Source: Bowmanella sp. JS7-9 (GTDB lineage Bacteria; Pseudomonadota; Gammaproteobacteria; Enterobacterales; Alteromonadaceae). Taken from it: a DNA stretch of 64,000 nt. Numbering within the stretch: position 1 is the stretch's first letter; every line of letters starts with the position of its first letter. Below the pieces are notes generated by a model. The model did no database searches and was not told the DNA's origin. It saw only the letters and a program-made list of their open reading frames with translations. The position numbers and the translations under genes were made by a program. The DNA lies in the NCBI RefSeq assembly GCF_004329715.1, contig NZ_JXSY01000018.1:310001-374000 (forward strand), given 5' to 3'. Positions 1-64,000 of the stretch are shown here, piece by piece.

Positions 1-1
1 G

Positions 2-190
2 GACTTTGACGGGGTAGGTGATTCCTTGCCAGAGAATCTCAAAGATGTGTCGTATTATCCTTATTTAATTCAGGGCTTGCTCGACCGCGGTTACAAGGAC
101 GAAGAGATTGCACAAATCATGGGGGGGAACACCCTGCGATTATGGCGTCAGGTAGAGCAAATAGCAGAAAACCTGCAGAAATCTTCATAA
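2..190 (+). CDS. Membrane dipeptidase (peptidase M19), C-terminal fragment
   Basis: The reading frame is open from the window edge to a TAA at 188-190, giving the last 62 residues of a protein whose start lies upstream of the window. The visible tail has the layout of the end of M19 renal-dipeptidase-type enzymes: an SDFDG-like segment (here DFDGVGD), LPENLKDVSYYP, then a helix ending in IMGGNTLRLWR. These zinc enzymes cleave dipeptides and are usually exported or lipid-anchored, but the signal sequence and the metal ligands are outside the window. A strong hairpin terminator follows at once, so this is the last gene of its transcript. The family call is fairly safe; substrate is unknown. Confidence 0.8.
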   Translation, partial: DFDGVGDSLPENLKDVSYYPYLIQGLLDRGYKDEEIAQIMGGNTLRLWRQVEQIAENLQKSS

Positions 191-224
191 AAAAGGTCGG
201 CATGTGCCGACCTTTTTGTTTTTA
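190..224 (+). terminator. Rho-independent terminator after the M19 gene
   Basis: AAAAAGGTCGG, short loop, CCGACCTTTTT, followed by further T residues. The A tract on the other side means it could also serve the convergent phosphatase gene ending at 232. Confidence 0.85.
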
Positions 225-231
225 CTTTCTG

Positions 232-1860
232 TTAGCGGATGACGATTTCATTTAGCACCTGACCCGTAGCCCGATCCGGTTGCGTGATACCCAATACCGC
301 GGATAGGGTAACTGCCAGATCTTCCGGCGATACCGGACGGGTGTACTCTTTGGCTTTTACTTTCCAGCCAGTGAAGTACAACGGCACGTAAGTATCGTAA
401 TTGTATGGAGAACCGTGAGTCGCCGCTGAATAGCTTTGTAGCATGGTAGAACGCTTCTGCACCACGACCACGTCACCTGCGCGACTGGCCACGTAAGAGT
501 TTTGCACTTTTGCTTTGATCGGATCGTATTGCAGATTCTGCTCGGTTAACTCTTTAGCCGTCAGAGCTAATGCGACGCCATTTACCTGCGCCACTTTCTC
601 TGCCAGCTTTTGTGCGACTGTTTCGATGGATGAGGTCGAGGCGGTTATTGTGCTGTAGTTTAGGTAGATATCCGGCAAAGCGATTTTCTCAATCAGCTCT
701 CCTTTAATGCCCAAATCGGCGGCAACTGACAGGGCGGCAGCATTGATATCCTCGACGGCTTTGGCACGCAGTGCCGGGCTGCCACGCAGGGCTTTGTATT
801 CCGGAATCGCGTCCACACCATGGTCGGCGGACAGTGCAATCAGCACATGCTCCAGGCCGATTTTTTTATCCAGATAACTGAACAGATTGGCGAGGGTTTT
901 ATCCAGACGAACCAGATTATCTTCTGCTTCCAGGCTGTAAGGACCAAAACGATGGCCTACATAGTCGTTTACTGAGAAACTGATGGATAAGTAATCCGTA
1001 ATATCATCTGCACCCAATTGTTGGGTTTCCACCACATGTTGTGCGAATTTCGCCGTTAATTCATCACCATAGGGGGTGTAAGTTAGCATGTCATAGTAGG
1101 TGGCGGACGCGTCAGCCGGCATGCCATGTGGGAAGCCCAGATTAAAGCCCTTAGGTGGCATCTGATAGGGGCGGTTGCTGGCATCATTATGATACTGACT
1201 TTCCTTCAGTGAAAGTGACCAGCTTGCGCCCAGGTAGGCATCTTTGGCATCGCTCTGATTAAACTGTTCAGCAAAGGCAGGCAATTCGGGGTAGTAATAG
1301 GTACTGGTCACCATATTGCCGGTCTTTTTATCAAACCAGAATGCTTTGCCATGGTGGCCTCCGGTTAATACCGCCCCGCGATCTTTAATCGAGACTGCAT
1401 ATATTTTTGCCTGACCATTGGTTGCCTGAAACAACTCATCTGAGAAGGTTGAAGCCAGCAAGTTGGCAGCAGAAGAACTGTAGCCCTTGGCACCTAGCAG
1501 AGTATTACTGGCATCTGCCACGCAGTACATGGACTTGCCTGTGCTGCGATCATACCAGTCATTGGAAACCAGCCCATGTTGAGATGGAATTGCACCCGTC
1601 GCCAGCGTCGCATGGCCTACCGCTGTGAGGGTGGTGGCATGGCGATAATGGGCGTTAGTGTATAGGGTGCCGTCGTCTAAAAAGCGTTTAAAACCTTTGC
1701 TTTTACCTGATGCGACGAAATGATCTGCATAGCGTTTGAGTAAATCACCACGTAACTGGTCTACGGTGATCTGCACTATTAGTTTGGGTTGCTCGGTTGC
1801 AACAGCGTCCACTGCGGGTAAGGCGCTGAGCAACAGGCTGGTCATGAGAAACTTGTTCAT
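232..1860 (-). CDS. PafA-like alkaline phosphatase / nucleotide pyrophosphatase-phosphodiesterase family protein, exported
   Basis: A 542-residue protein starting with a signal peptide (MNKFLMTSLLLSALPAVDA). It has the alkaline phosphatase superfamily metal sites: Asp34 in QITVDQLRGD, a Thr nucleophile near residue 78 in HATTLTAVGH, DYVGHRFGP, SADHGVD and a late ATHGSPYNYD. A Thr nucleophile and this order are typical of the PafA type (broad-specificity phosphate monoesterases of marine bacteria) rather than E. coli PhoA. It probably releases phosphate from organic esters in the periplasm. The ATG at 1858-1860 is chosen because it opens directly into the signal peptide; the frame continues upstream to a TTG at 1926, but that would put a terminator hairpin inside the gene. 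Only about 23 nt separate that hairpin from the ATG, so no full promoter fits between them. Confidence 0.85.
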   Translation of the reverse strand: MNKFLMTSLLLSALPAVDAVATEQPKLIVQITVDQLRGDLLKRYADHFVASGKSKGFKRFLDDGTLYTNAHYRHATTLTAVGHATLATGAIPSQHGLVSNDWYDRSTGKSMYCVADASNTLLGAKGYSSSAANLLASTFSDELFQATNGQAKIYAVSIKDRGAVLTGGHHGKAFWFDKKTGNMVTSTYYYPELPAFAEQFNQSDAKDAYLGASWSLSLKESQYHNDASNRPYQMPPKGFNLGFPHGMPADASATYYDMLTYTPYGDELTAKFAQHVVETQQLGADDITDYLSISFSVNDYVGHRFGPYSLEAEDNLVRLDKTLANLFSYLDKKIGLEHVLIALSADHGVDAIPEYKALRGSPALRAKAVEDINAAALSVAADLGIKGELIEKIALPDIYLNYSTITASTSSIETVAQKLAEKVAQVNGVALALTAKELTEQNLQYDPIKAKVQNSYVASRAGDVVVVQKRSTMLQSYSAATHGSPYNYDTYVPLYFTGWKVKAKEYTRPVSPEDLAVTLSAVLGITQPDRATGQVLNEIVIR

Positions 1861-1883
1861 GGCATTCTTCAAAATAACGGGTA

Positions 1884-1917
1884 CAAAAAAGGACCTAACC
1901 ATAACGGAAAGGTCCTC
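1884..1917 (-). terminator. Minus-strand terminator after the oxygenase gene, just upstream of the phosphatase start
   Basis: Read on the minus strand, AGGACCT (1916-1910) pairs with AGGTCCT (1896-1890) across a 13-nt loop, followed by a T run. It ends the oxygenase transcript but lies in the 5' leader position of the phosphatase gene, so it may act as an attenuator. Confidence 0.75.
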
Positions 1918-1950
1918 GCTTAACAATTCACCTTCGATGAATCTGCGCTT

Positions 1951-2790
1951 TTAGATGACACCTAACTCGCGCAGACGCTCTTGCAGATAGGTACCTGCAG
2001 TATGACGCTCAGAGAGTTTAACGTCAGGACGAGGGTGCAGGAATAAAGGCAGTGAAATCCGGCCGCGTGACTGATCCTGACCTTCCGGGTTAATCACACG
2101 ATGCGTGGTCGATGGGAAATAACCACCAGATGCTTCTTGCAACATATCACCAATGTTTACGATCAGGTTACCAAAGTCGCATGGCACGTCCAGCCAGGTA
2201 TCTTCTTTAGTCTTAACCTGTAAGCCAGGTTCATTGGCGGCAGGCAAAATGGTGATCAGGTTGATATCTTCATGGGCCGCGGCACGAATTGCCCCTGGCT
2301 CTTCATCACCTTTAAACGGCGGGTAATGCAGCACGCGCAACAGGGTCTGATCAGAGTCTTTAACCATGTTTGACAGCGGCTCCGAGTAGTTGGCCGCGAC
2401 AGCTTCCGGCGAATATTGCTCAATCCAGTTCAGCAATTCTTTGGCCAGATTCATGGCATGCTCGTAATAGCTAGACAGATAAGGCTTAAGCTCTTCCGGG
2501 CACTGACCCCACGGGTAGTAATGGAAGTATTCCTTGATATCTTTAACAGTGTGGCCTTTGGCGACTTCCGATACATCTGGTGGGAAGTAGCCATCCTGAG
2601 TGCCGACGTTATAGCGGTAATCATATTTTTCGTCTTTGGCGAAAAACGCTTTAGCCGCTTCATAAATGGTATCGACCATTTTCTGTTGAATCGGGTGGTT
2701 TTTTAATACACCAAAACCAGTTTGGTGCAGTGACTCAACAAAGTCTTTGGCTGCGTTGTCTGATGCGTAATCAACAGCGACAAGTTTCAT
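1951..2790 (-). CDS. Isopenicillin N synthase-like 2-oxoglutarate/Fe(II)-dependent oxygenase
   Basis: 279 residues. The C-terminal half carries the iron-binding facial triad of this superfamily: HED in RAAAHEDINLIT, then the distal His in PSTTHRVINP, followed by the RxS cosubstrate motif in RGRISLPLF and the characteristic FLHPRPD. The N-terminal part has the DIOX_N layout (GFGVLKNHPI, GYFPP). The family spans isopenicillin N synthase, ethylene-forming and many uncharacterised bacterial oxygenases, so the substrate cannot be named. The ATG at 2788-2790 has AGGACA about 8 nt upstream; a TTG two codons earlier is less likely. The gene is monocistronic in appearance, with hairpins on both sides, and has no biosynthetic partner nearby. 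Confidence 0.85.
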   Translation of the reverse strand: MKLVAVDYASDNAAKDFVESLHQTGFGVLKNHPIQQKMVDTIYEAAKAFFAKDEKYDYRYNVGTQDGYFPPDVSEVAKGHTVKDIKEYFHYYPWGQCPEELKPYLSSYYEHAMNLAKELLNWIEQYSPEAVAANYSEPLSNMVKDSDQTLLRVLHYPPFKGDEEPGAIRAAAHEDINLITILPAANEPGLQVKTKEDTWLDVPCDFGNLIVNIGDMLQEASGGYFPSTTHRVINPEGQDQSRGRISLPLFLHPRPDVKLSERHTAGTYLQERLRELGVI

Positions 2791-2846
2791 ATTCAATGTG
2801 TCCTAAATATATCTGGTGTAACAATACACGTCGTATTAAGTCTACC

Positions 2847-2887
2847 GAAAAGCTGCGTGGGCAAATTTGTCCACGATCAGCTTTTTA
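2847..2887 (-). terminator. Imperfect hairpin terminator after nupC
   Basis: AAAAGCTG-c-GTGG at 2848-2860 pairs with CCAC-gat-CAGCTTTT at 2871-2885. It lies 4 nt beyond the nupC stop and has a short T run on the minus strand. Confidence 0.6.
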
Positions 2888-2890
2888 GTT

Positions 2891-4099
2891 TTAAATTGAT
2901 AAAAACAATCCGGCCAGTGCCGCGCTCATCAGGTTTGCCAGTGTTGCAGCTAAAACTGCACGCAGACCAAGTTGAGCAATCTCTGAGCGTCGGTTTGGTG
3001 CCAACGCACCAATGCCGCCCATCAGTATGGCAATGGATGAGAAGTTAGCAAAACCACACAAAGCGAAAGTAATAATGGCCTGAGTGGATGCAGATAACTG
3101 TGATTGGGCGTCAACAAAGCTCAAATACGCCACGAATTCGTTGACCACCAGTTTCTGACCAATAAAGCTGCCGGCGATATTGGCTTCTTCCCATGGTACG
3201 CCCAGTGCCCAAGCCAGTGGTTGAAACACATAACCCAGAATCAGTTCGAACGTCAGGTCCGGCATACCAAACCATGCGCCTACCCCGCCGATGATGCCGT
3301 TTAATAAGGCGATCAATGCCACGAAGGCCAACAACATAGCGCCTACGTTCAGGGCAAGTTGCATCCCCGATGCCGCACCGCTTGCAGCAGCTTCAAAAAT
3401 GTTCGCGTATTTGTCTTCACTGCCCTGCAGTTCGCTAACTTCGTTTTTAGCCTGTTCGGTTTCCGGCATAATGATTTTTGCCATCAACAGGCCAGCGGGT
3501 GCCGCCATAAAGCTTGCTGCCAGCAGGTATTTCAGTTCAACACCCATACCGGCATAGCCTGCCATTACGGAGCCAGCGATGGACGCCAGACCGCCGACCA
3601 TAACCGCGAATAATTCTGAGCGGGTCATGTGTGGAATAAAAGGTTTGACGACCAGCGGTGCCTCAGTCTGACCAACAAATATATTTGCCGCCGCCGACAT
3701 AGATTCCGGGCGACTGGTGCGTAATACCAATTGCAGGAAACCACCGATAAGACGAATGATCCAGGACATGATGCCCAGGTGATATAGCACGGTGATTAAC
3801 GCCGAGAAAAATACAATCACGGGTAACACGTTAAATGCGAACATAAAGCCGATGGATTTGTCACCGACCGGGCCGAACATAAATTCGATACCCTTATTGC
3901 TGTAGCTAATGATGTTAGCTACGAACCCGGTTAACGAATCCAGTACGCGGGCACCTGCAGGAACATAAAGTACAAATGCGCCTACACAGGCCTGAATAGC
4001 AAACGCACCGCCAACGGTGCGCCAGTTAATGTTTTTGCGGTTTGCGGACAGCAGGTAAGCTAAAGCCAGAATAACGGCTATACCGATAATGCTTGTCAT
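2891..4099 (-). CDS. nupC: Concentrative nucleoside transporter, NupC/CNT family
   Basis: 402 residues, about the usual length for bacterial CNT proteins, with many hydrophobic segments. Family landmarks visible are the Gate-like [13 protein letters not shown] segment, the NEFVAYL segment late in the protein and the [10 protein letters not shown] motif near the C terminus. CNT proteins import nucleosides with Na+ or H+; the Q/N-rich GQTEAP and NEF(V)AY residues belong to the nucleoside site. It sits 9 bp downstream of udk on the same strand, so uptake and phosphorylation of uridine/cytidine are probably co-expressed. Ion specificity is inferred only: a Na+-coupled form would fit a marine host that runs Na+-NQR. 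Confidence 0.92.
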
Positions 4100-4108
4100 G
4101 CGTTTTCC

Positions 4109-4738
4109 TTATTGTTGTTTTAACGCTTGGTGGATGTGCGCTTTAATCACATCCAGTGCAGGGCGATTTTTACCGCCTTGCGTCACCACAATATTAGCTT
4201 TGTGGCGGCAGGGTTGGATGAACTGGTGATACATGGGTTTGACTGTTTTTTTGTATTGTTCAGCCACTGACTCAATGGTGCGACCACGGCTAATGATGTC
4301 ACGCTGAATTCGACGCAGCAGACAAATGTCTAACTCGGTATCCATAAATACCGTTAAATCGAATAGCGGTAACAACTGTTCGCTGGCCAACAACATAATG
4401 CCTTCCACGATAATCACCGGTTTGCCACTAATGCGCGTGGTCTCACTCAGGCGAGTATGAGTTTTGTAACAGTAATTCGGGTACTCAATCGCATTGCCTT
4501 TTTTAAGCTCATGCAGATGCTTGGCTAACAGGCTGTGCTCAAACGCATCAGGGTGGTCGTAATTGGTTTTTTCACGCTCATCCATCGGCATATTTGATTG
4601 GTCGCGGTAATAGTGATCCTCACACAGTACCAACACGTCAGCGCCTGATTCCTTCAGCTCTTGTTGCAACGTTGCAGTGAAAAGTGATTTGCCGGAACCG
4701 GATGCGCCGGAGATGGCGATAATATGCGAATGACTCAT
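4109..4738 (-). CDS. udk: Uridine kinase
   Basis: 209 residues, normal size for Udk. The P-loop GASGSGKS is at residues 10-17, followed by the lid/base-binding segment DHYYRDQSNMP and NYDHPDAFE, which is diagnostic of uridine-cytidine kinases, and by RRIQRDIISRGR in the lid. It phosphorylates uridine and cytidine to UMP/CMP in pyrimidine salvage using a nucleoside triphosphate. It is first in a two-gene operon with nupC. Its promoter must lie in the 298-bp region shared with the divergent Oar-like receptor gene. Confidence 0.95.
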   Translation of the reverse strand: MSHSHIIAISGASGSGKSLFTATLQQELKESGADVLVLCEDHYYRDQSNMPMDEREKTNYDHPDAFEHSLLAKHLHELKKGNAIEYPNYCYKTHTRLSETTRISGKPVIIVEGIMLLASEQLLPLFDLTVFMDTELDICLLRRIQRDIISRGRTIESVAEQYKKTVKPMYHQFIQPCRHKANIVVTQGGKNRPALDVIKAHIHQALKQQ

Positions 4739-4833
4739 ATACCTGACTACATAAAAAAACCGGCGCTAAGGGTATCAGCGAAGGCCAAAAAAGTCAGTTA
4801 TTAAATGCGAAAATTTGCGCCCAAACGCCTATA

Positions 4834-4862
4834 TGTAATTGAAATGTAACGGCGTTGTAAAG
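4834..4862 (+). promoter_or_regulatory. Three 11-bp-phased TGTAA direct repeats (PhoB/OmpR-type operator candidate)
   Basis: TGTAATT (4834-4840), TGTAACG (4845-4851) and TGTAAAG (4856-4862) are separated by exactly 4 nt each. Seven-base direct repeats with 4-base spacers are the architecture of Pho boxes and of OmpR-family operators in general. Two more copies (4911-4917, 4941-4947) lie closer to the gene. The array is in the region between udk and the Oar-like receptor; a nearly identical pair occurs before the TRAP genes. The identity of the regulator is inference. Confidence 0.5.
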
Positions 4863-5036
4863 AGTTTATCTGTCACTTTTTAAACAAAGGGTTTTGGTTT
4901 GACATAAAAATGTAATAAAATTCGGGGAAAATTTACCCTATGTAAGTTTTGTAGCATTTAGTAACGTTGCCTTTTAATAAGAGCACGCATTTGCAAAACC
5001 GAAGAATAATTCTACTCAAACTAGGAAACACAAAAC

Positions 5037-8000
5037 ATGATACACAAGGCTAAGTTAACTCGCGTAGCCGCCGCTGTCGCATTGTCAGTAGGCCTGGCTT
5101 CAAGCGCAGTAGCTCAGGAAACTTCTTCCAGCATTACAGGTTCAATCGTTGGCCCTCAAGGCAACGCTGCCGCTGGTACAGTTTTAACTATTCGTCACGT
5201 ACCTTCTGGTACGGTAAAAGTTGTCGTTGTTAACGACGCAGGTCAGTTCAGCGCTAAAGGTTTGCGCGTTGGCGGTCCTTACACTATCGAAGTTGACTCT
5301 GATAAGTTTGAAGACAAGACCATTACTGATGTGTTCCTGACTTTGGGTGAAGCTCTGCCTCTTAACCTGACTCTGGATCCAGAAGCGAATGTAGAGCGTA
5401 TTGCTGTAACAGCATCACAAATCAGCAATGTTGATTTCGGTAACACCAGCCCGGGTTCTACTTTTAGCCTTGAAGATCTGGAAACTGCGCCATCTTCTGA
5501 TCGCGATATCAAAGATCTGGTTCGTATCGACCCGCGTGTCAGCATTTCTGAAGACAATGGTGACGAGTCTATTATCTGTGCTGGTAGCCACCCGCGTTTC
5601 TCTAGTTTAACTGTTGATGGCGTTCGCATGAACGATAGCTTCGGTCTGAACTACAATGGCTACCCAACTACTCGTATGCCATTTTCTTTCGATGCTATCG
5701 ACCAGGTGGCTATCGAGGTAGCACCTTTTGACGTTCAGTATGGTGGTTTCACTGGCTGTAATATCAACGCTGTAACTAAGTCTGGTACCAACGAAATTCA
5801 CGGCGGTGTTTTCTACGATTACACCAACGATAGCCTGGCTGGTGATAAGATCGAAGGCAATAAGATCGCACGCGGTGATTACTCAATTAAGCGTTATGGT
5901 TTTAATGTAGGCTTCCCAATTCTGAAAGATACCCTGTTCGGTTTCGTTTCTTACGAGAAATTAGACGGCGTTCAGGTATTTACCTATGACGCACTGGAAA
6001 ACGGTCGAGTATCAATTGACGAAGTTAACCGTGCAATTCAAATCGCGCGTGACGTATACGGCTACGATGCAGGCGGAATGCCAACTTCTGCACCAGTTGA
6101 AGACGAAAAATTACTGGTTAAATTTGACTGGAACATCAACGACCGTCACCGTGCATCGGTTGTTTACAACTACAACGATGGTTACCTGATTGATCAGTCT
6201 GATGAGAGCAGCAGCACACTGACTCTGTCAAACCACTTCTACAAGAAAGGGGCAACTTTAGACTCACTGGTTGCGTCTTTGTACTCTGACTGGACTGATA
6301 ATTTCTCAACTGAAGTTCGCGTTGGTCATATCAAATTGGATAACCTGCAACGTTCTGTTGATGCAGACAGCGGCTTCGGTGAAGTACAAATCAGCTCACT
6401 TGCTAACGGTGGTTCAATTTTCTTAGGTCCGGATGACTCTCGTCAATCTAACGATCTTGACTGGGAAAACACCACGTTCAAGGTTGCAGGTACTTATTAC
6501 CTGGATGACCATACAATCACTGCTGGTTTTGAAACTGAAAAACTGGACATCTATAACCTGTTTATGCAGCACACGATCGGTGAATACCGTTTCGGTGGTG
6601 ACTCTCGCCATAACGTAAATGGTGTGTCTGGTCTGGACGACTTCGAGAATGGTTGGGTAGATGATATCTACTACAACAACTCAGCCGGTACTAATAACCC
6701 AATCGATGCAGCTGCTAACTTCTCTTATTCAACTTACTCTGCCTATGTGCAGGATGAGTGGATGATGGATGACTTCACTTTCATGTTGGGTCTGCGTTAT
6801 GACTGGATCAGCAGTTCTGACAAGCCTAACTACAACTCTCTGTTCGAAGAGCGTTATGGTTTTGCTAACACTGCGACGTTTGACGGTAAAAACCTGCTGC
6901 AACCGCGTTTCGGTTTCAACTGGGCGATGGCTGACAACATGGAATTGCGTGGTGGTATCGGCCTGTACTCAGGTGGTAACCCTAACGTGTGGCTGTCAAA
7001 CAGCTTCTCTAATGATGGTGTAACCAACATCGATACTTATCGTGCAAACGTAAGCAATTTGTTCGACCGTGATCTGGTTGACTCATCTCTGGGTTATATC
7101 TACTCACCTTTACAAGAGATGTATGACCAAGTTACCACTGGTGATGCCCCTCTGGGTCAAGAGCCATCTACGAATGCTATCGATCCAGATTTCGAAATCC
7201 CTGCAGAGTGGAAATATAACATTGGTTTCACTTTAGAAACTGAAGACAGCTATGTGTTCTCAGCAGACGTGTTGTATACCAAGAAAGTAAACTCAGCTTA
7301 CATCCGTAACTTGGCAATTTACGATACAGGTGCCGACGCGGTTGATGGTCGTACTATTTACGACAACATCATTCTGGGTTACGACGAATCAAATGGCCGT
7401 GCAATCACTCGTAACAGCCGTTACAGTGACCTACTGCTGACCAATGCACCAGATGATGGTTCTGCAACTACTATCTCTTTGGCTGTTAAGAAAGAGTTCG
7501 ACTTTGGTCTGGACGCACAGTTTGGTTATGCTTATAACCGTGCAAAAGAATTCAGCCCAATGACCAGCTCAGTGGCGTATTCAAACTTCACTAACTTCTC
7601 AGTAGTGGATCAGAATAACCCTGGTGTGACGACTTCTAACTATGAAATCCCACACAACTTTACTCTGAATCTGCGTTACTCAACTGAGCTGTTTGACGGT
7701 TACAAAACTCGTTTCTCTCTGTTTGGTTCACGCAAATCAGGTCGTAACTACTCATACACGTTCAACAGTTTTGAACCAGGTACTGACCTGAACGATTTCC
7801 GCTCACTGATGTATGTACCTTCACACGATCAGTACGGTGTTGATGTGTTCTTCAGCACTCCTGAAGTTCAAGCACAGTTTGACGAGTTCGTTCAAGAAGC
7901 CGGTCTGGAAAAATATCGTGGTCAAATCGTTCCTCGTAACTCAGCGTCTTCTAGCTGGAATACGCGTTTCGACCTGCGAATCGACCAAGATATTCCAGGT

Positions 8001-8237
8001 TTCATGGATGGTCACAAAGGTAATGCTTACCTGATCATCAAGAACCTGGGTAACTTCCTGAATGACGATTGGGGTATCTACAACAAAGGTCCATTCAATA
8101 ATGACTCTGTTGTTCGCGCATCTTTGAACGACGACGGTACTTATTATATTGACCGTGTTTATTCTCGTGCAGAAGAAACTCCATACACTAACGGTTCTCT
8201 TTGGGAAATTCGTGTAGGTGTTAAATACAAGTTCTAA
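5037..8237 (+). CDS. Oar-like TonB-dependent receptor with N-terminal carboxypeptidase-regulatory-like domain
   Basis: 1066 residues. A signal peptide (to about AVAQ, residue 27) is followed by a carboxypeptidase-regulatory-like (CarboxypepD_reg) Ig-type domain at about 30-120 beginning SITGSIVGPQG, then a plug domain (VERIAVTASQISNVDFG; AIDQVAIEVAPFDVQYGGFTG) and a large beta-barrel ending in WEIRVGVKYKF with the terminal Phe expected for Bam-assembled barrels. This is the OmpA-related/Oar layout common in Alteromonadales and Xanthomonadales; the ligand is usually unknown. A Cys pair in the plug (SIICAGSH, FTGCNINA) may form a disulfide. AGGAAA precedes the ATG. The gene is alone between a long regulatory region and a strong terminator. 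Confidence 0.9.
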   Translation: MIHKAKLTRVAAAVALSVGLASSAVAQETSSSITGSIVGPQGNAAAGTVLTIRHVPSGTVKVVVVNDAGQFSAKGLRVGGPYTIEVDSDKFEDKTITDVFLTLGEALPLNLTLDPEANVERIAVTASQISNVDFGNTSPGSTFSLEDLETAPSSDRDIKDLVRIDPRVSISEDNGDESIICAGSHPRFSSLTVDGVRMNDSFGLNYNGYPTTRMPFSFDAIDQVAIEVAPFDVQYGGFTGCNINAVTKSGTNEIHGGVFYDYTNDSLAGDKIEGNKIARGDYSIKRYGFNVGFPILKDTLFGFVSYEKLDGVQVFTYDALENGRVSIDEVNRAIQIARDVYGYDAGGMPTSAPVEDEKLLVKFDWNINDRHRASVVYNYNDGYLIDQSDESSSTLTLSNHFYKKGATLDSLVASLYSDWTDNFSTEVRVGHIKLDNLQRSVDADSGFGEVQISSLANGGSIFLGPDDSRQSNDLDWENTTFKVAGTYYLDDHTITAGFETEKLDIYNLFMQHTIGEYRFGGDSRHNVNGVSGLDDFENGWVDDIYYNNSAGTNNPIDAAANFSYSTYSAYVQDEWMMDDFTFMLGLRYDWISSSDKPNYNSLFEERYGFANTATFDGKNLLQPRFGFNWAMADNMELRGGIGLYSGGNPNVWLSNSFSNDGVTNIDTYRANVSNLFDRDLVDSSLGYIYSPLQEMYDQVTTGDAPLGQEPSTNAIDPDFEIPAEWKYNIGFTLETEDSYVFSADVLYTKKVNSAYIRNLAIYDTGADAVDGRTIYDNIILGYDESNGRAITRNSRYSDLLLTNAPDDGSATTISLAVKKEFDFGLDAQFGYAYNRAKEFSPMTSSVAYSNFTNFSVVDQNNPGVTTSNYEIPHNFTLNLRYSTELFDGYKTRFSLFGSRKSGRNYSYTFNSFEPGTDLNDFRSLMYVPSHDQYGVDVFFSTPEVQAQFDEFVQEAGLEKYRGQIVPRNSASSSWNTRFDLRIDQDIPGFMDGHKGNAYLIIKNLGNFLNDDWGIYNKGPFNNDSVVRASLNDDGTYYIDRVYSRAEETPYTNGSLWEIRVGVKYKF

Positions 8238-8257
8238 TTTGACTTGTATCTGAACAT

Positions 8258-8288
8258 AAAAAGCCAGCTCTTGTAGCTGGCTTTTTTT
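8258..8288 (+). terminator. Terminator after the Oar-like receptor
   Basis: GCCAGCT (8263-8269) pairs with AGCTGGC (8275-8281), flanked by five A and seven T residues. Confidence 0.9.
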
Positions 8289-8326
8289 ATGCCAGATTGG
8301 TTACTGTTGCTGGAATAATAAAACAG

Positions 8327-9472
8327 ATGTTAAGTGAGTTGATGTTGAGCAATCGAACACACAGCATGGTGCGAGTGGCCTGCTTTAATGCCAGCCTAGA
8401 AGCCGGCAGATTGGCGGGGAAAAAATCACAATTAAATGGTGATGAGCTGAGCATGGCATTAGCGACACCGGAGCATCCGCTGCTAAAAAACACTGCGGCG
8501 ATCATTCAGGCCGTGCGGCCGGATATCCTGTTAATTAATGAATTTGATTTTGCTGCGGACTACCACAGGCGTATTGCTGACTTTCAGCGCCATTATTTAT
8601 CGGTACCACAATGTAACAAGCCGCCGATTGAATACCCATTTTCTTTCACCGCGCCGGTTAATACCGGGTTGGCGACCGGTTTTAACGTGGCTGCGGATAA
8701 AAATAGCCGGTTGGCGAATACATATGGCCACGGTGCGTTCGCCGGGCACTACGGCATGTTGCTGCTGAGCCGGTTTCCGGTTATTGATGGACAAGTACGC
8801 ACGTTCCAAAAGTTTTTGTGGCGGGACATGCCGGGTAATCTGTTACAAAGTGTACGTTTGCCGGACGGCAGCGCATTTTACTCTGATGACGCACAGCAAC
8901 GGCTGCGTTTAAGTTCGAAATCTCACTGGGATATTCCACTGGATATCAACGGCGAGACATTACATGTGTTAGCCAGCCACCCAACGCCACCGGTATTTGA
9001 TGGGACAGAGCGACGTAATCGTGCCAGGAACCATGATGAAATCCGTTTTTGGCTGGATTACCTCGATCCCGGCTCTCCCCATTATCATTATGACGATTGC
9101 GGTCAAGCCGGCGGATTTGACGGAAAGCGTTTTGTGCTTCTTGGTGATTTAAATAGCTCACCGGATGAAGGAGACAGCGATAAACATGCGATTACACGGT
9201 TACTGGCCCATTCGGCGATAAACAGTGAGTTGTTACCTGTGAGTGACGGCGGCCTGCAGCATTCGCCAAATAATCCCTATGCGAAGTCACATACGGCAAT
9301 CTGGCGTATGCGTGCCGATTATGTATTGCCTTCCAAATGCGGCATCAGACCGTATCAAGCCGGGTTATTTTGGCCGTCAGCAGGGCAGGTTGATTGTGAA
9401 TTGTTTGCTGACGAGCAAGCGGTGTCAGATCACCGCCTGGTATGGATCGACTTAGAACTAACTCGTTCTTAG
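8327..9472 (+). CDS. Endonuclease/exonuclease/phosphatase (EEP, DNase I-like) family protein
   Basis: About 381 residues. The EEP fold motifs are in order: RVACFNAS near the start, LLINEFDF (metal-binding Glu), [26 protein letters not shown] (catalytic Asp/Asn) and [10 protein letters not shown] at the end. The family includes nucleases, phosphodiesterases and sphingomyelinase-like enzymes; this larger form with a long middle segment ([12 protein letters not shown]) is often annotated simply as EEP-family protein. No clear signal peptide is seen with this start. The start is uncertain: ATGs at 8327, 8342 and 8366 are all possible, and 8327 has GGA upstream. Its stop overlaps the argR stop by 4 nt in convergent orientation. 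Confidence 0.8.
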
Positions 9473-9933
9473 ACGTTATCGAACAGGGCTTCTACCCGGC
9501 GCATTGTGACGTCAATTTGCTGCACATCTGCCGGGGCAATAAAGATGGTATCGTCTCCCGCTATCGTGCCCAATACGCCATCGGATGGATTCAGGGAGTC
9601 CAGCAGGCGTGCGATCAGTTGAGCCGCACCGGGGCTGGTGCGAATAATGATCATCACATTGTTATGTACTATATCCAGCACCAACTGCTTCAATGGGCTC
9701 TTGGCAGTGGGCATTCCCAATTCGGGTGGTAAGCAATAGACCATTTCGCCTTTAACGTTACGGGTACGCACGGCGCCATACTTACTTAATAAACGCGACA
9801 CTTTGGATTGGCTGATGTTATCAAAGCCCTGTTCTTTTAACGCATCGACGATTTCCCCTTGGGATCCAAGGTTTTCGCCTTTCAGCAGATCTTTGAAAGC
9901 TTTGATCAAATTGTCTTGTTTATTGCCGGACAT
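9469..9933 (-). CDS. argR: Arginine repressor
   Basis: 154 residues, standard length. The N-terminal winged-helix DNA-binding domain includes [27 protein letters not shown], written here only as a landmark in two parts (GSQGEIV at about 23, [16 protein letters not shown] at about 41). The C-terminal arginine-binding and hexamerisation domain has the [12 protein letters not shown] core. ArgR with L-arginine represses arginine biosynthesis and usually its own gene. The divergent argR/mdh pairing is the classic arrangement of enterobacteria, vibrios and relatives. Two ARG-box-like sites lie upstream of its start. Confidence 0.96.
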
Positions 9934-9975
9934 GAAATTACTCAGTTAAAAAAGCGCGCGCATTTTGCAACAGGA

Positions 9976-10020
9976 TGAATTTTTAGGCAATTATTCTAAG
10001 AATTTATGCATAAAAAGTGA
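9976..10020 (-). promoter_or_regulatory. Two ARG-box-like sites upstream of argR
   Basis: TGAATTTTTAGGCA (9976-9989) matches the enterobacterial ARG box TGAATWWWWATTCA at 12 of 14 positions, and TGCATAAAAAGTGA (10007-10020) matches at 11 of 14. Their centres are 31 bp apart, about three helical turns, compared with the 21-bp spacing usual in E. coli. Autoregulation of argR is the natural reading. Confidence 0.5.
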
Positions 10021-10138
10021 ATGGTTTGCTGTAAATATATCTGCAACTTTAGTCTGTAAGCTGTTGTATTTATTCTATCATTGCACTAGTGTTGCAACCC
10101 GCAAAAATGTCGCGATTCACCATTAATAGGAGAATGAA

Positions 10139-11074
10139 ATGAAAGTAGCGGTCCTTGGTGCTGCAGGTGGGATAGGTCAGGCGCTGTCTCTTCTTTTAAA
10201 AACTCAGTTACCGGCAGGTTCTGCGCTTGCTTTGTACGACGTTGCACCGGTTGTGCCGGGCGTTGCCGTCGATTTAAGCCACATTCCTACGGATGTAAAA
10301 GTGTCAGGTCACGGTAAAGACGATCTGGCGGATGCGTTACAGGGCGCAAATATCGTATTAATCCCTGCTGGTGTACCGCGTAAACCAGGTATGGATCGTT
10401 CTGATCTGTTCAACATCAACGCGGGCATCGTGAAAAATCTGATTGAAGCTATCGCAGACAACTGTCCTGATGCGTGCATCGGTATCATCACGAACCCGGT
10501 GAATACTACGGTTGCGATTGCAGCAGAGACGCTCAAAGCGAAAGGCGTTTACAACAAGAACAAACTGTTCGGTGTGACAACTCTGGACGTAATCCGTGCC
10601 GAGACATTTGTTGCTGAAGCGAAAGGTCTGAATGTTGCCAGCGTACACGTACCCGTCATTGGTGGTCACTCAGGTACCACGATTCTGCCTCTGCTGTCTC
10701 AGGTTGAGGGTGTGGAATTCTCTGATGAAGAAGTTGCCAGCTTAACTCACCGTATCCAAAACGCAGGTACCGAAGTGGTTGAAGCCAAAGCGGGTGGCGG
10801 TTCTGCGACCTTGTCTATGGGCCAGGCGGCGGCACGTTTCTGCTTGTCTCTGGTGGCGGCAATGCGTGGTGACAACGTAGTGGAATACACTTACGTACAG
10901 GTTGATAGTGACGATGCAGTGTTCTTTGCGCATCCGGTACGTTTAGGTGCCAATGGCGTGGAAGAGATCCTGCCATACGGTAAACTGAGCGCTTACGAGC
11001 AAAAAGCGAAAGAAGACATGCTGGGCGGTTTACGTGGCGACATCCAAATGGGTGTGGACTTCGTTAACGGCTAA
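10139..11074 (+). CDS. mdh: Malate dehydrogenase (NAD+)
   Basis: 311 residues, the length of E. coli-type Mdh. The Rossmann fingerprint is [14 protein letters not shown] at the N terminus; substrate-binding arginines occur in [12 protein letters not shown], followed by [25 protein letters not shown] and the catalytic His in [12 protein letters not shown]. The enzyme interconverts malate and oxaloacetate in the TCA cycle. AGGAGA lies 5-6 nt before the ATG. Its promoter is in the 205-bp gap shared with argR, so ArgR could influence it, but no direct evidence is seen. A perfect hairpin terminator separates it from convergent ispB. Confidence 0.97.
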
Positions 11075-11092
11075 TTCAGCAGTCACGGAAAC

Positions 11093-11123
11093 AAAAAAAC
11101 CAGTCGAATCGACTGGTTTTTTT
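11093..11123. terminator. Bidirectional terminator between mdh and ispB
   Basis: CCAGTCG (11100-11106) and CGACTGG (11110-11116) pair perfectly, with A7 on the left and T7 on the right, so it works on both strands. Confidence 0.92.
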
Positions 11124-11139
11124 ATATCTACGAATTGTC

Positions 11140-12111
11140 TTAATTGCTGCGATTGATTGACAAATGCGCCAATCCAATCAGTGCCTGTTTGTAGTCGGAA
11201 TCCGGAATGACAGCGAGGGCATTGATCGCCTGTTCAGCGGCTTTCTCTGCTTGTTGACGGGTATAGTCCAGAGAGCCGGTTTGTTGCATGGCGGCGAGGA
11301 TCTCATCCAGATGCTCCATGCCATCGCCGTTTTTAATCGCAGAGTGGATCAGGGCTTTTTGCTCTTCGCTGCCATGCCACATGGCATAAAGCAGTGGTAA
11401 GGTCGGCTTACCTTCCGCTAAGTCATCACCGACATTTTTACCCATATCATCGGCCTCAGAGGTGTAGTCCATCACATCATCAATGAGCTGGAATGCGGTG
11501 CCCAGATATTTACCATAGTCCTGCATGGCTAATTCGACAGTCTCTGGCTGTTCGGTCAACACCGCTGCCAATTGTGTCGCCGCTTCAAACAGGCGGGCGG
11601 TTTTGCTGTAGATGACCTGCATGTAGCGGGCTTCGGTGGTGTCAGGGTCGTTACAGTTCATTAACTGCAGAACTTCGCCTTCCGCAATAACATTGGTGGC
11701 GTTGGATAAGATATCCATTACACGCATTGAATTAAGCGACACCATCATCTGAAAAGAGCGGGTATAAAGGAAGTCACCCACCAGTACACTGGCCTGGTTG
11801 CCGAACAAGGCATTGGCGGTTTCACGCCCGCGACGTAGGGTGGACTCGTCCACCACATCGTCATGTAATAGGGTAGCGGTATGAATAAATTCAATGATCG
11901 CAGCGAGAGTGTGGTGTTGATTACTCTGAATATTCAAGGCTCTGGCTGCCAGCACGGCGAGCAGCGGGCGCAATCTTTTTCCACCGCTGTTAACGATGTA
12001 AAATCCCAGTTGATTTATCAGGGCGACGTCAGAACTCAATTGATGTTGAATCAACTGATTCACCGAGGTCATGTCTGCGTCGCTGAGTTGTTTTATTTGT
12101 GCTAGCTGCAT
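11140..12111 (-). CDS. ispB: Octaprenyl diphosphate synthase (polyprenyl synthetase)
   Basis: 323 residues, as in E. coli IspB. The two aspartate-rich motifs of trans-prenyltransferases are present: LLHDDVVDES (about residue 84) and QLIDDVMDYTSE (about 211), plus GGKRLRP near residue 43 and GEVLQL. It elongates farnesyl diphosphate with isopentenyl units to make the ubiquinone side chain; the exact chain length cannot be read from the sequence. It is divergent from rplU-rpmA-obgE, the usual gammaproteobacterial arrangement. Confidence 0.95.
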   Translation of the reverse strand: MQLAQIKQLSDADMTSVNQLIQHQLSSDVALINQLGFYIVNSGGKRLRPLLAVLAARALNIQSNQHHTLAAIIEFIHTATLLHDDVVDESTLRRGRETANALFGNQASVLVGDFLYTRSFQMMVSLNSMRVMDILSNATNVIAEGEVLQLMNCNDPDTTEARYMQVIYSKTARLFEAATQLAAVLTEQPETVELAMQDYGKYLGTAFQLIDDVMDYTSEADDMGKNVGDDLAEGKPTLPLLYAMWHGSEEQKALIHSAIKNGDGMEHLDEILAAMQQTGSLDYTRQQAEKAAEQAINALAVIPDSDYKQALIGLAHLSINRSN

Positions 12112-12221
12112 TGTATTGATTGGTAACCTGTTTTCCCGCGGGGATTTTTACAAATTTCGACCGACTATACCAGTGACATACGAAAGCTGTGTGGTTGTAC
12201 GAAATAAATGCAAATTTAGTC

Positions 12222-12250
12222 TTGCGGCAAAAAAGCCTTTCACGTAGAAT
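12222..12250 (+). promoter_or_regulatory. Sigma-70 promoter for rplU-rpmA
   Basis: TTGCGG (12222-12227) and TAGAAT (12245-12250) are separated by exactly 17 nt. Transcription would begin around 12257, giving a leader of about 55 nt. That leader contains a small hairpin, AACGCC (12276-12281) with GGCGTT (12289-12294), just before the GGAG ribosome-binding site at about 12302, which could take part in ribosomal-protein feedback. Confidence 0.65.
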
Positions 12251-12312
12251 TCGCGCCCTGTTTTAAGAATCTTATAACGCCTCAATTGGGCGTTTCATGA
12301 GCGGAGTTATAT

Positions 12313-12624
12313 ATGTACGCGGTTTTCCAAAGTGGTGGTAAACAACACCGTGTGACTGAAGGTCAAACCGTTCGTTTGGAGAAGCTGGAAGTTGCACCTG
12401 GCGAAGCTATCGAGTTCGATAACGTACTGATGGTTAGCAATGGTGATGACGTTAAAATCGGCGCTCCATACGTAGCTGGTGGTAAAATTAAAGCTGAAGT
12501 GGTAACGCACGGTCGTGGTGACAAAGTCACTATCGTTAAATTCCGTCGCCGTAAGCACCACCGTAAGCAAGCGGGACATCGTCAGTGGTTCACAGAAGTG
12601 AAAATCACTGGTATTAGCGCATAA
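12313..12624 (+). CDS. rplU: 50S ribosomal protein L21
   Basis: 103 residues, the exact length of E. coli L21. It starts [14 protein letters not shown] and contains the [14 protein letters not shown] rRNA-binding segment. It binds domain I of 23S rRNA and sits near L20. GGAG precedes the ATG. It is first in the rplU-rpmA pair, with rpmA 17 nt downstream. Confidence 0.98.
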
Positions 12625-12641
12625 TTTAGGAGCAACGACAC

Positions 12642-12899
12642 ATGGCACACAAAAAGGCTGGTGGTAGTACTAAGAACGGTCGTGATTCCGAAAGCAAACG
12701 CTTAGGTGTTAAGCGTTTCGGTGGCGAATCAGTTTTAGCCGGTAACATCATTGTTCGTCAGCGCGGCACTAAGTTCCACGCTGGAGACAACGTTGGTCTG
12801 GGTCGTGACCACACTTTGTTTGCTTTGTCTGACGGCAAAGTAAAATTCGAAGTTAAAGGTCCTCAGAACCGTAAATTCGTGAGCATCGTAGCTGAATAA
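12642..12899 (+). CDS. rpmA: 50S ribosomal protein L27
   Basis: 85 residues. It begins [16 protein letters not shown], the conserved N-terminal tail that reaches the peptidyl transferase centre, and contains [30 protein letters not shown] supplies the ribosome-binding site. Followed by a strong terminator, so obgE has a separate promoter or depends on read-through. Confidence 0.98.
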
Positions 12900-12920
12900 G
12901 CTCGTCTCCAACGAAATTAC

Positions 12921-12951
12921 AAAAGGCCCCGCAACTGCGGGGCTTTTTTTT
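12921..12951 (+). terminator. Terminator after rpmA
   Basis: GCCCCGCA (12926-12933) pairs with TGCGGGGC (12936-12943), followed by T8. Confidence 0.93.
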
Positions 12952-13034
12952 AGAATTCAAACTCGCGCTTACACAAAACTGTCTCTAAGGTACAATGTAG
13001 GTGCAAGTTCAATATCAGTGTTTATATCAGGTAA

Positions 13035-14207
<1,173 letters not shown>

Positions 14208-14221
14208 CACAAGGACGTAGT

Positions 14222-14716
14222 ATGCGAATTTCCATGATTGCCGCCATGGCGCACAATCGGGTTATCGGCAAAGATAATCAGATGCCATGGCATTTACCGG
14301 CGGATTTAAAGCACTTTAAAGCCGTGACACTAGGTAAACCTGTCATCATGGGACGCAAGACCTACGAGTCGATTGGCAAGGCGCTGCCAGGGCGCCTGAA
14401 TATCGTCATCACCCGAGATAGTACTTATAAGCTTGACGAGGCCGTTGTAGTTAACAATCCTGAAGAGGCGTTAACCGCAGCAGGTGATTGTGAAGAAGTA
14501 ATGGTGATCGGTGGTGGGAATATTTATCAAACTTTCCTGCCCCGATGCGACCGCTTGTATCTCACCTTTATTGACGCAAATATCGACGGTGACACCCAAT
14601 TCCCGAATTATCAACAGCATTACCAATGGACTTTGGTCAATTCTGAGCAATATGTTGCTGACGATAAAAATTGTTACAATTTGACTTTTGCTACATACTC
14701 CAAGCTAACTTACTGA
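14222..14716 (+). CDS. folA: Dihydrofolate reductase
   Basis: 164 residues, typical of chromosomal DHFR. The fold is clear: ISMIAAMAHNRVIG at the N terminus, MPWHLPADLKHFK with the catalytic acidic residue (Asp in PADLK), the NADPH-binding GRKTYESIG, and VIGGGNIYQTFLP. It reduces dihydrofolate to tetrahydrofolate and is the trimethoprim target. It follows obgE by 14 nt. No terminator is obvious; a 7-bp hairpin (ATGCGGC/GTCGCAT, about 14808-14845) lies in the leader of the next gene. Confidence 0.97.
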   Translation: MRISMIAAMAHNRVIGKDNQMPWHLPADLKHFKAVTLGKPVIMGRKTYESIGKALPGRLNIVITRDSTYKLDEAVVVNNPEEALTAAGDCEEVMVIGGGNIYQTFLPRCDRLYLTFIDANIDGDTQFPNYQQHYQWTLVNSEQYVADDKNCYNLTFATYSKLTY

Positions 14717-14878
14717 TTTTAAAGAATTTAATTTTTATATTCTTTTTTTGAATAATCTAATTCTGCAAAGCTATTGTAAAGAGAGTGTCATCCTCATATG
14801 GTGGGAAGATGCGGCTAATATTCACTCAAAAAAAGTCGCATTCATTACCTAACAACAATTCCCCCAGGGAGACACACA

Positions 14879-17800
14879 ATGCTAGACAAGAGCAAAATCG
14901 CTAAAGCGGTTCAATACTCACTCCTATGCGGATCGATCGCTGTATCATCTGCAGCTTGGTCTCAGGAAGCTCAGGATGCGCTTGATGAAGACGAAGTGAA
15001 AGAAGACGTAGAAAAAGTCGTCGTTACAGGTTCACGTTTACGTAAACAGGAATTCTCCAGTGCGTCACCAATTCAAATTATCGATGGTGATTTATCGCGT
15101 GAATTAGGCTTGTTCGATGCAGGTGAAATGCTGCAACAATCCAGTCAGAGTGCTGGTACTCAGATCGACAATACTTTTAATGGCTTTGTATTAGACAATG
15201 GTCCAGGAGCCCAAACCATTGGTTATCGCGGTCTGGGAGCAGAGCGTACTCTGGTTCTGATCAACGGTCGCCGGATTGCACCCGCTGGTGTAGGTGGTGC
15301 CCCTGTCGCTGCTGACCTTGCTTTGATTCCAGGCGTAATGATTCAGCGCGTTGAGAGCCTGTTAGATGGTGCCTCGACTGTTTACGGCTCAGATGCGGTA
15401 GCCGGTGTTGCTAACGTTATTCTGAAGAAAGACGTAGAAGGTTTTGAAGTAGAAGCGTCCTTCTCGAATCCGATGTCTGGCGGTGGCGATCGTAAAGTAC
15501 TCTCTATGATGTACGGTACTTCCAGCGATAATGGCTTTATCAGCGCTGGTCTGGAATACAACGAAGTTGATGCTATGTCATTCGCCCAGAGCGAATTCTT
15601 CAGCGACTGTGAAGGTTTCTACTACGAGTCAAACATTCCGGGTGAAATCCTGAGTGGTAACCGTGGATTGGGCCCATTAAAGTCTAACTTCACGAACTGC
15701 GATATTTTCCCGTTGACTAACCGAATCAGTATCCCATGGTTTGGTAGCGTATATTACACCCCGGGTTCTTCTAACATTGGCGTGCCAAATTACAGTGAGT
15801 CTTCTATCCCAACTTCATTGATTGGTTTGTTGCCTAGCTGGGTGGCTGGAGACAGTAACGGTGATGGCATCGATGATATGGGCTTCATCGATGGCGATGG
15901 TGACGGATATCTGGATTTTGATTTCCAAGATCCGTTCTACAACTATCAGCGTTCAGCCTATTACAACAGTGGAGACTTCGTTCGTCAGAACCGCCGTATC
16001 AGTGCCATCGTCAATGGTGAATACGACTTGGGTGGCGAGAGCAACACCAAACTGTTCTTTGAAGGCTTGTACGCAACTCGTAACTCAGATGGCTTCAGTC
16101 CTGGTGGTCAGTTCTTCCCATTTGTGCCAGCGTCGAACCCATATAACCCATGTGGTACAGATGCCATTAACGCGGTTGACTGTCGTGCAGGAATTGGATT
16201 CCCTTACGGTCCTCAAGGCGTAACACCGATTGTTAATATCCGTGGTGACCGCGATTACGAAACTGTAGACGTATCTCAATATCGTGCAGTTGCGGGTCTG
16301 ACCGGCGACGTACGTTTCATGGACGACGTTGGTGCGGGTAACTGGATTTATGAAGCATACGTTTCTTTAAGTGGCTCTAAAGGTGAAAACTCAACGTGGG
16401 GTATCCATGAAGACCGTTTAGCCGAATCATTGGCCGCTGTTCGTCTGGATGATGGCACTATCAGCTGTGGTGAAGGCTGCGTTCCTGTGAATTTGTTTGC
16501 TTCGAATATCTTCCAGGAAGGCGGTGGTAGCTTCACTGCAGAAGAGGCGGCATTCCTGTTCGCAGAGCGTTACATGGAAACCAAAATCACCCAACGTCTG
16601 GCCAGTGCATACATTGCAGGTGACCTGATGCAATTACCATGGAACGATGAAGTTGTTCCTGCGGTATTTGGTGTTGAGTTCCGTCGAGACGAAATCATTT
16701 CCAATCCAAATGACGTCACATCACAGGGTCTGTTAATGCACTTCTTTGCTGACCAGGGTGCTGACGGTAGCCGTACTCTGCGTGAGTTTTTCACAGAGAT
16801 GGAATTCCCATTGCTGAAAGGTCATGAACTCGCTGAAGAACTGACTGTTTCTGCATCTGGTCGTTGGACAGATGAGAGCTACTATGCCCCAGCAACGACA
16901 TACAACGTGAAAGCTATTTACCGTCCTAACGAATGGTTAACTTTCCGTGGAACACAGGGCTCCTCATATCGTGCACCAAACCTTCGTGAACGTTTCTTAA
17001 ACGGTACAACTGGGTTTAACAACGTATTTGACCCGTGTGTAGTACCTGAAGGTGCTCGCGCTCCATCAGATCCGAGCGATGTAGATTCAGCACAAATCTA
17101 TGTTGCTAGCGAAGATACTCGTCTGCAACGTGTATTGGATTCCTGTACTGCTAATGGTGTAGACCCAACGACACTTGGTTTGGGTGATCCAACCAACCGT
17201 TTCGCTTCAAGTGTTAACGTTGAAATCAGTACTGGTGGTTCACTGACTCTGACCGAAGAGCGCTCTAAAGCGAAAACGTATGGTGTTATCTTCGAACAGC
17301 CATTCACCGATGAATTCGAATTGACCTTGTCGATGACGCGTTTCAGCATCGAAGTATCTGACAGCATCAGCGAGCCAAGCAATCAGTTCATCGTTAACCA
17401 GTGTTTCAACAACCCTGAAGTTCCGGATGGTTCCAGTGGTTTCTGTAGCCGTATCACCCGTGGTGATGATGGCTCAATTGAACTGCTTGATGCGTCTTTC
17501 ATCAACGTGGGTTTGATTACGTCTAAAGGTGTGGATTACAACATCTACTATAAGCAAGACTTTGTAGTAGGTGACAATAATCTGGGTGTAACGTTTGATA
17601 TGACGGCGACCAACCTGAAAGAACAGTACTTCCAAATTCTGGACACTGAAGATGACAATGCGGGTGAACCTGCTTATCCAGACTGGCGTGCGGATGCTCG
17701 TTTGTCGTTGGAATACAGCGATTTCCGTTTAACATGGCGTACCCAGTTCATCGGTGGCGGTGAAGCTGATAATCCGGGTGAATTCGACCCAGATGGTACT

Positions 17801-18046
17801 CCGTGTGACGGTCTGGCACAGTCTTGCCGTCCGGTTTACTGGACTGAAGACTACTTCCGTCACGACGTGGCACTGAGCTACAACTTCGACAACATGTTTG
17901 TTGCTGTTGGTGTACGTAACGTGTTCAACGATGCGCCAAATAAAGTTGATGGTGGTGGTGTGTTCTCAGTGCGTAACTTCCCTCTGGGTGTAGGTTACGA
18001 TGTCTTTGGCCGCACTGCGTATATGAACTTCGGTGCGAAGTTCTAA
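14879..18046 (+). CDS. Large TonB-dependent receptor with an acidic calcium-loop-like insert
   Basis: 1055 residues. Signal peptide to about residue 29 (AAWSQ), an acidic linker, then the TonB box region EKVVVTGSRLRKQEF and a plug domain (TIGYRGLGAERTLVLINGRR; GASTVYGSDAVAGVANVILKK split around residues 165-185). The barrel ends in YMNFGAKF. The order matches the TonB receptors of Alteromonadales and Xanthomonadales often found beside peptidases. Around residues 323-350 is SNGDGIDD followed by DGDGDGYLDFDFQD, two Asp/Gly loops like those of EF-hand, dockerin or thrombospondin-3 repeats, probably in an extracellular loop. GGGAG precedes the ATG. An S9 peptidase follows after a terminator; peptide import is a reasonable guess. 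Confidence 0.9.
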   Translation: MLDKSKIAKAVQYSLLCGSIAVSSAAWSQEAQDALDEDEVKEDVEKVVVTGSRLRKQEFSSASPIQIIDGDLSRELGLFDAGEMLQQSSQSAGTQIDNTFNGFVLDNGPGAQTIGYRGLGAERTLVLINGRRIAPAGVGGAPVAADLALIPGVMIQRVESLLDGASTVYGSDAVAGVANVILKKDVEGFEVEASFSNPMSGGGDRKVLSMMYGTSSDNGFISAGLEYNEVDAMSFAQSEFFSDCEGFYYESNIPGEILSGNRGLGPLKSNFTNCDIFPLTNRISIPWFGSVYYTPGSSNIGVPNYSESSIPTSLIGLLPSWVAGDSNGDGIDDMGFIDGDGDGYLDFDFQDPFYNYQRSAYYNSGDFVRQNRRISAIVNGEYDLGGESNTKLFFEGLYATRNSDGFSPGGQFFPFVPASNPYNPCGTDAINAVDCRAGIGFPYGPQGVTPIVNIRGDRDYETVDVSQYRAVAGLTGDVRFMDDVGAGNWIYEAYVSLSGSKGENSTWGIHEDRLAESLAAVRLDDGTISCGEGCVPVNLFASNIFQEGGGSFTAEEAAFLFAERYMETKITQRLASAYIAGDLMQLPWNDEVVPAVFGVEFRRDEIISNPNDVTSQGLLMHFFADQGADGSRTLREFFTEMEFPLLKGHELAEELTVSASGRWTDESYYAPATTYNVKAIYRPNEWLTFRGTQGSSYRAPNLRERFLNGTTGFNNVFDPCVVPEGARAPSDPSDVDSAQIYVASEDTRLQRVLDSCTANGVDPTTLGLGDPTNRFASSVNVEISTGGSLTLTEERSKAKTYGVIFEQPFTDEFELTLSMTRFSIEVSDSISEPSNQFIVNQCFNNPEVPDGSSGFCSRITRGDDGSIELLDASFINVGLITSKGVDYNIYYKQDFVVGDNNLGVTFDMTATNLKEQYFQILDTEDDNAGEPAYPDWRADARLSLEYSDFRLTWRTQFIGGGEADNPGEFDPDGTPCDGLAQSCRPVYWTEDYFRHDVALSYNFDNMFVAVGVRNVFNDAPNKVDGGGVFSVRNFPLGVGYDVFGRTAYMNFGAKF

Positions 18047-18069
18047 TTGACCAATTAGGTTAGTAATCA

Positions 18070-18103
18070 GGGGCTCTTCTGTAATTCAGGAGAGCCCTTT
18101 TTA
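18070..18103 (+). terminator. Terminator between the TonB receptor and the S9 peptidase
   Basis: GGGCTCT (18071-18077) pairs with AGAGCCC (18091-18097), followed by T5. It may be partial, tuning expression of the downstream peptidase. Confidence 0.8.
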
Positions 18104-18122
18104 CTTTACATTTGGAGGTAAA

Positions 18123-20036
18123 ATGAAAAAGCAACTTATGGTGTCATTGTTCTCCCTGTCGGTAGTTATTTCTGGCGAACTCGTAGCGCAAGACGCCCCC
18201 ACGCCGATGCCGGAAGTTGAAGCCTTTGCTGTGCTGCCTGCGATGACTCAGGCAAGCGTATCGCCCGATGGCAAAAAATTATTGATCCGCCGTGCGACAA
18301 GCAAGAACGGTGATTACATATTAGAAGTGCACGATACCGCAAATTTAAAGGCGGAACCGATTCGCTTTGGCGCTTCTCGCATGGAAATGATGAATGGTGC
18401 CTGGCTGAATAACGACAAGATTTACGTCAGCTTTCGCCAGAATATTCAAGATGGCAACAGTAACTATTGGGTTAACAAAGGCGCAATCGTTAATGCAAAT
18501 GGCAAAGGAGATTGGTTAGTCCCTTTTCCCAGAGACAACGCAGCCTATTTCTCAATTACCAGTCAGTTGCCCAACGACCCTGACCATATCCTGTTGACCT
18601 ACGACGTGAACAATAACTGGATACCTGATGTAGTAAAATTCAACATTAACAATGGTCGTACCCAGACAGTTATGCGTGGCAATGACAAAGTCAGTAGCGG
18701 CTTTGTGGTGGACTGGGATGGTGAAGTTCGTGCGGGTGCAGGATATGACGCTGCGACAAACTCTATCCGCACCTATGCTCGTCTCAAGGGTGATGATGAA
18801 TGGCGATTGGTGAATGTTAATACACCGGAAGATCGATCAAATTTCTCTTTTGCTGGTTTTTCCCGCGAGAATCCTGATGAGATATATGTAAACGCGAATC
18901 GAGGTGAAGATACAACTGGCATATATCTTTACAACATCCGTACCGGTGAATATTCCGAGCGTTTATTCGGGCTTGCCGGTGTCGATGCTGGCAGTGTTAT
19001 TACGAGTTCAAAACAAGGTGAAGCTGGTCGATTATTAGGTTTTAGCTACACGGCAAAATGGCCTACGTTGTATTTCACTGATGCAGAAGCTGAAGCGTTG
19101 CAGAAAGCGGTAGAAGGTTTATTTGACGGCGAGTACGTGCGATTGATGAGTCGTTCTCAAGACGATAATCAAATCGTGATTTATACCGAGTCGGACAAAA
19201 ATCCGGGAAAATATTATCTGCTGTCCGATAAAAAGAATCTCGCTTTCCTTGGTGAAAAATCTCCCCTGTTAAAGCCCGAACAATTGGGTAGCGTAAAGTA
19301 CGTCAAATACACGGCGCGTGATGGTCGGAAGGTTCCCGCTTATGTCACCATGCCAGCGGTTGGCAAAAAGCCATATCCAACGGTGGTATTGCCGCATGGT
19401 GGACCTTGGGCCCGTGACGTAGTTATATATGACGAATGGTCACAATTGCTTGCAAGTCACGGTTATCTGGTGATTCAGCCGCAATATCGTGGTTCCGAAG
19501 GTTTCGGCATGGATCATTGGAAAGCGGGCGATAAAAAATGGGGCTTCGAGATGCAGGATGACCTGGATGATGCAGCCTTGTATCTGGTGGAGAAAGGCCT
19601 TGCAGACAAACAGCGTCTGATGATGTTCGGCTGGAGCTATGGCGGTTATGCTGCGTTTGCTGGATCAATGCGTGAGAATAATTTGTATACCTGTACCGTT
19701 GCTGGCGCTGGGGTGAGTGATTTAGACCGGATTGGTGCCAGTATTAACGGCAGTCGCTTCGGACGAATCCTGCAGGGACCGACAGTGAAAGGCGTTTCGC
19801 CGATTGAGCATGTAGATAAAGTTAATGTCCCGATATTGGTGGTGCATGGTGATATCGATCAACGTGTTCCTGTTGAGCACAGTCGTTTGTTCGTAGACAA
19901 GTTGAAAGAATTGAACAAAGACTATAAGTATCTGGAGCTCAAAGGTGCTGACCACTTCTCAAATACCTTGTATTACGAGCACAAAACTGAGTTTTACAAT
20001 GCATTACTGGATTGGTTAGATAACAAATGTCAGTAG
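18123..20036 (+). CDS. Exported S9-family (prolyl oligopeptidase-like) serine peptidase
   Basis: 637 residues. Signal peptide (MKKQLMVSLFSLSVVISGELVAQ), a central beta-propeller-type region with WD40-like PD40 segments (ASVSPDGKKLLIRR near residue 42), and a C-terminal alpha/beta-hydrolase domain. The catalytic triad can be read as Ser505 in GWSYGG, Asp579 in GDIDQRVP and His611 in GADHFSN. The PHGGPWARD oxyanion-hole segment is near residue 421. Such enzymes (dipeptidyl/acylaminoacyl peptidase type) trim peptides in the periplasm. GGAGG lies 4-5 nt upstream of the ATG. Position directly behind a TonB receptor suggests a joint role in peptide use. Confidence 0.9.
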   Translation: MKKQLMVSLFSLSVVISGELVAQDAPTPMPEVEAFAVLPAMTQASVSPDGKKLLIRRATSKNGDYILEVHDTANLKAEPIRFGASRMEMMNGAWLNNDKIYVSFRQNIQDGNSNYWVNKGAIVNANGKGDWLVPFPRDNAAYFSITSQLPNDPDHILLTYDVNNNWIPDVVKFNINNGRTQTVMRGNDKVSSGFVVDWDGEVRAGAGYDAATNSIRTYARLKGDDEWRLVNVNTPEDRSNFSFAGFSRENPDEIYVNANRGEDTTGIYLYNIRTGEYSERLFGLAGVDAGSVITSSKQGEAGRLLGFSYTAKWPTLYFTDAEAEALQKAVEGLFDGEYVRLMSRSQDDNQIVIYTESDKNPGKYYLLSDKKNLAFLGEKSPLLKPEQLGSVKYVKYTARDGRKVPAYVTMPAVGKKPYPTVVLPHGGPWARDVVIYDEWSQLLASHGYLVIQPQYRGSEGFGMDHWKAGDKKWGFEMQDDLDDAALYLVEKGLADKQRLMMFGWSYGGYAAFAGSMRENNLYTCTVAGAGVSDLDRIGASINGSRFGRILQGPTVKGVSPIEHVDKVNVPILVVHGDIDQRVPVEHSRLFVDKLKELNKDYKYLELKGADHFSNTLYYEHKTEFYNALLDWLDNKCQ

Positions 20037-20047
20037 TTTGAACAGAC

Positions 20048-20075
20048 AAAAAAGGGCGCCTTAGGCGCCCTTTTT
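20048..20075. terminator. Bidirectional terminator between the S9 peptidase and the chemoreceptor
   Basis: GGGCGCC, loop TTA, GGCGCCC with A6 and T5 flanks. Confidence 0.92.
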
Positions 20076-20087
20076 AATTGGTTATCA

Positions 20088-22109
20088 TCATACTCTAAAC
20101 TGCTGAATAGAGGCTTGTAACTCCTCTGCCAGTTTGGCCACTTCCTGGCTGCTATCTGCTGTTTGCTCAGCGCCTGTAGCAGTTTCTTCTGCAATGGAGA
20201 CAATATTCTCCAGTCGCTCACTAATCTCTTGCGATACACGATGTTGCTCTTGGGCCGATTGCTCAATCTGGGCACTGACATCGTAAGCGTGATGTACAGC
20301 GTCTGTAATCGAGTTCAGTGCGAGTGTGGCATTTTCTGTTTGGGTTACGCACACTTCGGCCTGACGTTGTCCCTGTTGCATTACAGAAACGGCTTTTTCG
20401 GCGCCAACCTGCAGCATTTCAATCATGGATTGAATTTCCTGCGTGCTTTGTTGGGTGCGGCTGGCAAGGGTGCGTACTTCATCTGCTACCACAGCAAAAC
20501 CTCGGCCTTGTTCGCCAGCCCTGGCAGCCTCAATCGCGGCGTTTAACGCCAGCAGGTTAGTTTGATCGGCAACGCCGCGGATAACATCCAGAATGCCACC
20601 GATGCTGGCACTGTCCTGATGTAATTTATTGATGACCTGCGCCGCCGCTTCTACTTCTTTGGCCAGGCTTAGGATGGTGTCTTTATTTTCGATTGAGATG
20701 GATTTGACCCGCTCAGCTTCGGCGTCTGCCTGTTTAATTTGCTGCAGCGTATCGATGGCATTGCGCGAGACAATCTCTGACGTGCTGTTCATCTCAGTCG
20801 TAGCCGTAGCGACCTGAGCAACCTGAGATTTTTGTTCCTGAATTGATACTGTCGTTTGTGCGGTTACTGCCGAGGTCTGTTCAGAGGCAGCAGCCAACTG
20901 TGCGGCGCGGCTACTGATACCGGCAATCAGGTTTTTCAGACTATCGATCAGGTTGTTACAGTTGCGTGCCAGATCACCAAATTCATCCTGTTTTGAGTCA
21001 TCCAGCTTGCGGGTCAGATCGCCGGCGGCAACCACGTTGAGCAGCTCGTTGACATTATTCAACGGCACAATAATGGCTCGCACTACGCGCCAGCCAATTA
21101 GCATGGCTGCAACGACAGCGATTACCATTACGATCAAGGTGATGGTTAAACCTTTGGATACTGAACTGTCGACACTGCCGGCAATTTGCTTGGCAAGGGT
21201 GTCCGATTGCTGCAGTAATAAATTCAGTTTTTCTGTCGCATCAGCAATATTTTGCTCTGATCTCACCAGAGCTTGTTGCGCGTCGGCTTGTTGCTTTAAG
21301 CGCAGTTTTTGTAACGCAATCAATCCTGTTGCGCCGCTAATATCCTGCTCGATGACTTTTAGTTTTTCATCCACATCAGCGAGCATTCCTGTAGGGTCGT
21401 TACCCGCCTGGCTGAGCATTTGTGCAAACCCTTCGGTAGCGCGGGTTAAGGTCAATCCGACTTCGTTACCCAGGGTTTCTGCACGGGTCGGGGTCGTAGT
21501 TTTGGCAAACTCATTTGAGACCGACACCAACGCCATCAATGCAGATTCAATATCAGAGCCGATCGAGGCAGCTTTGGTCAATTTAGCGCTATCGGCAACT
21601 TCATCGGCATCTGAAAAATCCAATAACAGGGTTGAAGTGTCATCGGCATTTTCTTCCAGAGAGTCCAGTTTATCGCGAATTTTCTTGGCACCGCTCAATA
21701 CGTTCTCACGCAGGGAGAACATCTGCTTGACGTTGTTTTGGTACTGACCGTAGCTATCTTCTATGCCTGCAACGTTCTGCAACATTTGTGGCTGATTGCG
21801 CAGCACGGTTTTTAATTGGCTTAGGCTACTTTCAAAGGTTTGTTGCACATTGGCAAAACGATTCAGGTGCTTATTTAATTCTGCTGATTCTTGCTCATAG
21901 TAGCCTTCAATGGTCAGCTTACTCATGGTTTGAAAGCTGGTTTTCAGATTCCCAGAATTATCCATAGTCGGAATGGCTATGGTATTGGCACGCTCATTAT
22001 CCGAGGAAATGGAGTTAAAATTGATTAAGGCGGAAATTCCAACCAGAAAGAGAGCAAGGATGATAACTGCGAAGCCGCCAATTACCCGAGTTGCGACAGT
22101 CAATTTCAT
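20088..22109 (-). CDS. Methyl-accepting chemotaxis protein
   Basis: 673 residues. TM1 is near residues 9-30, followed by a long periplasmic domain of about 280 residues that is mostly helical and rich in Gln, Leu and Ser; TM2 lies around 315-340 ([18 protein letters not shown]). A HAMP domain ([14 protein letters not shown] ... GDLTRKLDD) and the cytoplasmic signalling coiled coil follow. The hairpin tip is canonical ([19 protein letters not shown] then [19 protein letters not shown]). The periplasmic region resembles large helical-bimodular-type sensors, but no ligand can be named. There is no C-terminal CheR/CheB pentapeptide. No che genes are in the window, so this is an orphan receptor. 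Confidence 0.93.
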
Positions 22110-22206
22110 GTTTAATCCGTCCTGTAAGTGCTAAGGGCAACAATAGAGTTATTATCCGGTTCTATTTATGTCGTAGCGCGCAAGGCTACGTAAACTCTAT
22201 CGTTGA

Positions 22207-22221
22207 GGTTCAGGTTGAACC
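22207..22221. repeat. Perfect inverted repeat upstream of the chemoreceptor gene
   Basis: GGTTCA-GGT-TGAACC, 15 bp with a 3-bp centre, about 100 bp upstream of the chemoreceptor start. No T run follows on either strand, so an operator is more likely than a terminator. Confidence 0.4.
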
Positions 22222-22282
22222 GTCTCGTCCTTGTATCGGTCACGCTTTAGGATACTTTATACCAAACTTGATGGATAAGAAA

Positions 22283-23089
22283 TCAGGCTTTCACGCTCAT
22301 GTATTTCATTCTGCCTAATTTTATCATAGTCAGTTTGCCGCCCCATACACAGCCTGTATCTAATCCCACATATTGTCTGTGATGGGTTTGGGTCTGCAGC
22401 GCTGCCCAATGTCCGAATAAAACGGTTTGGTGTTTTTTTAGCTGCTGGCCAGGGTGACGAAACCAGGGTACCAACGGGGCTGGAGCCTTTTCCGCTTGTG
22501 ACGTCCATTTAAAGTCCAGTTCACCGTTTGGGTAAACGAAGCGCATACGGGTCATAGCGTTGATAATAAAGCGAGCGCGCTCTATGCCGCTGAGGTCCTC
22601 GTGCCAGGAAGCTGGCCCCGGGTCATACATGCCAGATAAAAGGGAATGGTAGTTATCGCTTTGTAGCCAGTCAGACACTTCCTCACCAAGCGCAAGTGCC
22701 TGTTTAATCGACCAGCCGGGATACAGGCCTGCGTGCGTCAATAAAGTGCTTTTAACCGGTTTGAGCGCCAAAGGCTGCTGTCGCAACCACTGCACATATT
22801 CGCTGAGATAGGGGCTATCCAGAAGCTGGTCAAAGTGATCACTTTTTTTAGCGGGACGCACGCCAGCAGTAACGGCGAGAAAGTGTAAGTCGTGATTACC
22901 CAGTACGGTCTGAAAGCTATGGCCCAGTGAGATCAGATAATCCAAGGTTTTTAGTGGCTGGGTACCTCGACCAATCAGATCACCACACGCCCAGAGCTGG
23001 TCTTTTTTCGGGTTGAAATCAGCCTTTGCCAACAATCGTCGTAGTGGCTTGTAGCATCCCTGAATATCACCGACGACGTATACAGCCAT
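22283..23089 (-). CDS. apaH: Symmetrical bis(5'-nucleosyl)-tetraphosphatase
   Basis: 268 residues. Calcineurin-type phosphoesterase motifs: GDIQGC at residues 7-12, GDLIGRG at about 36, GNHDLH at about 64, LTHAG and FGHWAALQ. It hydrolyses Ap4A to two ADP and also removes Np4 caps from RNA. Its ATG overlaps the apaG stop by one base (TAATG), so translational coupling is likely. Last gene of the lptD-surA-pdxA-rsmA-apaG-apaH operon. Confidence 0.96.
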   Translation of the reverse strand: MAVYVVGDIQGCYKPLRRLLAKADFNPKKDQLWACGDLIGRGTQPLKTLDYLISLGHSFQTVLGNHDLHFLAVTAGVRPAKKSDHFDQLLDSPYLSEYVQWLRQQPLALKPVKSTLLTHAGLYPGWSIKQALALGEEVSDWLQSDNYHSLLSGMYDPGPASWHEDLSGIERARFIINAMTRMRFVYPNGELDFKWTSQAEKAPAPLVPWFRHPGQQLKKHQTVLFGHWAALQTQTHHRQYVGLDTGCVWGGKLTMIKLGRMKYMSVKA

Positions 23090-23451
23090 TAATTCAGAAA
23101 CTTCTCCGCGCGCAGGCTAAACACATTAATCGGCGCTTCGAAAGCCTTACCCTGTGGGTCCTGCATTTCATAAAAGCCCTGCATACTGCCGACCGGAGTA
23201 TCTAAAATTGCGCCACTGTTGTATTCGTAGCTTTCGCCTGGCTGAATCAGTGGTTGGTTGCCGACGACACCCGGGCCGCGCACTTCTGTTTGTTTGCCGT
23301 TTCCATCAGTGATTAGCCAATAGCGATTCAATAATTGCATAGGCTGATCAAAATGATTGGTGATAGTTACAAAATATACAAAGGCAAACTTACCTTCGCC
23401 AGCCACCGGGTGCTCCGGCAGATGTTTTGATACCACCGCCACATCAATCAT
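23089..23451 (-). CDS. apaG: ApaG (CorD) protein
   Basis: 120 residues. A fibronectin-III-like small protein recognised by [40 protein letters not shown] and [12 protein letters not shown]. Its biochemical role is not settled; loss affects Co2+ resistance and Mg2+ efflux in Salmonella. It overlaps rsmA by 4 nt and apaH by 1 nt. Confidence 0.96.
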
Positions 23452-24263
23452 GCTTGTTCACCTATCGGCCCATGTTCAGCAACATAATTCGCAATCGAAA
23501 TAAATTGTGTCAGGCTCAGATTTTCTGCCCGCTCGGTTGGGTTTATCTCCAGCTTTTGCAATCCAGCTTCATCAATATAATTGGCCAAACTGTTACGTAA
23601 GGTTTTACGACGCTGACCGAATGCTGCGCTGCACACGGCGTTTAACAGGGATACGTCTTTCGCTAACAATTGGTCCGCAGGCTTCGGGATGAGTCTGACT
23701 ACCGCAGAGTCAACCTTGGGGGCCGGTTTAAACGCACCGGGCGGGACCTGCAATACCGGCATCACTTTACAAAAATATTGAGCCATCACAGATAAGCGTC
23801 CATAGGCTTTACTGCCAGGACCCGCGGCCAGACGATCCACGACTTCTTTTTGCAACATGAAATGCATATCGCTGACCGTATCGTGGAACGAGAACAAGTG
23901 AAACATCAGTGGTGTGGAGATGTTGTACGGCAGGTTACCGAATATACGCAATGTCCCTTTTTCCTGCAAAGAGGCGAAGTCAAACTTCATCGCATCGGTT
24001 TCGATGACAGTCAGTTTATTTTGCAAGAATGGATGGCTGCGCAGGCGTTCAGCCAGATCCCGGTCTAATTCGACCACAGTTAACTGATCAACTTGCTCAC
24101 ACACAGGCTCAGTCAGTGCGCCCAAGCCCGGACCGATTTCAATCAGATTTTCACCATTTTTCGGATTAATCGCCGAAACGATCTGATCGATAACATAGGG
24201 ATCGTGTAAAAAGTTCTGACCAAAGCGCTTTCGCGCCGTGTGACCTAGATGGGTTTTACTCAT
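23448..24263 (-). CDS. rsmA: 16S rRNA (adenine1518/1519-N6)-dimethyltransferase
   Basis: 271 residues. Rossmann methyltransferase: [11 protein letters not shown] at the N terminus, motif [26 protein letters not shown], and the catalytic [12 protein letters not shown] (NLPY, motif IV). It dimethylates two adenines at the 3' end of 16S rRNA; loss gives kasugamycin resistance. It overlaps pdxA and apaG by 4 nt on either side. Confidence 0.97.
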
Positions 24264-25237
24264 TGACGTTTTTTCACTAATTCAATTGCTTGTTCAATCG
24301 CACAAAGCAGGCTGCCGGGATCAGCAGTACCACTGCCGGCAATATCCAGCGCGGTGCCGTGGTCGACTGACGTACGGATAAATGGTAGCCCCAGCGTTAT
24401 ATTCACTGAACGACCAAAACCTTTGTATTTTAATACAGGTAAGCCCTGATCATGATACATCGCCAGTACAACATCCGCATTTTGCAGATATTTAGGCTGA
24501 AACAGGCTGTCTGCTGGCAATGGACCAGTTAAAAGTAAGCCTTCGGAGCGCAGTTGTTCCAGAGTAGGAATAATGACATCCAGTTCTTCACGCCCCAGAT
24601 GGCCGTCCTCTCCGGCATGAGGGTTAAGCCCACACACCAGAATATGAGGCTGTTCGATACCAAATTTACTGCGCATATCCTGATGTACAATGCGCAGAAT
24701 ACTGGTTAACCGCTCCGGTGTAATGGCTCTGGAAACGTAGGCAAGGGGTATATGGGTAGTGGCAAGGGTAACCCGCAGACCCTCTGTGGCCAGCATCATT
24801 ACCACCTGAGCGGTATTGGACTCAGTGGCAAAAAATTCAGTGTGCCCACTAAAGGAAATGCCGCCTTTGTTAATGATGCCTTTGTGCACAGGCCCGGTAA
24901 CAACAGCCTGATATTCATCTCGCATATTAGCGTTGCAGGCCTGGCGGAGTGTTTCCACCACATAAGTACCGTTTGCCGCGTCTAACTGGCCAGCGGTGAC
25001 GCTGGCGGCAGCCGGAATATGCTGAACAAATAGCTCCCCTTGCTTGGCTAAACGGTTGCCGACCTGCTCTATATCGGTCAGGCTAACATTAAGGCCGAGC
25101 ACCTGAGCACGTTCGGCGAGCATGTTACGGTCTGCAAACATCACAAGCTGCACCGGCCAGGTTTGCCCGGCCAGCTGCAAGCAAAGGTCCGGGCCGATGC
25201 CAGCTGGCTCGCCCGGGGTTACCGCGATTCTTATCAC
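24260..25237 (-). CDS. pdxA: 4-hydroxythreonine-4-phosphate dehydrogenase
   Basis: 325 residues. Family signatures: [12 protein letters not shown] at the start, [11 protein letters not shown]-like [40 protein letters not shown] and [16 protein letters not shown], including metal-binding His residues. It oxidises 4-phosphohydroxy-L-threonine in de novo pyridoxal phosphate synthesis. The start is a GTG at 25235-25237, three bases after the surA stop, with GAG about 6 nt upstream. It sits between surA and rsmA as in E. coli. Confidence 0.96.
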
Positions 25238-25240
25238 AGA

Positions 25241-26524
25241 TTACTCGCTAACGATTTCGACATAGGCTTCGTCACGCATTTCACGCAACCAGGCATCGCT
25301 TTCTTCAGCAAATTTACGCTTGAATAACATCTCGTAAGCCTGATCCTGTTTCAGTTTTTCACTGCCATCCTGCATGCGGCGGTCAAGCAGTTGGATCAAG
25401 TGCCAGCCAAATTGACTGCGAACCGGTTGAGAGTATTCGCCTTTGTCCAACGTGGCTAAAGCTTTGGAGAACTCAGGTACAAAGACTTTCGGTTCGGTCC
25501 AACCCAGATCGCCACCTTTTAATGCTGAGCCGGTATCTTCGGAATGTTCTTTGGCCAGCGTGGCAAAGTCTGCTTCACCGGCAATGAGTTTGGCGCGGAA
25601 GTCCAGCAGCATATCCTGGGCTTTTTTGTCGCTTAAGATTACAGACGGTTTAATCAGAATATGGCGCGCATTTACCTGCTCGACGTCAACGGTTTGTTGC
25701 CCACGCAGGTCGAGAATTTTCAGAATGTGGAAACCTGCACCGCTGCGAATAGGACCAATCAAATCACCGGCTTTCTTGCCCTGCACAGCTTCGGCAAACA
25801 GAGTCGGCATTTCATTGATATTCATCCAGCCCATGTCACCGCCATCCAGCGCTTTAGAGCCCGCAGAGGAAGCAACGGCAATTTTTGCAAAATCGGAACC
25901 GTTGTTCAGTAATTCAATAACTTTACCTGCACGTTCACGTTCTGCTTCAATTTCCTCAGTACTTGGCTGTGACGGCAACCCAATCAGAATGTGACCTAAA
26001 TGATACTCAACCTGACTATCACCCTGTTCACTGATAAGTTTTACCAGCCCTTCGACTTCTTGTGGCGTGATGTATATCCGTCGACGCACGTTCGCCCGTC
26101 GTACTTCACCGGTGATCATCTGGGTGCGAATTTCTTCGCGATACTCATCATAGCTAATGCCCTGACTCGCCAGTGCCTCAACTAACTGTTCCAGAGAAAT
26201 ACCTTGTTCTTGCGCCAGTCCGCTTATGGTTTGATCTAACTGTGGATCGCTGACCTGAATGCCCATGCGCTCAGCCATTTGCATTTGCAGACTATTCAGA
26301 ATCAGGCGTTCGATGGCCTGGGTGCGCAGCACGGTGTCAGATGGCAGTTGCTGATTCTGTTGCTCAGCGTTGCGTTTAACATCGTCGACCAAAGCCTGAA
26401 TCTGGCTTTCCAGTACAACACCCTGATTAACGATAACGGCGATTTTGTCCAGTTCCACCGGTTTGGCCAGTGAGAGGAAAGTTGTCGCCGCCATGGCAAG
26501 TGTAAGTAATATTTTTGTTTTCAT
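25241..26524 (-). CDS. surA: Periplasmic chaperone / peptidyl-prolyl isomerase SurA
   Basis: 427 residues. Signal peptide (to about LAKPVE), the SurA N-terminal chaperone domain (LDKIAVIVNQGVVLESQI), and two parvulin domains: first from about 175 (YHLGHILIGLP; GGDMGWM), second from about 285 (VNARHILIKPS; GGDLGWTEP). It escorts outer-membrane proteins, including LptD encoded just upstream, to the Bam complex. 7 bp downstream of lptD. Confidence 0.96.
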   Translation of the reverse strand: MKTKILLTLAMAATTFLSLAKPVELDKIAVIVNQGVVLESQIQALVDDVKRNAEQQNQQLPSDTVLRTQAIERLILNSLQMQMAERMGIQVSDPQLDQTISGLAQEQGISLEQLVEALASQGISYDEYREEIRTQMITGEVRRANVRRRIYITPQEVEGLVKLISEQGDSQVEYHLGHILIGLPSQPSTEEIEAERERAGKVIELLNNGSDFAKIAVASSAGSKALDGGDMGWMNINEMPTLFAEAVQGKKAGDLIGPIRSGAGFHILKILDLRGQQTVDVEQVNARHILIKPSVILSDKKAQDMLLDFRAKLIAGEADFATLAKEHSEDTGSALKGGDLGWTEPKVFVPEFSKALATLDKGEYSQPVRSQFGWHLIQLLDRRMQDGSEKLKQDQAYEMLFKRKFAEESDAWLREMRDEAYVEIVSE

Positions 26525-26531
26525 AATTCGA

Positions 26532-28736
26532 TTATTTATTCAGGAAATAGGGTTGGCGATAGCCAAATAAACCATCGTTTAACAGGTCGCGGCGGCTCTT
26601 ACTTTGCCCCATACCTTTAAACACAAACTTCAGGGAAATACCCGATTCAAACTCATTGGTACTTTGCTGGCCGAGGGCATCGAAGCGGTTGTTTAAGTAA
26701 CGCTCAACCACAAATTGCAGTGCCCAGCAGCAGGATTCGTATTGTATCCCAGCGTAGGATTCAATAGTACGATGTCTGCGTGCATCTTTAAACCACCGAC
26801 CGACAGCATACCAGCTTCCCTGTATCGGCCACGAGGCAGTTACTCCCCATTGGTCAATTTTTTCTTCTGATAGTTCCCGCACATAGCGATGGGAAACCTG
26901 AATCAATTGCTCTTCGTTTTTCCGATATTCCAGCGTGATATGACTTTTGCTGACCTGATTGTTATCACTGTTAAGTTGCAATCCAGAAGTAAAAAACCAG
27001 CGGCGTGAAGCGCGCCAATCAAGCTCAGCAGCCAGTTCGGAACGGTCACCCTGTGTTTCTAAGTCAGTGACCTGATTCTCCGACAGGTAAAAGATTTGTG
27101 CGAGGCTCACGCGCAGAAATTCAGCGTTATTTTCATCCAGCCAGCGGCTGGTAATCCCCATTGTGAGCTGATTGGAGTCGGAAAATCGATCCGGTCCGGT
27201 AAACTCGTGCCCGCGGAACAGACCCTGATAGTCAGTCAATAATCGCGCGGTATCATAAAAGCCTATGCCGGACTGATCATCATAACTGGTGTACAAATAC
27301 TGCAGCCGAGGCTCGAGGGTTTGTTTGCCGTTGGCGCCGAACAGGTTTGAGTCGCGTTCGAAATTTAACGCGCCGTATAAGCGCAACCGGCCTAAGGTGC
27401 GGCTGACTTTATCGTCTAACCCGCTGATATCCGTCTGTTCCTGCCAGTAATTGGTTTGCAGCACGCTGGCCTTGGCAGAAAACTCCCCCCAAGGGGCCCA
27501 GTAATTCCACAGCAATGCCGGAACAACGTGTAAACGCGTGGCTGCAGGGCTTAATTCATTGCGACTATCAAAGCGGGCCAGTTCAGTCTGCCAGTCCAGT
27601 TCAAACCCTGCGCTTAATGGGTAATTGTAACCCAAACGCAGTTCCGGCATGGCGCGATAGCTATCAGGGTGGGCACCAATAATCGCAAAATCCCGCAGAG
27701 CCGCACTAAAGGTAAAATTATCATCCAGATAACGTACGGTCAGGCTTCGGTCTAAATGGGTATCTGCACGGTTATAGAAATCGCTGCCCAGATCGACAAT
27801 ATAGTTATCATCACTCAAACCATTCAGATCCAGTGATGCCCGCCAGTTGTCATTTAATTTGCTAAATTGCTGCCAACGATAAAAATAGCGGACTTCATCG
27901 GAGTCGTAGGTCGTGTCGCTGGGCAGATATTCAAGGTCCATTTGTCCTGCATGCTGACGGGTCAGATAGCGGAATTCTGTTTGTAATTGGGTACCCCGTT
28001 TACTCATCATACGAGGTGTGAGGGTCATGTCGTAGTTATCTGCAAGATTCCAGTAAAATGGCTGCAAATAGCTGAAGCCGATACTGTCATTGCTTTTAAA
28101 GCGAGGTGTCAGCAAGCCCGATTGGCGACGGTCTGTAACGGGAAAGGTGAAGTAAGGCAAATACAGCACAGGTACATCAAACAGATAAAAGCGGGTGTGC
28201 CACGCCTCACCCCAGATCTTGCCGGGGCGTAAACTGATTTCACTGGCAACCATGCGCCAATCTTCACCGCCGGCCGGGCAGGTGGTAAAGCTCACATCAC
28301 TAAGCTCAATTCCTTGTTGCTTGTTAAGGGCGATTTGGCCGGCTTCGCCTCGCCCGGTGAAACTCAGCATCTGATACTGGGTGTCATCCAGCTGTAATTC
28401 ACCTGATTGCAGATTCACTACAACGCCATCACTGCTGACCAGAATCTTGTTGTCTTCGAACGTGATATTGCCATTGGCTTGCAGGCTTTGTTGCTCTTTA
28501 TCCAGACTGGCAGCCTCTGCTTTGATCAGGCTGGAGTCAGTCAGAATTTCGACATTGCCACTGAATGAGGCGAGCTGATCACGGATCACCTCGGTTTGAT
28601 TGGCTTTCACTTCGATACCGCTGTTTTTCGCCCTGAATTCAACTGCTTCAGGGGGCGGGGCTTCACACTGCGCCTGCGCCGCAACCTGCGTGCTGAACAG
28701 GGACAAGATTGCCAGTGTGTAAAACGGTTTTTGCAA
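26532..28736 (-). CDS. lptD: LPS-assembly protein LptD
   Basis: 734 residues. Signal peptide ending about QVAAQ, then an OstA/LptA-like jellyroll N-terminal domain (EVKANQTEVIRDQLASFSGN) and a 26-strand type barrel with VTDRRQSGLLTPRF. The disulfide cysteines of the family are visible: Cys24, one in TTCPAGG near 154 and the adjacent CC pair in YESCCWAL near 676. With LptE it inserts LPS in the outer leaflet. The start is a TTG (28734-28736) with AGGA 6 nt upstream; no ATG exists that keeps the signal peptide, so the TTG start is well supported. First gene of the operon. Confidence 0.95.
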   Translation of the reverse strand: MQKPFYTLAILSLFSTQVAAQAQCEAPPPEAVEFRAKNSGIEVKANQTEVIRDQLASFSGNVEILTDSSLIKAEAASLDKEQQSLQANGNITFEDNKILVSSDGVVVNLQSGELQLDDTQYQMLSFTGRGEAGQIALNKQQGIELSDVSFTTCPAGGEDWRMVASEISLRPGKIWGEAWHTRFYLFDVPVLYLPYFTFPVTDRRQSGLLTPRFKSNDSIGFSYLQPFYWNLADNYDMTLTPRMMSKRGTQLQTEFRYLTRQHAGQMDLEYLPSDTTYDSDEVRYFYRWQQFSKLNDNWRASLDLNGLSDDNYIVDLGSDFYNRADTHLDRSLTVRYLDDNFTFSAALRDFAIIGAHPDSYRAMPELRLGYNYPLSAGFELDWQTELARFDSRNELSPAATRLHVVPALLWNYWAPWGEFSAKASVLQTNYWQEQTDISGLDDKVSRTLGRLRLYGALNFERDSNLFGANGKQTLEPRLQYLYTSYDDQSGIGFYDTARLLTDYQGLFRGHEFTGPDRFSDSNQLTMGITSRWLDENNAEFLRVSLAQIFYLSENQVTDLETQGDRSELAAELDWRASRRWFFTSGLQLNSDNNQVSKSHITLEYRKNEEQLIQVSHRYVRELSEEKIDQWGVTASWPIQGSWYAVGRWFKDARRHRTIESYAGIQYESCCWALQFVVERYLNNRFDALGQQSTNEFESGISLKFVFKGMGQSKSRRDLLNDGLFGYRQPYFLNK

Positions 28737-28896
28737 AGTGATTCCTAACCAATATCTGATGAAATTAACTGGTGGCAGATTGTAAGGGTTACGCCGTGAA
28801 TTACCAACACTTATCCGGCCTTGTGCTTTGGTGGTTTACCCGGTTATTCCCATCACGGCATAATGATGTCGCATTACAGGCTATGGGACGTTAATT

Positions 28897-29718
28897 ATGT
28901 GGGGAAAGCTATTCGGGGCGATGTTTGGTTTTATGTTCGCCAAAATTCCCGGATTGATCCTGGGGGTCATCGTTGGGCACATGTTCGACCGCGGCTATGC
29001 GGCGGACTTTAATCGTGCGGGTGGATTTGGCCGATTATTTGGTGAGCAGGATGAATTGAAATCCCAGGCGATTTTTTTCCACGCATTGTTTGCTGTGATG
29101 GGGCATGTGGCCAAGGCCAGTGGACGGGTAACCGAACAGGAAATTCGCATGGCCACTAGTCTGATGGACCAAATGCAGTTGTTTGGTGAAAAACGCCGTG
29201 AAGCGCAGCAGGCCTTCAAAGAAGGTAAGGGCAGCGACTTTCCACTTAAGCAAATATTACGGGAGTTTCGTACATCCTGTTTTGGTCGTCATGATGTGAT
29301 GCAGATCTTTCTGGAGATTTTGATCCAGGCTGCGTTTGCGGATGGTGAATTACACCCAAAAGAAGTGCAGGTATTAGAAACGGCCGCAGGCGAACTTGGG
29401 TTTTCGGTAACCCAACTGCGCCACTTGCTGAATATGTATGAAGCGGAACTGCGTTTTCGCCAGCATCAGGGTCAGCAACGCCAGCGTACACAGGCGTACA
29501 GTGCGCAACAACAACTGAGCGATGCGTACAAAATATTAGGCTGTCAAAGTAATAGCAGTGACGCGGAGATCAAAAAAGCTTATCGGAAGCTCATGGCGCA
29601 GCACCATCCGGACAAACTGGCGTCGAAAGGTCTGCCACCTGAAGCCCTGGAAATGGCTAAAATCAAAACCCAGGACATTCAGGCTGCCTATGAGCGGGTC
29701 AGACAAACCCGCAATTGA
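28897..29718 (+). CDS. djlA: Co-chaperone DjlA
   Basis: 273 residues. One N-terminal transmembrane helix with GxxxG-type spacing (GAMFGFMFAKIPGLILGVIVGHMFD), here cited as residues 7-31, a TerB-like central domain (QAIFFHALFAVMGHVAKASG; ADGELHPKE) and a C-terminal J domain with the HPD motif in AQHHPDKLAS. It anchors DnaK action at the inner membrane and activates Rcs signalling in enterobacteria. Divergent from lptD as in E. coli. Confidence 0.95.
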   Translation: MWGKLFGAMFGFMFAKIPGLILGVIVGHMFDRGYAADFNRAGGFGRLFGEQDELKSQAIFFHALFAVMGHVAKASGRVTEQEIRMATSLMDQMQLFGEKRREAQQAFKEGKGSDFPLKQILREFRTSCFGRHDVMQIFLEILIQAAFADGELHPKEVQVLETAAGELGFSVTQLRHLLNMYEAELRFRQHQGQQRQRTQAYSAQQQLSDAYKILGCQSNSSDAEIKKAYRKLMAQHHPDKLASKGLPPEALEMAKIKTQDIQAAYERVRQTRN

Positions 29719-29720
29719 CG

Positions 29721-30317
29721 TTAGTTACTTTTTACCACCCGCGCTTTTATCAGCATGACGGGTTGCACCGGCACATCGTTCCAGCCCAGTGTGTCATCAA
29801 AACGGGTTTCCACCTGGGCCATTTTGTCGACTACATCCATGCCTTCGACAACACTACCGAATACCGCGTAACCCCATGTGCGGCCCGGATCAAGGCTGTC
29901 GTTATCCGCCACATTGATAAAAAACTGTCGGCCCGCCGAATGAGGTTGATTCTGGCGTGCCATGGCAATGGTATAAAGCGTGTTTTTTTCGCCGTTGCCA
30001 GACTCGTTAAAAATACTTTCATACACAGGTAGTTCTTTCATCTCGGCATCATAGCCGCCACCTTGCACCACAAAGTCGGGAATGATGCGGTGAAACACCG
30101 TGTTGTCATAGGCGCTGTTGGCCACATAACGCAAAAAGTTGTTGGTGGTGATCGGAGCCTTGTAGCGATTCAACTCGACAACGATGACGCCCATGCTGGT
30201 CTCCAACCGTACCTTCGGGTACAGGTTGTCCGCATCAACCCGTGCGCCGTCTTTAACTTCGACGGCACCAACCAGACTACTAAACAATAGTGAAACAAGT
30301 ACGAGTAGTTTTTTCAT
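29721..30317 (-). CDS. Periplasmic cyclophilin-type peptidyl-prolyl cis-trans isomerase
   Basis: 198 residues with a signal peptide (MKKLLVLVSLLFSSLVGAVE). The cyclophilin core is present: VELNRYKAPITTNNFLRYV, FHRIIPDFVVQGGGY (catalytic Arg in FHRIIP), MARQNQPHSAGRQFFIN and FGSVVEGMDVVDK. It catalyses proline isomerisation in exported proteins; PpiA is the nearest E. coli equivalent, but orthology is not certain. AAGGAGAGACGCC precedes the ATG and the gene is 14 nt behind rlmG, so the two are probably one transcript. Confidence 0.93.
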   Translation of the reverse strand: MKKLLVLVSLLFSSLVGAVEVKDGARVDADNLYPKVRLETSMGVIVVELNRYKAPITTNNFLRYVANSAYDNTVFHRIIPDFVVQGGGYDAEMKELPVYESIFNESGNGEKNTLYTIAMARQNQPHSAGRQFFINVADNDSLDPGRTWGYAVFGSVVEGMDVVDKMAQVETRFDDTLGWNDVPVQPVMLIKARVVKSN

Positions 30318-30331
30318 GGCGTCTCTCCTTT

Positions 30332-31468
30332 TTATTTTTTAACGGCCGACAAAATACTGAATTTATTGTTGGCCGCAACGACCTGATAACCACCGAACAG
30401 GCGTTTCAATTTTTGTGGATAGTCCAGATGGCGGTTCCCGACAATACGCAGTTCACCGCCTTTGCTCAGACGGTCAAAACTGTCGGTAAACATTTGCCAG
30501 GCAATGTGATCGGTAATGGTATTTTGCTGATGAAAGGGGGGGTTACACACTACGGTGTCGGCACGCTGTTGCACTTGCTCCAAACAGTTACTCCAGATGA
30601 ACTGACATACTGAGGCCTGATCAGGTAGGTTCGTTTCGATATTCAGGCGCGCAGATTCAACTGCCATGTAGGACTCGTCTACCAATGTCAGCGAGCCTGG
30701 CTGACTGTTATGCAACAACGACAGGCCCAGTACGCCATTACCACACCCCAGGTCGATAACCTGCTTGCCGCTTACTTCGGGCAGATGTTCCAGAAAGAAG
30801 CGCGCACCAATATCCAACTGATTACGGGCGAATACGTTAGCATGATGGCGTAAGGTAAATGGGGTATTTTCAAGCGGCCAACTGAGTAAATCTGCCCGCG
30901 CTTCTATACAAGGCGCCGTCGCACGACTGAAAATTAAACGGGACTTTTTCACCGCCAGTGAAGTTTTCGTTTCACCAATATATTTTTCAAACAAAGCCAG
31001 GATCGATGAGGTCACCTGATTGACCTTACCTGCGGCAATAATTTGCGTATCCGGGCTGGCAAGCTGGCGGATTTGCTGCAACTGATATTCCAGCATGGCG
31101 ACGCTTTTGGGTAACTTCAGCAGCACCAGCGGCGCATAGGGCAAGGGTGACAGACTGTTCACCTGCGTTATGCCCTCCAATGGCAGACCGTTGCGCGCCA
31201 GATTCTGTTCCAGAGCCAGTTGCGCAACTTTTGAATCGGTGACCCAAACCGGTTGCTGCGTCGCCAAAAAACAGCCTAACGCACCAAACTCGTCATTGAA
31301 AATCAGCGGTTGGTTTACAGCGATTAAGCCGCTTTCATGTAAGTGGTTGATCAAGTATTGATCTGCCGCGTCCCAGGCTTGCAAGGATTTATGCTGCAAT
31401 CGCGCCGGATAGCGCAACAGTTCCATTGTCTGGTTATTCAGGGTTAAACTGGTGTTCGCTTGATTCAT
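30332..31468 (-). CDS. rlmG: 23S rRNA (guanine1835-N2)-methyltransferase
   Basis: 378 residues, the same length as E. coli RlmG. Two methyltransferase-like domains, the C-terminal one active: motif I VIDLGCGNGVLGLSLL, LVDESYMAVESARLN and motif IV VVCNPPFHQQNTITDHIAW. The signature HANVFARNQLDIGARFFLEHLP strongly matches RlmG rather than RsmC; cited here in shorter form as NVFARNQLDIGARF. Its ATG shares the palindromic CATG with the possible first start of the divergent alkB gene. Confidence 0.95.
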   Translation of the reverse strand: MNQANTSLTLNNQTMELLRYPARLQHKSLQAWDAADQYLINHLHESGLIAVNQPLIFNDEFGALGCFLATQQPVWVTDSKVAQLALEQNLARNGLPLEGITQVNSLSPLPYAPLVLLKLPKSVAMLEYQLQQIRQLASPDTQIIAAGKVNQVTSSILALFEKYIGETKTSLAVKKSRLIFSRATAPCIEARADLLSWPLENTPFTLRHHANVFARNQLDIGARFFLEHLPEVSGKQVIDLGCGNGVLGLSLLHNSQPGSLTLVDESYMAVESARLNIETNLPDQASVCQFIWSNCLEQVQQRADTVVCNPPFHQQNTITDHIAWQMFTDSFDRLSKGGELRIVGNRHLDYPQKLKRLFGGYQVVAANNKFSILSAVKK

Positions 31469-31478
31469 GGTAGGACTA

Positions 31479-32078
31479 ATGACTCACTCACTGTTTGCAC
31501 AACCTCAAACCTGGTGTTTACCGGATGCTGATTTGAGTTATTGGCCGGGATTTCTCAGTGCCCAGGAAGCCGATTTTTATCTGCATACTCTGCAAAGCAG
31601 CCTGGCCTGGCAGCAGGATTCTATCAGACTGTTTGGCGAATTTCGCAAAATTCCGCGCCTGCAAGCCTGGTATGGCGATCAGGGGGTGGCGTACAGCTAT
31701 TCTGGTACCCGCCTGACGGCGAGCCACTGGACACCTGCATTAGAAAGTTTGCGCGACAGAATAGAACAAGCCACCGGTCACAGGTTTAATTCTGTGCTGG
31801 CCAATTTGTATCGGGATGGCAATGACAGCATGGGTTGGCATGCCGATGACGAGCCAGAACTGGGAGACAATCCGGTCATAGTGTCATTGACGCTGGGCGA
31901 GACCAGAGACTTTAAATTGCGTCACAAAACCAGCAAAGATCAGGTAAAAATTGCATTGAGTTCCGGAAGCCTGTTGATTATGGCCGGGGCGACCCAACAT
32001 TGCTGGCAGCACAGTATTGCTAAATCCCGTAAGCCCTGTGGCGTGCGTATCAATTTGACCTTTCGCAGGGTGTTCTGA
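31479..32078 (+). CDS. AlkB-type 2-oxoglutarate/Fe(II)-dependent alkylated-DNA repair dioxygenase
   Basis: 199 residues. Dioxygenase motifs: NLYRDGNDSMGWHADDEPEL (iron ligands HxD), the NVILNLYR-like VLANLYRDG, VSLTLGETRDFKLRH, the distal His in GATQHCWQHS and the RINLTFR motif (2-oxoglutarate arginine). Length and PRLQAWYGD resemble the ALKBH2/3-like bacterial AlkB group. It removes methyl adducts from DNA or RNA bases. The ATG at 31479 has AGGA close upstream; an in-frame ATG at 31467 without a good ribosome-binding site is the alternative. Confidence 0.9.
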   Translation: MTHSLFAQPQTWCLPDADLSYWPGFLSAQEADFYLHTLQSSLAWQQDSIRLFGEFRKIPRLQAWYGDQGVAYSYSGTRLTASHWTPALESLRDRIEQATGHRFNSVLANLYRDGNDSMGWHADDEPELGDNPVIVSLTLGETRDFKLRHKTSKDQVKIALSSGSLLIMAGATQHCWQHSIAKSRKPCGVRINLTFRRVF

Positions 32079-32256
32079 CGTTATAGAAGCGCAGAATTGG
32101 ATAGCAAAAAAATATAACTTTTCCGTACAAAGGCTTAGGGCAAACCGACAAAAATGCGCGTTTTAAAAGCCGTTCTAAAGGACTAGATTTAGCGAATGGG
32201 CGTTGAAGTTTGGCGGCTGACCAGCCCGGGTCCAGCCATTAAGCGAGGGAATTTGG

Positions 32257-32580
32257 ATGAATATTCAAATAGAAATTGAAAAAAAACTCACAGAGCATTT
32301 CCAACCAGCACATCTGGAAGTGATTAACGAAAGTCACCAGCATAACGTGGCACCTGGCTCCGAAACGCACTTTAAAGTGGTACTTGTCACACCAAAATTC
32401 AGCGGAGAGCGTCTGATTAACCGTCACCGTGCGGTCAATGCGGTGTTGAAAGAAGAATTGGCCAACAAAATCCACGCGCTGGCATTACACACCTATACCG
32501 ACTCTGAATGGCAGGGGTTGTACGGTGGTGCGCCGGATTCGCCGGCTTGTTTGGGCGGCATGAAGCGCCGCGTGAGTTAA
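32257..32580 (+). CDS. bolA: BolA family protein
   Basis: 107 residues. BolA signatures: [20 protein letters not shown], the His/Cys-type metal residue in [34 protein letters not shown] and the late [14 protein letters not shown]-like segment. BolA acts with monothiol glutaredoxins in Fe-S handling and as a stress-responsive transcription factor. Monocistronic, with a hairpin terminator directly after. Confidence 0.95.
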
Positions 32581-32587
32581 ATTCCAG

Positions 32588-32612
32588 GCCCGGTTATCTG
32601 ACCGGGCTTTTT
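32588..32612 (+). terminator. Terminator after bolA
   Basis: GCCCGGT (32588-32594), loop TATCTG, ACCGGGC (32601-32607), then T5. Confidence 0.9.
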
Positions 32613-32639
32613 GTTTCTGCGAAAAATACGTTAAGCATT

Positions 32640-32657
32640 TGTAATTAAAATGTAATT
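32640..32657 (+). promoter_or_regulatory. Perfect TGTAATT-N4-TGTAATT direct repeat before the TRAP operon
   Basis: TGTAATT at 32640-32646 and 32651-32657 are separated by AAAA. The 18-bp site is nearly identical to the first two repeats before the Oar-like receptor (TGTAATT-gaaa-TGTAACG). It has the geometry of PhoB/OmpR-family operators and would lie just upstream of the TRAP promoter. Confidence 0.5.
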
Positions 32658-32690
32658 TCCTGCTTTTCATCACTGTGCTTTTTAGTAATC

Positions 32691-32718
32691 ATGTCTCTAC
32701 TTGTTGGTAAAGAGACAT
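32691..32718 (+). promoter_or_regulatory. 8-bp hairpin covering the dctQ ribosome-binding site
   Basis: ATGTCTCT (32691-32698) and AGAGACAT (32711-32718) are perfectly complementary across a 12-nt loop. The right arm contains the only purine-rich Shine-Dalgarno-like stretch before the GTG start at 32721. In RNA it would hide the ribosome-binding site; in DNA it could be an operator. Confidence 0.5.
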
Positions 32719-32720
32719 AA

Positions 32721-33233
32721 GTGGTTGTGAAGAGTTGGGTTGCCCTGATTGACAGGTTGAGTTTGCGGCTGAGCCAGATTGTGAGCTGGTTTGGACTGGT
32801 AATGGTGCTGTTGACCCTCGCTGTGGTTGTATTGCGATACGGATTTGATCTTGGCTGGGTTGCCATGCAGGAAACCGTGATGTATCTGCATGCCTGTGTA
32901 TTCATGCTCGGCGCATCCTATACCTTTAGCGTGGATAAACATGTTCGGGTTGACGTGTTTTACAGCAAAATGTCCGCTAACAGGCAGCATTGGGTCAATC
33001 TGTGCGGTGGGATCTTTTTGTTAATACCTGTCTGCCTGTTTATCTTCATTGCCAGCTGGGAGTATGTCATCGCCGCCTGGCAGACCATGGAACGTTCTAA
33101 CGAAGCCGGTGGTTTACCGCTGGTTTACGCACTTAAAACCCTGATATTACTCTTCTCCGGCCTGATGTTATTGCAGGGGCTGGCTGATGTGCTTCGACAT
33201 GCCATCGCCATTGGTCAGCGGGAGGCTCGCTGA
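32721..33233 (+). CDS. TRAP transporter small permease (DctQ-type)
   Basis: 170 residues with four predicted membrane helices (about 18-40, 52-72, 88-110, 130-152), the DctQ layout, including LRYGFDLGWVAMQETVMYLHA and the conserved Arg/Tyr-rich segment. It pairs with the large permease to form the membrane part of a tripartite ATP-independent transporter. Start is GTG at 32721 (alternative GTG at 32727). Its TGA overlaps the ATG of the next gene by one base. Confidence 0.9.
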   Translation: MVVKSWVALIDRLSLRLSQIVSWFGLVMVLLTLAVVVLRYGFDLGWVAMQETVMYLHACVFMLGASYTFSVDKHVRVDVFYSKMSANRQHWVNLCGGIFLLIPVCLFIFIASWEYVIAAWQTMERSNEAGGLPLVYALKTLILLFSGLMLLQGLADVLRHAIAIGQREAR

Positions 33234-34603
33234 TGGAATGGTTATCACTAGTGATGTTCGCGCTGGTTTGTGTGGTGCTGTTATTTGGTTACCCGGTGGC
33301 ATTCTCGCTGGCCGGTACCGCGTTGTTATTTGCGGGCCTGGGTTATCTGACCGGTACGTTTGATGGCGCGTTTTTACAGGCCATGCCCAATCGTTTGTAT
33401 GGGATTATGACCAACCAAACACTGCTGGCGGTGCCTCTGTTCGTGTTTATGGGCGTGGTATTGGAAAAAGCCAAAATCGCCGAACAATTACTCCTGACTA
33501 TGTCAGGAGTATTCGGACGTCTGCGCGGTGGCTTGGCGATATCCGTGATTTTGGTGGGAATGTTGCTCGCAGCCAGTACCGGTATCGTCGGCGCGACCGT
33601 GGTCACGATGGGGCTGTTGTCATTGCCCAGCATGCTCAAACAGGGCTATCACCCTGCGTTCGCCACAGGCAGTATTTGCGCGACCGGCACACTGGGGCAG
33701 ATTATTCCGCCATCCATTGCGCTGGTATTACTGGGGGATGTGTTGTCCAGTTCCTATCAGCAGGCGCAATTAAAACAGGGTATTTTCTCACCTGAATCAG
33801 TGTCGGTTGGTGATCTGTTTATTGGCGCATTGTTGCCGGGCTTAATGCTGGTGTTGCTGTATATGCTTTACACCGTGCTGGTGGCGATATTCAAACCGGA
33901 TTGGTTGCCGGCACCTGCCAAGCAGCAGCAGTCCATAAAACTGGCCGATGTTGCGCAGTCCCTGTTGCCGCCGCTGTTACTTATTTTTGCCGTACTGGGC
34001 TCTATTTTACTCGGCTATGCCACGCCGACAGAGGCGGCGGGGGTTGGGGCGAGCGGTGCATTGCTCATTGCGCTGTTGAAACGTCAGCTTACTCTGGCTC
34101 GCTTACAGGAGATTTTGCTCAACACGCTGACTGTGACCAGTATGGTCTTCCTGATCCTGATTGGCGCGGCGTTGTTTTCGTTGGTGTTTCGTGGGTTTGG
34201 CGGTGAATCACTGATTCATCATCTGTTTGATAATTTGCCAGGTGGCGTGTTGACCGCCATGTTTGTGGTCATGCTGGTGATTTTTCTGCTCGGCTTTATT
34301 CTGGATTTTATTGAAATCACCTTTATCGTAGTACCGCTGGTGGGCCCGGTTTTACTGATGATGGGGGTCGATCCTATCTGGTTGGGGATCATGATTGCAC
34401 TTAACCTGCAAACCTCATTCCTGACCCCGCCATTTGGTTTTGCCCTGTTTTATCTGCGCGGCGTAGCGCCGCCGGACGTTAAGACCGCGGATATCTATCG
34501 CGGTGTTGTACCCTTTGTTGTTATTCAATTGCTGTTACTGGTGGGCCTAGCGGTTTGGCCCGAACTTGCCACCTGGCTGCCGGACTATCTGCAGCAAGGC
34601 TAG
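33233..34603 (+). CDS. TRAP transporter large permease (DctM-type)
   Basis: 456 residues, about 12 membrane helices. DctM features: FALVCVVLLFGYPVAFSLAG at the start, GVVLEKAKIAEQLL, ATVVTMGLLSLPSMLKQGY, GTLGQIIPPSIALVLLGD, and GFILDFIEITFIVVPLVGP later in the protein. This subunit carries substrate with Na+. The gene is translationally coupled to dctQ and lies 14 nt before the binding-protein gene. Confidence 0.94.
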   Translation: MEWLSLVMFALVCVVLLFGYPVAFSLAGTALLFAGLGYLTGTFDGAFLQAMPNRLYGIMTNQTLLAVPLFVFMGVVLEKAKIAEQLLLTMSGVFGRLRGGLAISVILVGMLLAASTGIVGATVVTMGLLSLPSMLKQGYHPAFATGSICATGTLGQIIPPSIALVLLGDVLSSSYQQAQLKQGIFSPESVSVGDLFIGALLPGLMLVLLYMLYTVLVAIFKPDWLPAPAKQQQSIKLADVAQSLLPPLLLIFAVLGSILLGYATPTEAAGVGASGALLIALLKRQLTLARLQEILLNTLTVTSMVFLILIGAALFSLVFRGFGGESLIHHLFDNLPGGVLTAMFVVMLVIFLLGFILDFIEITFIVVPLVGPVLLMMGVDPIWLGIMIALNLQTSFLTPPFGFALFYLRGVAPPDVKTADIYRGVVPFVVIQLLLLVGLAVWPELATWLPDYLQQG

Positions 34604-34617
34604 ATGGAGATATCAAT

Positions 34618-35709
34618 ATGAAATCCTGGATTGTAAAACTTACCGCAGTCACCTCCCTGCTAGGATTGGTTGCTTGTGGGCCGCAAGCAACGGAAAAAGC
34701 GGCACAAGCAACGCCGCAGCAAACCTATGAATGGAAAATGGTCACGACCTGGCCAAAAAACTTTCCCGGTCTCGGACGTGGGCCGGAAACGTTCGCTGAA
34801 TATGTAGACAAAATGTCAGGTGGTCGCCTTAAAGTAAAAGTGTATGGCGCAGGTGAGGTAGTGCCCTGGGATCAGGTATTCGATGCGGTATCCGCCGGTA
34901 CCGTGGAAATGGGGCACTCTGCCGGTTACTACTGGAAGGGTAAAGCGCCGGCCGCGCAACTTTTCGCGGCGATTCCGTTTGGCATGAATGTGCAGGAAAT
35001 GAATGGCTGGTTTCATTATGGTGGCGGGATCGAACTGTGGCGGGAAACCTATAAACCATTTGGCGTAATCCCATTCGCAGGTGGCAATACCGGCGTGCAG
35101 ATGGCGGGCTGGTTTAAAAAAGAAATTAACAGTATTGAGGATTTACAGGGTCTGAAAATGCGTATTCCCGGTCTCGGTGGTGAAGTACTGAAAAAGCTCG
35201 GTGGGGTGCCGGTCGCCATGTCGGGCGGGGAACTGTTTACCGCGCTGCAAACCGGTGCCCTAGATGCAACGGAGTGGGTAGGTCCATATAATGACCGCGC
35301 CTTTGGCCTGTATAAAGCAGCCAATTATTACTATTACTCCGGTTGGCATGAGCCGGGCACGGCGCTGGAATTTATCGTCAACGAAAAAGCCTACAACAGC
35401 CTGCCGGATGATCTGAAAGCCATCGTAGAAGTCGCCACCAAAGCCGTCAATCAGGATATGCTGGATGAATACACCGCACGCAACAGTGAAGCGATGCACA
35501 GCCTGCAAACTGAACACAATGTAGATATGCGTCCTTTACCTGCAGAAGTCATGGCGCAATTGAAAGCTGCCAGCGATGAGGTGTTGCTGGAACAGGCCGC
35601 AGCTGATGCGCAATTTGCCAAAGTGTTGGCGTCTTATCAGGCATTTCAGCGTTCAGCGTCGGCTTATCACAAGATTTCAGAGCTTGAATATTACAAAAAT
35701 CGCGAGTAA
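34618..35709 (+). CDS. TRAP transporter solute-binding lipoprotein (DctP family, 2-oxoacid/TakP-like)
   Basis: 363 residues. The N terminus has a lipobox, LLGLVAC, with Cys20 followed by a Thr/Ala/Gln-rich linker, so the protein is probably lipid-anchored. The body matches the TakP branch of DctP proteins: [58 protein letters not shown] with the substrate-binding Arg, DATEWVGPYNDRAFG and GWHEPGTALEF. TakP-like proteins bind pyruvate and other 2-oxoacids or lactate with a cation; the exact ligand is inference. The ATG at 34618 with GGAG upstream is preferred. Gene order is Q-M-P. Confidence 0.9.
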   Translation: MKSWIVKLTAVTSLLGLVACGPQATEKAAQATPQQTYEWKMVTTWPKNFPGLGRGPETFAEYVDKMSGGRLKVKVYGAGEVVPWDQVFDAVSAGTVEMGHSAGYYWKGKAPAAQLFAAIPFGMNVQEMNGWFHYGGGIELWRETYKPFGVIPFAGGNTGVQMAGWFKKEINSIEDLQGLKMRIPGLGGEVLKKLGGVPVAMSGGELFTALQTGALDATEWVGPYNDRAFGLYKAANYYYYSGWHEPGTALEFIVNEKAYNSLPDDLKAIVEVATKAVNQDMLDEYTARNSEAMHSLQTEHNVDMRPLPAEVMAQLKAASDEVLLEQAAADAQFAKVLASYQAFQRSASAYHKISELEYYKNRE

Positions 35710-35738
35710 TTCTGCTCGTCCGAGTTGTTATCAGCTAG

Positions 35739-35768
35739 TGCGCCGATAGAATGGGCGCACTTTTTTTT
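35739..35768 (+). terminator. Terminator after the TRAP operon
   Basis: GTGCGCC (35739-35745) pairs with GGCGCAC (35754-35760), followed by T8. Confidence 0.93.
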
Positions 35769-35781
35769 CAGGAAGAACTAA

Positions 35782-36957
35782 ATGATTATCCAACCGAAGA
35801 TCCGAGGTTTTATTTGTACCAACGCGCATCCGGTGGGTTGTGCCGCCAATGTGGCCGAACAAATTGCCTATGTTAAGCAACAGGGCGAAGTGGCAGGCCC
35901 TAAGCGTGTGCTGATTCTGGGCTGCTCGACCGGTTATGGTCTGGCTTCCCGCATTGTGTCTGCATTTGGTTGTGGTGCTGATACCCTCGGGGTGTGCTTT
36001 GAAAAAGAGCCGTCCGAGCGCAAAACCGCCACGGCCGGTTGGTACAATGTGGCTGCGTTTCACCAGGAAGCAAAAGCAGCAGGCTTGTATGCACGCACTC
36101 TTAATGGCGATGCCTTCTCTAATGAAATGAAAGCCGACGTCATTGAGGCGATCAAACAGGATATGGGGCAGGTAGATCTGGTGATTTACAGCCTGGCAGC
36201 CCCGCGCCGTACCGACCCGGTGAGCGGCGAAGTGTATAAATCTACCCTGAAACCTGTGGGTAAGGCTTACACCACCAAGACCTATGACACAGACAAAGAT
36301 CTGGTGCATGAGATTTCTCTTGAGCCTGCGAACGAAGAGGAAATCTTCAATACCGTTAAAGTCATGGGCGGGGAAGATTGGGAGTTGTGGTTACAGGCTC
36401 TGAATGACGCCGGTGTCCTGGCCGAAGGCTGTAAAACCACAGCTTATACCTATATAGGTAAAGAATTGACCTGGCCAATCTATGGTCACGCTACGATCGG
36501 TAAAGCGAAAGAAGATCTGGACCGTGCTGCGGCACAAATTAATCAGCGTTATGCGGATAAAAAGGTGCAGGCTTATGTGTCGTCGCTGAAGGCACTGGTT
36601 ACTCAGGCCAGTTCCGCAATTCCGGTGATGCCGCTGTATATCTCGCTGATTTATAAGGTGATGAAGCAGGAAGGTACCCATGAAGGCTGTATAGAGCAGA
36701 TTTATGGATTGTTTAACGACAAGTTGCTTGCCGATGCGCCAGAAACTGATGAAGCCAAGCGCTTGCGGATGGATGGTAAGGAGACCAACGATGCGACTCA
36801 GGCAAAAATCAAAGCACTGTGGGATCAGGTCACGCAGGACAATTTCCACGAGTTAAGCGATTACGCAGGGTATCACCATGAATTTCTGCGTTTGTTCGGT
36901 TTTGATGTGGCAGGTGTTGACTACGAAGCCGATGTATCACCGTTGGCCGATTGGTAA
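35782..36957 (+). CDS. fabV: Trans-2-enoyl-CoA / enoyl-ACP reductase FabV
   Basis: 391 residues, the FabV size class (about 400). Landmarks: MIIQPKIRGFICTNAHPVGC, the NADH-binding VLILGCSTGYGLASRI, SERKTATAGWYN, DLVIYSLAAPRRTDP, and the active-site region YIGKELTWPIYGHATIGKAK with the Tyr-x8-Lys pair. It reduces the enoyl group in the last step of fatty-acid elongation with NADH and is intrinsically insensitive to triclosan. GGAAG precedes the ATG. Flanked by terminators, so monocistronic. Confidence 0.96.
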   Translation: MIIQPKIRGFICTNAHPVGCAANVAEQIAYVKQQGEVAGPKRVLILGCSTGYGLASRIVSAFGCGADTLGVCFEKEPSERKTATAGWYNVAAFHQEAKAAGLYARTLNGDAFSNEMKADVIEAIKQDMGQVDLVIYSLAAPRRTDPVSGEVYKSTLKPVGKAYTTKTYDTDKDLVHEISLEPANEEEIFNTVKVMGGEDWELWLQALNDAGVLAEGCKTTAYTYIGKELTWPIYGHATIGKAKEDLDRAAAQINQRYADKKVQAYVSSLKALVTQASSAIPVMPLYISLIYKVMKQEGTHEGCIEQIYGLFNDKLLADAPETDEAKRLRMDGKETNDATQAKIKALWDQVTQDNFHELSDYAGYHHEFLRLFGFDVAGVDYEADVSPLADW

Positions 36958-36987
36958 AAACTCAGAAGTCATCTATTACTTCTTTAC

Positions 36988-37013
36988 GAAAAGCAGGCTT
37001 AGGTCTGCTTTTC
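36988..37013 (+). terminator. Terminator after fabV
   Basis: AAAAGCAG (36989-36996) pairs with CTGCTTTT (37005-37012) across an 8-nt loop; the T run is interrupted (TTTTCATTTATTT). Confidence 0.75.
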
Positions 37014-37122
37014 ATTTATTTACCAGCTTTTTACATAAAAAAGCGTTTAAACAACAATTTGCGTAGCGAACAGGCGAGCATTGATGCTAAAATTCCGTGC
37101 TTAAGTCAATCCTTATAAAACT

Positions 37123-37423
37123 ATCGGGCGATGGAATGCTGAGCGATTTTATGCGCACGGTGTCGCCGATTAAAAACATCAGCACCAAGGAATTACGAAT
37201 AACACAAGGCGTGTCACATGACCCGACCTGATGTTGTTGTGAGTGGTGGGTAAGGATTGAGTATCCCCCGACGCACCGCCAGACGTGCATCGCACTGAAT
37301 GGCCGGACGGCGCGGGAGACGCTGAAATGCGGAGAACCTGTAGACGTATTCCGGTAGCGCCGGAATAAAGCAGGCCTGAACAGAATTCGGTTCTTTTTTA
37401 TTTTCAGAGTAGTGCAATTGCAT
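37123..37423 (+). ncRNA. Candidate structured leader RNA of the nqr operon
   Basis: The 466-bp gap between fabV and nqrA holds no convincing gene but has clear RNA structure. A TATAAA at 37114-37119 would start transcription near 37125. Helices seen: ATCG-g-GCGA (37123-37131) with TCGCCGAT (37163-37170); AACATCAG (37175-37182) with CTGATGTT (37228-37235), 8 perfect pairs; GTGGTGGG (37243-37250) with CCC-gacgc-ACCGC (37267-37279) capped by GGAT/ATCC; TATTCCGG (37347-37354) with CCGGAATA (37360-37367). The 37179-37184 strand can instead pair with TGCTGA at 37137-37142, so two states are possible. The G+C content of the 3' half is well above its surroundings. No known riboswitch consensus is recognised. 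An sRNA rather than a leader is possible. A 26-codon open frame (37151-37231) lies inside. Confidence 0.5.
37333..37404 (+). terminator. Terminator-like end of the nqr leader (attenuator candidate)
   Basis: AGAACC (37333-37338) can pair with GGTTCT (37389-37394), enclosing the 37347-37367 hairpin, and is followed by TTTTTATTTT. A smaller alternative is GAAC (37378-37381) with GTTC (37390-37393). It ends 19 nt before the nqrA ATG, where a riboswitch expression platform or attenuator would sit. Confidence 0.45.
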
Positions 37424-38758
37424 ATGATAAAAATCAAACATGGCTTAGACCTCCCAATTCAGGGAGCGCCTCAACAGGCCATCCAGGACGGTAACGCGGT
37501 CACCCGTGTTGCAGTGTTGGGTGAAGAATATGTTGGTATGCGCCCCACCATGCACGTGCAGGTGGGTGATGTAGTGAAAAAGGGTCAGGTTCTTTTTGAA
37601 GACAAAAAGAACCCTGGCGTGAAATTCACTGCACCAGCAGCCGGTACCGTAACTGAAGTCAATCGCGGTGAGAAACGCGTTCTGCAATCAGTGGTCATTG
37701 AAATCAGCGGTGATGAACAGGAAGTATTTCCTGCGTTCGCCGATGTAGCCAATGCTGATGCTCAAGAACTGCGTACTGCGCTGGTAAACAGTGGTCTTTG
37801 GACCGCACTGCGTACCCGCCCGTTCTCAAAAGTAGCTGCGGTTGATGGCAACCCTCACTCAATCTTTGTGAACGCCATGGATACTAATCCTCTGGCGGCG
37901 GATCCTGCGGTCATTATCGCAGCGCGCAAAGACGACTTTGAGCGTGGTTTGCAGGTACTGAACAAACTGACCAGCGGAAAAGTGTTCGTCAGCAAAGCCC
38001 CGGGCGCGTCTGTGTCAGTCGGTCAGGCGAAGGTTGATGTAAACGAATTCGCGGGCCCACACCCGGCCGGATTGGTTGGCACACATATCCATTTCCTCGA
38101 CCCGGTTGGTGCGAAGAAAGTTGTTTGGCATATCGGTTATCAGGATGTGATTGCATTCGGTGCATTCGTTGCGACCGGTAAGATTGACTCAAGCCGCGTT
38201 GTTGCGCTGGCTGGCCCAATGGCGAAAAACCCACGTTTAGTGAAAACCTTGCTGGGTGCCTCATTGGAGCAACTGACGGCGGGTGAACTACAGGACGGTG
38301 ACGTGCGCGTTATCTCTGGTTCTGTACTGCACGGTCAAAAATCTGCAGGTGTGCACGCCTATCTGGGTCGTTATCACACTGCGGTTGCTGCACTTGCCGA
38401 AGGTTATGAGAAAAAGCTGTTTGGTTGGTTAGCGCCTGGTTCAGATATGCACTCGGTAACACGTGCTTACTTAGGCCACCTGAGCCCTAAACGTTTGTTT
38501 AATATGACTACCAGCACTAATGGTTCTGATCGTTCAATGGTACCAATCGGTAACTATGAGCGTGTTATGCCGTTGGACATCCTGCCGACTCTGTTGTTGC
38601 GTGACCTGATTGCCGGTGATACCGACAGCGCGCAAGCCATGGGGTGTTTAGAGCTGGATGAAGAAGATTTAGCACTGTGTACCTACGTTTGCCCGGGCAA
38701 ATATAACTACGGCCCAATTCTGCGTAGCGTGCTGACCACCATCGAGAAAGAGGGGTAA
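37424..38758 (+). CDS. nqrA: Na+-translocating NADH:quinone reductase subunit A
   Basis: 444 residues. Starts [16 protein letters not shown], as in Vibrio NqrA, with an early biotinyl/lipoyl-like barrel segment ([19 protein letters not shown]) and [22 protein letters not shown]. NqrA is the cytoplasmic subunit near the quinone site. The ATG at 37424 matches the family start; only a weak AGAG ribosome-binding site precedes it. First gene of the operon, 3 nt before nqrB. Confidence 0.96.
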
Positions 38759-38761
38759 TCC

Positions 38762-39967
38762 ATGAGTTTAAAAGATTACTTAGAGCGTATTGAGCCGAAC
38801 TTTGAGCCAGGTGGAAAATACGAAAAGTGGTATGCCCTGTATGAAGCGGCAGCGACCATTTTCTACACCCCGGGTAAAGTGAATAAATCCACTACCCATG
38901 TAAAAGACAGTATCGATCTGAAACGCATCATGATTATGGTGTGGTTGGCGACGTTCCCGGCCATGTTCTATGGCATGTTCAACGTGGGTCAACAGGCAAA
39001 TCTGGCGGTATTGCAAGGCTTTGGTCTGCCAGATATGTGGCAGGCTGGTTTGTTTACTGCGCTGGGCGGTAGCCTGGGAGCAGAGGCAGGCTGGGCCAGC
39101 ATGTTCCTGTATGGTGCGTGTTTCTTCCTGCCGATCTATGCCGTAACCTTTATCGTCGGTGGTTTCTGGGAAGTGTTGTTTGCGTCTGTGCGCAAGCACG
39201 AAGTTAACGAAGGTTTCTTCGTGACCTCAGTGCTGTTTGCCCTGACATTACCGGCTACCATTCCGCTGTGGCAGGTTGCGCTGGGTATTACTTTCGGTGT
39301 GGTGATTGCCAAAGAAGTATTCGGTGGTACCGGACGTAACTTCTTAAACCCTGCACTGGCAGGTCGTGCATTCCTGTACTTTGCTTACCCTGCACAAATC
39401 TCTGGTGACGCTATCTGGGTTGCCGCAGATGGTTTCTCTGGCGCCACTATGCTGGGTCAGGCGGCCGCTGGCACGATGGACTATGCGAACATGGATCTGT
39501 GGTGGAACGCCTTTATGGGTAACATCCAGGGTTCAGTGGGTGAAGTCTCTACCCTGATGCTGGCAATCGGTGGCTTGTTCATCATTTATCAGCGCATTGC
39601 TTCATGGCGTATCGTGCTGGGTACCTTCTTCGGTATGGTGCTGTTTGCTTCATTGCTGAATATGTTTGCGTCTGAGACAGGTAACCCGATGCTGGCAATG
39701 CCTTGGTACTGGCACTTAGTCGTAGGTGGCTTTGCCTTTGGTATGTTCTTTATGGCGACTGACCCGGTATCTGCATCATTTACCAATTCAGGTAAATGGG
39801 CATACGGGCTGCTGATTGGTTTCATGACCGTGATGATTCGCGTACTGAACCCGGCATTCCCTGAGGGCATTATGTTAGCCATTCTGTTTGCTAACCTGTG
39901 GGCCCCGTTATTCGACTACTTCGTCGCGCAGAGCAATATCAAGCGGAGGATCGCTCGTGTCAGCTAA
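38762..39967 (+). CDS. nqrB: Na+-translocating NADH:quinone reductase subunit B
   Basis: 401 residues, ten or so membrane helices. The covalent FMN attachment motif S-G-A-T is [11 protein letters not shown], with Thr229 as the expected phosphoester site. The [20 protein letters not shown]-like [14 protein letters not shown] precedes it. NqrB binds riboflavin and FMN and takes part in Na+ translocation. GAGGGG lies upstream of the ATG. Its 3' end overlaps nqrC by 11 nt. Confidence 0.97.
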
Positions 39968-40715
39968 GAAAGAAACGTTCGCAAAAACCCTTGGTGTGGT
40001 GCTGGGGGTGTGTCTGGTCTGTTCGGTAGTCGTTGCTGGTTCGGCTGTTGGACTGCGCTCTGTGCAGGAAAAAAATGCTCAGCTGGATAAGCAGACCAAT
40101 ATACTTGAAGCCGCAGGTTTACTGGCACAAGCCAAGGGCGACATCGCTGCTACGTATAACAAGTATGTAGAAGAGAAGTTTGTTGATCTGGAAACTGGTG
40201 AATATGTTGATGCGCCATACCCGGATTACGACATGTTTGGTCCAAAGGCGCGTAAGCAGGAAAACAGTATTAAGCCATTGCCTGACACTGCTGGAATCAA
40301 CCGACGCCCTAATGTGGCCAGTGTGTATTTGGTTAAATCCGATCAGGGTGAACTGCAACGCATAGTATTGCCTGTTTATGGTAGTGGCCTGTGGGATCTA
40401 ATGTATGCATTTTTATCATTAGATGCCGATGCACAAACCATTCGCGAGCTGGTCTATTATCAGCAAAAGGAAACCCCTGGACTGGGGGGCGAAGTGCTTA
40501 ACCCTAGCTGGAAAGCGAAATGGGACGGTAAGCAAATTTTTAACGGTGACGAGGTTGCTATTACCGTCAAGAAGAATGCCGGTGAGAATAATCCTTATGC
40601 AGTAGATGGACTCTCAGGCGCTACATTGACCAGCAATGGAGTGGATAACCAGTTGCAATATTGGCTGGGCGAAAATGGCTTTGGTCCATACCTGAAAAAG
40701 ATGAAGCGAGGCTAA
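39957..40715 (+). CDS. nqrC: Na+-translocating NADH:quinone reductase subunit C
   Basis: 252 residues. One N-terminal membrane helix (about 12-33) and a periplasmic FMN-binding domain with the attachment motif [10 protein letters not shown], Thr223, target of the ApbE flavin transferase. GRGLWDLM-like [11 protein letters not shown] and TPGLGGEV are family landmarks. The GTG at 39957-39959 with GGAGG 6-7 nt upstream gives the family N terminus; the frame is open further upstream inside nqrB. Confidence 0.96.
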
Positions 40716-40718
40716 GTG

Positions 40719-41351
40719 ATGGCTGATACTAAAGAAATGAAAAAGGTATTGTTCGGGCCGATCCTGGACAATAACCCGATTGCCCTGCAAATTTTGGGTG
40801 TGTGTTCTGCCTTGGCAGTAACCACAAAGCTGGAAACAGCGTTGGTTATGTCGCTGGCACTGACTTCAGTGACGGCGTTTTCTAACCTGTTTATTTCATT
40901 GATTCGCAACATCATTCCATCAAGCGTACGAATCATCGTGCAGATGACCATTATCGCGTCGCTGGTAATCGTTGTTGACCAAATCCTCAAAGCCTACAGC
41001 TATGAAATCTCTAAGCAATTATCGGTGTTTGTTGGCCTGATCATCACTAACTGTATCGTAATGGGTCGTGCGGAAGCCTTTGCAATGAAGTCGCCACCTA
41101 TGATGAGCTTCCTGGATGGTATCGGTAACGGTTTAGGTTATTCATTCGTGCTGGTGATCGTAGGTATCGTCAAAGAACTGTTCGGTTTCGGTACTTTGCT
41201 GGGCTTTGAAATTCTGCCTTTGGTACAAAACGGCGGCTGGTATCAGGCTAACGGTTTGTTGATTCTGCCATTCAGTTCTTTCTTCCTGATCGGAGGCCTG
41301 ATTTGGGTTATCCGTACCTTCAAGAAAGAGCAGGTTGAGGCGAAGGAGTAA
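40719..41351 (+). CDS. nqrD: Na+-translocating NADH:quinone reductase subunit D
   Basis: 210 residues, six membrane helices, homologous to RnfE and NqrE. Includes [21 protein letters not shown] with the conserved Cys of the NqrD/NqrE iron centre (TNCIVMGR) and [15 protein letters not shown]. The ATG at 40719 is preceded by GAGG. It follows the nqrC stop by 3 nt. Confidence 0.97.
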
Positions 41352-41354
41352 TCA

Positions 41355-41963
41355 ATGGAACATTATATTAATCTGCTGGTACGTGCCGTTTTCGTCGAAA
41401 ACATGGCACTGACCTTCTTTCTGGGTATGTGTACTTTCCTAGCCGTGTCCAAGAAAGTAAAAACTGCCATGGGTCTGGGTATCGCGGTTGTGGTGGTATT
41501 GACCATCTCTGTACCGGCAAACCAGGTTATCTACTCTACGTTCCTGGCGCCGGGTGCACTGGAATGGGCTGGCTTTCCTGATACTGATCTGAGCTTCCTG
41601 AACTTCCTGACCTTTATCGGCGTTATTGCTGCATTGGTACAGATTCTGGAAATGGCACTGGATAAGTATTTCCCTGCTTTGTACAACGCGTTAGGGATCT
41701 TCTTGCCACTGATCACGGTAAACTGTGCCATCTTCGGTGGTGTTGCGTTCGCGATTCAGCGTAATTACGATTTTACTGAAAGTATTTTCTATGGTTTCGG
41801 CAGCGGTATGGGCTGGGCAATTGCTATTGTTTTGCTTGCTGCAGTGCGTGAAAAACTCAAATATGCCGACATGCCGGATGGCATTCGCGGCCTGGGCTCA
41901 GTATTTATTACTGCTGGCCTGATGGCACTGGGCTTCCAGTCATTCTCTGGCATTTCTCTGTAA
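41355..41963 (+). CDS. nqrE: Na+-translocating NADH:quinone reductase subunit E
   Basis: 202 residues, six membrane helices with inverted topology to NqrD. Landmarks: [20 protein letters not shown] (first centre Cys in GMCTF) and [18 protein letters not shown] (second Cys in VNCAIFG). These cysteines help hold the intramembrane Fe/2Fe-2S centre between NqrD and NqrE. AAGGAG precedes the ATG. Confidence 0.97.
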
Positions 41964-41978
41964 GCGAGGCGAGTTAAT

Positions 41979-43217
41979 ATGTTTGATAACCCAACTGAGA
42001 TTTACCTGGGCGTTGGCATGTTCATCGCCATCGTTGTGGTGTTGGTGATGATTATCGCTTTCGCCAAGTCCAAACTGGTCCCTACCGGTGATGTGACTAT
42101 CCTGATCAACGACGATCCAAATAAAGCCATTACCGCGCAACCTGGCAGTAAGCTGCTGGGCGCACTGGCCAATGCTGGCATCTTCGTATCCTCTGCCTGT
42201 GGTGGCGGTGGTTCATGTGGTCAGTGTCGAGTACATATTCATGAGGGCGGCGGTGAAATCCTGCCAACCGAGCTGGACCACATCTCTAAGCGTGAAGCCC
42301 GTGAAGGCTGTCGCTTAAGCTGTCAGGTCGCTGTGAAGCAAGATATGAAGATTGAGCTAGAAGAAGAAATCTTCGGCATCAAGAAGTGGGAATGTACCGT
42401 TATCTCTAACGACAACAAGGCCACCTTCATTAAAGAGCTGAAATTAGGCATCCCGGAAGGCGAAGACGTACCTTTCCGTGCCGGTGGTTACATTCAGATC
42501 GAAGCGCCAGCGCACCATGTTAAGTACAAAGAGTTCGATATTCCTGCCGAATATCGTGGTGACTGGGAACGTTTTGGTTTCTTCAACATTGAGTCAAAAG
42601 TTGATGACGAAACCATCCGTGCTTACTCCATGGCCAACTACCCGGAAGAGAAAGGTATTATTATGCTGAACGTGCGTATCGCTACGCCGCCGCCTAATAA
42701 TCTGAGCCTGCCAGCCGGTAAGATGTCGTCTTATATCTGGAGCCTGAAGCCCGGTGACAAGGTGACAATTTCTGGTCCATTCGGTGAATTCTTTGCCAAA
42801 GACACTGACGCAGAAATGGTATTCGTCGGTGGTGGTGCGGGTATGGCGCCAATGCGTTCACACATTTTCGACCAGCTGCGTCGTCTGAAGTCCTCTCGTA
42901 AGATGAGCTTCTGGTACGGTGCCCGTTCTAAGCGCGAAATGTTCTATGTAGAAGATTTCGATATGCTGGCGGCCGAAAATGACAACTTTGAGTGGCACGT
43001 GGCCTTGTCTGATCCTCAGCCAGAAGATAACTGGGAAGGTTACACAGGTTTCATCCACAATGTGTTGTTTGAAAACTACCTGAAGGATCACCCGGCACCT
43101 GAAGACTGTGAGTTCTACATGTGTGGACCTCCTATGATGAACGCTGCGGTTATTAACATGTTGAAAAACCTGGGTGTTGAAGACGAAAACATCCTGTTGG
43201 ACGACTTTGGCGGCTAA
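41979..43217 (+). CDS. nqrF: Na+-translocating NADH:quinone reductase subunit F
   Basis: 412 residues. One N-terminal membrane helix (about 7-27), a plant-type 2Fe-2S ferredoxin domain ([16 protein letters not shown] with a fourth Cys in GCRLSCQ), the FAD-binding RAYSMANYP and the NADH-binding [12 protein letters not shown], ending with [12 protein letters not shown]. It is the entry point of electrons from NADH. Followed by a perfect terminator. Confidence 0.98.
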
Positions 43218-43230
43218 TCAGTCGTGTTAG

Positions 43231-43257
43231 AAAAAGGGCAGTTAACTGCCCTTTTTT
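43231..43257 (+). terminator. Terminator after nqrF
   Basis: AAAAAGGGCAG and CTGCCCTTTTTT pair around TTAA. apbE-nqrM follow 15 nt later, so read-through or a separate promoter is needed for the maturation genes. Confidence 0.9.
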
Positions 43258-43271
43258 AATGGAAGTAAAAA

Positions 43272-44285
43272 ATGAAAACCTTGTTGAGTGTTTTATTCAT
43301 TGTTTTTTTTGCGGGCTGCACACCGGCCCAGCAGGCTCAGGTCAGTATTGAAGGGCGAACAATGGGCACGACCTACCATATTAAGTGGGTCGCAGAACCT
43401 GACTCACCAGCACAAAGCGTATTACACGCAGAAATCGATGCGGCGCTGGTGCAGGTAAACAAAGAAATGTCCACCTACGACCCGACCTCCGAGCTGTCGG
43501 TATTCAATCAACGTCCTGCGTTTGAACCTATGCAGGTGTCTGACGGGACGGCCACGGTGATTCGCGAAGCGATTCGTCTCGGTGAGTTAACCGGTGGGGT
43601 ATTGGATGTGACGGTTGGCCCGTTAGTTAATCTGTGGGGGTTTGGCCCCAACGCGAAGCCTGAGAAAGTACCCAGCGATGAACTCATCGCAGAAACCAAG
43701 GCGCGCACTGGCCTGCAGTTTCTGCAATTAGACGATCACACGCTGACTAAGCTGCATGACGATTTGTATGTGGACTTGTCTACCATCGCCAAAGGCTGGG
43801 GAGTGGATGTGGTGGCGGAGATCCTTGCCAGCCACAATATCCACAATTATCTGGTAGAGATAGGCGGTGAAATGCGTCTGGCAGGGCGTAAAGCCGATGG
43901 CAGTGAGTGGCGCGTAGCGGTGGAAAAGCCGGTTACGGCAGAGCGTGCGGTACAGGAAATTATCAGTGTGGGCGATAATGGCATTGCCACCTCAGGGGAT
44001 TACCGTAATTACTTTGAAGAAGACGGACTGCGATATTCACACCTGATCGACCCCACTACGGGCAAGCCAATTCAGCACAATCTGGTTTCCGTCACGGTGG
44101 TGCACCCGTCGTGTATGACGGCAGATGGTCTGGCAACCGCTCTGATGGTGATGGGCTTTGATCGGGCGCTGGAATTCGCCGCACAACAAGATCTCGCGGT
44201 ATTGTTGATAAAGCGGGAAAATGGCGAATTTCACGCGTATAATAGCCCCCGATTTGAGCCCTATTTACGTAAGCCAGGTAGTTAA
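43272..44285 (+). CDS. apbE: FAD:protein FMN transferase (lipoprotein)
   Basis: 337 residues. Lipobox with Cys16 (IVFFAGC). ApbE signatures: GRTMGTTYHIKW, MSTYDPTSELSVFNQ, GVLDVTVGPLVNLWGFGP, DLSTIAKGWGVD, LVEIGGEMRLAG, SHLIDPTTGKP and the late TADGLATALMVMG. It attaches FMN to Thr residues of NqrB and NqrC in the periplasm and needs Mg2+. GGAAG precedes the ATG. Confidence 0.96.
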   Translation: MKTLLSVLFIVFFAGCTPAQQAQVSIEGRTMGTTYHIKWVAEPDSPAQSVLHAEIDAALVQVNKEMSTYDPTSELSVFNQRPAFEPMQVSDGTATVIREAIRLGELTGGVLDVTVGPLVNLWGFGPNAKPEKVPSDELIAETKARTGLQFLQLDDHTLTKLHDDLYVDLSTIAKGWGVDVVAEILASHNIHNYLVEIGGEMRLAGRKADGSEWRVAVEKPVTAERAVQEIISVGDNGIATSGDYRNYFEEDGLRYSHLIDPTTGKPIQHNLVSVTVVHPSCMTADGLATALMVMGFDRALEFAAQQDLAVLLIKRENGEFHAYNSPRFEPYLRKPGS

Positions 44286-44288
44286 CCC

Positions 44289-44522
44289 GTGAGTACTTTT
44301 GTTCTGACCTTTGTTGCCTTTGTCGTTGTGATTGTGATTATGGCCGTTGGCTATATGATTCAACGTAAATCTATCTCCGGAAGTTGTGGTGGGTTAGGCG
44401 CACTGGGCATCGAAAAGGCCTGTGATTGCCCTGAGCCTTGTGACCGCAAGAAAGCCCGTCTCGCCCGTGAGCAGGCTCGTGCCGCCAAACTCAAAGAGTG
44501 GCAGGACAATAAAATTATTTAA
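44289..44522 (+). CDS. nqrM: NQR maturation protein NqrM (DUF539)
   Basis: 77 residues. One N-terminal membrane helix followed by four cysteines in SGSCGGLGALG and KACDCPEPCDRKKAR. This layout matches NqrM, required for assembly of NQR and thought to supply iron to the NqrD/NqrE centre. GTG start 3 nt after the apbE stop. Confidence 0.95.
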   Translation: MSTFVLTFVAFVVVIVIMAVGYMIQRKSISGSCGGLGALGIEKACDCPEPCDRKKARLAREQARAAKLKEWQDNKII

Positions 44523-44524
44523 CT

Positions 44525-44550
44525 AAAAAGCCGCCATCAGGCGGTTTTTT
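44525..44550 (+). terminator. Terminator after nqrM
   Basis: CCGCC (44531-44535), loop ATCA, GGCGG (44540-44544), then T6, with A5 on the left. Confidence 0.88.
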
Positions 44551-44581
44551 ATTGATTATTTTTCAGCACCCTGCAAAATAA

Positions 44582-44597
44582 CTGTATGTAAAAACAG
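44582..44597 (+). promoter_or_regulatory. LexA (SOS) box of dinB
   Basis: CTGT-ATGTAAAA-ACAG has the exact CTGT-N8-ACAG layout of the gammaproteobacterial LexA operator. It ends 10 nt before the dinB ATG, so LexA would cover the promoter or start region. Confidence 0.9.
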
Positions 44598-44607
44598 TGT
44601 TTGTCCA

Positions 44608-45672
44608 ATGCGCAAGATTATCCACATCGATATGGATTGCTTCTACGCCGCGGTAGAAATGCGCGACGATCCCTCGTTGCGTAATGTGCCTATTGCGGTG
44701 GGCGGTTCGCGCGAAAAACGTGGCGTGATCAGTACCTGTAATTATCAGGCAAGAGCCTTTGGGGTGCGCTCGGCGATGCCGACCGGACAAGCACTCAAAT
44801 TATGTCCGCAGCTGGTACTGGTGAAAGGCCGGATGGACGTGTATCAGCAGGTATCTCGCCAGATTCGCGCTATCTTCGCCGACTATACCGATAAAATCGA
44901 GCCCCTGAGCCTGGATGAAGCGTATCTGGATGTCACAGACTGTACGCGACATCAGGGCAGTGCCACCCGCATTGCCGAGGAAATCCGCCAGCGTATCTTT
45001 CATGAGACCCAATTGACTGCCTCGGCTGGGGTCGCTTCCTGTAAGTTTGTCGCCAAGATCGCCAGCGATGAAAACAAACCCAATGGCCTGTGTGTCATCA
45101 CCCCGGCCATGCATGATCAGTTTGTGCGCCAGCTCCCACTGAAAAAAATTCCCGGAGTGGGAAAGGTCACGGCGGATAAGCTGGCATCCATGGGCTTGCA
45201 CACGTGTCAGGATGTCCGTGATTACCCACTGGAAAAACTCCTGCAACGATTTGGGAAATTTGGACCTGTGCTGTGGGAGCGTAGCCATGGGATTGATCAG
45301 CGCAGCGTCAATAATCAGCGCCAGCGCAAATCGGTCGGCGTTGAAACCACGCTGGCGGAGGATATTGCCAGTTTTGAGGAGTGTTGGCAGGTGGTGGAGC
45401 GCTTGTTTCCTAAGTTACAGCAACGTCTGCAAAAGGCCACCGGCTCTGCTGCCATCCACACCCAGGGATTGAAATTAAAATTTTCTGATTTTCAGCAAAC
45501 CACGGTAGAGCATCGCCAGACACAGCTAAATCAGGGCTTTTTTGATGGGCTGTTGCATGAAGCCCTGACCCGTCAACAGGGGCGACGTATCCGATTGGTC
45601 GGTATCACCGTAGGGCTGCCGACACAGCACGCCAGTGTGCAGTTGGATTTACCTTTGGATTCAGATAATTAA
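44608..45672 (+). CDS. dinB: DNA polymerase IV (Y family)
   Basis: 354 residues. Begins [18 protein letters not shown] with catalytic Asp8; [11 protein letters not shown] supplies the other acidic residues; [17 protein letters not shown] is the fingers region; [18 protein letters not shown] is the helix-hairpin-helix; QLDLPL at the C terminus is a beta-clamp binding motif. It copies damaged DNA with low fidelity as part of the SOS response. No clear Shine-Dalgarno lies between the LexA box and the ATG. Confidence 0.97.
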
Positions 45673-45707
45673 ACGCATAGTGGAGCAGATTTTGCTACTT
45701 TATGCGT
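45673..45707. repeat. Imperfect long inverted repeat between dinB and the M17 gene
   Basis: ACGCATA (45673-45679) and TATGCGT (45701-45707) enclose AGCA (45684-45687)/TGCT (45693-45696). It begins at the dinB stop. No T run follows on the plus strand, so it is a weak terminator or an operator. Confidence 0.4.
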
Positions 45708-45744
45708 ACACTACATGCCGCTTTTATCCTTGCAGGAGATTCCT

Positions 45745-47298
45745 ATGCCATTTCCCCGCGCGCAAGCCTTTGATTCGAACGCTCATTGGTCGACGCTGAT
45801 TGAACAATATGATGCCGTCATTTACCTTGGGCCCGAAGGGCTGCTTAGTCAACACCCGCAACTGACGGAAACCTTCGCCACTGTGGCACAGATCGATCAA
45901 CGCGTTGGCAAGCAGGTTGTGCTGGTGCATGCCGCGGCAGCACCTGGGCAGCGTCTGGTGATCGCCCCCACGGGGCCTCTTGAGCGTGATTATGATGATG
46001 TGCGTCGCTATGCGGATGCCGCCGAAAAAGCAATTCGTGTTGCCTGTGACGCGGGCAGTCGTCGTCCGGCGTTGGTCGTGGTGAAGCCGGACAGCCTGAG
46101 TCAGTATCAGCATGCTGCCCAAGTGGCCTTTCTGGCTGCGTGTCAGGCGCTATGGCAACCGCTGGAAGCTCGTGAACGCTTGGTCGAGGCGGAAATTGAA
46201 CCGGTTGAATTCATTGGCATGCAAGGCGTCACTGAGGACGAGGCCAATTGGCTCAATGCAGTGGAAGAGGGTCGGCGCTTGGCGCGGGATCTGTGTGGCA
46301 CCAATCCCGAGCGTATGAGCGCCATTCGCTTCGCTGAATACTGTGTGGAAGCGTTTAAGGATGTGCCGGTACAGGTTGAAGTGCTGGGGCCAGAGGACAA
46401 TATCCAGCAAACCTATCCGCTGCTGTTTTCTGTGGCACGCGCCTCAATGGATGTGGCCAGACATCACCCGCGTGTTGTACGTTTGCACTACAAACCCGAA
46501 GGCACGGTGAAACAAACCCTGCTATTTGCCGGCAAGGGCGTAGTGTATGACACCGGTGGGGCGGATTTAAAAACCGACGGGCATATGGCTGGCATGAGCC
46601 GCGACAAAGGCGGTGCCGCCGCTGTGGCCGGTTTTGTGAAAACCGTTGGGCGACTGGCCCCCAAGGGACTGGAAGTGATTGCCGAATTGGGGCTGGTACG
46701 TAACAGTATCGGCGCGGACGCGTTAGTGGCCGATGAGATTATACGCTGCCACGCGGGCGTGGATGTGCGCATAGGCAATACCGATGCGGAGGGGCGGCTG
46801 GTGTTGGCCGACTTGCTGTCGCATCTGCGCGAAGATGCGTTGCAGCGTGAACATGTGGAATTATTCAGTATCGCGACCCTGACTGGCCATGCTGCCCGTG
46901 CGGTTGGGCCTTATACCGCGTTGGTGTCGAACGGACCTGCGCACGCCCAGGGTAAGGCGACTCGCCTGTCTGCTATTGGCGATAATTTTGGCGATCCGTG
47001 CGAGATTTCCCGATCGCGTAGGGAAGACTTTGCGTTTGTGGCACCACGCAGTGCGGCGGATGATGTGCTGTCCAGTAACAACGCTGCGTCAGCCGTGACC
47101 GCGCGCGGCCACCAGTTTCCGCAAGCGTTTCTGACCATTGCGTCCGGGCTGGATAAGCATGGGATTAACAGCCAGCACCCGCTGGCTTATACTCATATCG
47201 ATATTGCGGGCAGTGGTGTACAGGGCGGGGACTGGCAACATGGTAAACCGTCCGGTGCACCGGTATTGTGCCTGGCCGCCCGTTACCTGCTGGACTAG
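45745..47298 (+). CDS. Leucyl aminopeptidase family (M17) metallopeptidase, NPEPL1-like
   Basis: 517 residues. The C-terminal catalytic domain has the two-metal site and catalytic Lys in GKGVVYDTGGADLKTDGHM and SRDKGGAAAVAGF, and the M17 signature NTDAEGRLVLADLL. YDTGG instead of FDSGG is like the NPEPL1-type branch rather than E. coli PepA. It probably removes N-terminal residues from peptides in the cytosol. The ATG at 45745 has AGGAG upstream. Its stop overlaps the convergent thioesterase stop by 4 nt. Confidence 0.9.
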   Translation: MPFPRAQAFDSNAHWSTLIEQYDAVIYLGPEGLLSQHPQLTETFATVAQIDQRVGKQVVLVHAAAAPGQRLVIAPTGPLERDYDDVRRYADAAEKAIRVACDAGSRRPALVVVKPDSLSQYQHAAQVAFLAACQALWQPLEARERLVEAEIEPVEFIGMQGVTEDEANWLNAVEEGRRLARDLCGTNPERMSAIRFAEYCVEAFKDVPVQVEVLGPEDNIQQTYPLLFSVARASMDVARHHPRVVRLHYKPEGTVKQTLLFAGKGVVYDTGGADLKTDGHMAGMSRDKGGAAAVAGFVKTVGRLAPKGLEVIAELGLVRNSIGADALVADEIIRCHAGVDVRIGNTDAEGRLVLADLLSHLREDALQREHVELFSIATLTGHAARAVGPYTALVSNGPAHAQGKATRLSAIGDNFGDPCEISRSRREDFAFVAPRSAADDVLSSNNAASAVTARGHQFPQAFLTIASGLDKHGINSQHPLAYTHIDIAGSGVQGGDWQHGKPSGAPVLCLAARYLLD

Positions 47299-48086
47299 TC
47301 GAAAATACCAGCCACCTGACGGCTCAGCGCAATCAGCTCGCCGTCAGGATCCCACAACTGTGCTTCGGTATGCGCATAACCATCCGCAGCTTGTACGGTT
47401 TGCACCTGATAAGCCAGCCAGCTTTCTGGTGCAATGGGCCGGTGCGGATGCACAAATTCCAGATTCCAACTCATGCTGGACGCAGGCGCAGGCCAACGCA
47501 ACATTTGTAACGGCGCAGGTGGCCAGGCATCAGCCAGCGCGATAATGTGCGCGTCGCTAATTTGTGCTGGCGCTTTAGTAAAACGCATCCAGCCATGCAA
47601 ATGGGCGTGCTTACTACCGGTAAATGGCATTTGCCCTTCTTCTACTGCCAAATCCATGTGCTTCAAAAACTTCGGCGTGACTTTGGGAATCTGCGGAATG
47701 AACTTGGCTTTTTTCGGCAGGGCCATGTTATGGCTGTAAATGGCCGGCACACTGATTTTCGACTGGCGTTCACCGGCGAACAGCGCCACACCTAACACTG
47801 CGACTTTGCCATTCTGCATCGCACGCGCGGTCATTTGTATGGCATTTTTACCTTCGCGCAGTAACTCTGTCTCGATGCTAAAGGGCACTTCGGGCTCTAG
47901 TGGGCCGACGAAATTGATGGTCAGTGAGCGCAGGAAACGTGTCGGCTCAACCTGTTCGCGCATGGCCTGGTACACCATGGCCGCACTGATCCCGCCAAAT
48001 GCGGTGCGTCCCTGGGTCCAGTCTTTGGGTAAGATTAACTCGGCCGGGTTATGCGCAACCTGGTGCAATAGTTCGTCAATATGCAT
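47295..48086 (-). CDS. Acyl-CoA thioesterase-like protein (double hotdog)
   Basis: 263 residues. Two hotdog-like halves: WTQGRTAFGGISAAMVYQAM with RSLTINFVGPLEPEVPFSI in the first, and FTKAPAQISDAHIIALADAWPP then SMSWNLEFVHP in the second. This is the TesB-related thioesterase-like group often annotated as thioesterase family protein. It would hydrolyse acyl-CoA esters; chain preference is unknown. AGAAGAGAC precedes the ATG. Confidence 0.82.
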   Translation of the reverse strand: MHIDELLHQVAHNPAELILPKDWTQGRTAFGGISAAMVYQAMREQVEPTRFLRSLTINFVGPLEPEVPFSIETELLREGKNAIQMTARAMQNGKVAVLGVALFAGERQSKISVPAIYSHNMALPKKAKFIPQIPKVTPKFLKHMDLAVEEGQMPFTGSKHAHLHGWMRFTKAPAQISDAHIIALADAWPPAPLQMLRWPAPASSMSWNLEFVHPHRPIAPESWLAYQVQTVQAADGYAHTEAQLWDPDGELIALSRQVAGIFD

Positions 48087-48183
48087 GAAAAGTCTCTTCT
48101 GGTCGGATGAGTTAGGTTATATCGGGGTCGGTGGCGGATGTCCAGTCAGCAGGTGAAATCTGTAAAAATTTAACAAACTGGTT

Positions 48184-48199
48184 ACATACGTTTGTATGT
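48184..48199. promoter_or_regulatory. Inverted repeat in the sugar-porter promoter
   Basis: ACATAC-GTTT-GTATGT, a perfect 6-bp repeat centred about 70 bp upstream of the MFS start, in a region with a weak TTAACA -35 element. It looks like a repressor operator, perhaps of a LacI-type sugar regulator; no regulator gene is adjacent. Confidence 0.4.
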
Positions 48200-48260
48200 T
48201 GTGTTTAGCTACACAGCCTGACCTAATGTGCACATAAAAATATAACAACAGGAGCAAGCT

Positions 48261-49661
48261 ATGGCACTGGACACGTCTCAACATAATCATGGATTTATCT
48301 TTTTTATCGCTGTCGTGGCCACCATTGGCGGCTTTTTGTTTGGCTTCGATAGTGGCGTAATTAACGGCACCGTCGATGGCCTGAAAATGGCTTTCAACGC
48401 AGAAGATATCGCCACCGGATTCAATGTGGCCAGTATGCTACTGGGCTGCGCAGTCGGTGCGTTTTTTGCCGGCTGGCTAGCCGACCGTTATGGACGGCGC
48501 AATATGCTGCGAATCGCCGCGTTGCTGTTTATCATCAGCGCCTGGGGCAGTGGCATGGCCGGTTCCTCGCTGGAGTTTATTATCTATCGGGTGCTGGGCG
48601 GCCTGGCTGTCGGCGCCGCATCGGTCATGTCGCCGGCGTATATCAGTGAAGTTGCACCTGCCCATTACCGTGGACGCTTATCCTCGGTGCAGCAAATTGC
48701 CATCATCGCGGGTTTATTTATTGCCTTTGTCAGTAATTACTTACTTGCTCAATATGCCGGTAAATCAACTGATGTTTTATGGATGGGCTACGAGGCATGG
48801 CGCTGGATGTTCTGGATGGAGCTGTTCCCTGCGGTAGTGTTTTTACTGGCGCTGCTGTTTATTCCGGAAAGCCCGCGTTATTTAGTGGCCAAAGGTGAGC
48901 AAGCTCAGGCAGATACTGTATTGGGCCGCTTGTACGGAACGGTTAATGCCGCACCAAAGCGGGCGGAGATCGAGCAATCTCTGAATCAGGAACATGCCCC
49001 CAGGCTTGCTGATCTGATGGACGCCGGAAGCGGTAAATTGCGCAAGATTGTCTGGGTTGGGGTTGGATTAGCCACATTCCAGCAGTTGGTCGGGATCAAT
49101 GTGGTGTTCTACTACGGCGCGGTGTTATGGCAGGCGGCAGGTTTTGCCGAGTCGCAGGCACTGCTGATTAACATCATCTCTGGTGGTGTCAGTATTGCGG
49201 CGTGCCTTATCACTATCGCGGTAATCGATAAAATCGGTCGTAAACCCCTGCTGTTGCTCGGAAGCATCGGCATGGCGGTATCGCTTGCGGTAATGGTGTG
49301 GTGCTTTTCCAATGCTCAAGTGACCAGCAATGGCCTGCAACTGGGGGCAATGGGCACGCTGACATTGATTGCTGCTAACGTGTACGTGTTCTTCTTCAAT
49401 ATGTCTTGGGGGCCGGTCATGTGGGTAATGCTGGGTGAAATGTTCCCTAATCAAATTCGGGGTTCCGGTCTGGCAATCAGTGGCCTGTTTCAATGGGGCA
49501 GCAACTTTGCTATCGCGATGACCTTCCCAATCATGCTGACCGGTATTGGATTAGCGGGGGCCTATGGATTCTATGCGCTGTGTGCACTGGTCTCTGTGTG
49601 GTTTGTCGTGCGCATGGTGCATGAAACCAAAGGTAAAGAACTCGAGCAAATGCAGGGATAA
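48261..49661 (+). CDS. MFS sugar porter family transporter
   Basis: 466 residues, 12 predicted helices. Sugar-porter motifs: GFLFGFDSGVINGT, GWLADRYGRRNML, YISEVAPAHYRGRL, the PESPRYL motif after helix 6, QQLVGINVVFYY in helix 7, and NMSWGPVMWVMLGEMFPNQIRG late. It probably imports a hexose with H+ or Na+; the substrate is not determined. GGAG precedes the ATG. The next gene starts 5 nt after its stop. Confidence 0.92.
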   Translation: MALDTSQHNHGFIFFIAVVATIGGFLFGFDSGVINGTVDGLKMAFNAEDIATGFNVASMLLGCAVGAFFAGWLADRYGRRNMLRIAALLFIISAWGSGMAGSSLEFIIYRVLGGLAVGAASVMSPAYISEVAPAHYRGRLSSVQQIAIIAGLFIAFVSNYLLAQYAGKSTDVLWMGYEAWRWMFWMELFPAVVFLLALLFIPESPRYLVAKGEQAQADTVLGRLYGTVNAAPKRAEIEQSLNQEHAPRLADLMDAGSGKLRKIVWVGVGLATFQQLVGINVVFYYGAVLWQAAGFAESQALLINIISGGVSIAACLITIAVIDKIGRKPLLLLGSIGMAVSLAVMVWCFSNAQVTSNGLQLGAMGTLTLIAANVYVFFFNMSWGPVMWVMLGEMFPNQIRGSGLAISGLFQWGSNFAIAMTFPIMLTGIGLAGAYGFYALCALVSVWFVVRMVHETKGKELEQMQG

Positions 49662-49666
49662 GCCGG

Positions 49667-50320
49667 ATGACAACACTATCACGTTGGTGGCTTGTGCTTT
49701 GGATAGGCGCAGCAACCAGCTATCTGTTGTGGCCGGCGTTACTGCCGGCATCGTTTCACGCACTGCATAAAGCCTTGCCCATCGGCATGTTGCTGGTGTG
49801 GGGCGCCGTGCAGTCAGGCGGTAAACTGCGCCTGTGGGTGTCGTTGGCGATGTTGTTTAGCATGATGGGCGATGTGCTGCTGGCGTTGCCGTTTGCTAAC
49901 CATTTTCTATTCGGGCTTGGTGCGTTTTTGTTGGCGCAACTGACCTACGTGAAAATCTTCAGTGCTTTTGTGCAAAGCCAGTGGCGCAAGCCGAAACTGC
50001 TCGCGACCCTTGGATACCTGGTGTATTGCGCAGCGCTACTTAGCTGGATCATGCCGCAAGACAGCGTGCTACGCGTAGCGGTGAGTGTCTATGTGCTGGT
50101 GATAGCCTGCATGGCGATTTTATCGGTGTGGTTGTTGCCAACAGGTGGATTAATCGCAATCGGTGCCGCGCTGTTTGTGGCGTCAGACTCGATGATCGCC
50201 ATCAATCGTTTTGTCGCCCCATTCGAGGGGGCTGATTTACTGATCATGCTTAGTTATTACCTGGCGCAACTTGCGCTGGTGACCGGCATCATTCGTTTAT
50301 ATCGGCAATCGGCAGGTTAA
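49667..50320 (+). CDS. Lysoplasmalogenase-like membrane protein (YhhN/TMEM86 family)
   Basis: 217 residues with about seven to eight membrane helices. YhhN-family landmarks are HKALPIGMLLVW, LFSMMGDVLLALP (acidic Asp), GLGAFLLAQLTYV and GAALFVASDSMIAINRF. Eukaryotic relatives cleave the vinyl ether of lysoplasmalogens; the bacterial substrate is not established. It lies 5 nt after the sugar porter, so the two may be co-transcribed, with no obvious functional link. Confidence 0.88.
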   Translation: MTTLSRWWLVLWIGAATSYLLWPALLPASFHALHKALPIGMLLVWGAVQSGGKLRLWVSLAMLFSMMGDVLLALPFANHFLFGLGAFLLAQLTYVKIFSAFVQSQWRKPKLLATLGYLVYCAALLSWIMPQDSVLRVAVSVYVLVIACMAILSVWLLPTGGLIAIGAALFVASDSMIAINRFVAPFEGADLLIMLSYYLAQLALVTGIIRLYRQSAG

Positions 50321-50383
50321 ACGGCCTTGGCTATTGGTCTGCTTCGCGTATGCTGTTGAAAAGTCTTTAAAAAGGAACAGGTT

Positions 50384-51913
50384 ATGGGAATCGCTCAGCG
50401 TATCATCAGACTGATGGCAGGCAGCTTAGTATGTTGTTCATTGTCAGTCGTCGCAGATGACACCGCGAACATAAAAATCGACCCAATAAGTCAGGTCATT
50501 ACACAGCACAAAACGACGATTTTAGGTAACAAGATCAGCTACCAGGCCACCACCGGTACACAACCTGTGTGGGACGAACAGGGTAACGCAACGGCAACCT
50601 TGTTTTATACCTATTACCAGCGTACCGATGTGAAAGATGTGACTCGCCGGCCACTGATTATGTCCTTCAACGGCGGGCCTGGCTCGGCGTCAGTATGGAT
50701 GCATATCGCCTATACAGGTCCGCGGATCCTGAATATCGATAGCGAGGGCTATCCGGTCCAACCTTATGGTGTACAAACGAACCCGTATTCGATCCTGGAT
50801 GTAGCTGACATCGTGTTTGTGAACCCGGTAAATACAGGCTATAGCCGCGTATTACCGGACAAAGACGGCAAAATGCCGGATAAAGATAAACAAAAATCGA
50901 TGTTTTTTGGGGTGAATGCAGACGTCAAATATCTGGCCGGCTGGCTAAACACGTTTGTCACACAACACAATCGCTGGTTAAGCCCCAAATACCTGATAGG
51001 TGAAAGCTACGGCACTACCCGGGTGTCGGGGCTGGCGCTGGAGTTGCAAAACGCCCAGTGGATGTATCTCAATGGGGTGGTATTGGTATCACCTACAGAA
51101 TTGGGCCTGAAACGTGAAGGGCCGGTAGAAGCTGCGAATCGCTTGCCCTATTTCGCCGCGACCGCCTGGTATCATAAGAAACTACCGGCTGACCTGCAGG
51201 CGCTGGATTTAGATGATTTGCTCCCTCAGGTCGAGGAATTCACCCTGAACCGATTATTGCCGGCACTGAGTAAGGGCGGTTTTATCGACGCACAGGAAAA
51301 GGCTGACGTACTTAAGCAAATGGCGCGCTATTCAGGGTTATCTGAAACCTTTATTGCCGGGCAGAATCTGGATGTCTCAACCTGGACGTTCTGGAAGGAA
51401 TTATTGCGCGATGAGAGCAAAACCGTTGGTCGCCTGGACAGCCGCTATTTAGGTATAGATAAACAGGATGTAGGTGATAATCCGGATTATTTCGCCGAAC
51501 TGACGGCTTGGTTACACGCCTTTACGCCAGCGATTAATTATTATCTGCGTGAAGAGCTGAACTACAAAACTGATGTGAAATACAACATGTTTGGGCCTGT
51601 GCATCCATGGGAGCGCGAAGGCGATAAAACTGGCGAAAATCTGCGTCAGGCTATGGCGCAAAATCCATTTTTGCAGGTGATGGTGCAAAGCGGATATTAC
51701 GACGGTGCCACCAATTATTTCGATGCTAAATATTCAATGTGGCAGCTCGATCCCAGCGGCAAAATGCGTGAGCGCCTGTCGTTTAAGGGTTATCGCAGTG
51801 GGCATATGATGTATTTGCGTCGCGAGGATTTGCAAAAATCTAATCAGGATCTGCGCGAGTTTATTCAGGGCTCTTTACCTGCACCTGGCTCGCCGGCGCA
51901 GTACCCGCGCTAA
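50384..51913 (+). CDS. Exported serine carboxypeptidase (peptidase S10)
   Basis: 509 residues. Signal peptide to about VVADD. S10 motifs: FNGGPGSASVWMH (oxyanion hole), nucleophile Ser208 in GESYGTTR, a late Asp in QSGYYDGATNYFD and His474 in YRSGHMMYL. It would remove C-terminal residues from peptides outside the cytoplasm. GGAAC precedes the ATG. Together with the S9, M17 and M19 enzymes it points to peptide-based growth. Stop overlaps the convergent GFA gene by 4 nt. Confidence 0.92.
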   Translation: MGIAQRIIRLMAGSLVCCSLSVVADDTANIKIDPISQVITQHKTTILGNKISYQATTGTQPVWDEQGNATATLFYTYYQRTDVKDVTRRPLIMSFNGGPGSASVWMHIAYTGPRILNIDSEGYPVQPYGVQTNPYSILDVADIVFVNPVNTGYSRVLPDKDGKMPDKDKQKSMFFGVNADVKYLAGWLNTFVTQHNRWLSPKYLIGESYGTTRVSGLALELQNAQWMYLNGVVLVSPTELGLKREGPVEAANRLPYFAATAWYHKKLPADLQALDLDDLLPQVEEFTLNRLLPALSKGGFIDAQEKADVLKQMARYSGLSETFIAGQNLDVSTWTFWKELLRDESKTVGRLDSRYLGIDKQDVGDNPDYFAELTAWLHAFTPAINYYLREELNYKTDVKYNMFGPVHPWEREGDKTGENLRQAMAQNPFLQVMVQSGYYDGATNYFDAKYSMWQLDPSGKMRERLSFKGYRSGHMMYLRREDLQKSNQDLREFIQGSLPAPGSPAQYPR

Positions 51914-52290
51914 TCCTGACTCTTATGCGCCAGACTGGCGGCATTTTGCTCCCAGTTCTGGCCATCAAATTCCACTATATCGATATGTTTCGGACGGGTA
52001 TCCAGACAATTCAGGTTGATATCGATACCGTCAGGATTTGAACGGGGCGTATAGAAAGGTTTTACCCCACAGACTTTACAAAAGGTGTGTTTTGCCACCC
52101 CGGTATTGAAGGTGTAGATAGTCAGGGCGTCTGCCCCAGTCAACAAGGTAAAGCGACTCAGCGGGACAATCAGGTGTAAAAAGCCACTTTTACTGCACAC
52201 CGAACAATTACAGCGCTCCGCTTCAATCTTCTCTGGTGCCTCAACGGTAAACGTGACGCGACCACAATGGCAACTGCCGTTGTACAACAT
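51910..52290 (-). CDS. GFA family protein (CENP-V/GFA zinc domain)
   Basis: 126 residues. Zinc-binding cysteines occur in the family pattern: GSCHCGRVTF, ERCNCSVCSKSG and HTFCKVCGVKPFY. The family is named after glutathione-dependent formaldehyde-activating enzyme, but most members have no proven activity. No formaldehyde-oxidation genes are near. Confidence 0.9.
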   Translation of the reverse strand: MLYNGSCHCGRVTFTVEAPEKIEAERCNCSVCSKSGFLHLIVPLSRFTLLTGADALTIYTFNTGVAKHTFCKVCGVKPFYTPRSNPDGIDINLNCLDTRPKHIDIVEFDGQNWEQNAASLAHKSQD

Positions 52291-52420
52291 GTTGACTCTC
52301 CCCTTTGCTACACGTCGCTCAGCATATGCAAATCCATTGGCTATCGAAAGGTTTATCGAAATTTTTCAAAAAGACCTGCCGCTAACGCTGGAGTAAGCTG
52401 GAAAAAATGACCGGAAAACA

Positions 52421-53224
52421 ATGACGATGCAAACAGCAGATATTTTATTTATTTCCCACGGCGGTGGCCCGTTACCTCTACTTGGCGATGTAGGCCATCA
52501 GGCATTGGTATCCTGCCTGCAACAGTTAGCCTCGCAACTCAATCGTCCTAAGGCGGTCATTGTGTTTAGCGCCCATTGGGAAAGCACCCCGGTGCGGGTC
52601 ACGACATCTGCTAATCCTTCGCTGTTATATGATTATTACGGATTTCCGCCAGAGTCTTACGCTATCCAATATCCTTGTCAGGGAGAACCTGAACTGGCCG
52701 CGCAGATTTTAAGCCAGCTCAAGGCGCAGGGTATCGATGCGGACGCAGAAACTGAGCGCGGGTTAGATCATGGGGTATTTGTACCGATGAAAATTATGTA
52801 TCCCGACGCGGATATTCCCTGTGTACAGGTATCACTGCGACAGGATTTGTCGGTTGAGTTTCATCTGGCGCTGGGTAAAGCCTTGCAGGGCATGGATCTG
52901 AGCGATGTACTGGTGCTGGGTTCGGGTTTCTCATTCCACAATATGCGCGGCTTTTTTGAACCGGGTAATCAGACGATCAATCAAGCCAACCACGCGTTTG
53001 AGCAATGGCTGGAAGCGGCCATGGCAGAATCCAATGAAGAAGCTATGCAGCACTGGCAGCAGGCTCCGGGCGGTGCGCTTTCTCACCCCCGTGAGGAGCA
53101 CCTGATCCCCTTATTTGTGTGTGCCGGTTTGGCAGGACGTCCTTATGATCAACACCTGAGTGTTGACGTATTAGGCAAACAGGCCAGTCAGTATCTGTGG
53201 CTGGCCTGCGGGGCGCCGAATTAG
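52421..53224 (+). CDS. Class III extradiol dioxygenase, DODA/YgiD type
   Basis: 267 residues. LigB-fold metal ligands are visible: His in FISHGGGP, His in FSAHWES, DHGVFVPM and the late ALSHPREEHLIPL. The length and motifs match bacterial 4,5-DOPA-dioxygenase-extradiol-like proteins such as YgiD. It would cleave a catecholic ring next to the hydroxyls; the natural substrate is unknown. GGAAAAC precedes the ATG. Confidence 0.9.
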   Translation: MTMQTADILFISHGGGPLPLLGDVGHQALVSCLQQLASQLNRPKAVIVFSAHWESTPVRVTTSANPSLLYDYYGFPPESYAIQYPCQGEPELAAQILSQLKAQGIDADAETERGLDHGVFVPMKIMYPDADIPCVQVSLRQDLSVEFHLALGKALQGMDLSDVLVLGSGFSFHNMRGFFEPGNQTINQANHAFEQWLEAAMAESNEEAMQHWQQAPGGALSHPREEHLIPLFVCAGLAGRPYDQHLSVDVLGKQASQYLWLACGAPN

Positions 53225-53260
53225 GGTATACTGGCGGGCTTGTTTATCAGGAATAAAACT

Positions 53261-53479
53261 ATGTCTCACACCCTCAAACCCGGCACTTATCGTCATTACA
53301 AAGGTAATTTGTATGAGGTCATTGATGTCGCCACTCACAGCGAAGATGAATCCAAATTGGTTGTATACCGGCCGATGTATGGAGAGCGTGGCCTGTGGGT
53401 CAGGCCACTGTCGATGTTTTGTGAGTCAGTCGAAGTGAATGGCGAGTCGCTGCCGCGTTTCGAACGCATTGACGACTAG
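53261..53479 (+). CDS. DUF1653 domain protein
   Basis: 72 residues. The DUF1653 pattern is clear: GTYRHYKGNLYEVI, VYRPMYGERGLWVRPLSMFCESV and a C-terminal PRFERI. Function unknown; these small proteins are widespread. The ATG at 53261 has AGGAAT upstream. It abuts the convergent dehydratase gene with no spacer. Confidence 0.9.
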   Translation: MSHTLKPGTYRHYKGNLYEVIDVATHSEDESKLVVYRPMYGERGLWVRPLSMFCESVEVNGESLPRFERIDD

Positions 53480-54469
53480 TTACAGAATGGGCGGTTGTTG
53501 CAAATAATCTTCCGCCCAGATCAACTGATGTTTCGCCTGGTCTATATTCCCGCCGGACAGCATCAACAGCACCGTCTTCTGTTCGTCTTGTTGCATACAC
53601 CATGAGGCGACCGCGGCCATGGACATGGCCGACGTAGGCTCTACCTGAAGTTTCAGCAAATGGGTCAGCCATTGGGTCCAATAGGCGATTTGTGCTTCAT
53701 CTACCTGATAGAAGTCATCCAGTTGCTGCAGATAACTAAACGTCAGCTCGCTAACCGCTAACGTAGCGGCGCCATCGGCCAGCGTTGCAGGAGAGGCGGC
53801 CAGGCGCTGAATGCTGCCTGCTGCCAGTGACATGGCGGCATCATTGGCCATAGCGGGCTCGGCGCCGATAACCTCACAAGCCGGAAATACTTCCCGGGCA
53901 GCGATCAGCGTGCCGGACAATAAACCGCCACCGCCACAGGGGGCAAAAACCGCATCCAACTGTTCAATCTGACTTGCCGCTTCTAGCATCGCCGTTCCCT
54001 GACCCGCAACAACCTGTGGGTGGTCGAACGGTGGGATCCAATAGCATCCTGGCTGTTGCGCCGCCTCTGCCACCAGTCTATCGGCTTCCATGCGGGTGGC
54101 GCAGCGTATCAGCTCTGCGCCGTAATATTCGGTGGCTGCTGCTTTTACAGCCGAAACATTTTGCGCGGTATAAATGGTCGCCTGAATGCCAAATAAATTG
54201 GCCGCCAGTGCCACCGCCTGCGCATGATTACCTGAACTATTCGCCACCACCCGCTCAGGTAACTGGCCATTTTCCTGTAACCACGCCAGCGTATTGAGCG
54301 CGCCTCTTGCTTTAAACGCACCGGTGCGTTGCAGGCATTCCGCCTTAAACAAAATGCGATGGCCCAGCCAGTCATTGAGCATGCGTGATTCAAAAATTGG
54401 GGTGGGGAGCAGGTAAGGTTGTAAACGCGCCAGAGCGTGGCGTACATCATCGAATTTAACGGCTGCCAT
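53480..54469 (-). CDS. PLP-dependent serine/threonine dehydratase or racemase-like enzyme
   Basis: 329 residues, fold type II. The PLP lysine is in QRTGAFKARGA (about residue 52), followed by NSSGNHAQAVAL, CGGGGLLSG (phosphate loop) and the late MLSGGNID. SSGNHAQ rather than SAGNHAQ and the lack of an ACT domain resemble serine racemase or 3-hydroxyaspartate/threonine dehydratases rather than biosynthetic IlvA. Exact reaction undetermined. Start ATG at 54469; an upstream in-frame ATG at 54514 is possible. Confidence 0.87.
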   Translation of the reverse strand: MAAVKFDDVRHALARLQPYLLPTPIFESRMLNDWLGHRILFKAECLQRTGAFKARGALNTLAWLQENGQLPERVVANSSGNHAQAVALAANLFGIQATIYTAQNVSAVKAAATEYYGAELIRCATRMEADRLVAEAAQQPGCYWIPPFDHPQVVAGQGTAMLEAASQIEQLDAVFAPCGGGGLLSGTLIAAREVFPACEVIGAEPAMANDAAMSLAAGSIQRLAASPATLADGAATLAVSELTFSYLQQLDDFYQVDEAQIAYWTQWLTHLLKLQVEPTSAMSMAAVASWCMQQDEQKTVLLMLSGGNIDQAKHQLIWAEDYLQQPPIL

Positions 54470-54550
54470 TTGGTTTATTTTATTCGTTACAATAGCGGGC
54501 AGTATGCCGCGCATTACACTGCGAGTCAGCTTTTTAAGGAAATATCCCGA

Positions 54551-55249
54551 ATGTCAGGTGGATTCCGGTTTAAACAGTTTTTTGTCGCCCATGACAACGC
54601 CACTATGAAGGTGGGCACCGATAGTATTTTGCTCGGCAGTTGGGCGGAGGTGCCTGATAGTGGGCGTTGTCTGGATATCGGCACAGGTAGCGGTATTTTG
54701 GCGTTGATGCTGGCGCAGCGTAGCGCCAATTTGTGCGTGACTGCACTGGAATTGGATGAAGTCAGCGTGCAGGTGGCGCGGCAAAATACACTCAATAGCC
54801 CCTGGCCAGCGCGCATTGAGGTATTGCATGAGCGTTTGCAAAGCCATGAAGCACTGCAATACGACTGTATTGTCGCCAACCCGCCTTATTTTCCAGCCGC
54901 CGCTGAACACGCGCAACATCAACATATGGCGCGCCATCAGGTGGGGTTAAGTCTGCATGAGTTGGCGCACCATGTTGGGCGCTTGTTGGCCGTTGACGGC
55001 ATATTTTCGCTGGTACTGCCGCTGACACAAGGCGATGAATTTATCGCGCAGGCGTTGCATCAGGGTTTACATGTGCAGCGTCGGTTGAATATCAGCGCCA
55101 CATCTGGCAGTGAAATTCGCCGGGTGTTAGTTAGTTTTGGTCGTGCAGCATGCGACCCAGTCATCCAATCCCTGCACATTTATGATGAAAACCGACAATA
55201 CAGTGCGGCTTTTCGCCAACTTTGCCGGGCGTTTTACCTGAATTTCTGA
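54551..55249 (+). CDS. trmN6: tRNA1(Val) (adenine37-N6)-methyltransferase
   Basis: 232 residues. Strong match in layout to E. coli YfiC/TrmN6: FRFKQFFVAHDNATMKVGTDSILLG at residues 5-29, motif I CLDIGTGSGILALMLAQR, motif IV CIVANPPYFP and the C-terminal FYLNF. It methylates A37 of tRNA-Val. AGGAAA is 9 nt before the ATG at 54551. Divergent from the dehydratase gene. Confidence 0.94.
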   Translation: MSGGFRFKQFFVAHDNATMKVGTDSILLGSWAEVPDSGRCLDIGTGSGILALMLAQRSANLCVTALELDEVSVQVARQNTLNSPWPARIEVLHERLQSHEALQYDCIVANPPYFPAAAEHAQHQHMARHQVGLSLHELAHHVGRLLAVDGIFSLVLPLTQGDEFIAQALHQGLHVQRRLNISATSGSEIRRVLVSFGRAACDPVIQSLHIYDENRQYSAAFRQLCRAFYLNF

Positions 55250-55251
55250 AT

Positions 55252-55276
55252 AAAAAAGCCGCCATAAAGGCGGCTT
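55252..55276 (-). terminator. Terminator of the porin/phosphate-binding-like operon
   Basis: AAGCCGCC (55256-55263) pairs with GGCGGCTT (55269-55276). The T run is on the minus strand, so it ends the minus-strand transcript from 56889. Confidence 0.85.
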
Positions 55277-55295
55277 GAGTTTACAGAGTGTCACA

Positions 55296-55709
55296 CTAGA
55301 GTTTCAGTACCACTTTTACCGAACCGTCTACTTTCGATGCATCGATGTAGCCAATCAGGTTTGGATTGCCCGCTACCAACGCTTTCGCTTCTTCGTCACT
55401 GGCCGCATCTTTCGGCGGTGTACCTTTACCGGTGAACACCAGTTTTGACCAATAGGCTTTCATTTGCGTGCTGGACTTGTTCAGAGCCTTCTCATTGAAC
55501 TCATCACCGATCGCGCCGCCCTGGTTGATGGGCACCGCAGGCGCGCCACCCGGAAAGGACTTGTCCTTACCCAGGAATAATTTAGAAATATCATCCTGAG
55601 TGATGGTATCTCCGTTCGATGGGTGCACGATAATGGCGATTTCTGCCAGCACTGAGGCACTGAACAGCAATGAGGTGGCGATTGCCAAAGCTTTAATTTG
55701 CGTCTTCAT
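55296..55709 (-). CDS. Small phosphate-binding-protein-like periplasmic protein (PBP-like)
   Basis: 137 residues with a signal peptide (IKALAIATSLLFSASVLAE). The mature part resembles one lobe of a PstS-like fold: IVHPSNGDTITQDDISKLFLGK, then VPINQ and FTGKGTPP, ending in IGYIDASKVDGSVKVVLKL, cited as its last 19 residues. It is half the size of a normal two-lobed binding protein. Ligand binding is unproven; a partner role for the porin encoded 10 nt upstream is plausible. A strong GGAGG ribosome-binding site precedes the ATG. Confidence 0.8.
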   Translation of the reverse strand: MKTQIKALAIATSLLFSASVLAEIAIIVHPSNGDTITQDDISKLFLGKDKSFPGGAPAVPINQGGAIGDEFNEKALNKSSTQMKAYWSKLVFTGKGTPPKDAASDEEAKALVAGNPNLIGYIDASKVDGSVKVVLKL

Positions 55710-55719
55710 AGTTGCCTCC

Positions 55720-56889
55720 TCAGAATACGCTGACCAGACCAATCTGGAATAATTTCACATCTTTACCCAGCACATCGTCTTCGGTATTGGTGAACTCGGC
55801 TTTAAACGCGACCGACGGGTGGAAATCCCAGCGTATACCTAACGTGTAAAAATCCTCATCCACATCCAACGTGTTCTGTACCAGCTGCGTGCCGCCAGCC
55901 AGGGCGTCGAGCGCTGTACCCGTTGGGAACGGCACATTGTATTTAGGAACTAAAAACTCGCTGGAGTCTTTATTATTGCCGTAGGTGGCATGTAGCATCA
56001 CACTGTCCATACGCTTACCGACCGACACGTACCAGCTGTCCTGATCGGGGAAGATGGTTTTACTCAAATCCAGCTTAGTGATTTCACCGACAATGACCCA
56101 GTCGTTGTAATCGATTTGCATACCAAATTCGGCGAAAGTGATTTTGTCATCATCGATGCCAATCTCGTCGGCAATAACAGCGTAGGGTGTCGTTGCCCAG
56201 CCAGCCTGTAACGCGGCTATCTGACTTACGGCTGTTCCTGCCGGGGCTTCGTTAAGCGGAATATAGGCGTTTGCCTGGAAATAAGCGCCGCGTAATGTGA
56301 GCCAGTCATAGTTCCAGGTCAGAGATCCACCGAACAAGTCACTAAATTTGGTATCTAAGGTGGTGTCGTTAATTGGGGTATCTTTATCATCATTGATACC
56401 GTAGATCATGTGCCAGGTAACGAAAGAATCGCCTACCGTAGTGCTATAAATTGAACCGATACCATCGAAGGTATCAAACGGCGCGTCATACACTGCTTGT
56501 GGTGGGCGTAACCAGTGGTAGGCGTATGAAACGTCCAGGTAGTCTGAATACAAATACATAGGTGCGCGCTGGCGACCAAACAGTAAACGCCAGTCTTCTG
56601 TGGCGTCGTAGCTTAAATAGGCCCACGCGAATTCCGGATCCCAATCGTCACTGCCACGTGCCATCATTTGTACGGTGGCGCTTAGCCCATCGCCTAAATC
56701 CGAGTTTGCCTGAATGGCAAATAATGAGCCGGTGGATAAGTCAAATTCATTGTCGTAGCCGCGAAAAACCTGGTCGTCGCCTGAGGTTTTACCACCAACA
56801 ACTGTGGCAAAGCCCGAGAAGTTGATATCTGCCTGTGCACTGAACGCGAGCACCGAAGCTAGCGCAGTGGCTATGATGGATTTTTTCAT
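55720..56889 (-). CDS. Outer-membrane porin
   Basis: 389 residues. Signal peptide (MKKSIIATALASVLAFSAQA), then DINFSGFATVVGG and alternating beta strands typical of a 16-stranded Gram-negative porin (WRLLFGRQRAPMYLYSDYL, GSLTWNYDWLTLRGAYFQ, YTLGIRWDFHP), ending in GLVSVF with a terminal Phe. Solute specificity cannot be read. The ATG at 56889 is followed by the signal peptide; GGGACA lies upstream. Operon with the PBP-like gene. Confidence 0.88.
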   Translation of the reverse strand: MKKSIIATALASVLAFSAQADINFSGFATVVGGKTSGDDQVFRGYDNEFDLSTGSLFAIQANSDLGDGLSATVQMMARGSDDWDPEFAWAYLSYDATEDWRLLFGRQRAPMYLYSDYLDVSYAYHWLRPPQAVYDAPFDTFDGIGSIYSTTVGDSFVTWHMIYGINDDKDTPINDTTLDTKFSDLFGGSLTWNYDWLTLRGAYFQANAYIPLNEAPAGTAVSQIAALQAGWATTPYAVIADEIGIDDDKITFAEFGMQIDYNDWVIVGEITKLDLSKTIFPDQDSWYVSVGKRMDSVMLHATYGNNKDSSEFLVPKYNVPFPTGTALDALAGGTQLVQNTLDVDEDFYTLGIRWDFHPSVAFKAEFTNTEDDVLGKDVKLFQIGLVSVF

Positions 56890-57124
56890 ACTGTGTCCCA
56901 TAACGAGTGAGTAACAACGTTTGTCTGTTGCATGTACGAGGCGAGATTGATTTTGGCTCAAATTCGCCTGGTAGCGAATCATCCGTGACGACTTTCCTTG
57001 GCAGAACAAACTTATGTTAAGTGTGACGTTAAGTCACGACTTAGCCGCAAGTGTAGCTATCACAAAGAATTTTTCCAATAAAGCAGGTGATGTAGGTCAA
57101 TCGTTCAGTTAATTTTTAAACGAT

Positions 57125-57637
57125 TCAGTCCAATAACGTGGCTTCCAGTTGATGAATCCATTCGGCAATGCGTGAATCGGTCAGTTCATATTGATTTTCT
57201 TCATCCAGGCTCAGGCCCACGAAATGAGTTTGACCCTCGTTGAGTGCTTTCGAGTGGGTAAACTGATAGCCCTGATTTGGCCAATGACCTATCACAACCG
57301 CACCGGCCGCAACGACTTCATCGTGCAGCATGCCCAGCGCATCCTGAAACCAGTCGGTATAACCCAATTGATCACCCAGTCCGAACAGGGCAACGACTTT
57401 ATCGGTGAGGTCTAATCCACTGATTTCATCCCAGTGAGATTCCCAGTCTTCCTGCAGTTCACCAAAGTCCCAGGTAGAAATGCCCAAGATCAATACGTCA
57501 TAGGTGAGGGTATGGCTAAGAGGAGTATCTTTAATGTTAAATAGCTCAATATTCAGGCGCTGACTGGCCTGCTGGATTTTCTCCGCAGCCATTTCTGTGT
57601 AGCAGGTGGTAGAGCCGAAAAACAAACCGACATTCAA
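57125..57637 (-). CDS. fldB: Flavodoxin (FldB type)
   Basis: 170 residues. Starts MNVGLFFGSTTCYTEMAAEKI (FMN phosphate loop GSTTCYTE), followed by LILGISTWDFGELQEDWE and LFGLGDQLGYTDWFQDALG, characteristic of FldB. Low-potential electron carrier. The initiation codon is TTG (57635-57637), with GGA about 10 nt upstream; no in-frame ATG or GTG would keep the phosphate loop. fldB next to xerD-dsbC-recJ is the E. coli order. Confidence 0.93.
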   Translation of the reverse strand: MNVGLFFGSTTCYTEMAAEKIQQASQRLNIELFNIKDTPLSHTLTYDVLILGISTWDFGELQEDWESHWDEISGLDLTDKVVALFGLGDQLGYTDWFQDALGMLHDEVVAAGAVVIGHWPNQGYQFTHSKALNEGQTHFVGLSLDEENQYELTDSRIAEWIHQLEATLLD

Positions 57638-57831
57638 AGCGATGGATTCCGTAAATTAAAGGATTTGGTTGGGTATTTTGCTTGCGACACCACGACAGAT
57701 CCAGTTTTTCAGGCAACTTGTAGGGATTTTGTTAATTTGAGTTAGGTGATGTTCGGGTCTGCGGGTATAGTGCCAAAGAGAATATGAACAACGCGCGGGA
57801 GCGCACAATTCGGTGGCAGAGGTTGGATAAC

Positions 57832-59079
57832 ATGTTTGCGTATGTAGCAAGGCAGCCCATTTTAGACAACAACATGGAAGTGCAGGCGTACGAGCTATTG
57901 TTTCGTGACGGCAAGAATAACTGTTTTCCGGATGTTCTGCCCGATGAGGCGACTTCAAGCATTCTGGCAAGAAATTATCTGACACTGGGGCTGGAAGAAT
58001 TCAGTGGCGATAAACGTTCATTTATTAACTTCCACAAAGATTCACTGCTCAACGATTTCACCAGTATACTGAATCCGGAAAAAACCGTGGTGGAAATTGT
58101 TGAGACCATTCCTACCACAAGGGAAATGGTCGAGGCCTGCAAACGCATTAAAAACAATGGCTATACCCTGGCATTGGATGATCATAATTTTGACCCGCGC
58201 TGGGATGTTTTTTTGCCGTATATCGACATGCTCAAGGTCGATACCCATCGTACGCCAATAGAAACCATCGCCCAGCATTTGCCAAAATTTCAGCGTGCGA
58301 ATATCAAACTGGTGGCAGAGAAAGTCGAAACCCGCGAAGAGTACGAAAAACTCAAACCCTATGGCTTCGATTTGTATCAGGGCTATTACTTTGCTAAGCC
58401 ACAAATCATTAAGTCGCGCAATTTGCCAACTTCTAAGCTGGCAATGCTGCAACTGATGGAAATTACCGCACACGCCGGCTTTGACTTACAGAAAGTGAAT
58501 GACATCTTTGAGAAAGATGTGGGCTTGTCATATATGTTGTTGCGCTTTATCAACAACCCCCTAATCAACAAGCGCTATGAAATTACCTCTATACGCCATG
58601 CGTTAAATTACATGGGTGAACTGGAGTTGAAGAAATTTATTTCGCTTGTGGCGCTGGCGCGTATTAGTGATGACAAGCCGTTTGAACTGTTGCATATGTC
58701 GCTGGTTCGGGCGAAGTTTTGCGAATTGCTAAGCCACGAGTGTAAGGACAAAGACAATCCACCTAAAGGTTTTCTGGTTGGCCTGTTCTCATTGCTCGAT
58801 ACGCTGCTGGATCAGGATATCAATACCGTGATTGGTAAATTGCCGGTGGATAATGAAATTAAAGATGCCTTAATGAGTAAAGAAGGGCGCTTGACCACCT
58901 ATCTGCATACGGCCAAAGCGTTTGAAAGTGCCAATTGGCTGAATTTGATTCGTTTTTCCAAGCAAATGGGTGTAGACCAACGTCAATTGCATAGTTTGTT
59001 TAATCAAGCCATTGTATGGGGAAATAATATTCGCCAGGTGGTGTCGAACCACTTCCCGACAGCGCGAGTATCTGGTTAG
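57832..59079 (+). CDS. EAL and HDOD domain protein
   Basis: 415 residues. N-terminal EAL domain: YELLFRDG (EAL motif as ELL), FINFHKDSLL, VEIVET, LALDDHNFDPRWD, MLKVDTHR, VAEKVETREEY and YQGYYFAKP. Most residues used by c-di-GMP phosphodiesterases to hold metal are present, but the DDFGTGYSS loop is replaced by DDHNFDPRW. The C-terminal HDOD domain covers about 195-400 (DVGLSYMLLRFINNP, SIRHALNYMGELELKKF). Proteins of this YuxH/CdgJ type regulate motility or biofilm, active or not. ATG at 57832 with AGAGG upstream. It sits between fldB and xerD. Confidence 0.88.
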   Translation: MFAYVARQPILDNNMEVQAYELLFRDGKNNCFPDVLPDEATSSILARNYLTLGLEEFSGDKRSFINFHKDSLLNDFTSILNPEKTVVEIVETIPTTREMVEACKRIKNNGYTLALDDHNFDPRWDVFLPYIDMLKVDTHRTPIETIAQHLPKFQRANIKLVAEKVETREEYEKLKPYGFDLYQGYYFAKPQIIKSRNLPTSKLAMLQLMEITAHAGFDLQKVNDIFEKDVGLSYMLLRFINNPLINKRYEITSIRHALNYMGELELKKFISLVALARISDDKPFELLHMSLVRAKFCELLSHECKDKDNPPKGFLVGLFSLLDTLLDQDINTVIGKLPVDNEIKDALMSKEGRLTTYLHTAKAFESANWLNLIRFSKQMGVDQRQLHSLFNQAIVWGNNIRQVVSNHFPTARVSG

Positions 59080-59249
59080 GTTGTGCACCTAAGATAGGCC
59101 AGTCAAACCATTTGAATAAATTGTGAGCAAGGGACTTGCCACAATACGACCAACCGCTAATTCTGCTGGTTCAAATTCGGCGGCACAGTGTTCCGAAGCG
59201 GACAGAGCCTGCTAACATGGTCGTATATGCAAAATGGAGAGATTGCAAA

Positions 59250-60179
59250 ATGGATGTGCGTGCCTCTAACCTTTCAGTGACTACCGTCATGTCGAATAAT
59301 CAATTACTGGTCGATCAATTTATTGATGCCGTATGGCTGGAAAAAGGGCTGAGTGAAAACACCCTGCAATCCTATCGACGTGACCTACGCCAATTTAGTG
59401 ATTTCCTCAGTGAGCAATCTATCGACCTGAAAGATTTTGATGATCAGGCCGTCAATCAGTATCTGGCGCTACGCTACGATGAAGGCATGAAGGCTCGCAG
59501 CATGGCACGCTTTCTCAGCAGTTTACGCACCTTTGTACAATATCTGCTGCGCGAAAAATTACGCCACGCAGACCCGTTGGTTCAGATTAAAAATCCCAAG
59601 CTACCTAAGCCATTGCCAAAAACGCTGACCGAAGAGCAGGTTGATGCGTTGCTGGCTGCCCCTACCGCGCAGGATGCGGTGCAATTGCGGGACAAGGCGA
59701 TGTTAGAAGTATTGTACGCAACAGGTTTGCGGGTTACGGAGTTGGTTGGTTTACGTATGGATCAGCTTAGTGTGACCCAGGGCATGGTCAGAATTACCGG
59801 CAAAGGTGGCAAAGAACGTTTAGTCCCCCTCGGTGAACAGGCCCTTGACGCCATTGATGTGTATTTACGTAAAGGGCGCGGTATGTTGCTCAAGAGTGAT
59901 TGCGCTTGGCTGTTTCCCAGCAATCGCGGCAAGATGATGACACGTCAGACGTTCTGGCATCGGATTAAATATTACGCACAGGTGGCGGGTATCAGTAGCG
60001 AGTTATCACCGCATACTCTTCGCCACGCCTTTGCCACCCATTTACTCAACCATGGTGCAGATTTACGTGTCGTGCAAATGCTATTGGGGCACAGTGATCT
60101 GTCTACCACGCAAATTTATACCCATGTGGCGACCAGTCGTTTACATAAAGTCATTGGTGAGCATCATCCCAGAGGCTGA
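59250..60179 (+). CDS. xerD: Site-specific tyrosine recombinase XerD
   Basis: 309 residues with this start. SAM-like core-binding domain then the catalytic domain with Arg in ATGLRVTELVGL, Lys in GKGGKERLVP, HTLRHAFATHLLNHGADLR split as HTLRHAFATHLL and VVQMLLGHSDLSTTQIYTH with the nucleophile Tyr. It resolves chromosome dimers at dif with XerC. GGAGAG 8 nt before the ATG at 59250 favours this start; an ATG at 59289 gives 296 residues, closer to E. coli, but lacks a good ribosome-binding site. Confidence 0.95.
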   Translation: MDVRASNLSVTTVMSNNQLLVDQFIDAVWLEKGLSENTLQSYRRDLRQFSDFLSEQSIDLKDFDDQAVNQYLALRYDEGMKARSMARFLSSLRTFVQYLLREKLRHADPLVQIKNPKLPKPLPKTLTEEQVDALLAAPTAQDAVQLRDKAMLEVLYATGLRVTELVGLRMDQLSVTQGMVRITGKGGKERLVPLGEQALDAIDVYLRKGRGMLLKSDCAWLFPSNRGKMMTRQTFWHRIKYYAQVAGISSELSPHTLRHAFATHLLNHGADLRVVQMLLGHSDLSTTQIYTHVATSRLHKVIGEHHPRG

Positions 60180-60260
60180 ACTTCAGGTTTAATTCACATA
60201 CAATGAGCCAATATGCGGTGTCAGCCGGTCTTATTTTCGGCAACCAAACTCGGGAGTAGT

Positions 60261-60977
60261 ATGAAGAAGTTAATCCTATTGATTGCCAGTGTGTTCTGGT
60301 GTGTGTCGGCCGGTGCGCAACTGGTTACCGATAATGACGATGTATTACGCGACTTATTCGAAAATCAGCTGGGCCTGGCGGTTAGTGAGATTAACCCGGC
60401 GGCTATGCCCGGCCTGCGTGAAGTGATCACCTCGCAAGGTGTATTTTATGCCACCCCGGATGGTCAGTACCTGCTGCGCGGGCTGATGTATAACCTGACG
60501 GAAGGTCTGGTTAATGAAACTGAAAAAACCATGACCCGGGTGCGTTTAGCGGGAGTGGCGTCATTTGCCGACAGCAAACTGGTTTTTCCTGCCAAAGACG
60601 AGAAATACAAAATTACTGTGTTTACCGATACCACCTGTACCTATTGTCGTCGTATGCACTCGCAAATTGATGAATACAATGACTTGGGTATTACCGTCGA
60701 ATATATGGCCTTTCCCCGTTATGGCACGGAACATCCCTCGTTTAATGAGCTGGAGTCAATCTGGTGCGCAGATAAACCGCAGGAAGCCATGACTAAGGGG
60801 ATGGCCGGGCAAAAAGTTAAACCCAAACAATGTGATAACCGTCTTGCAGAACAATATGCCTTTGCACAAAGTGTCGGCGTGAACTCTACGCCGGCAATCA
60901 TTGCCAAAGATGGCAGCCTGATGCCGGGTTATTTACCTCCTAAACAATTACTGCAAACACTGCAGAAAATTAAATAA
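60261..60977 (+). CDS. dsbC: Thiol:disulfide interchange protein DsbC
   Basis: 238 residues. Signal peptide (LILLIASVFWCVSAGAQ), N-terminal dimerisation domain, then a thioredoxin fold with active site Cys126-Thr-Tyr-Cys129 (TDTTCTYCRRMH), the cis-Pro loop in VNSTPAII, and a second disulfide pair (IWCADKP and KQCDNR). A periplasmic disulfide isomerase kept reduced by DsbD. GGGAG precedes the ATG. Between xerD and recJ as in E. coli. Confidence 0.95.
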   Translation: MKKLILLIASVFWCVSAGAQLVTDNDDVLRDLFENQLGLAVSEINPAAMPGLREVITSQGVFYATPDGQYLLRGLMYNLTEGLVNETEKTMTRVRLAGVASFADSKLVFPAKDEKYKITVFTDTTCTYCRRMHSQIDEYNDLGITVEYMAFPRYGTEHPSFNELESIWCADKPQEAMTKGMAGQKVKPKQCDNRLAEQYAFAQSVGVNSTPAIIAKDGSLMPGYLPPKQLLQTLQKIK

Positions 60978-61002
60978 CACTTTTTCGCCCTAATACTCAC
61001 CT

Positions 61003-62715
61003 ATGCAAATTGTTCGTCGACCAGCGCCAGACAGGGTAGACCTGTCTGGCGTGGTGCATCCCCGCATTGCAGATATTTACGCCAGCCGCGGCATTAAACA
61101 TAGCGGTCAGCTGGACACTTCATTGCAGGCACTGACCCATTATCAACAGCTCAAAGGTATCGGGCAGGCGGCGTCTGTGTTGGCTGACACCATTGAAACC
61201 GGTAGACGCCTGGTGATTGTCGGCGATTTTGACGCAGATGGTGCCACCAGTACCGCACTGTGTATGCTGGCATTGGCGCGCATGGGCTGTCAGGGTCATC
61301 AGTATCTGGTGCCTAATCGCTTTGATTTTGGTTATGGCTTATCACCGGAAATCGTCGATGTAGCCGCACAAATGCAGGCCGAAGTGATTATGACAGTGGA
61401 TAGTGGCATTGCCTGTCTGGCCGGCGTGGAGCGGGCTAATCAGTTAGGTATCGATGTGGTGATTACCGATCACCATTTACCTGGCGAACAGTTACCAGAG
61501 GCGAAAGCCATCGTTAATCCCAATCAACTGGGCTGCGATTTTCCCAGCAAACATCTGGCCGGCGTCGGGGTCGCATTTTATCTGATGCTGGCCCTCAAGG
61601 CAGAACTGACCCAACGGGGTTGGTTTACCCAGCGGTCTGCACCGAATCTGGCGGAATTACTGGATATTGTCGCGGTCGGTACCGTCGCGGATGTGGTGAG
61701 ATTAGACGATAACAACCGGATTTTGGTGCATCAGGGCTTACAACGTATTCGTAGCGGCCGTTGCCGCCCGGGGATTATTGCCCTGATGGAGGTGGCCAAT
61801 CGTCAGGCATCCCGTTTGACTGCCGCAGATCTGGGCTTTGTAGTGGGGCCGCGATTAAATGCCGCCGGTCGCCTGGATGATATGGCGTTGGGCATCGAGT
61901 GTTTGTTATGTGATGACACATATCAGGCACGTGAGATTGCCAGTCGCTTAGATGGATTGAATCGTGAGCGGCGCGAAATTGAAAGCGGCATGCAGCAGGA
62001 AGCGATTAAGGCGCTGCAATCACTGGCGCTGACTGAAGACAGTGTCCCCCATGGTATATGCCTTTATCAGGCAGATTGGCACCAGGGCGTGATCGGCATT
62101 CTGGCCGGACGAATTAAAGAGCGCTATCACCGCCCAACCATCGCCTTTGCCCATCAGGATGATGACATCATTAAAGGCTCGGCGCGCTCGATTCCCGGAC
62201 TGCATATGCGCGATTTGTTAGATGAAGTGAATACGGCGCATCCGGGATTAATCAGTAAATTCGGTGGCCATGCCATGGCGGCCGGATTGTCGTTGCCGGT
62301 GAAAAATCTGCCTGATTTTGAGGCGGCGTTTAATCACACCGCGAAGAAATTACTCGGCGATACACCGCCACAGCGGCAGATTCTGAGTGACGGGCAACTC
62401 AGTGACGCTGACTTGTCGTTGGAATTTGCCCGATTACTGAAACAGGCAGGGCCCTGGGGACAGGGATTTGAGGAGCCGTGCTTTGACGGTTACTTTGAAC
62501 TGCAATCTCAGCGCGTGGTAGGTGAAAATCATCTGAAGATGCAGGTGAAAACCGAAACCGGATTGTTGCTCGATGCCATCGCGTTTAATGTGGACCGCGA
62601 TCATTGGCCGAACGCGCTGGCCCACCATGTTCATCTGGCGTACAAACTGGATGTGAACGAGTTTCGCGGGCGCGTGTCGGTGCAATTATTGGTCGATGCG
62701 CTACTGCCAGCTTGA
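61003..62715 (+). CDS. recJ: Single-stranded-DNA-specific exonuclease RecJ
   Basis: 570 residues, typical RecJ. DHH phosphoesterase motifs: VIVGDFDADGATSTAL (about 71), MTVDSGIA, ITDHHLPGE with Asp156-His157-His158, AVGTVADVV, then DHHA1 motif GSARSIPGLHMRDLL and KFGGHAMAAGLSL, and the OB-type C terminus. It degrades ssDNA 5' to 3' in recombination and mismatch repair. 25 nt after dsbC. Confidence 0.97.
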   Translation: MQIVRRPAPDRVDLSGVVHPRIADIYASRGIKHSGQLDTSLQALTHYQQLKGIGQAASVLADTIETGRRLVIVGDFDADGATSTALCMLALARMGCQGHQYLVPNRFDFGYGLSPEIVDVAAQMQAEVIMTVDSGIACLAGVERANQLGIDVVITDHHLPGEQLPEAKAIVNPNQLGCDFPSKHLAGVGVAFYLMLALKAELTQRGWFTQRSAPNLAELLDIVAVGTVADVVRLDDNNRILVHQGLQRIRSGRCRPGIIALMEVANRQASRLTAADLGFVVGPRLNAAGRLDDMALGIECLLCDDTYQAREIASRLDGLNRERREIESGMQQEAIKALQSLALTEDSVPHGICLYQADWHQGVIGILAGRIKERYHRPTIAFAHQDDDIIKGSARSIPGLHMRDLLDEVNTAHPGLISKFGGHAMAAGLSLPVKNLPDFEAAFNHTAKKLLGDTPPQRQILSDGQLSDADLSLEFARLLKQAGPWGQGFEEPCFDGYFELQSQRVVGENHLKMQVKTETGLLLDAIAFNVDRDHWPNALAHHVHLAYKLDVNEFRGRVSVQLLVDALLPA

Positions 62716-62801
62716 TGCTTATCAATAATTGTCGTTGAAATGCTTTGCCGGTGGTTGTTAAGCAGGTAATCTGACCCTGTCAGTCATCACGGTTTTGTAG
62801 T

Positions 62802-63215
62802 TTGCTTTCCAGATTTTTATCTTTCCTGCTGTTATGTGCCTTGGCCGCCAATGGATTATTTGGCGCCTGGACTAATGGCCGGATGCTGGAGCTGGCTTCA
62901 TTCTATGCCAGCGAGCATGTGGAGCTGATCTGTACCGGTCGCGATATGCGCTGGATTGATCCTCTCGCCAGTGCCGACGCGGGTCACTTTGTGTTTGTCG
63001 ATGCGCCTGAGGAAGCACCGGCCAGCCTGCAGGAACCGGGCTGTCAGCTAGCTCTGTGGCAGGATCAGGTTAGCGAGCTCTATTCCGTTCACTCACACAC
63101 CTCCATACCCGTGCTGGTGCATGGGGAATTTGCGCTGCTTAGCGCGGATGTGCGGGTCGCCGCTTATTCAAGGGGATTATCCCGCGCCCCACCAACCTTT
63201 CTTTTTATCAGTTAA
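62802..63215 (+). CDS. Small exported protein of unknown function next to the copper receptor (possibly DUF2946-like)
   Basis: 137 residues. An N-terminal signal peptide or anchor (FLSFLLLCALAANGLFGA) and then ELICTGRDMRWID and PGCQLALWQ, followed by a His-rich stretch near HSHTSIPVLVHGEF. The ICTxxxxxW pattern and the position before a copper-type TonB receptor recall DUF2946 proteins, but the C-terminal Cys pair of that family is missing. The only start in this open frame is a TTG at 62802 without a clear ribosome-binding site, so the gene call itself carries some doubt. Confidence 0.55.
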   Translation: MLSRFLSFLLLCALAANGLFGAWTNGRMLELASFYASEHVELICTGRDMRWIDPLASADAGHFVFVDAPEEAPASLQEPGCQLALWQDQVSELYSVHSHTSIPVLVHGEFALLSADVRVAAYSRGLSRAPPTFLFIS

Positions 63216-63238
63216 TTCATCACAAATTAATTCACGCG

Positions 63239-63250
63239 GCGCGGCCGCGC
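63239..63250. repeat. 12-bp G+C palindrome before the copper-receptor gene
   Basis: GCGCGGCCGCGC, a perfect palindrome about 30 bp before the receptor ATG, just after the stop of the small exported protein. Purpose unknown. Confidence 0.35.
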
Positions 63251-63280
63251 GGGCTTCGTGCCTGATAAAAAGGAACAATT

Positions 63281-64000
63281 ATGCGCTTTGTATTTTCCCC
63301 GCTGACGCTGGCATTGCTGGCAGCCGGCGCTCATGCTCAACACACCACTGATATCACACCAACAGAGAATAAAGATCCGGCAGTTGAGCGGATTGTGGTC
63401 ACCTCCGAACATATGCTGGAACCCGGTCAGGTAGTCACCGATCCTAAACAGCCTCGTCAGCCATTGCCGGCCAGCGATGGGGCCGATTACCTTAAAACCA
63501 TTGCCGGATTTAATTTGATTCGCAAGGGTGGGGTCAGCGGTGACCCGGTATTTCGTAGTATGTCCGCTTCCCGTCTGACCATTGTTAACGATGGCACAAT
63601 GTTGCTGGGGGGCTGTAATAGCCGCATGGATCCGCCAACCGCCTATATTAACCCGCACAACTATGATGTGATCCGGGTCATCAAAGGCCCACAGAGTGTG
63701 CTGAACCTGCCTGCAACCGCCACCGTGCAATTTGAACGTCAGGAGCAGCCGATGCAACAAGCCGGCATCGAGGGCGATGTGAGTCTGGTTATAGCCAGTT
63801 TTGCGCGGCGTGAATTGAGCACGGATCTGCAGGGCGGCAACCAACAAGGCTATGTGAGATTTACCGGCTCTTATGCAGAAAGTGACAACTACCGCGATGG
63901 CAAGGGTAATGTGGTCAACAGTCATTATCAACGTCAGGGAGGTAGCGCAGAGCTGGCCTGGACGCCAACTGAAAACAGTGTGTTGGCTATCACGCTGGCG
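63281..64000 (+). CDS. TonB-dependent copper receptor (OprC/NosA-like), N-terminal part
   Basis: 240 codons to the window edge with no stop, so the gene is truncated by the window. Signal peptide (LTLALLAAGAHAQ), a TonB-box-like VERIVVTSEHM, and a plug domain with FNLIRKGGVSGDPVFRSM, MLLGGCNSRMDPPTAYINP and YDVIRVIKGPQSV. The C-x3-M in GGCNSRM followed by DPPTAYI is the copper-binding motif region of OprC-type receptors; the barrel HxM part lies outside the window. AAGGA precedes the ATG. Likely outer-membrane copper uptake. Confidence 0.85.
   Translation, partial: MRFVFSPLTLALLAAGAHAQHTTDITPTENKDPAVERIVVTSEHMLEPGQVVTDPKQPRQPLPASDGADYLKTIAGFNLIRKGGVSGDPVFRSMSASRLTIVNDGTMLLGGCNSRMDPPTAYINPHNYDVIRVIKGPQSVLNLPATATVQFERQEQPMQQAGIEGDVSLVIASFARRELSTDLQGGNQQGYVRFTGSYAESDNYRDGKGNVVNSHYQRQGGSAELAWTPTENSVLAITLA

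Follow-up and report, generated by a model that had tools for sequence, protein, structure and literature searches.

A long, predicted structured leader upstream of the Na+-NQR operon of Bowmanella sp. JS7-9 and the nqrA leaders of its relatives

The window, i.e., the whole 64,000-nucleotide stretch of contig NZ_JXSY01000018.1 of Bowmanella sp. JS7-9 (Alteromonadaceae) that was analysed, carries the operon for Na+-NQR, a main respiratory entry point and sodium pump in many marine bacteria. The nqr operon begins with nqrA, whose ATG lies at 37424 (37424-38758, plus strand; NCBIfam NF003759/TIGR01936), and NCBIfam models matched FabV, NqrA, B, D, E, F, and ApbE among the frames of the window that were scanned. 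Upstream lies fabV (35782-36957), which is parted from the nqr operon by an intrinsic terminator (36988-37013) with an 11-bp stem, a T-rich tail, and a free energy of -14.2 kcal/mol; this terminator and the leader features described below are all on the plus strand. The frames upstream of fabV (32721-35709) resemble by eye those of a TRAP transporter, presumably its small and large membrane subunits and binding protein. As the preliminary description of this DNA had stated, the approximately 300 nt upstream of nqrA hold no credible gene, five translated frame pieces giving no Pfam match at E ≤1. An open frame of 116 aa runs antisense to the entire leader (37087-37437, minus strand); it has no Pfam match and is probably due to chance.

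The leader was delimited with the use of 162 nqrA upstream regions, the window and identical leaders included, which came from the best 80 loci of a longer genome-collection list and from further genomes of the family; 8 of 60 fetched loci were dropped, their start codon not having been located. The motif TG[CT]TA[AG]AAT is present 70-440 nt upstream of nqrA in 152 of the 162 regions (window and identical leaders counted), compared with a background frequency of 1.4% once flanks of comparable length are mononucleotide-shuffled. Removal of the 10 regions lacking this motif and of 20 identical leaders left 132 non-redundant leaders, the window's among them. In the window the motif takes the form of a conserved extended -10, TGCTAAAAT (37085-37093), with a predicted transcription start at about 37100, while a probable -35, TAGCGA (37064-37069), was located within a conserved box by column conservation relative to the -10. 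Counted from the -10 motif, 122 of the 132 leaders have T at -21 and 124 have G at -19; neither column played a part in choosing the promoter motif, and both fit a -35 with an 18-nt spacer. The box at the -35 position, GCGTAGCGA (37061-37069), could represent either a weak -35 or a site for an activator; its T and G columns are conserved in more than 90% of the 132 nqrA promoters, and its exact form, GCGTrGCG, occurs in 14 of them. The TATAAA element from which the preliminary description had begun the leader exists (as TTATAAA), but the promoter is the extended -10 instead, and with a start predicted at about 37100 from the conserved -10, the TATAAA falls inside the transcript. The untranslated leader predicted from the -10 motif extends from about 37100 to 37423, i.e., over approximately 324 nt.

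The leader ends in a conserved start element, AGTAGTGCAATTGCATATG (37408-37426), recognised by a loose pattern across leaders: AGTAGTGCAA..ATATG or variants of it close 125 of the 132. No good Shine-Dalgarno sequence was seen in the element by eye. In the window, translation could also begin in frame at a GTG (37412) four codons upstream of the ATG at 37424, and an in-frame GTG, ATG, CTG, or TTG stands at -12 in 109 of the 132 leaders, so that NqrA may start there instead. Genome-wide, AGTAGTGCAA is not enriched (4 exact copies versus 11 for the reversed control), and the loose pattern with at most two mismatches is found once in the window and in 34 of 100 shuffles. A class-level survey found nqrA in 19 of 143 genomes, and the start element was read in the same-family context only out of 18 class contexts, where starts had been set by alignment offset and several were uncertain. 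Outside the class, a Neisseria dentiae locus has TTAGTGCAA before the ATG.

Folded from the promoter-defined start, the leader has a z of -2.8 with none of 400 shuffles equally good, compared with a z of -1.72 (6 of 100 shuffles equally good) for the start at 37115 adopted in the preliminary description. The added stability accompanies P1, a helix missing from the earlier list, formed by arms 37106-37115 and 37251-37260, which are perfect 10-bp complements of each other. The pairing probability of P1 is 0.86-1.0 for the inner eight pairs and 0.31 and 0.75 for the outer two, and perfect complements of at least 10 bp arise in 8 of 300 shuffles. The domain closed by P1 (domain I) is, as modelled, the best-supported part of the leader: 37105-37260 by itself has a z of -3.31 (1 of 400 shuffles equally good) and 37261-37410 in total a z of -1.87 (18 of 400), in a test that covered four segments of the window's leader. 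Domain I comprises hairpin A (37123-37170), predicted from the MFE structure and pair probabilities, and hairpin B (37183-37248), predicted from the MFE structure, as is domain II, a GC-rich hairpin region (37260-37323). Next come a stable hairpin (37337-37374, pairing probability 0.91-1.0) and a U-rich tract (37391-37405). That the Na+-NQR operon has a long, structured leader, as first described, is supported by the shuffle z values, the pairing probabilities, and the NCBIfam match of NqrA.

The helices originally listed for the leader are of unequal standing. The one at 37347-37354/37360-37367, a perfect 8-bp complement held in the stable hairpin, has a pairing probability of 0.97-1. The helix 37123-37131/37163-37170, held in hairpin A, is partly formed (about 0.2-0.85) but not perfect, as it needs a bulge; 37175-37182/37228-37235 is a perfect 8-bp complement but has a pairing probability of 0; and 37243-37250/37267-37279 does not appear, by eye, as described, with no pair above 0.05. 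Perfect complements of at least 8 bp occur in 121 of 300 shuffles, so the 8-bp helices are individually ordinary. A switch had also been proposed, in which the same bases would pair in either of two exclusive ways. It is true that 37137-37142 is complementary to 37179-37184 and that this pairing excludes the second helix, 37175-37182/37228-37235, but both sides are improbable (about 0.1 versus 0). Forcing the second helix costs 8.7 kcal/mol, and two competing folds of similar energy, as would be looked for in a riboswitch, were not found for the one pair of alternatives tested.

The terminator-like element said to precede nqrA was not borne out either: its local stem has -1.4 to -2.6 kcal/mol, compared with -14.2 for the terminator after fabV, and it is absent from the terminator scan. 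The U-run is present, while a stable GC-rich hairpin directly before it, characteristic of an intrinsic terminator or a transcription attenuator, was not found. A longer-range stem, 37332-37336/37391-37395, adjoins the U-run and encloses the stable hairpin, with a probability of about 0.2-0.3. The window's leader was aligned, and the alignment read by eye, with the leaders of Neptunicella marina, whose NqrA is the closest (77%) among the best 80 loci listed, and of G023, the genome with the best leader DNA match among the matches listed for 98 relatives; the U-run and the start element align, and the bases of the local stem lose their pairing. On this comparison and the modelled fold, the U-rich tract is more likely an accessible stretch before the start site than the tail of a terminator, and it may aid ribosome binding. 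The "riboswitch or attenuator" proposed in the preliminary description is consequently unsupported, its switch pairings being improbable and its terminator stem weak and not kept in Neptunicella.

Relatives of the leader core were sought in several ways. Rfam gave no match in the window at gathering level and none that explains the leader, for which the preliminary description had recognised no riboswitch consensus; a permissive scan of 36900-37600 at E ≤10 returned only four unrelated families, 20 loci of relatives gave no match at gathering level, and a search of the window's own genome with RF00557 (L10 leader) found none. In the DNA search of the 98 relatives, good matches were at the promoter and start ends only, among the matches listed, and the core had weak scattered matches, the best per-genome E values among those listed being 0.0024 and 0.0028, the latter in a genome where it lies far from nqrA. 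R1, a single-sequence covariance model of 37100-37265, found the window alone in 395 family and 295 order genomes (overlapping sets, strict filters), and its search of 76 nqrA loci gave nothing convincing (best 8.7 bits, E 8.3). As no homologue of the core was found, the window's copy has no support from covariation. The listed family genomes that supplied nqrA loci include no second species of the window's genus. The distance from the -10 motif to the ATG is 132 nt in N. marina and 85 nt in G023, and both leaders fold ordinarily (z -0.47 and +0.32, respectively); longer leaders also occur among genomes with 74-77% identical NqrA, e.g., four of 184-307 nt.

Across the family, 60 of 94 non-redundant leaders (window counted) span at least 180 nt from the -10 to the ATG. 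The 131 non-redundant leaders other than the window's have a mean z of -2.12, with 49.6% below -2. The structure is concentrated near the start: the mean z is -2.68 for the 82 nt that adjoin the start element (n=131, window included, one leader being too short), -0.80 for the next 82 nt upstream, and -1.06 for the 5' end (n=87 for both, the leaders long enough for upstream windows). Counted by sequence cluster with the window left out, z is below -2 near the start in 22 of 41 clusters and further upstream in 2 of 24. In 61 of the 132 leaders the pairing stops 22-24 nt short of the ATG. Several clusters, those of Pseudoalteromonas and Rheinheimera among them, have no near-start hairpin. In the window, the region next to the start has a z of -1.58; its stable hairpin ends at 37374, and the local fold adds an enclosing helix that reaches to 19 nt before the ATG. 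Over all 132 leaders, pairing in general between leader and start region shows no excess (mean z +0.13, window -0.05).

Nine leaders, of which three come from named genomes of Bowmanella and Lacimicrobium, have in common a conserved, aptamer-like module made up of AATTGCAGG.GCTTG, CAGGT, a long hairpin, and the start element, and occupying the last 135 nt or so before nqrA. In this module 6 of 36 pairs are changed on both sides, a number that 500 shuffles never attained, and pairing is kept in 96% of cells, compared with 24-49% when the alignment is slid. Its outer helix, invariant within the nine, would cover the start region. Two of the nine loci were scanned against Rfam and gave no match to the module. 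R2, a covariance model of this Bowmanella/Lacimicrobium-type leader trained on the nine, found in the 395 family genomes nine strong matches, i.e., the training leaders, which belong to three genera, and 23 further genomes that match weakly (E 1.1e-5 to 0.08). The window was tried as a leader of this type and rejected: it scores 14.4 bits with R2, through the start element and outer positions only and with 105 model positions unaligned, and the R2 search of its own genome gave no match at E ≤0.1. As a candidate riboswitch, the module seems the better of the two when set beside the window's leader.

R2 also served to align the near-start hairpin of a wider set, 30 forward rows being kept of 40, in an alignment fitted to the model. 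In these 30 leaders 14 of 16 pairs are changed on both sides, compared with 5-9 in slid controls, and the 21 rows outside the training set show 82 double-change cells versus 10 after a shift of +1 and 16 after a shift of -1; the 22 non-training loci in the alignment had been picked for matching R2 in a scan of 67 nqrA loci. On the predicted folds, nqrA leaders tend to be structured across the family, and several genera have a hairpin close to the start whose pairs show compensatory changes. A different conserved box, near ACTGAAATACACTGAAATC, is found in six leaders of Colwellia and Thalassotalea, together with a TACTCCC[AG]TCAAA stretch adjoining the start element; a quick RNAalifold run on these six sequences gave double changes in 7 of 31 pairs.

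The likeliest reading, at about even odds, is that the leader is a structured 5' UTR that evolves quickly and influences the translation of nqrA or the stability of its mRNA. Transcription from the conserved promoter of sigma-70 type (37064-37093) would give the nqr mRNA approximately 324 nt of untranslated leader. Folded, this leader would comprise the closed three-way domain (37106-37260), the GC-rich hairpin region (37260-37323), and the hairpin at 37337-37374; on the 3' side of these come the U-rich stretch and then the conserved, Shine-Dalgarno-poor start element. Such a leader would act in cis, setting ribosome access to the nqrA start and/or the stability of the mRNA, and would not be a terminator-based attenuator. 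We infer that the window's copy, the core of which is without a known relative, shares the role of the family's leaders. Several findings go against this reading, namely the lack of a core homologue, the short and ordinarily folded leaders of Neptunicella and G023, the near-start z of only -1.58 and the R2 score of only 14.4 bits in the window, the clusters that have no hairpin, and the absence of enrichment for pairing to the start.

The main rival, possible though the less favoured of the two, is a non-functional, fast-evolving spacer, in which the promoter and the start element alone matter and the fold is incidental. It would account for a core that occurs in no other genome searched, bar weak scattered matches (best listed E 0.0024), and for Neptunicella and G023 retaining both elements with 85-132 nt between the -10 motif and the ATG and ordinary folding. 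Moreover, the stretch had been picked for its visible helices, which biases z, and the span chosen at that time gives only -1.72. What speaks against a mere spacer is the z of -2.8 from the promoter-defined start, which none of 400 shuffles equalled, and the family itself, where 60 of 94 leaders, the window's included, are at least 180 nt long and leaders are on average non-randomly folded.

A leader that senses Na+, redox, or flavin as a riboswitch or transcription attenuator, as first suggested, is improbable in the window. The closed three-way domain I and the stem directly before the U-run (37332-37336/37391-37395, about 0.2-0.3) would suit it, one clade among the relatives conserves a leader that is aptamer-like, and nqrA-II of Pasteurellaceae and the Marinomonas motif show that riboswitch candidates can occur in nqrA leaders (PMC11109978). 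Against it stand the cost of the proposed switch helix (8.7 kcal/mol, probability 0), a local terminator stem that is weak and lost in Neptunicella, the lack of any Rfam match, and the lack of homologues of domain I in the 395 family and 295 order genomes, which means that no conserved aptamer is demonstrable. The original hunch about nqrA leaders has merit at the family level, given structured leaders there and two published motifs elsewhere, but a riboswitch in the window is unsupported. Equally doubtful is the bolder proposal that Alteromonadaceae have an unreported class of cis-regulatory nqrA leaders, composed of an upstream sensory domain, a compensated hairpin, and the start element and controlling translation of the sodium pump, of which the window would hold a highly diverged, genus-specific version with a three-way sensor domain.

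Two further explanations have very little to recommend them. The perfect inverted repeat at both ends of 37106-37260 and the lack of any relative of the core could point to a small MITE-like inserted element with 10-bp terminal inverted repeats, but no second copy was found in the genome (other matches E ≥1.5), in plasmids, or in phages, and no target-site duplication was seen by eye. Least probable is leader-peptide attenuation or translational coupling via a short upstream ORF whose stop would be the TAG within the start element, an idea suggested by the TAGTG of that element and the TAATG of some Pseudoalteromonas leaders, which resemble stop/start overlaps. Such a stop is present in 119 leaders, but in 63 of them the open frame (median length 11 codons) lacks a start codon, as it does in the window, and the leaders show no pattern of upstream ORFs.

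The structured 5' UTR favoured here can be set beside the nqr leaders known from other bacteria and from the family itself. The gonococcal nqr is repressed without oxygen and under iron depletion (PMC3032703), and no mention of its leader was found in the accessible text of that source. The other nqrA leaders of Alteromonadaceae, none of which was met with in the literature searched, share with the window the promoter type, an often long leader, and the start element; they differ in the compensated hairpin that ends 22-24 nt before the ATG (61 of 132), which in the window is weak or displaced, and in the upstream core, to which that of the window is unrelated. The published nqrA-II comprises 36 representatives from Pasteurellaceae with four covarying stems directly upstream of nqrA (PMC11109978) and appears as RF04310 in the paper on Rfam 15 (PMC11701678). 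Like the window leader, it lies as a structured RNA immediately before nqrA and is a candidate cis-regulator of nqr; unlike it, it belongs to another bacterial family and has four covarying stems, and it is absent from the Rfam matches of the window even at E ≤10. The window tried as nqrA-II gave no covariance model match at gathering level. An earlier nqrA motif, that of Marinomonas, is described as unrelated to nqrA-II, and it resembles the window leader in being a lineage-restricted structured leader before nqrA (PMC11109978); no nqrA family is among the window's matches in the Rfam copy used, which may not include this motif. With these two published motifs, the kind, i.e., a lineage-specific structured nqrA leader, is already known. 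Structured nqrA leaders in Alteromonadaceae, beside the two published and unrelated motifs, would point to repeated origins of nqr control at the RNA level, and, if so, a comparison of the lineages could reveal a shared signal. The window by itself, one copy without relatives, is of modest value here; if functional, its leader would be a new variant among the lineage-specific nqrA leaders.
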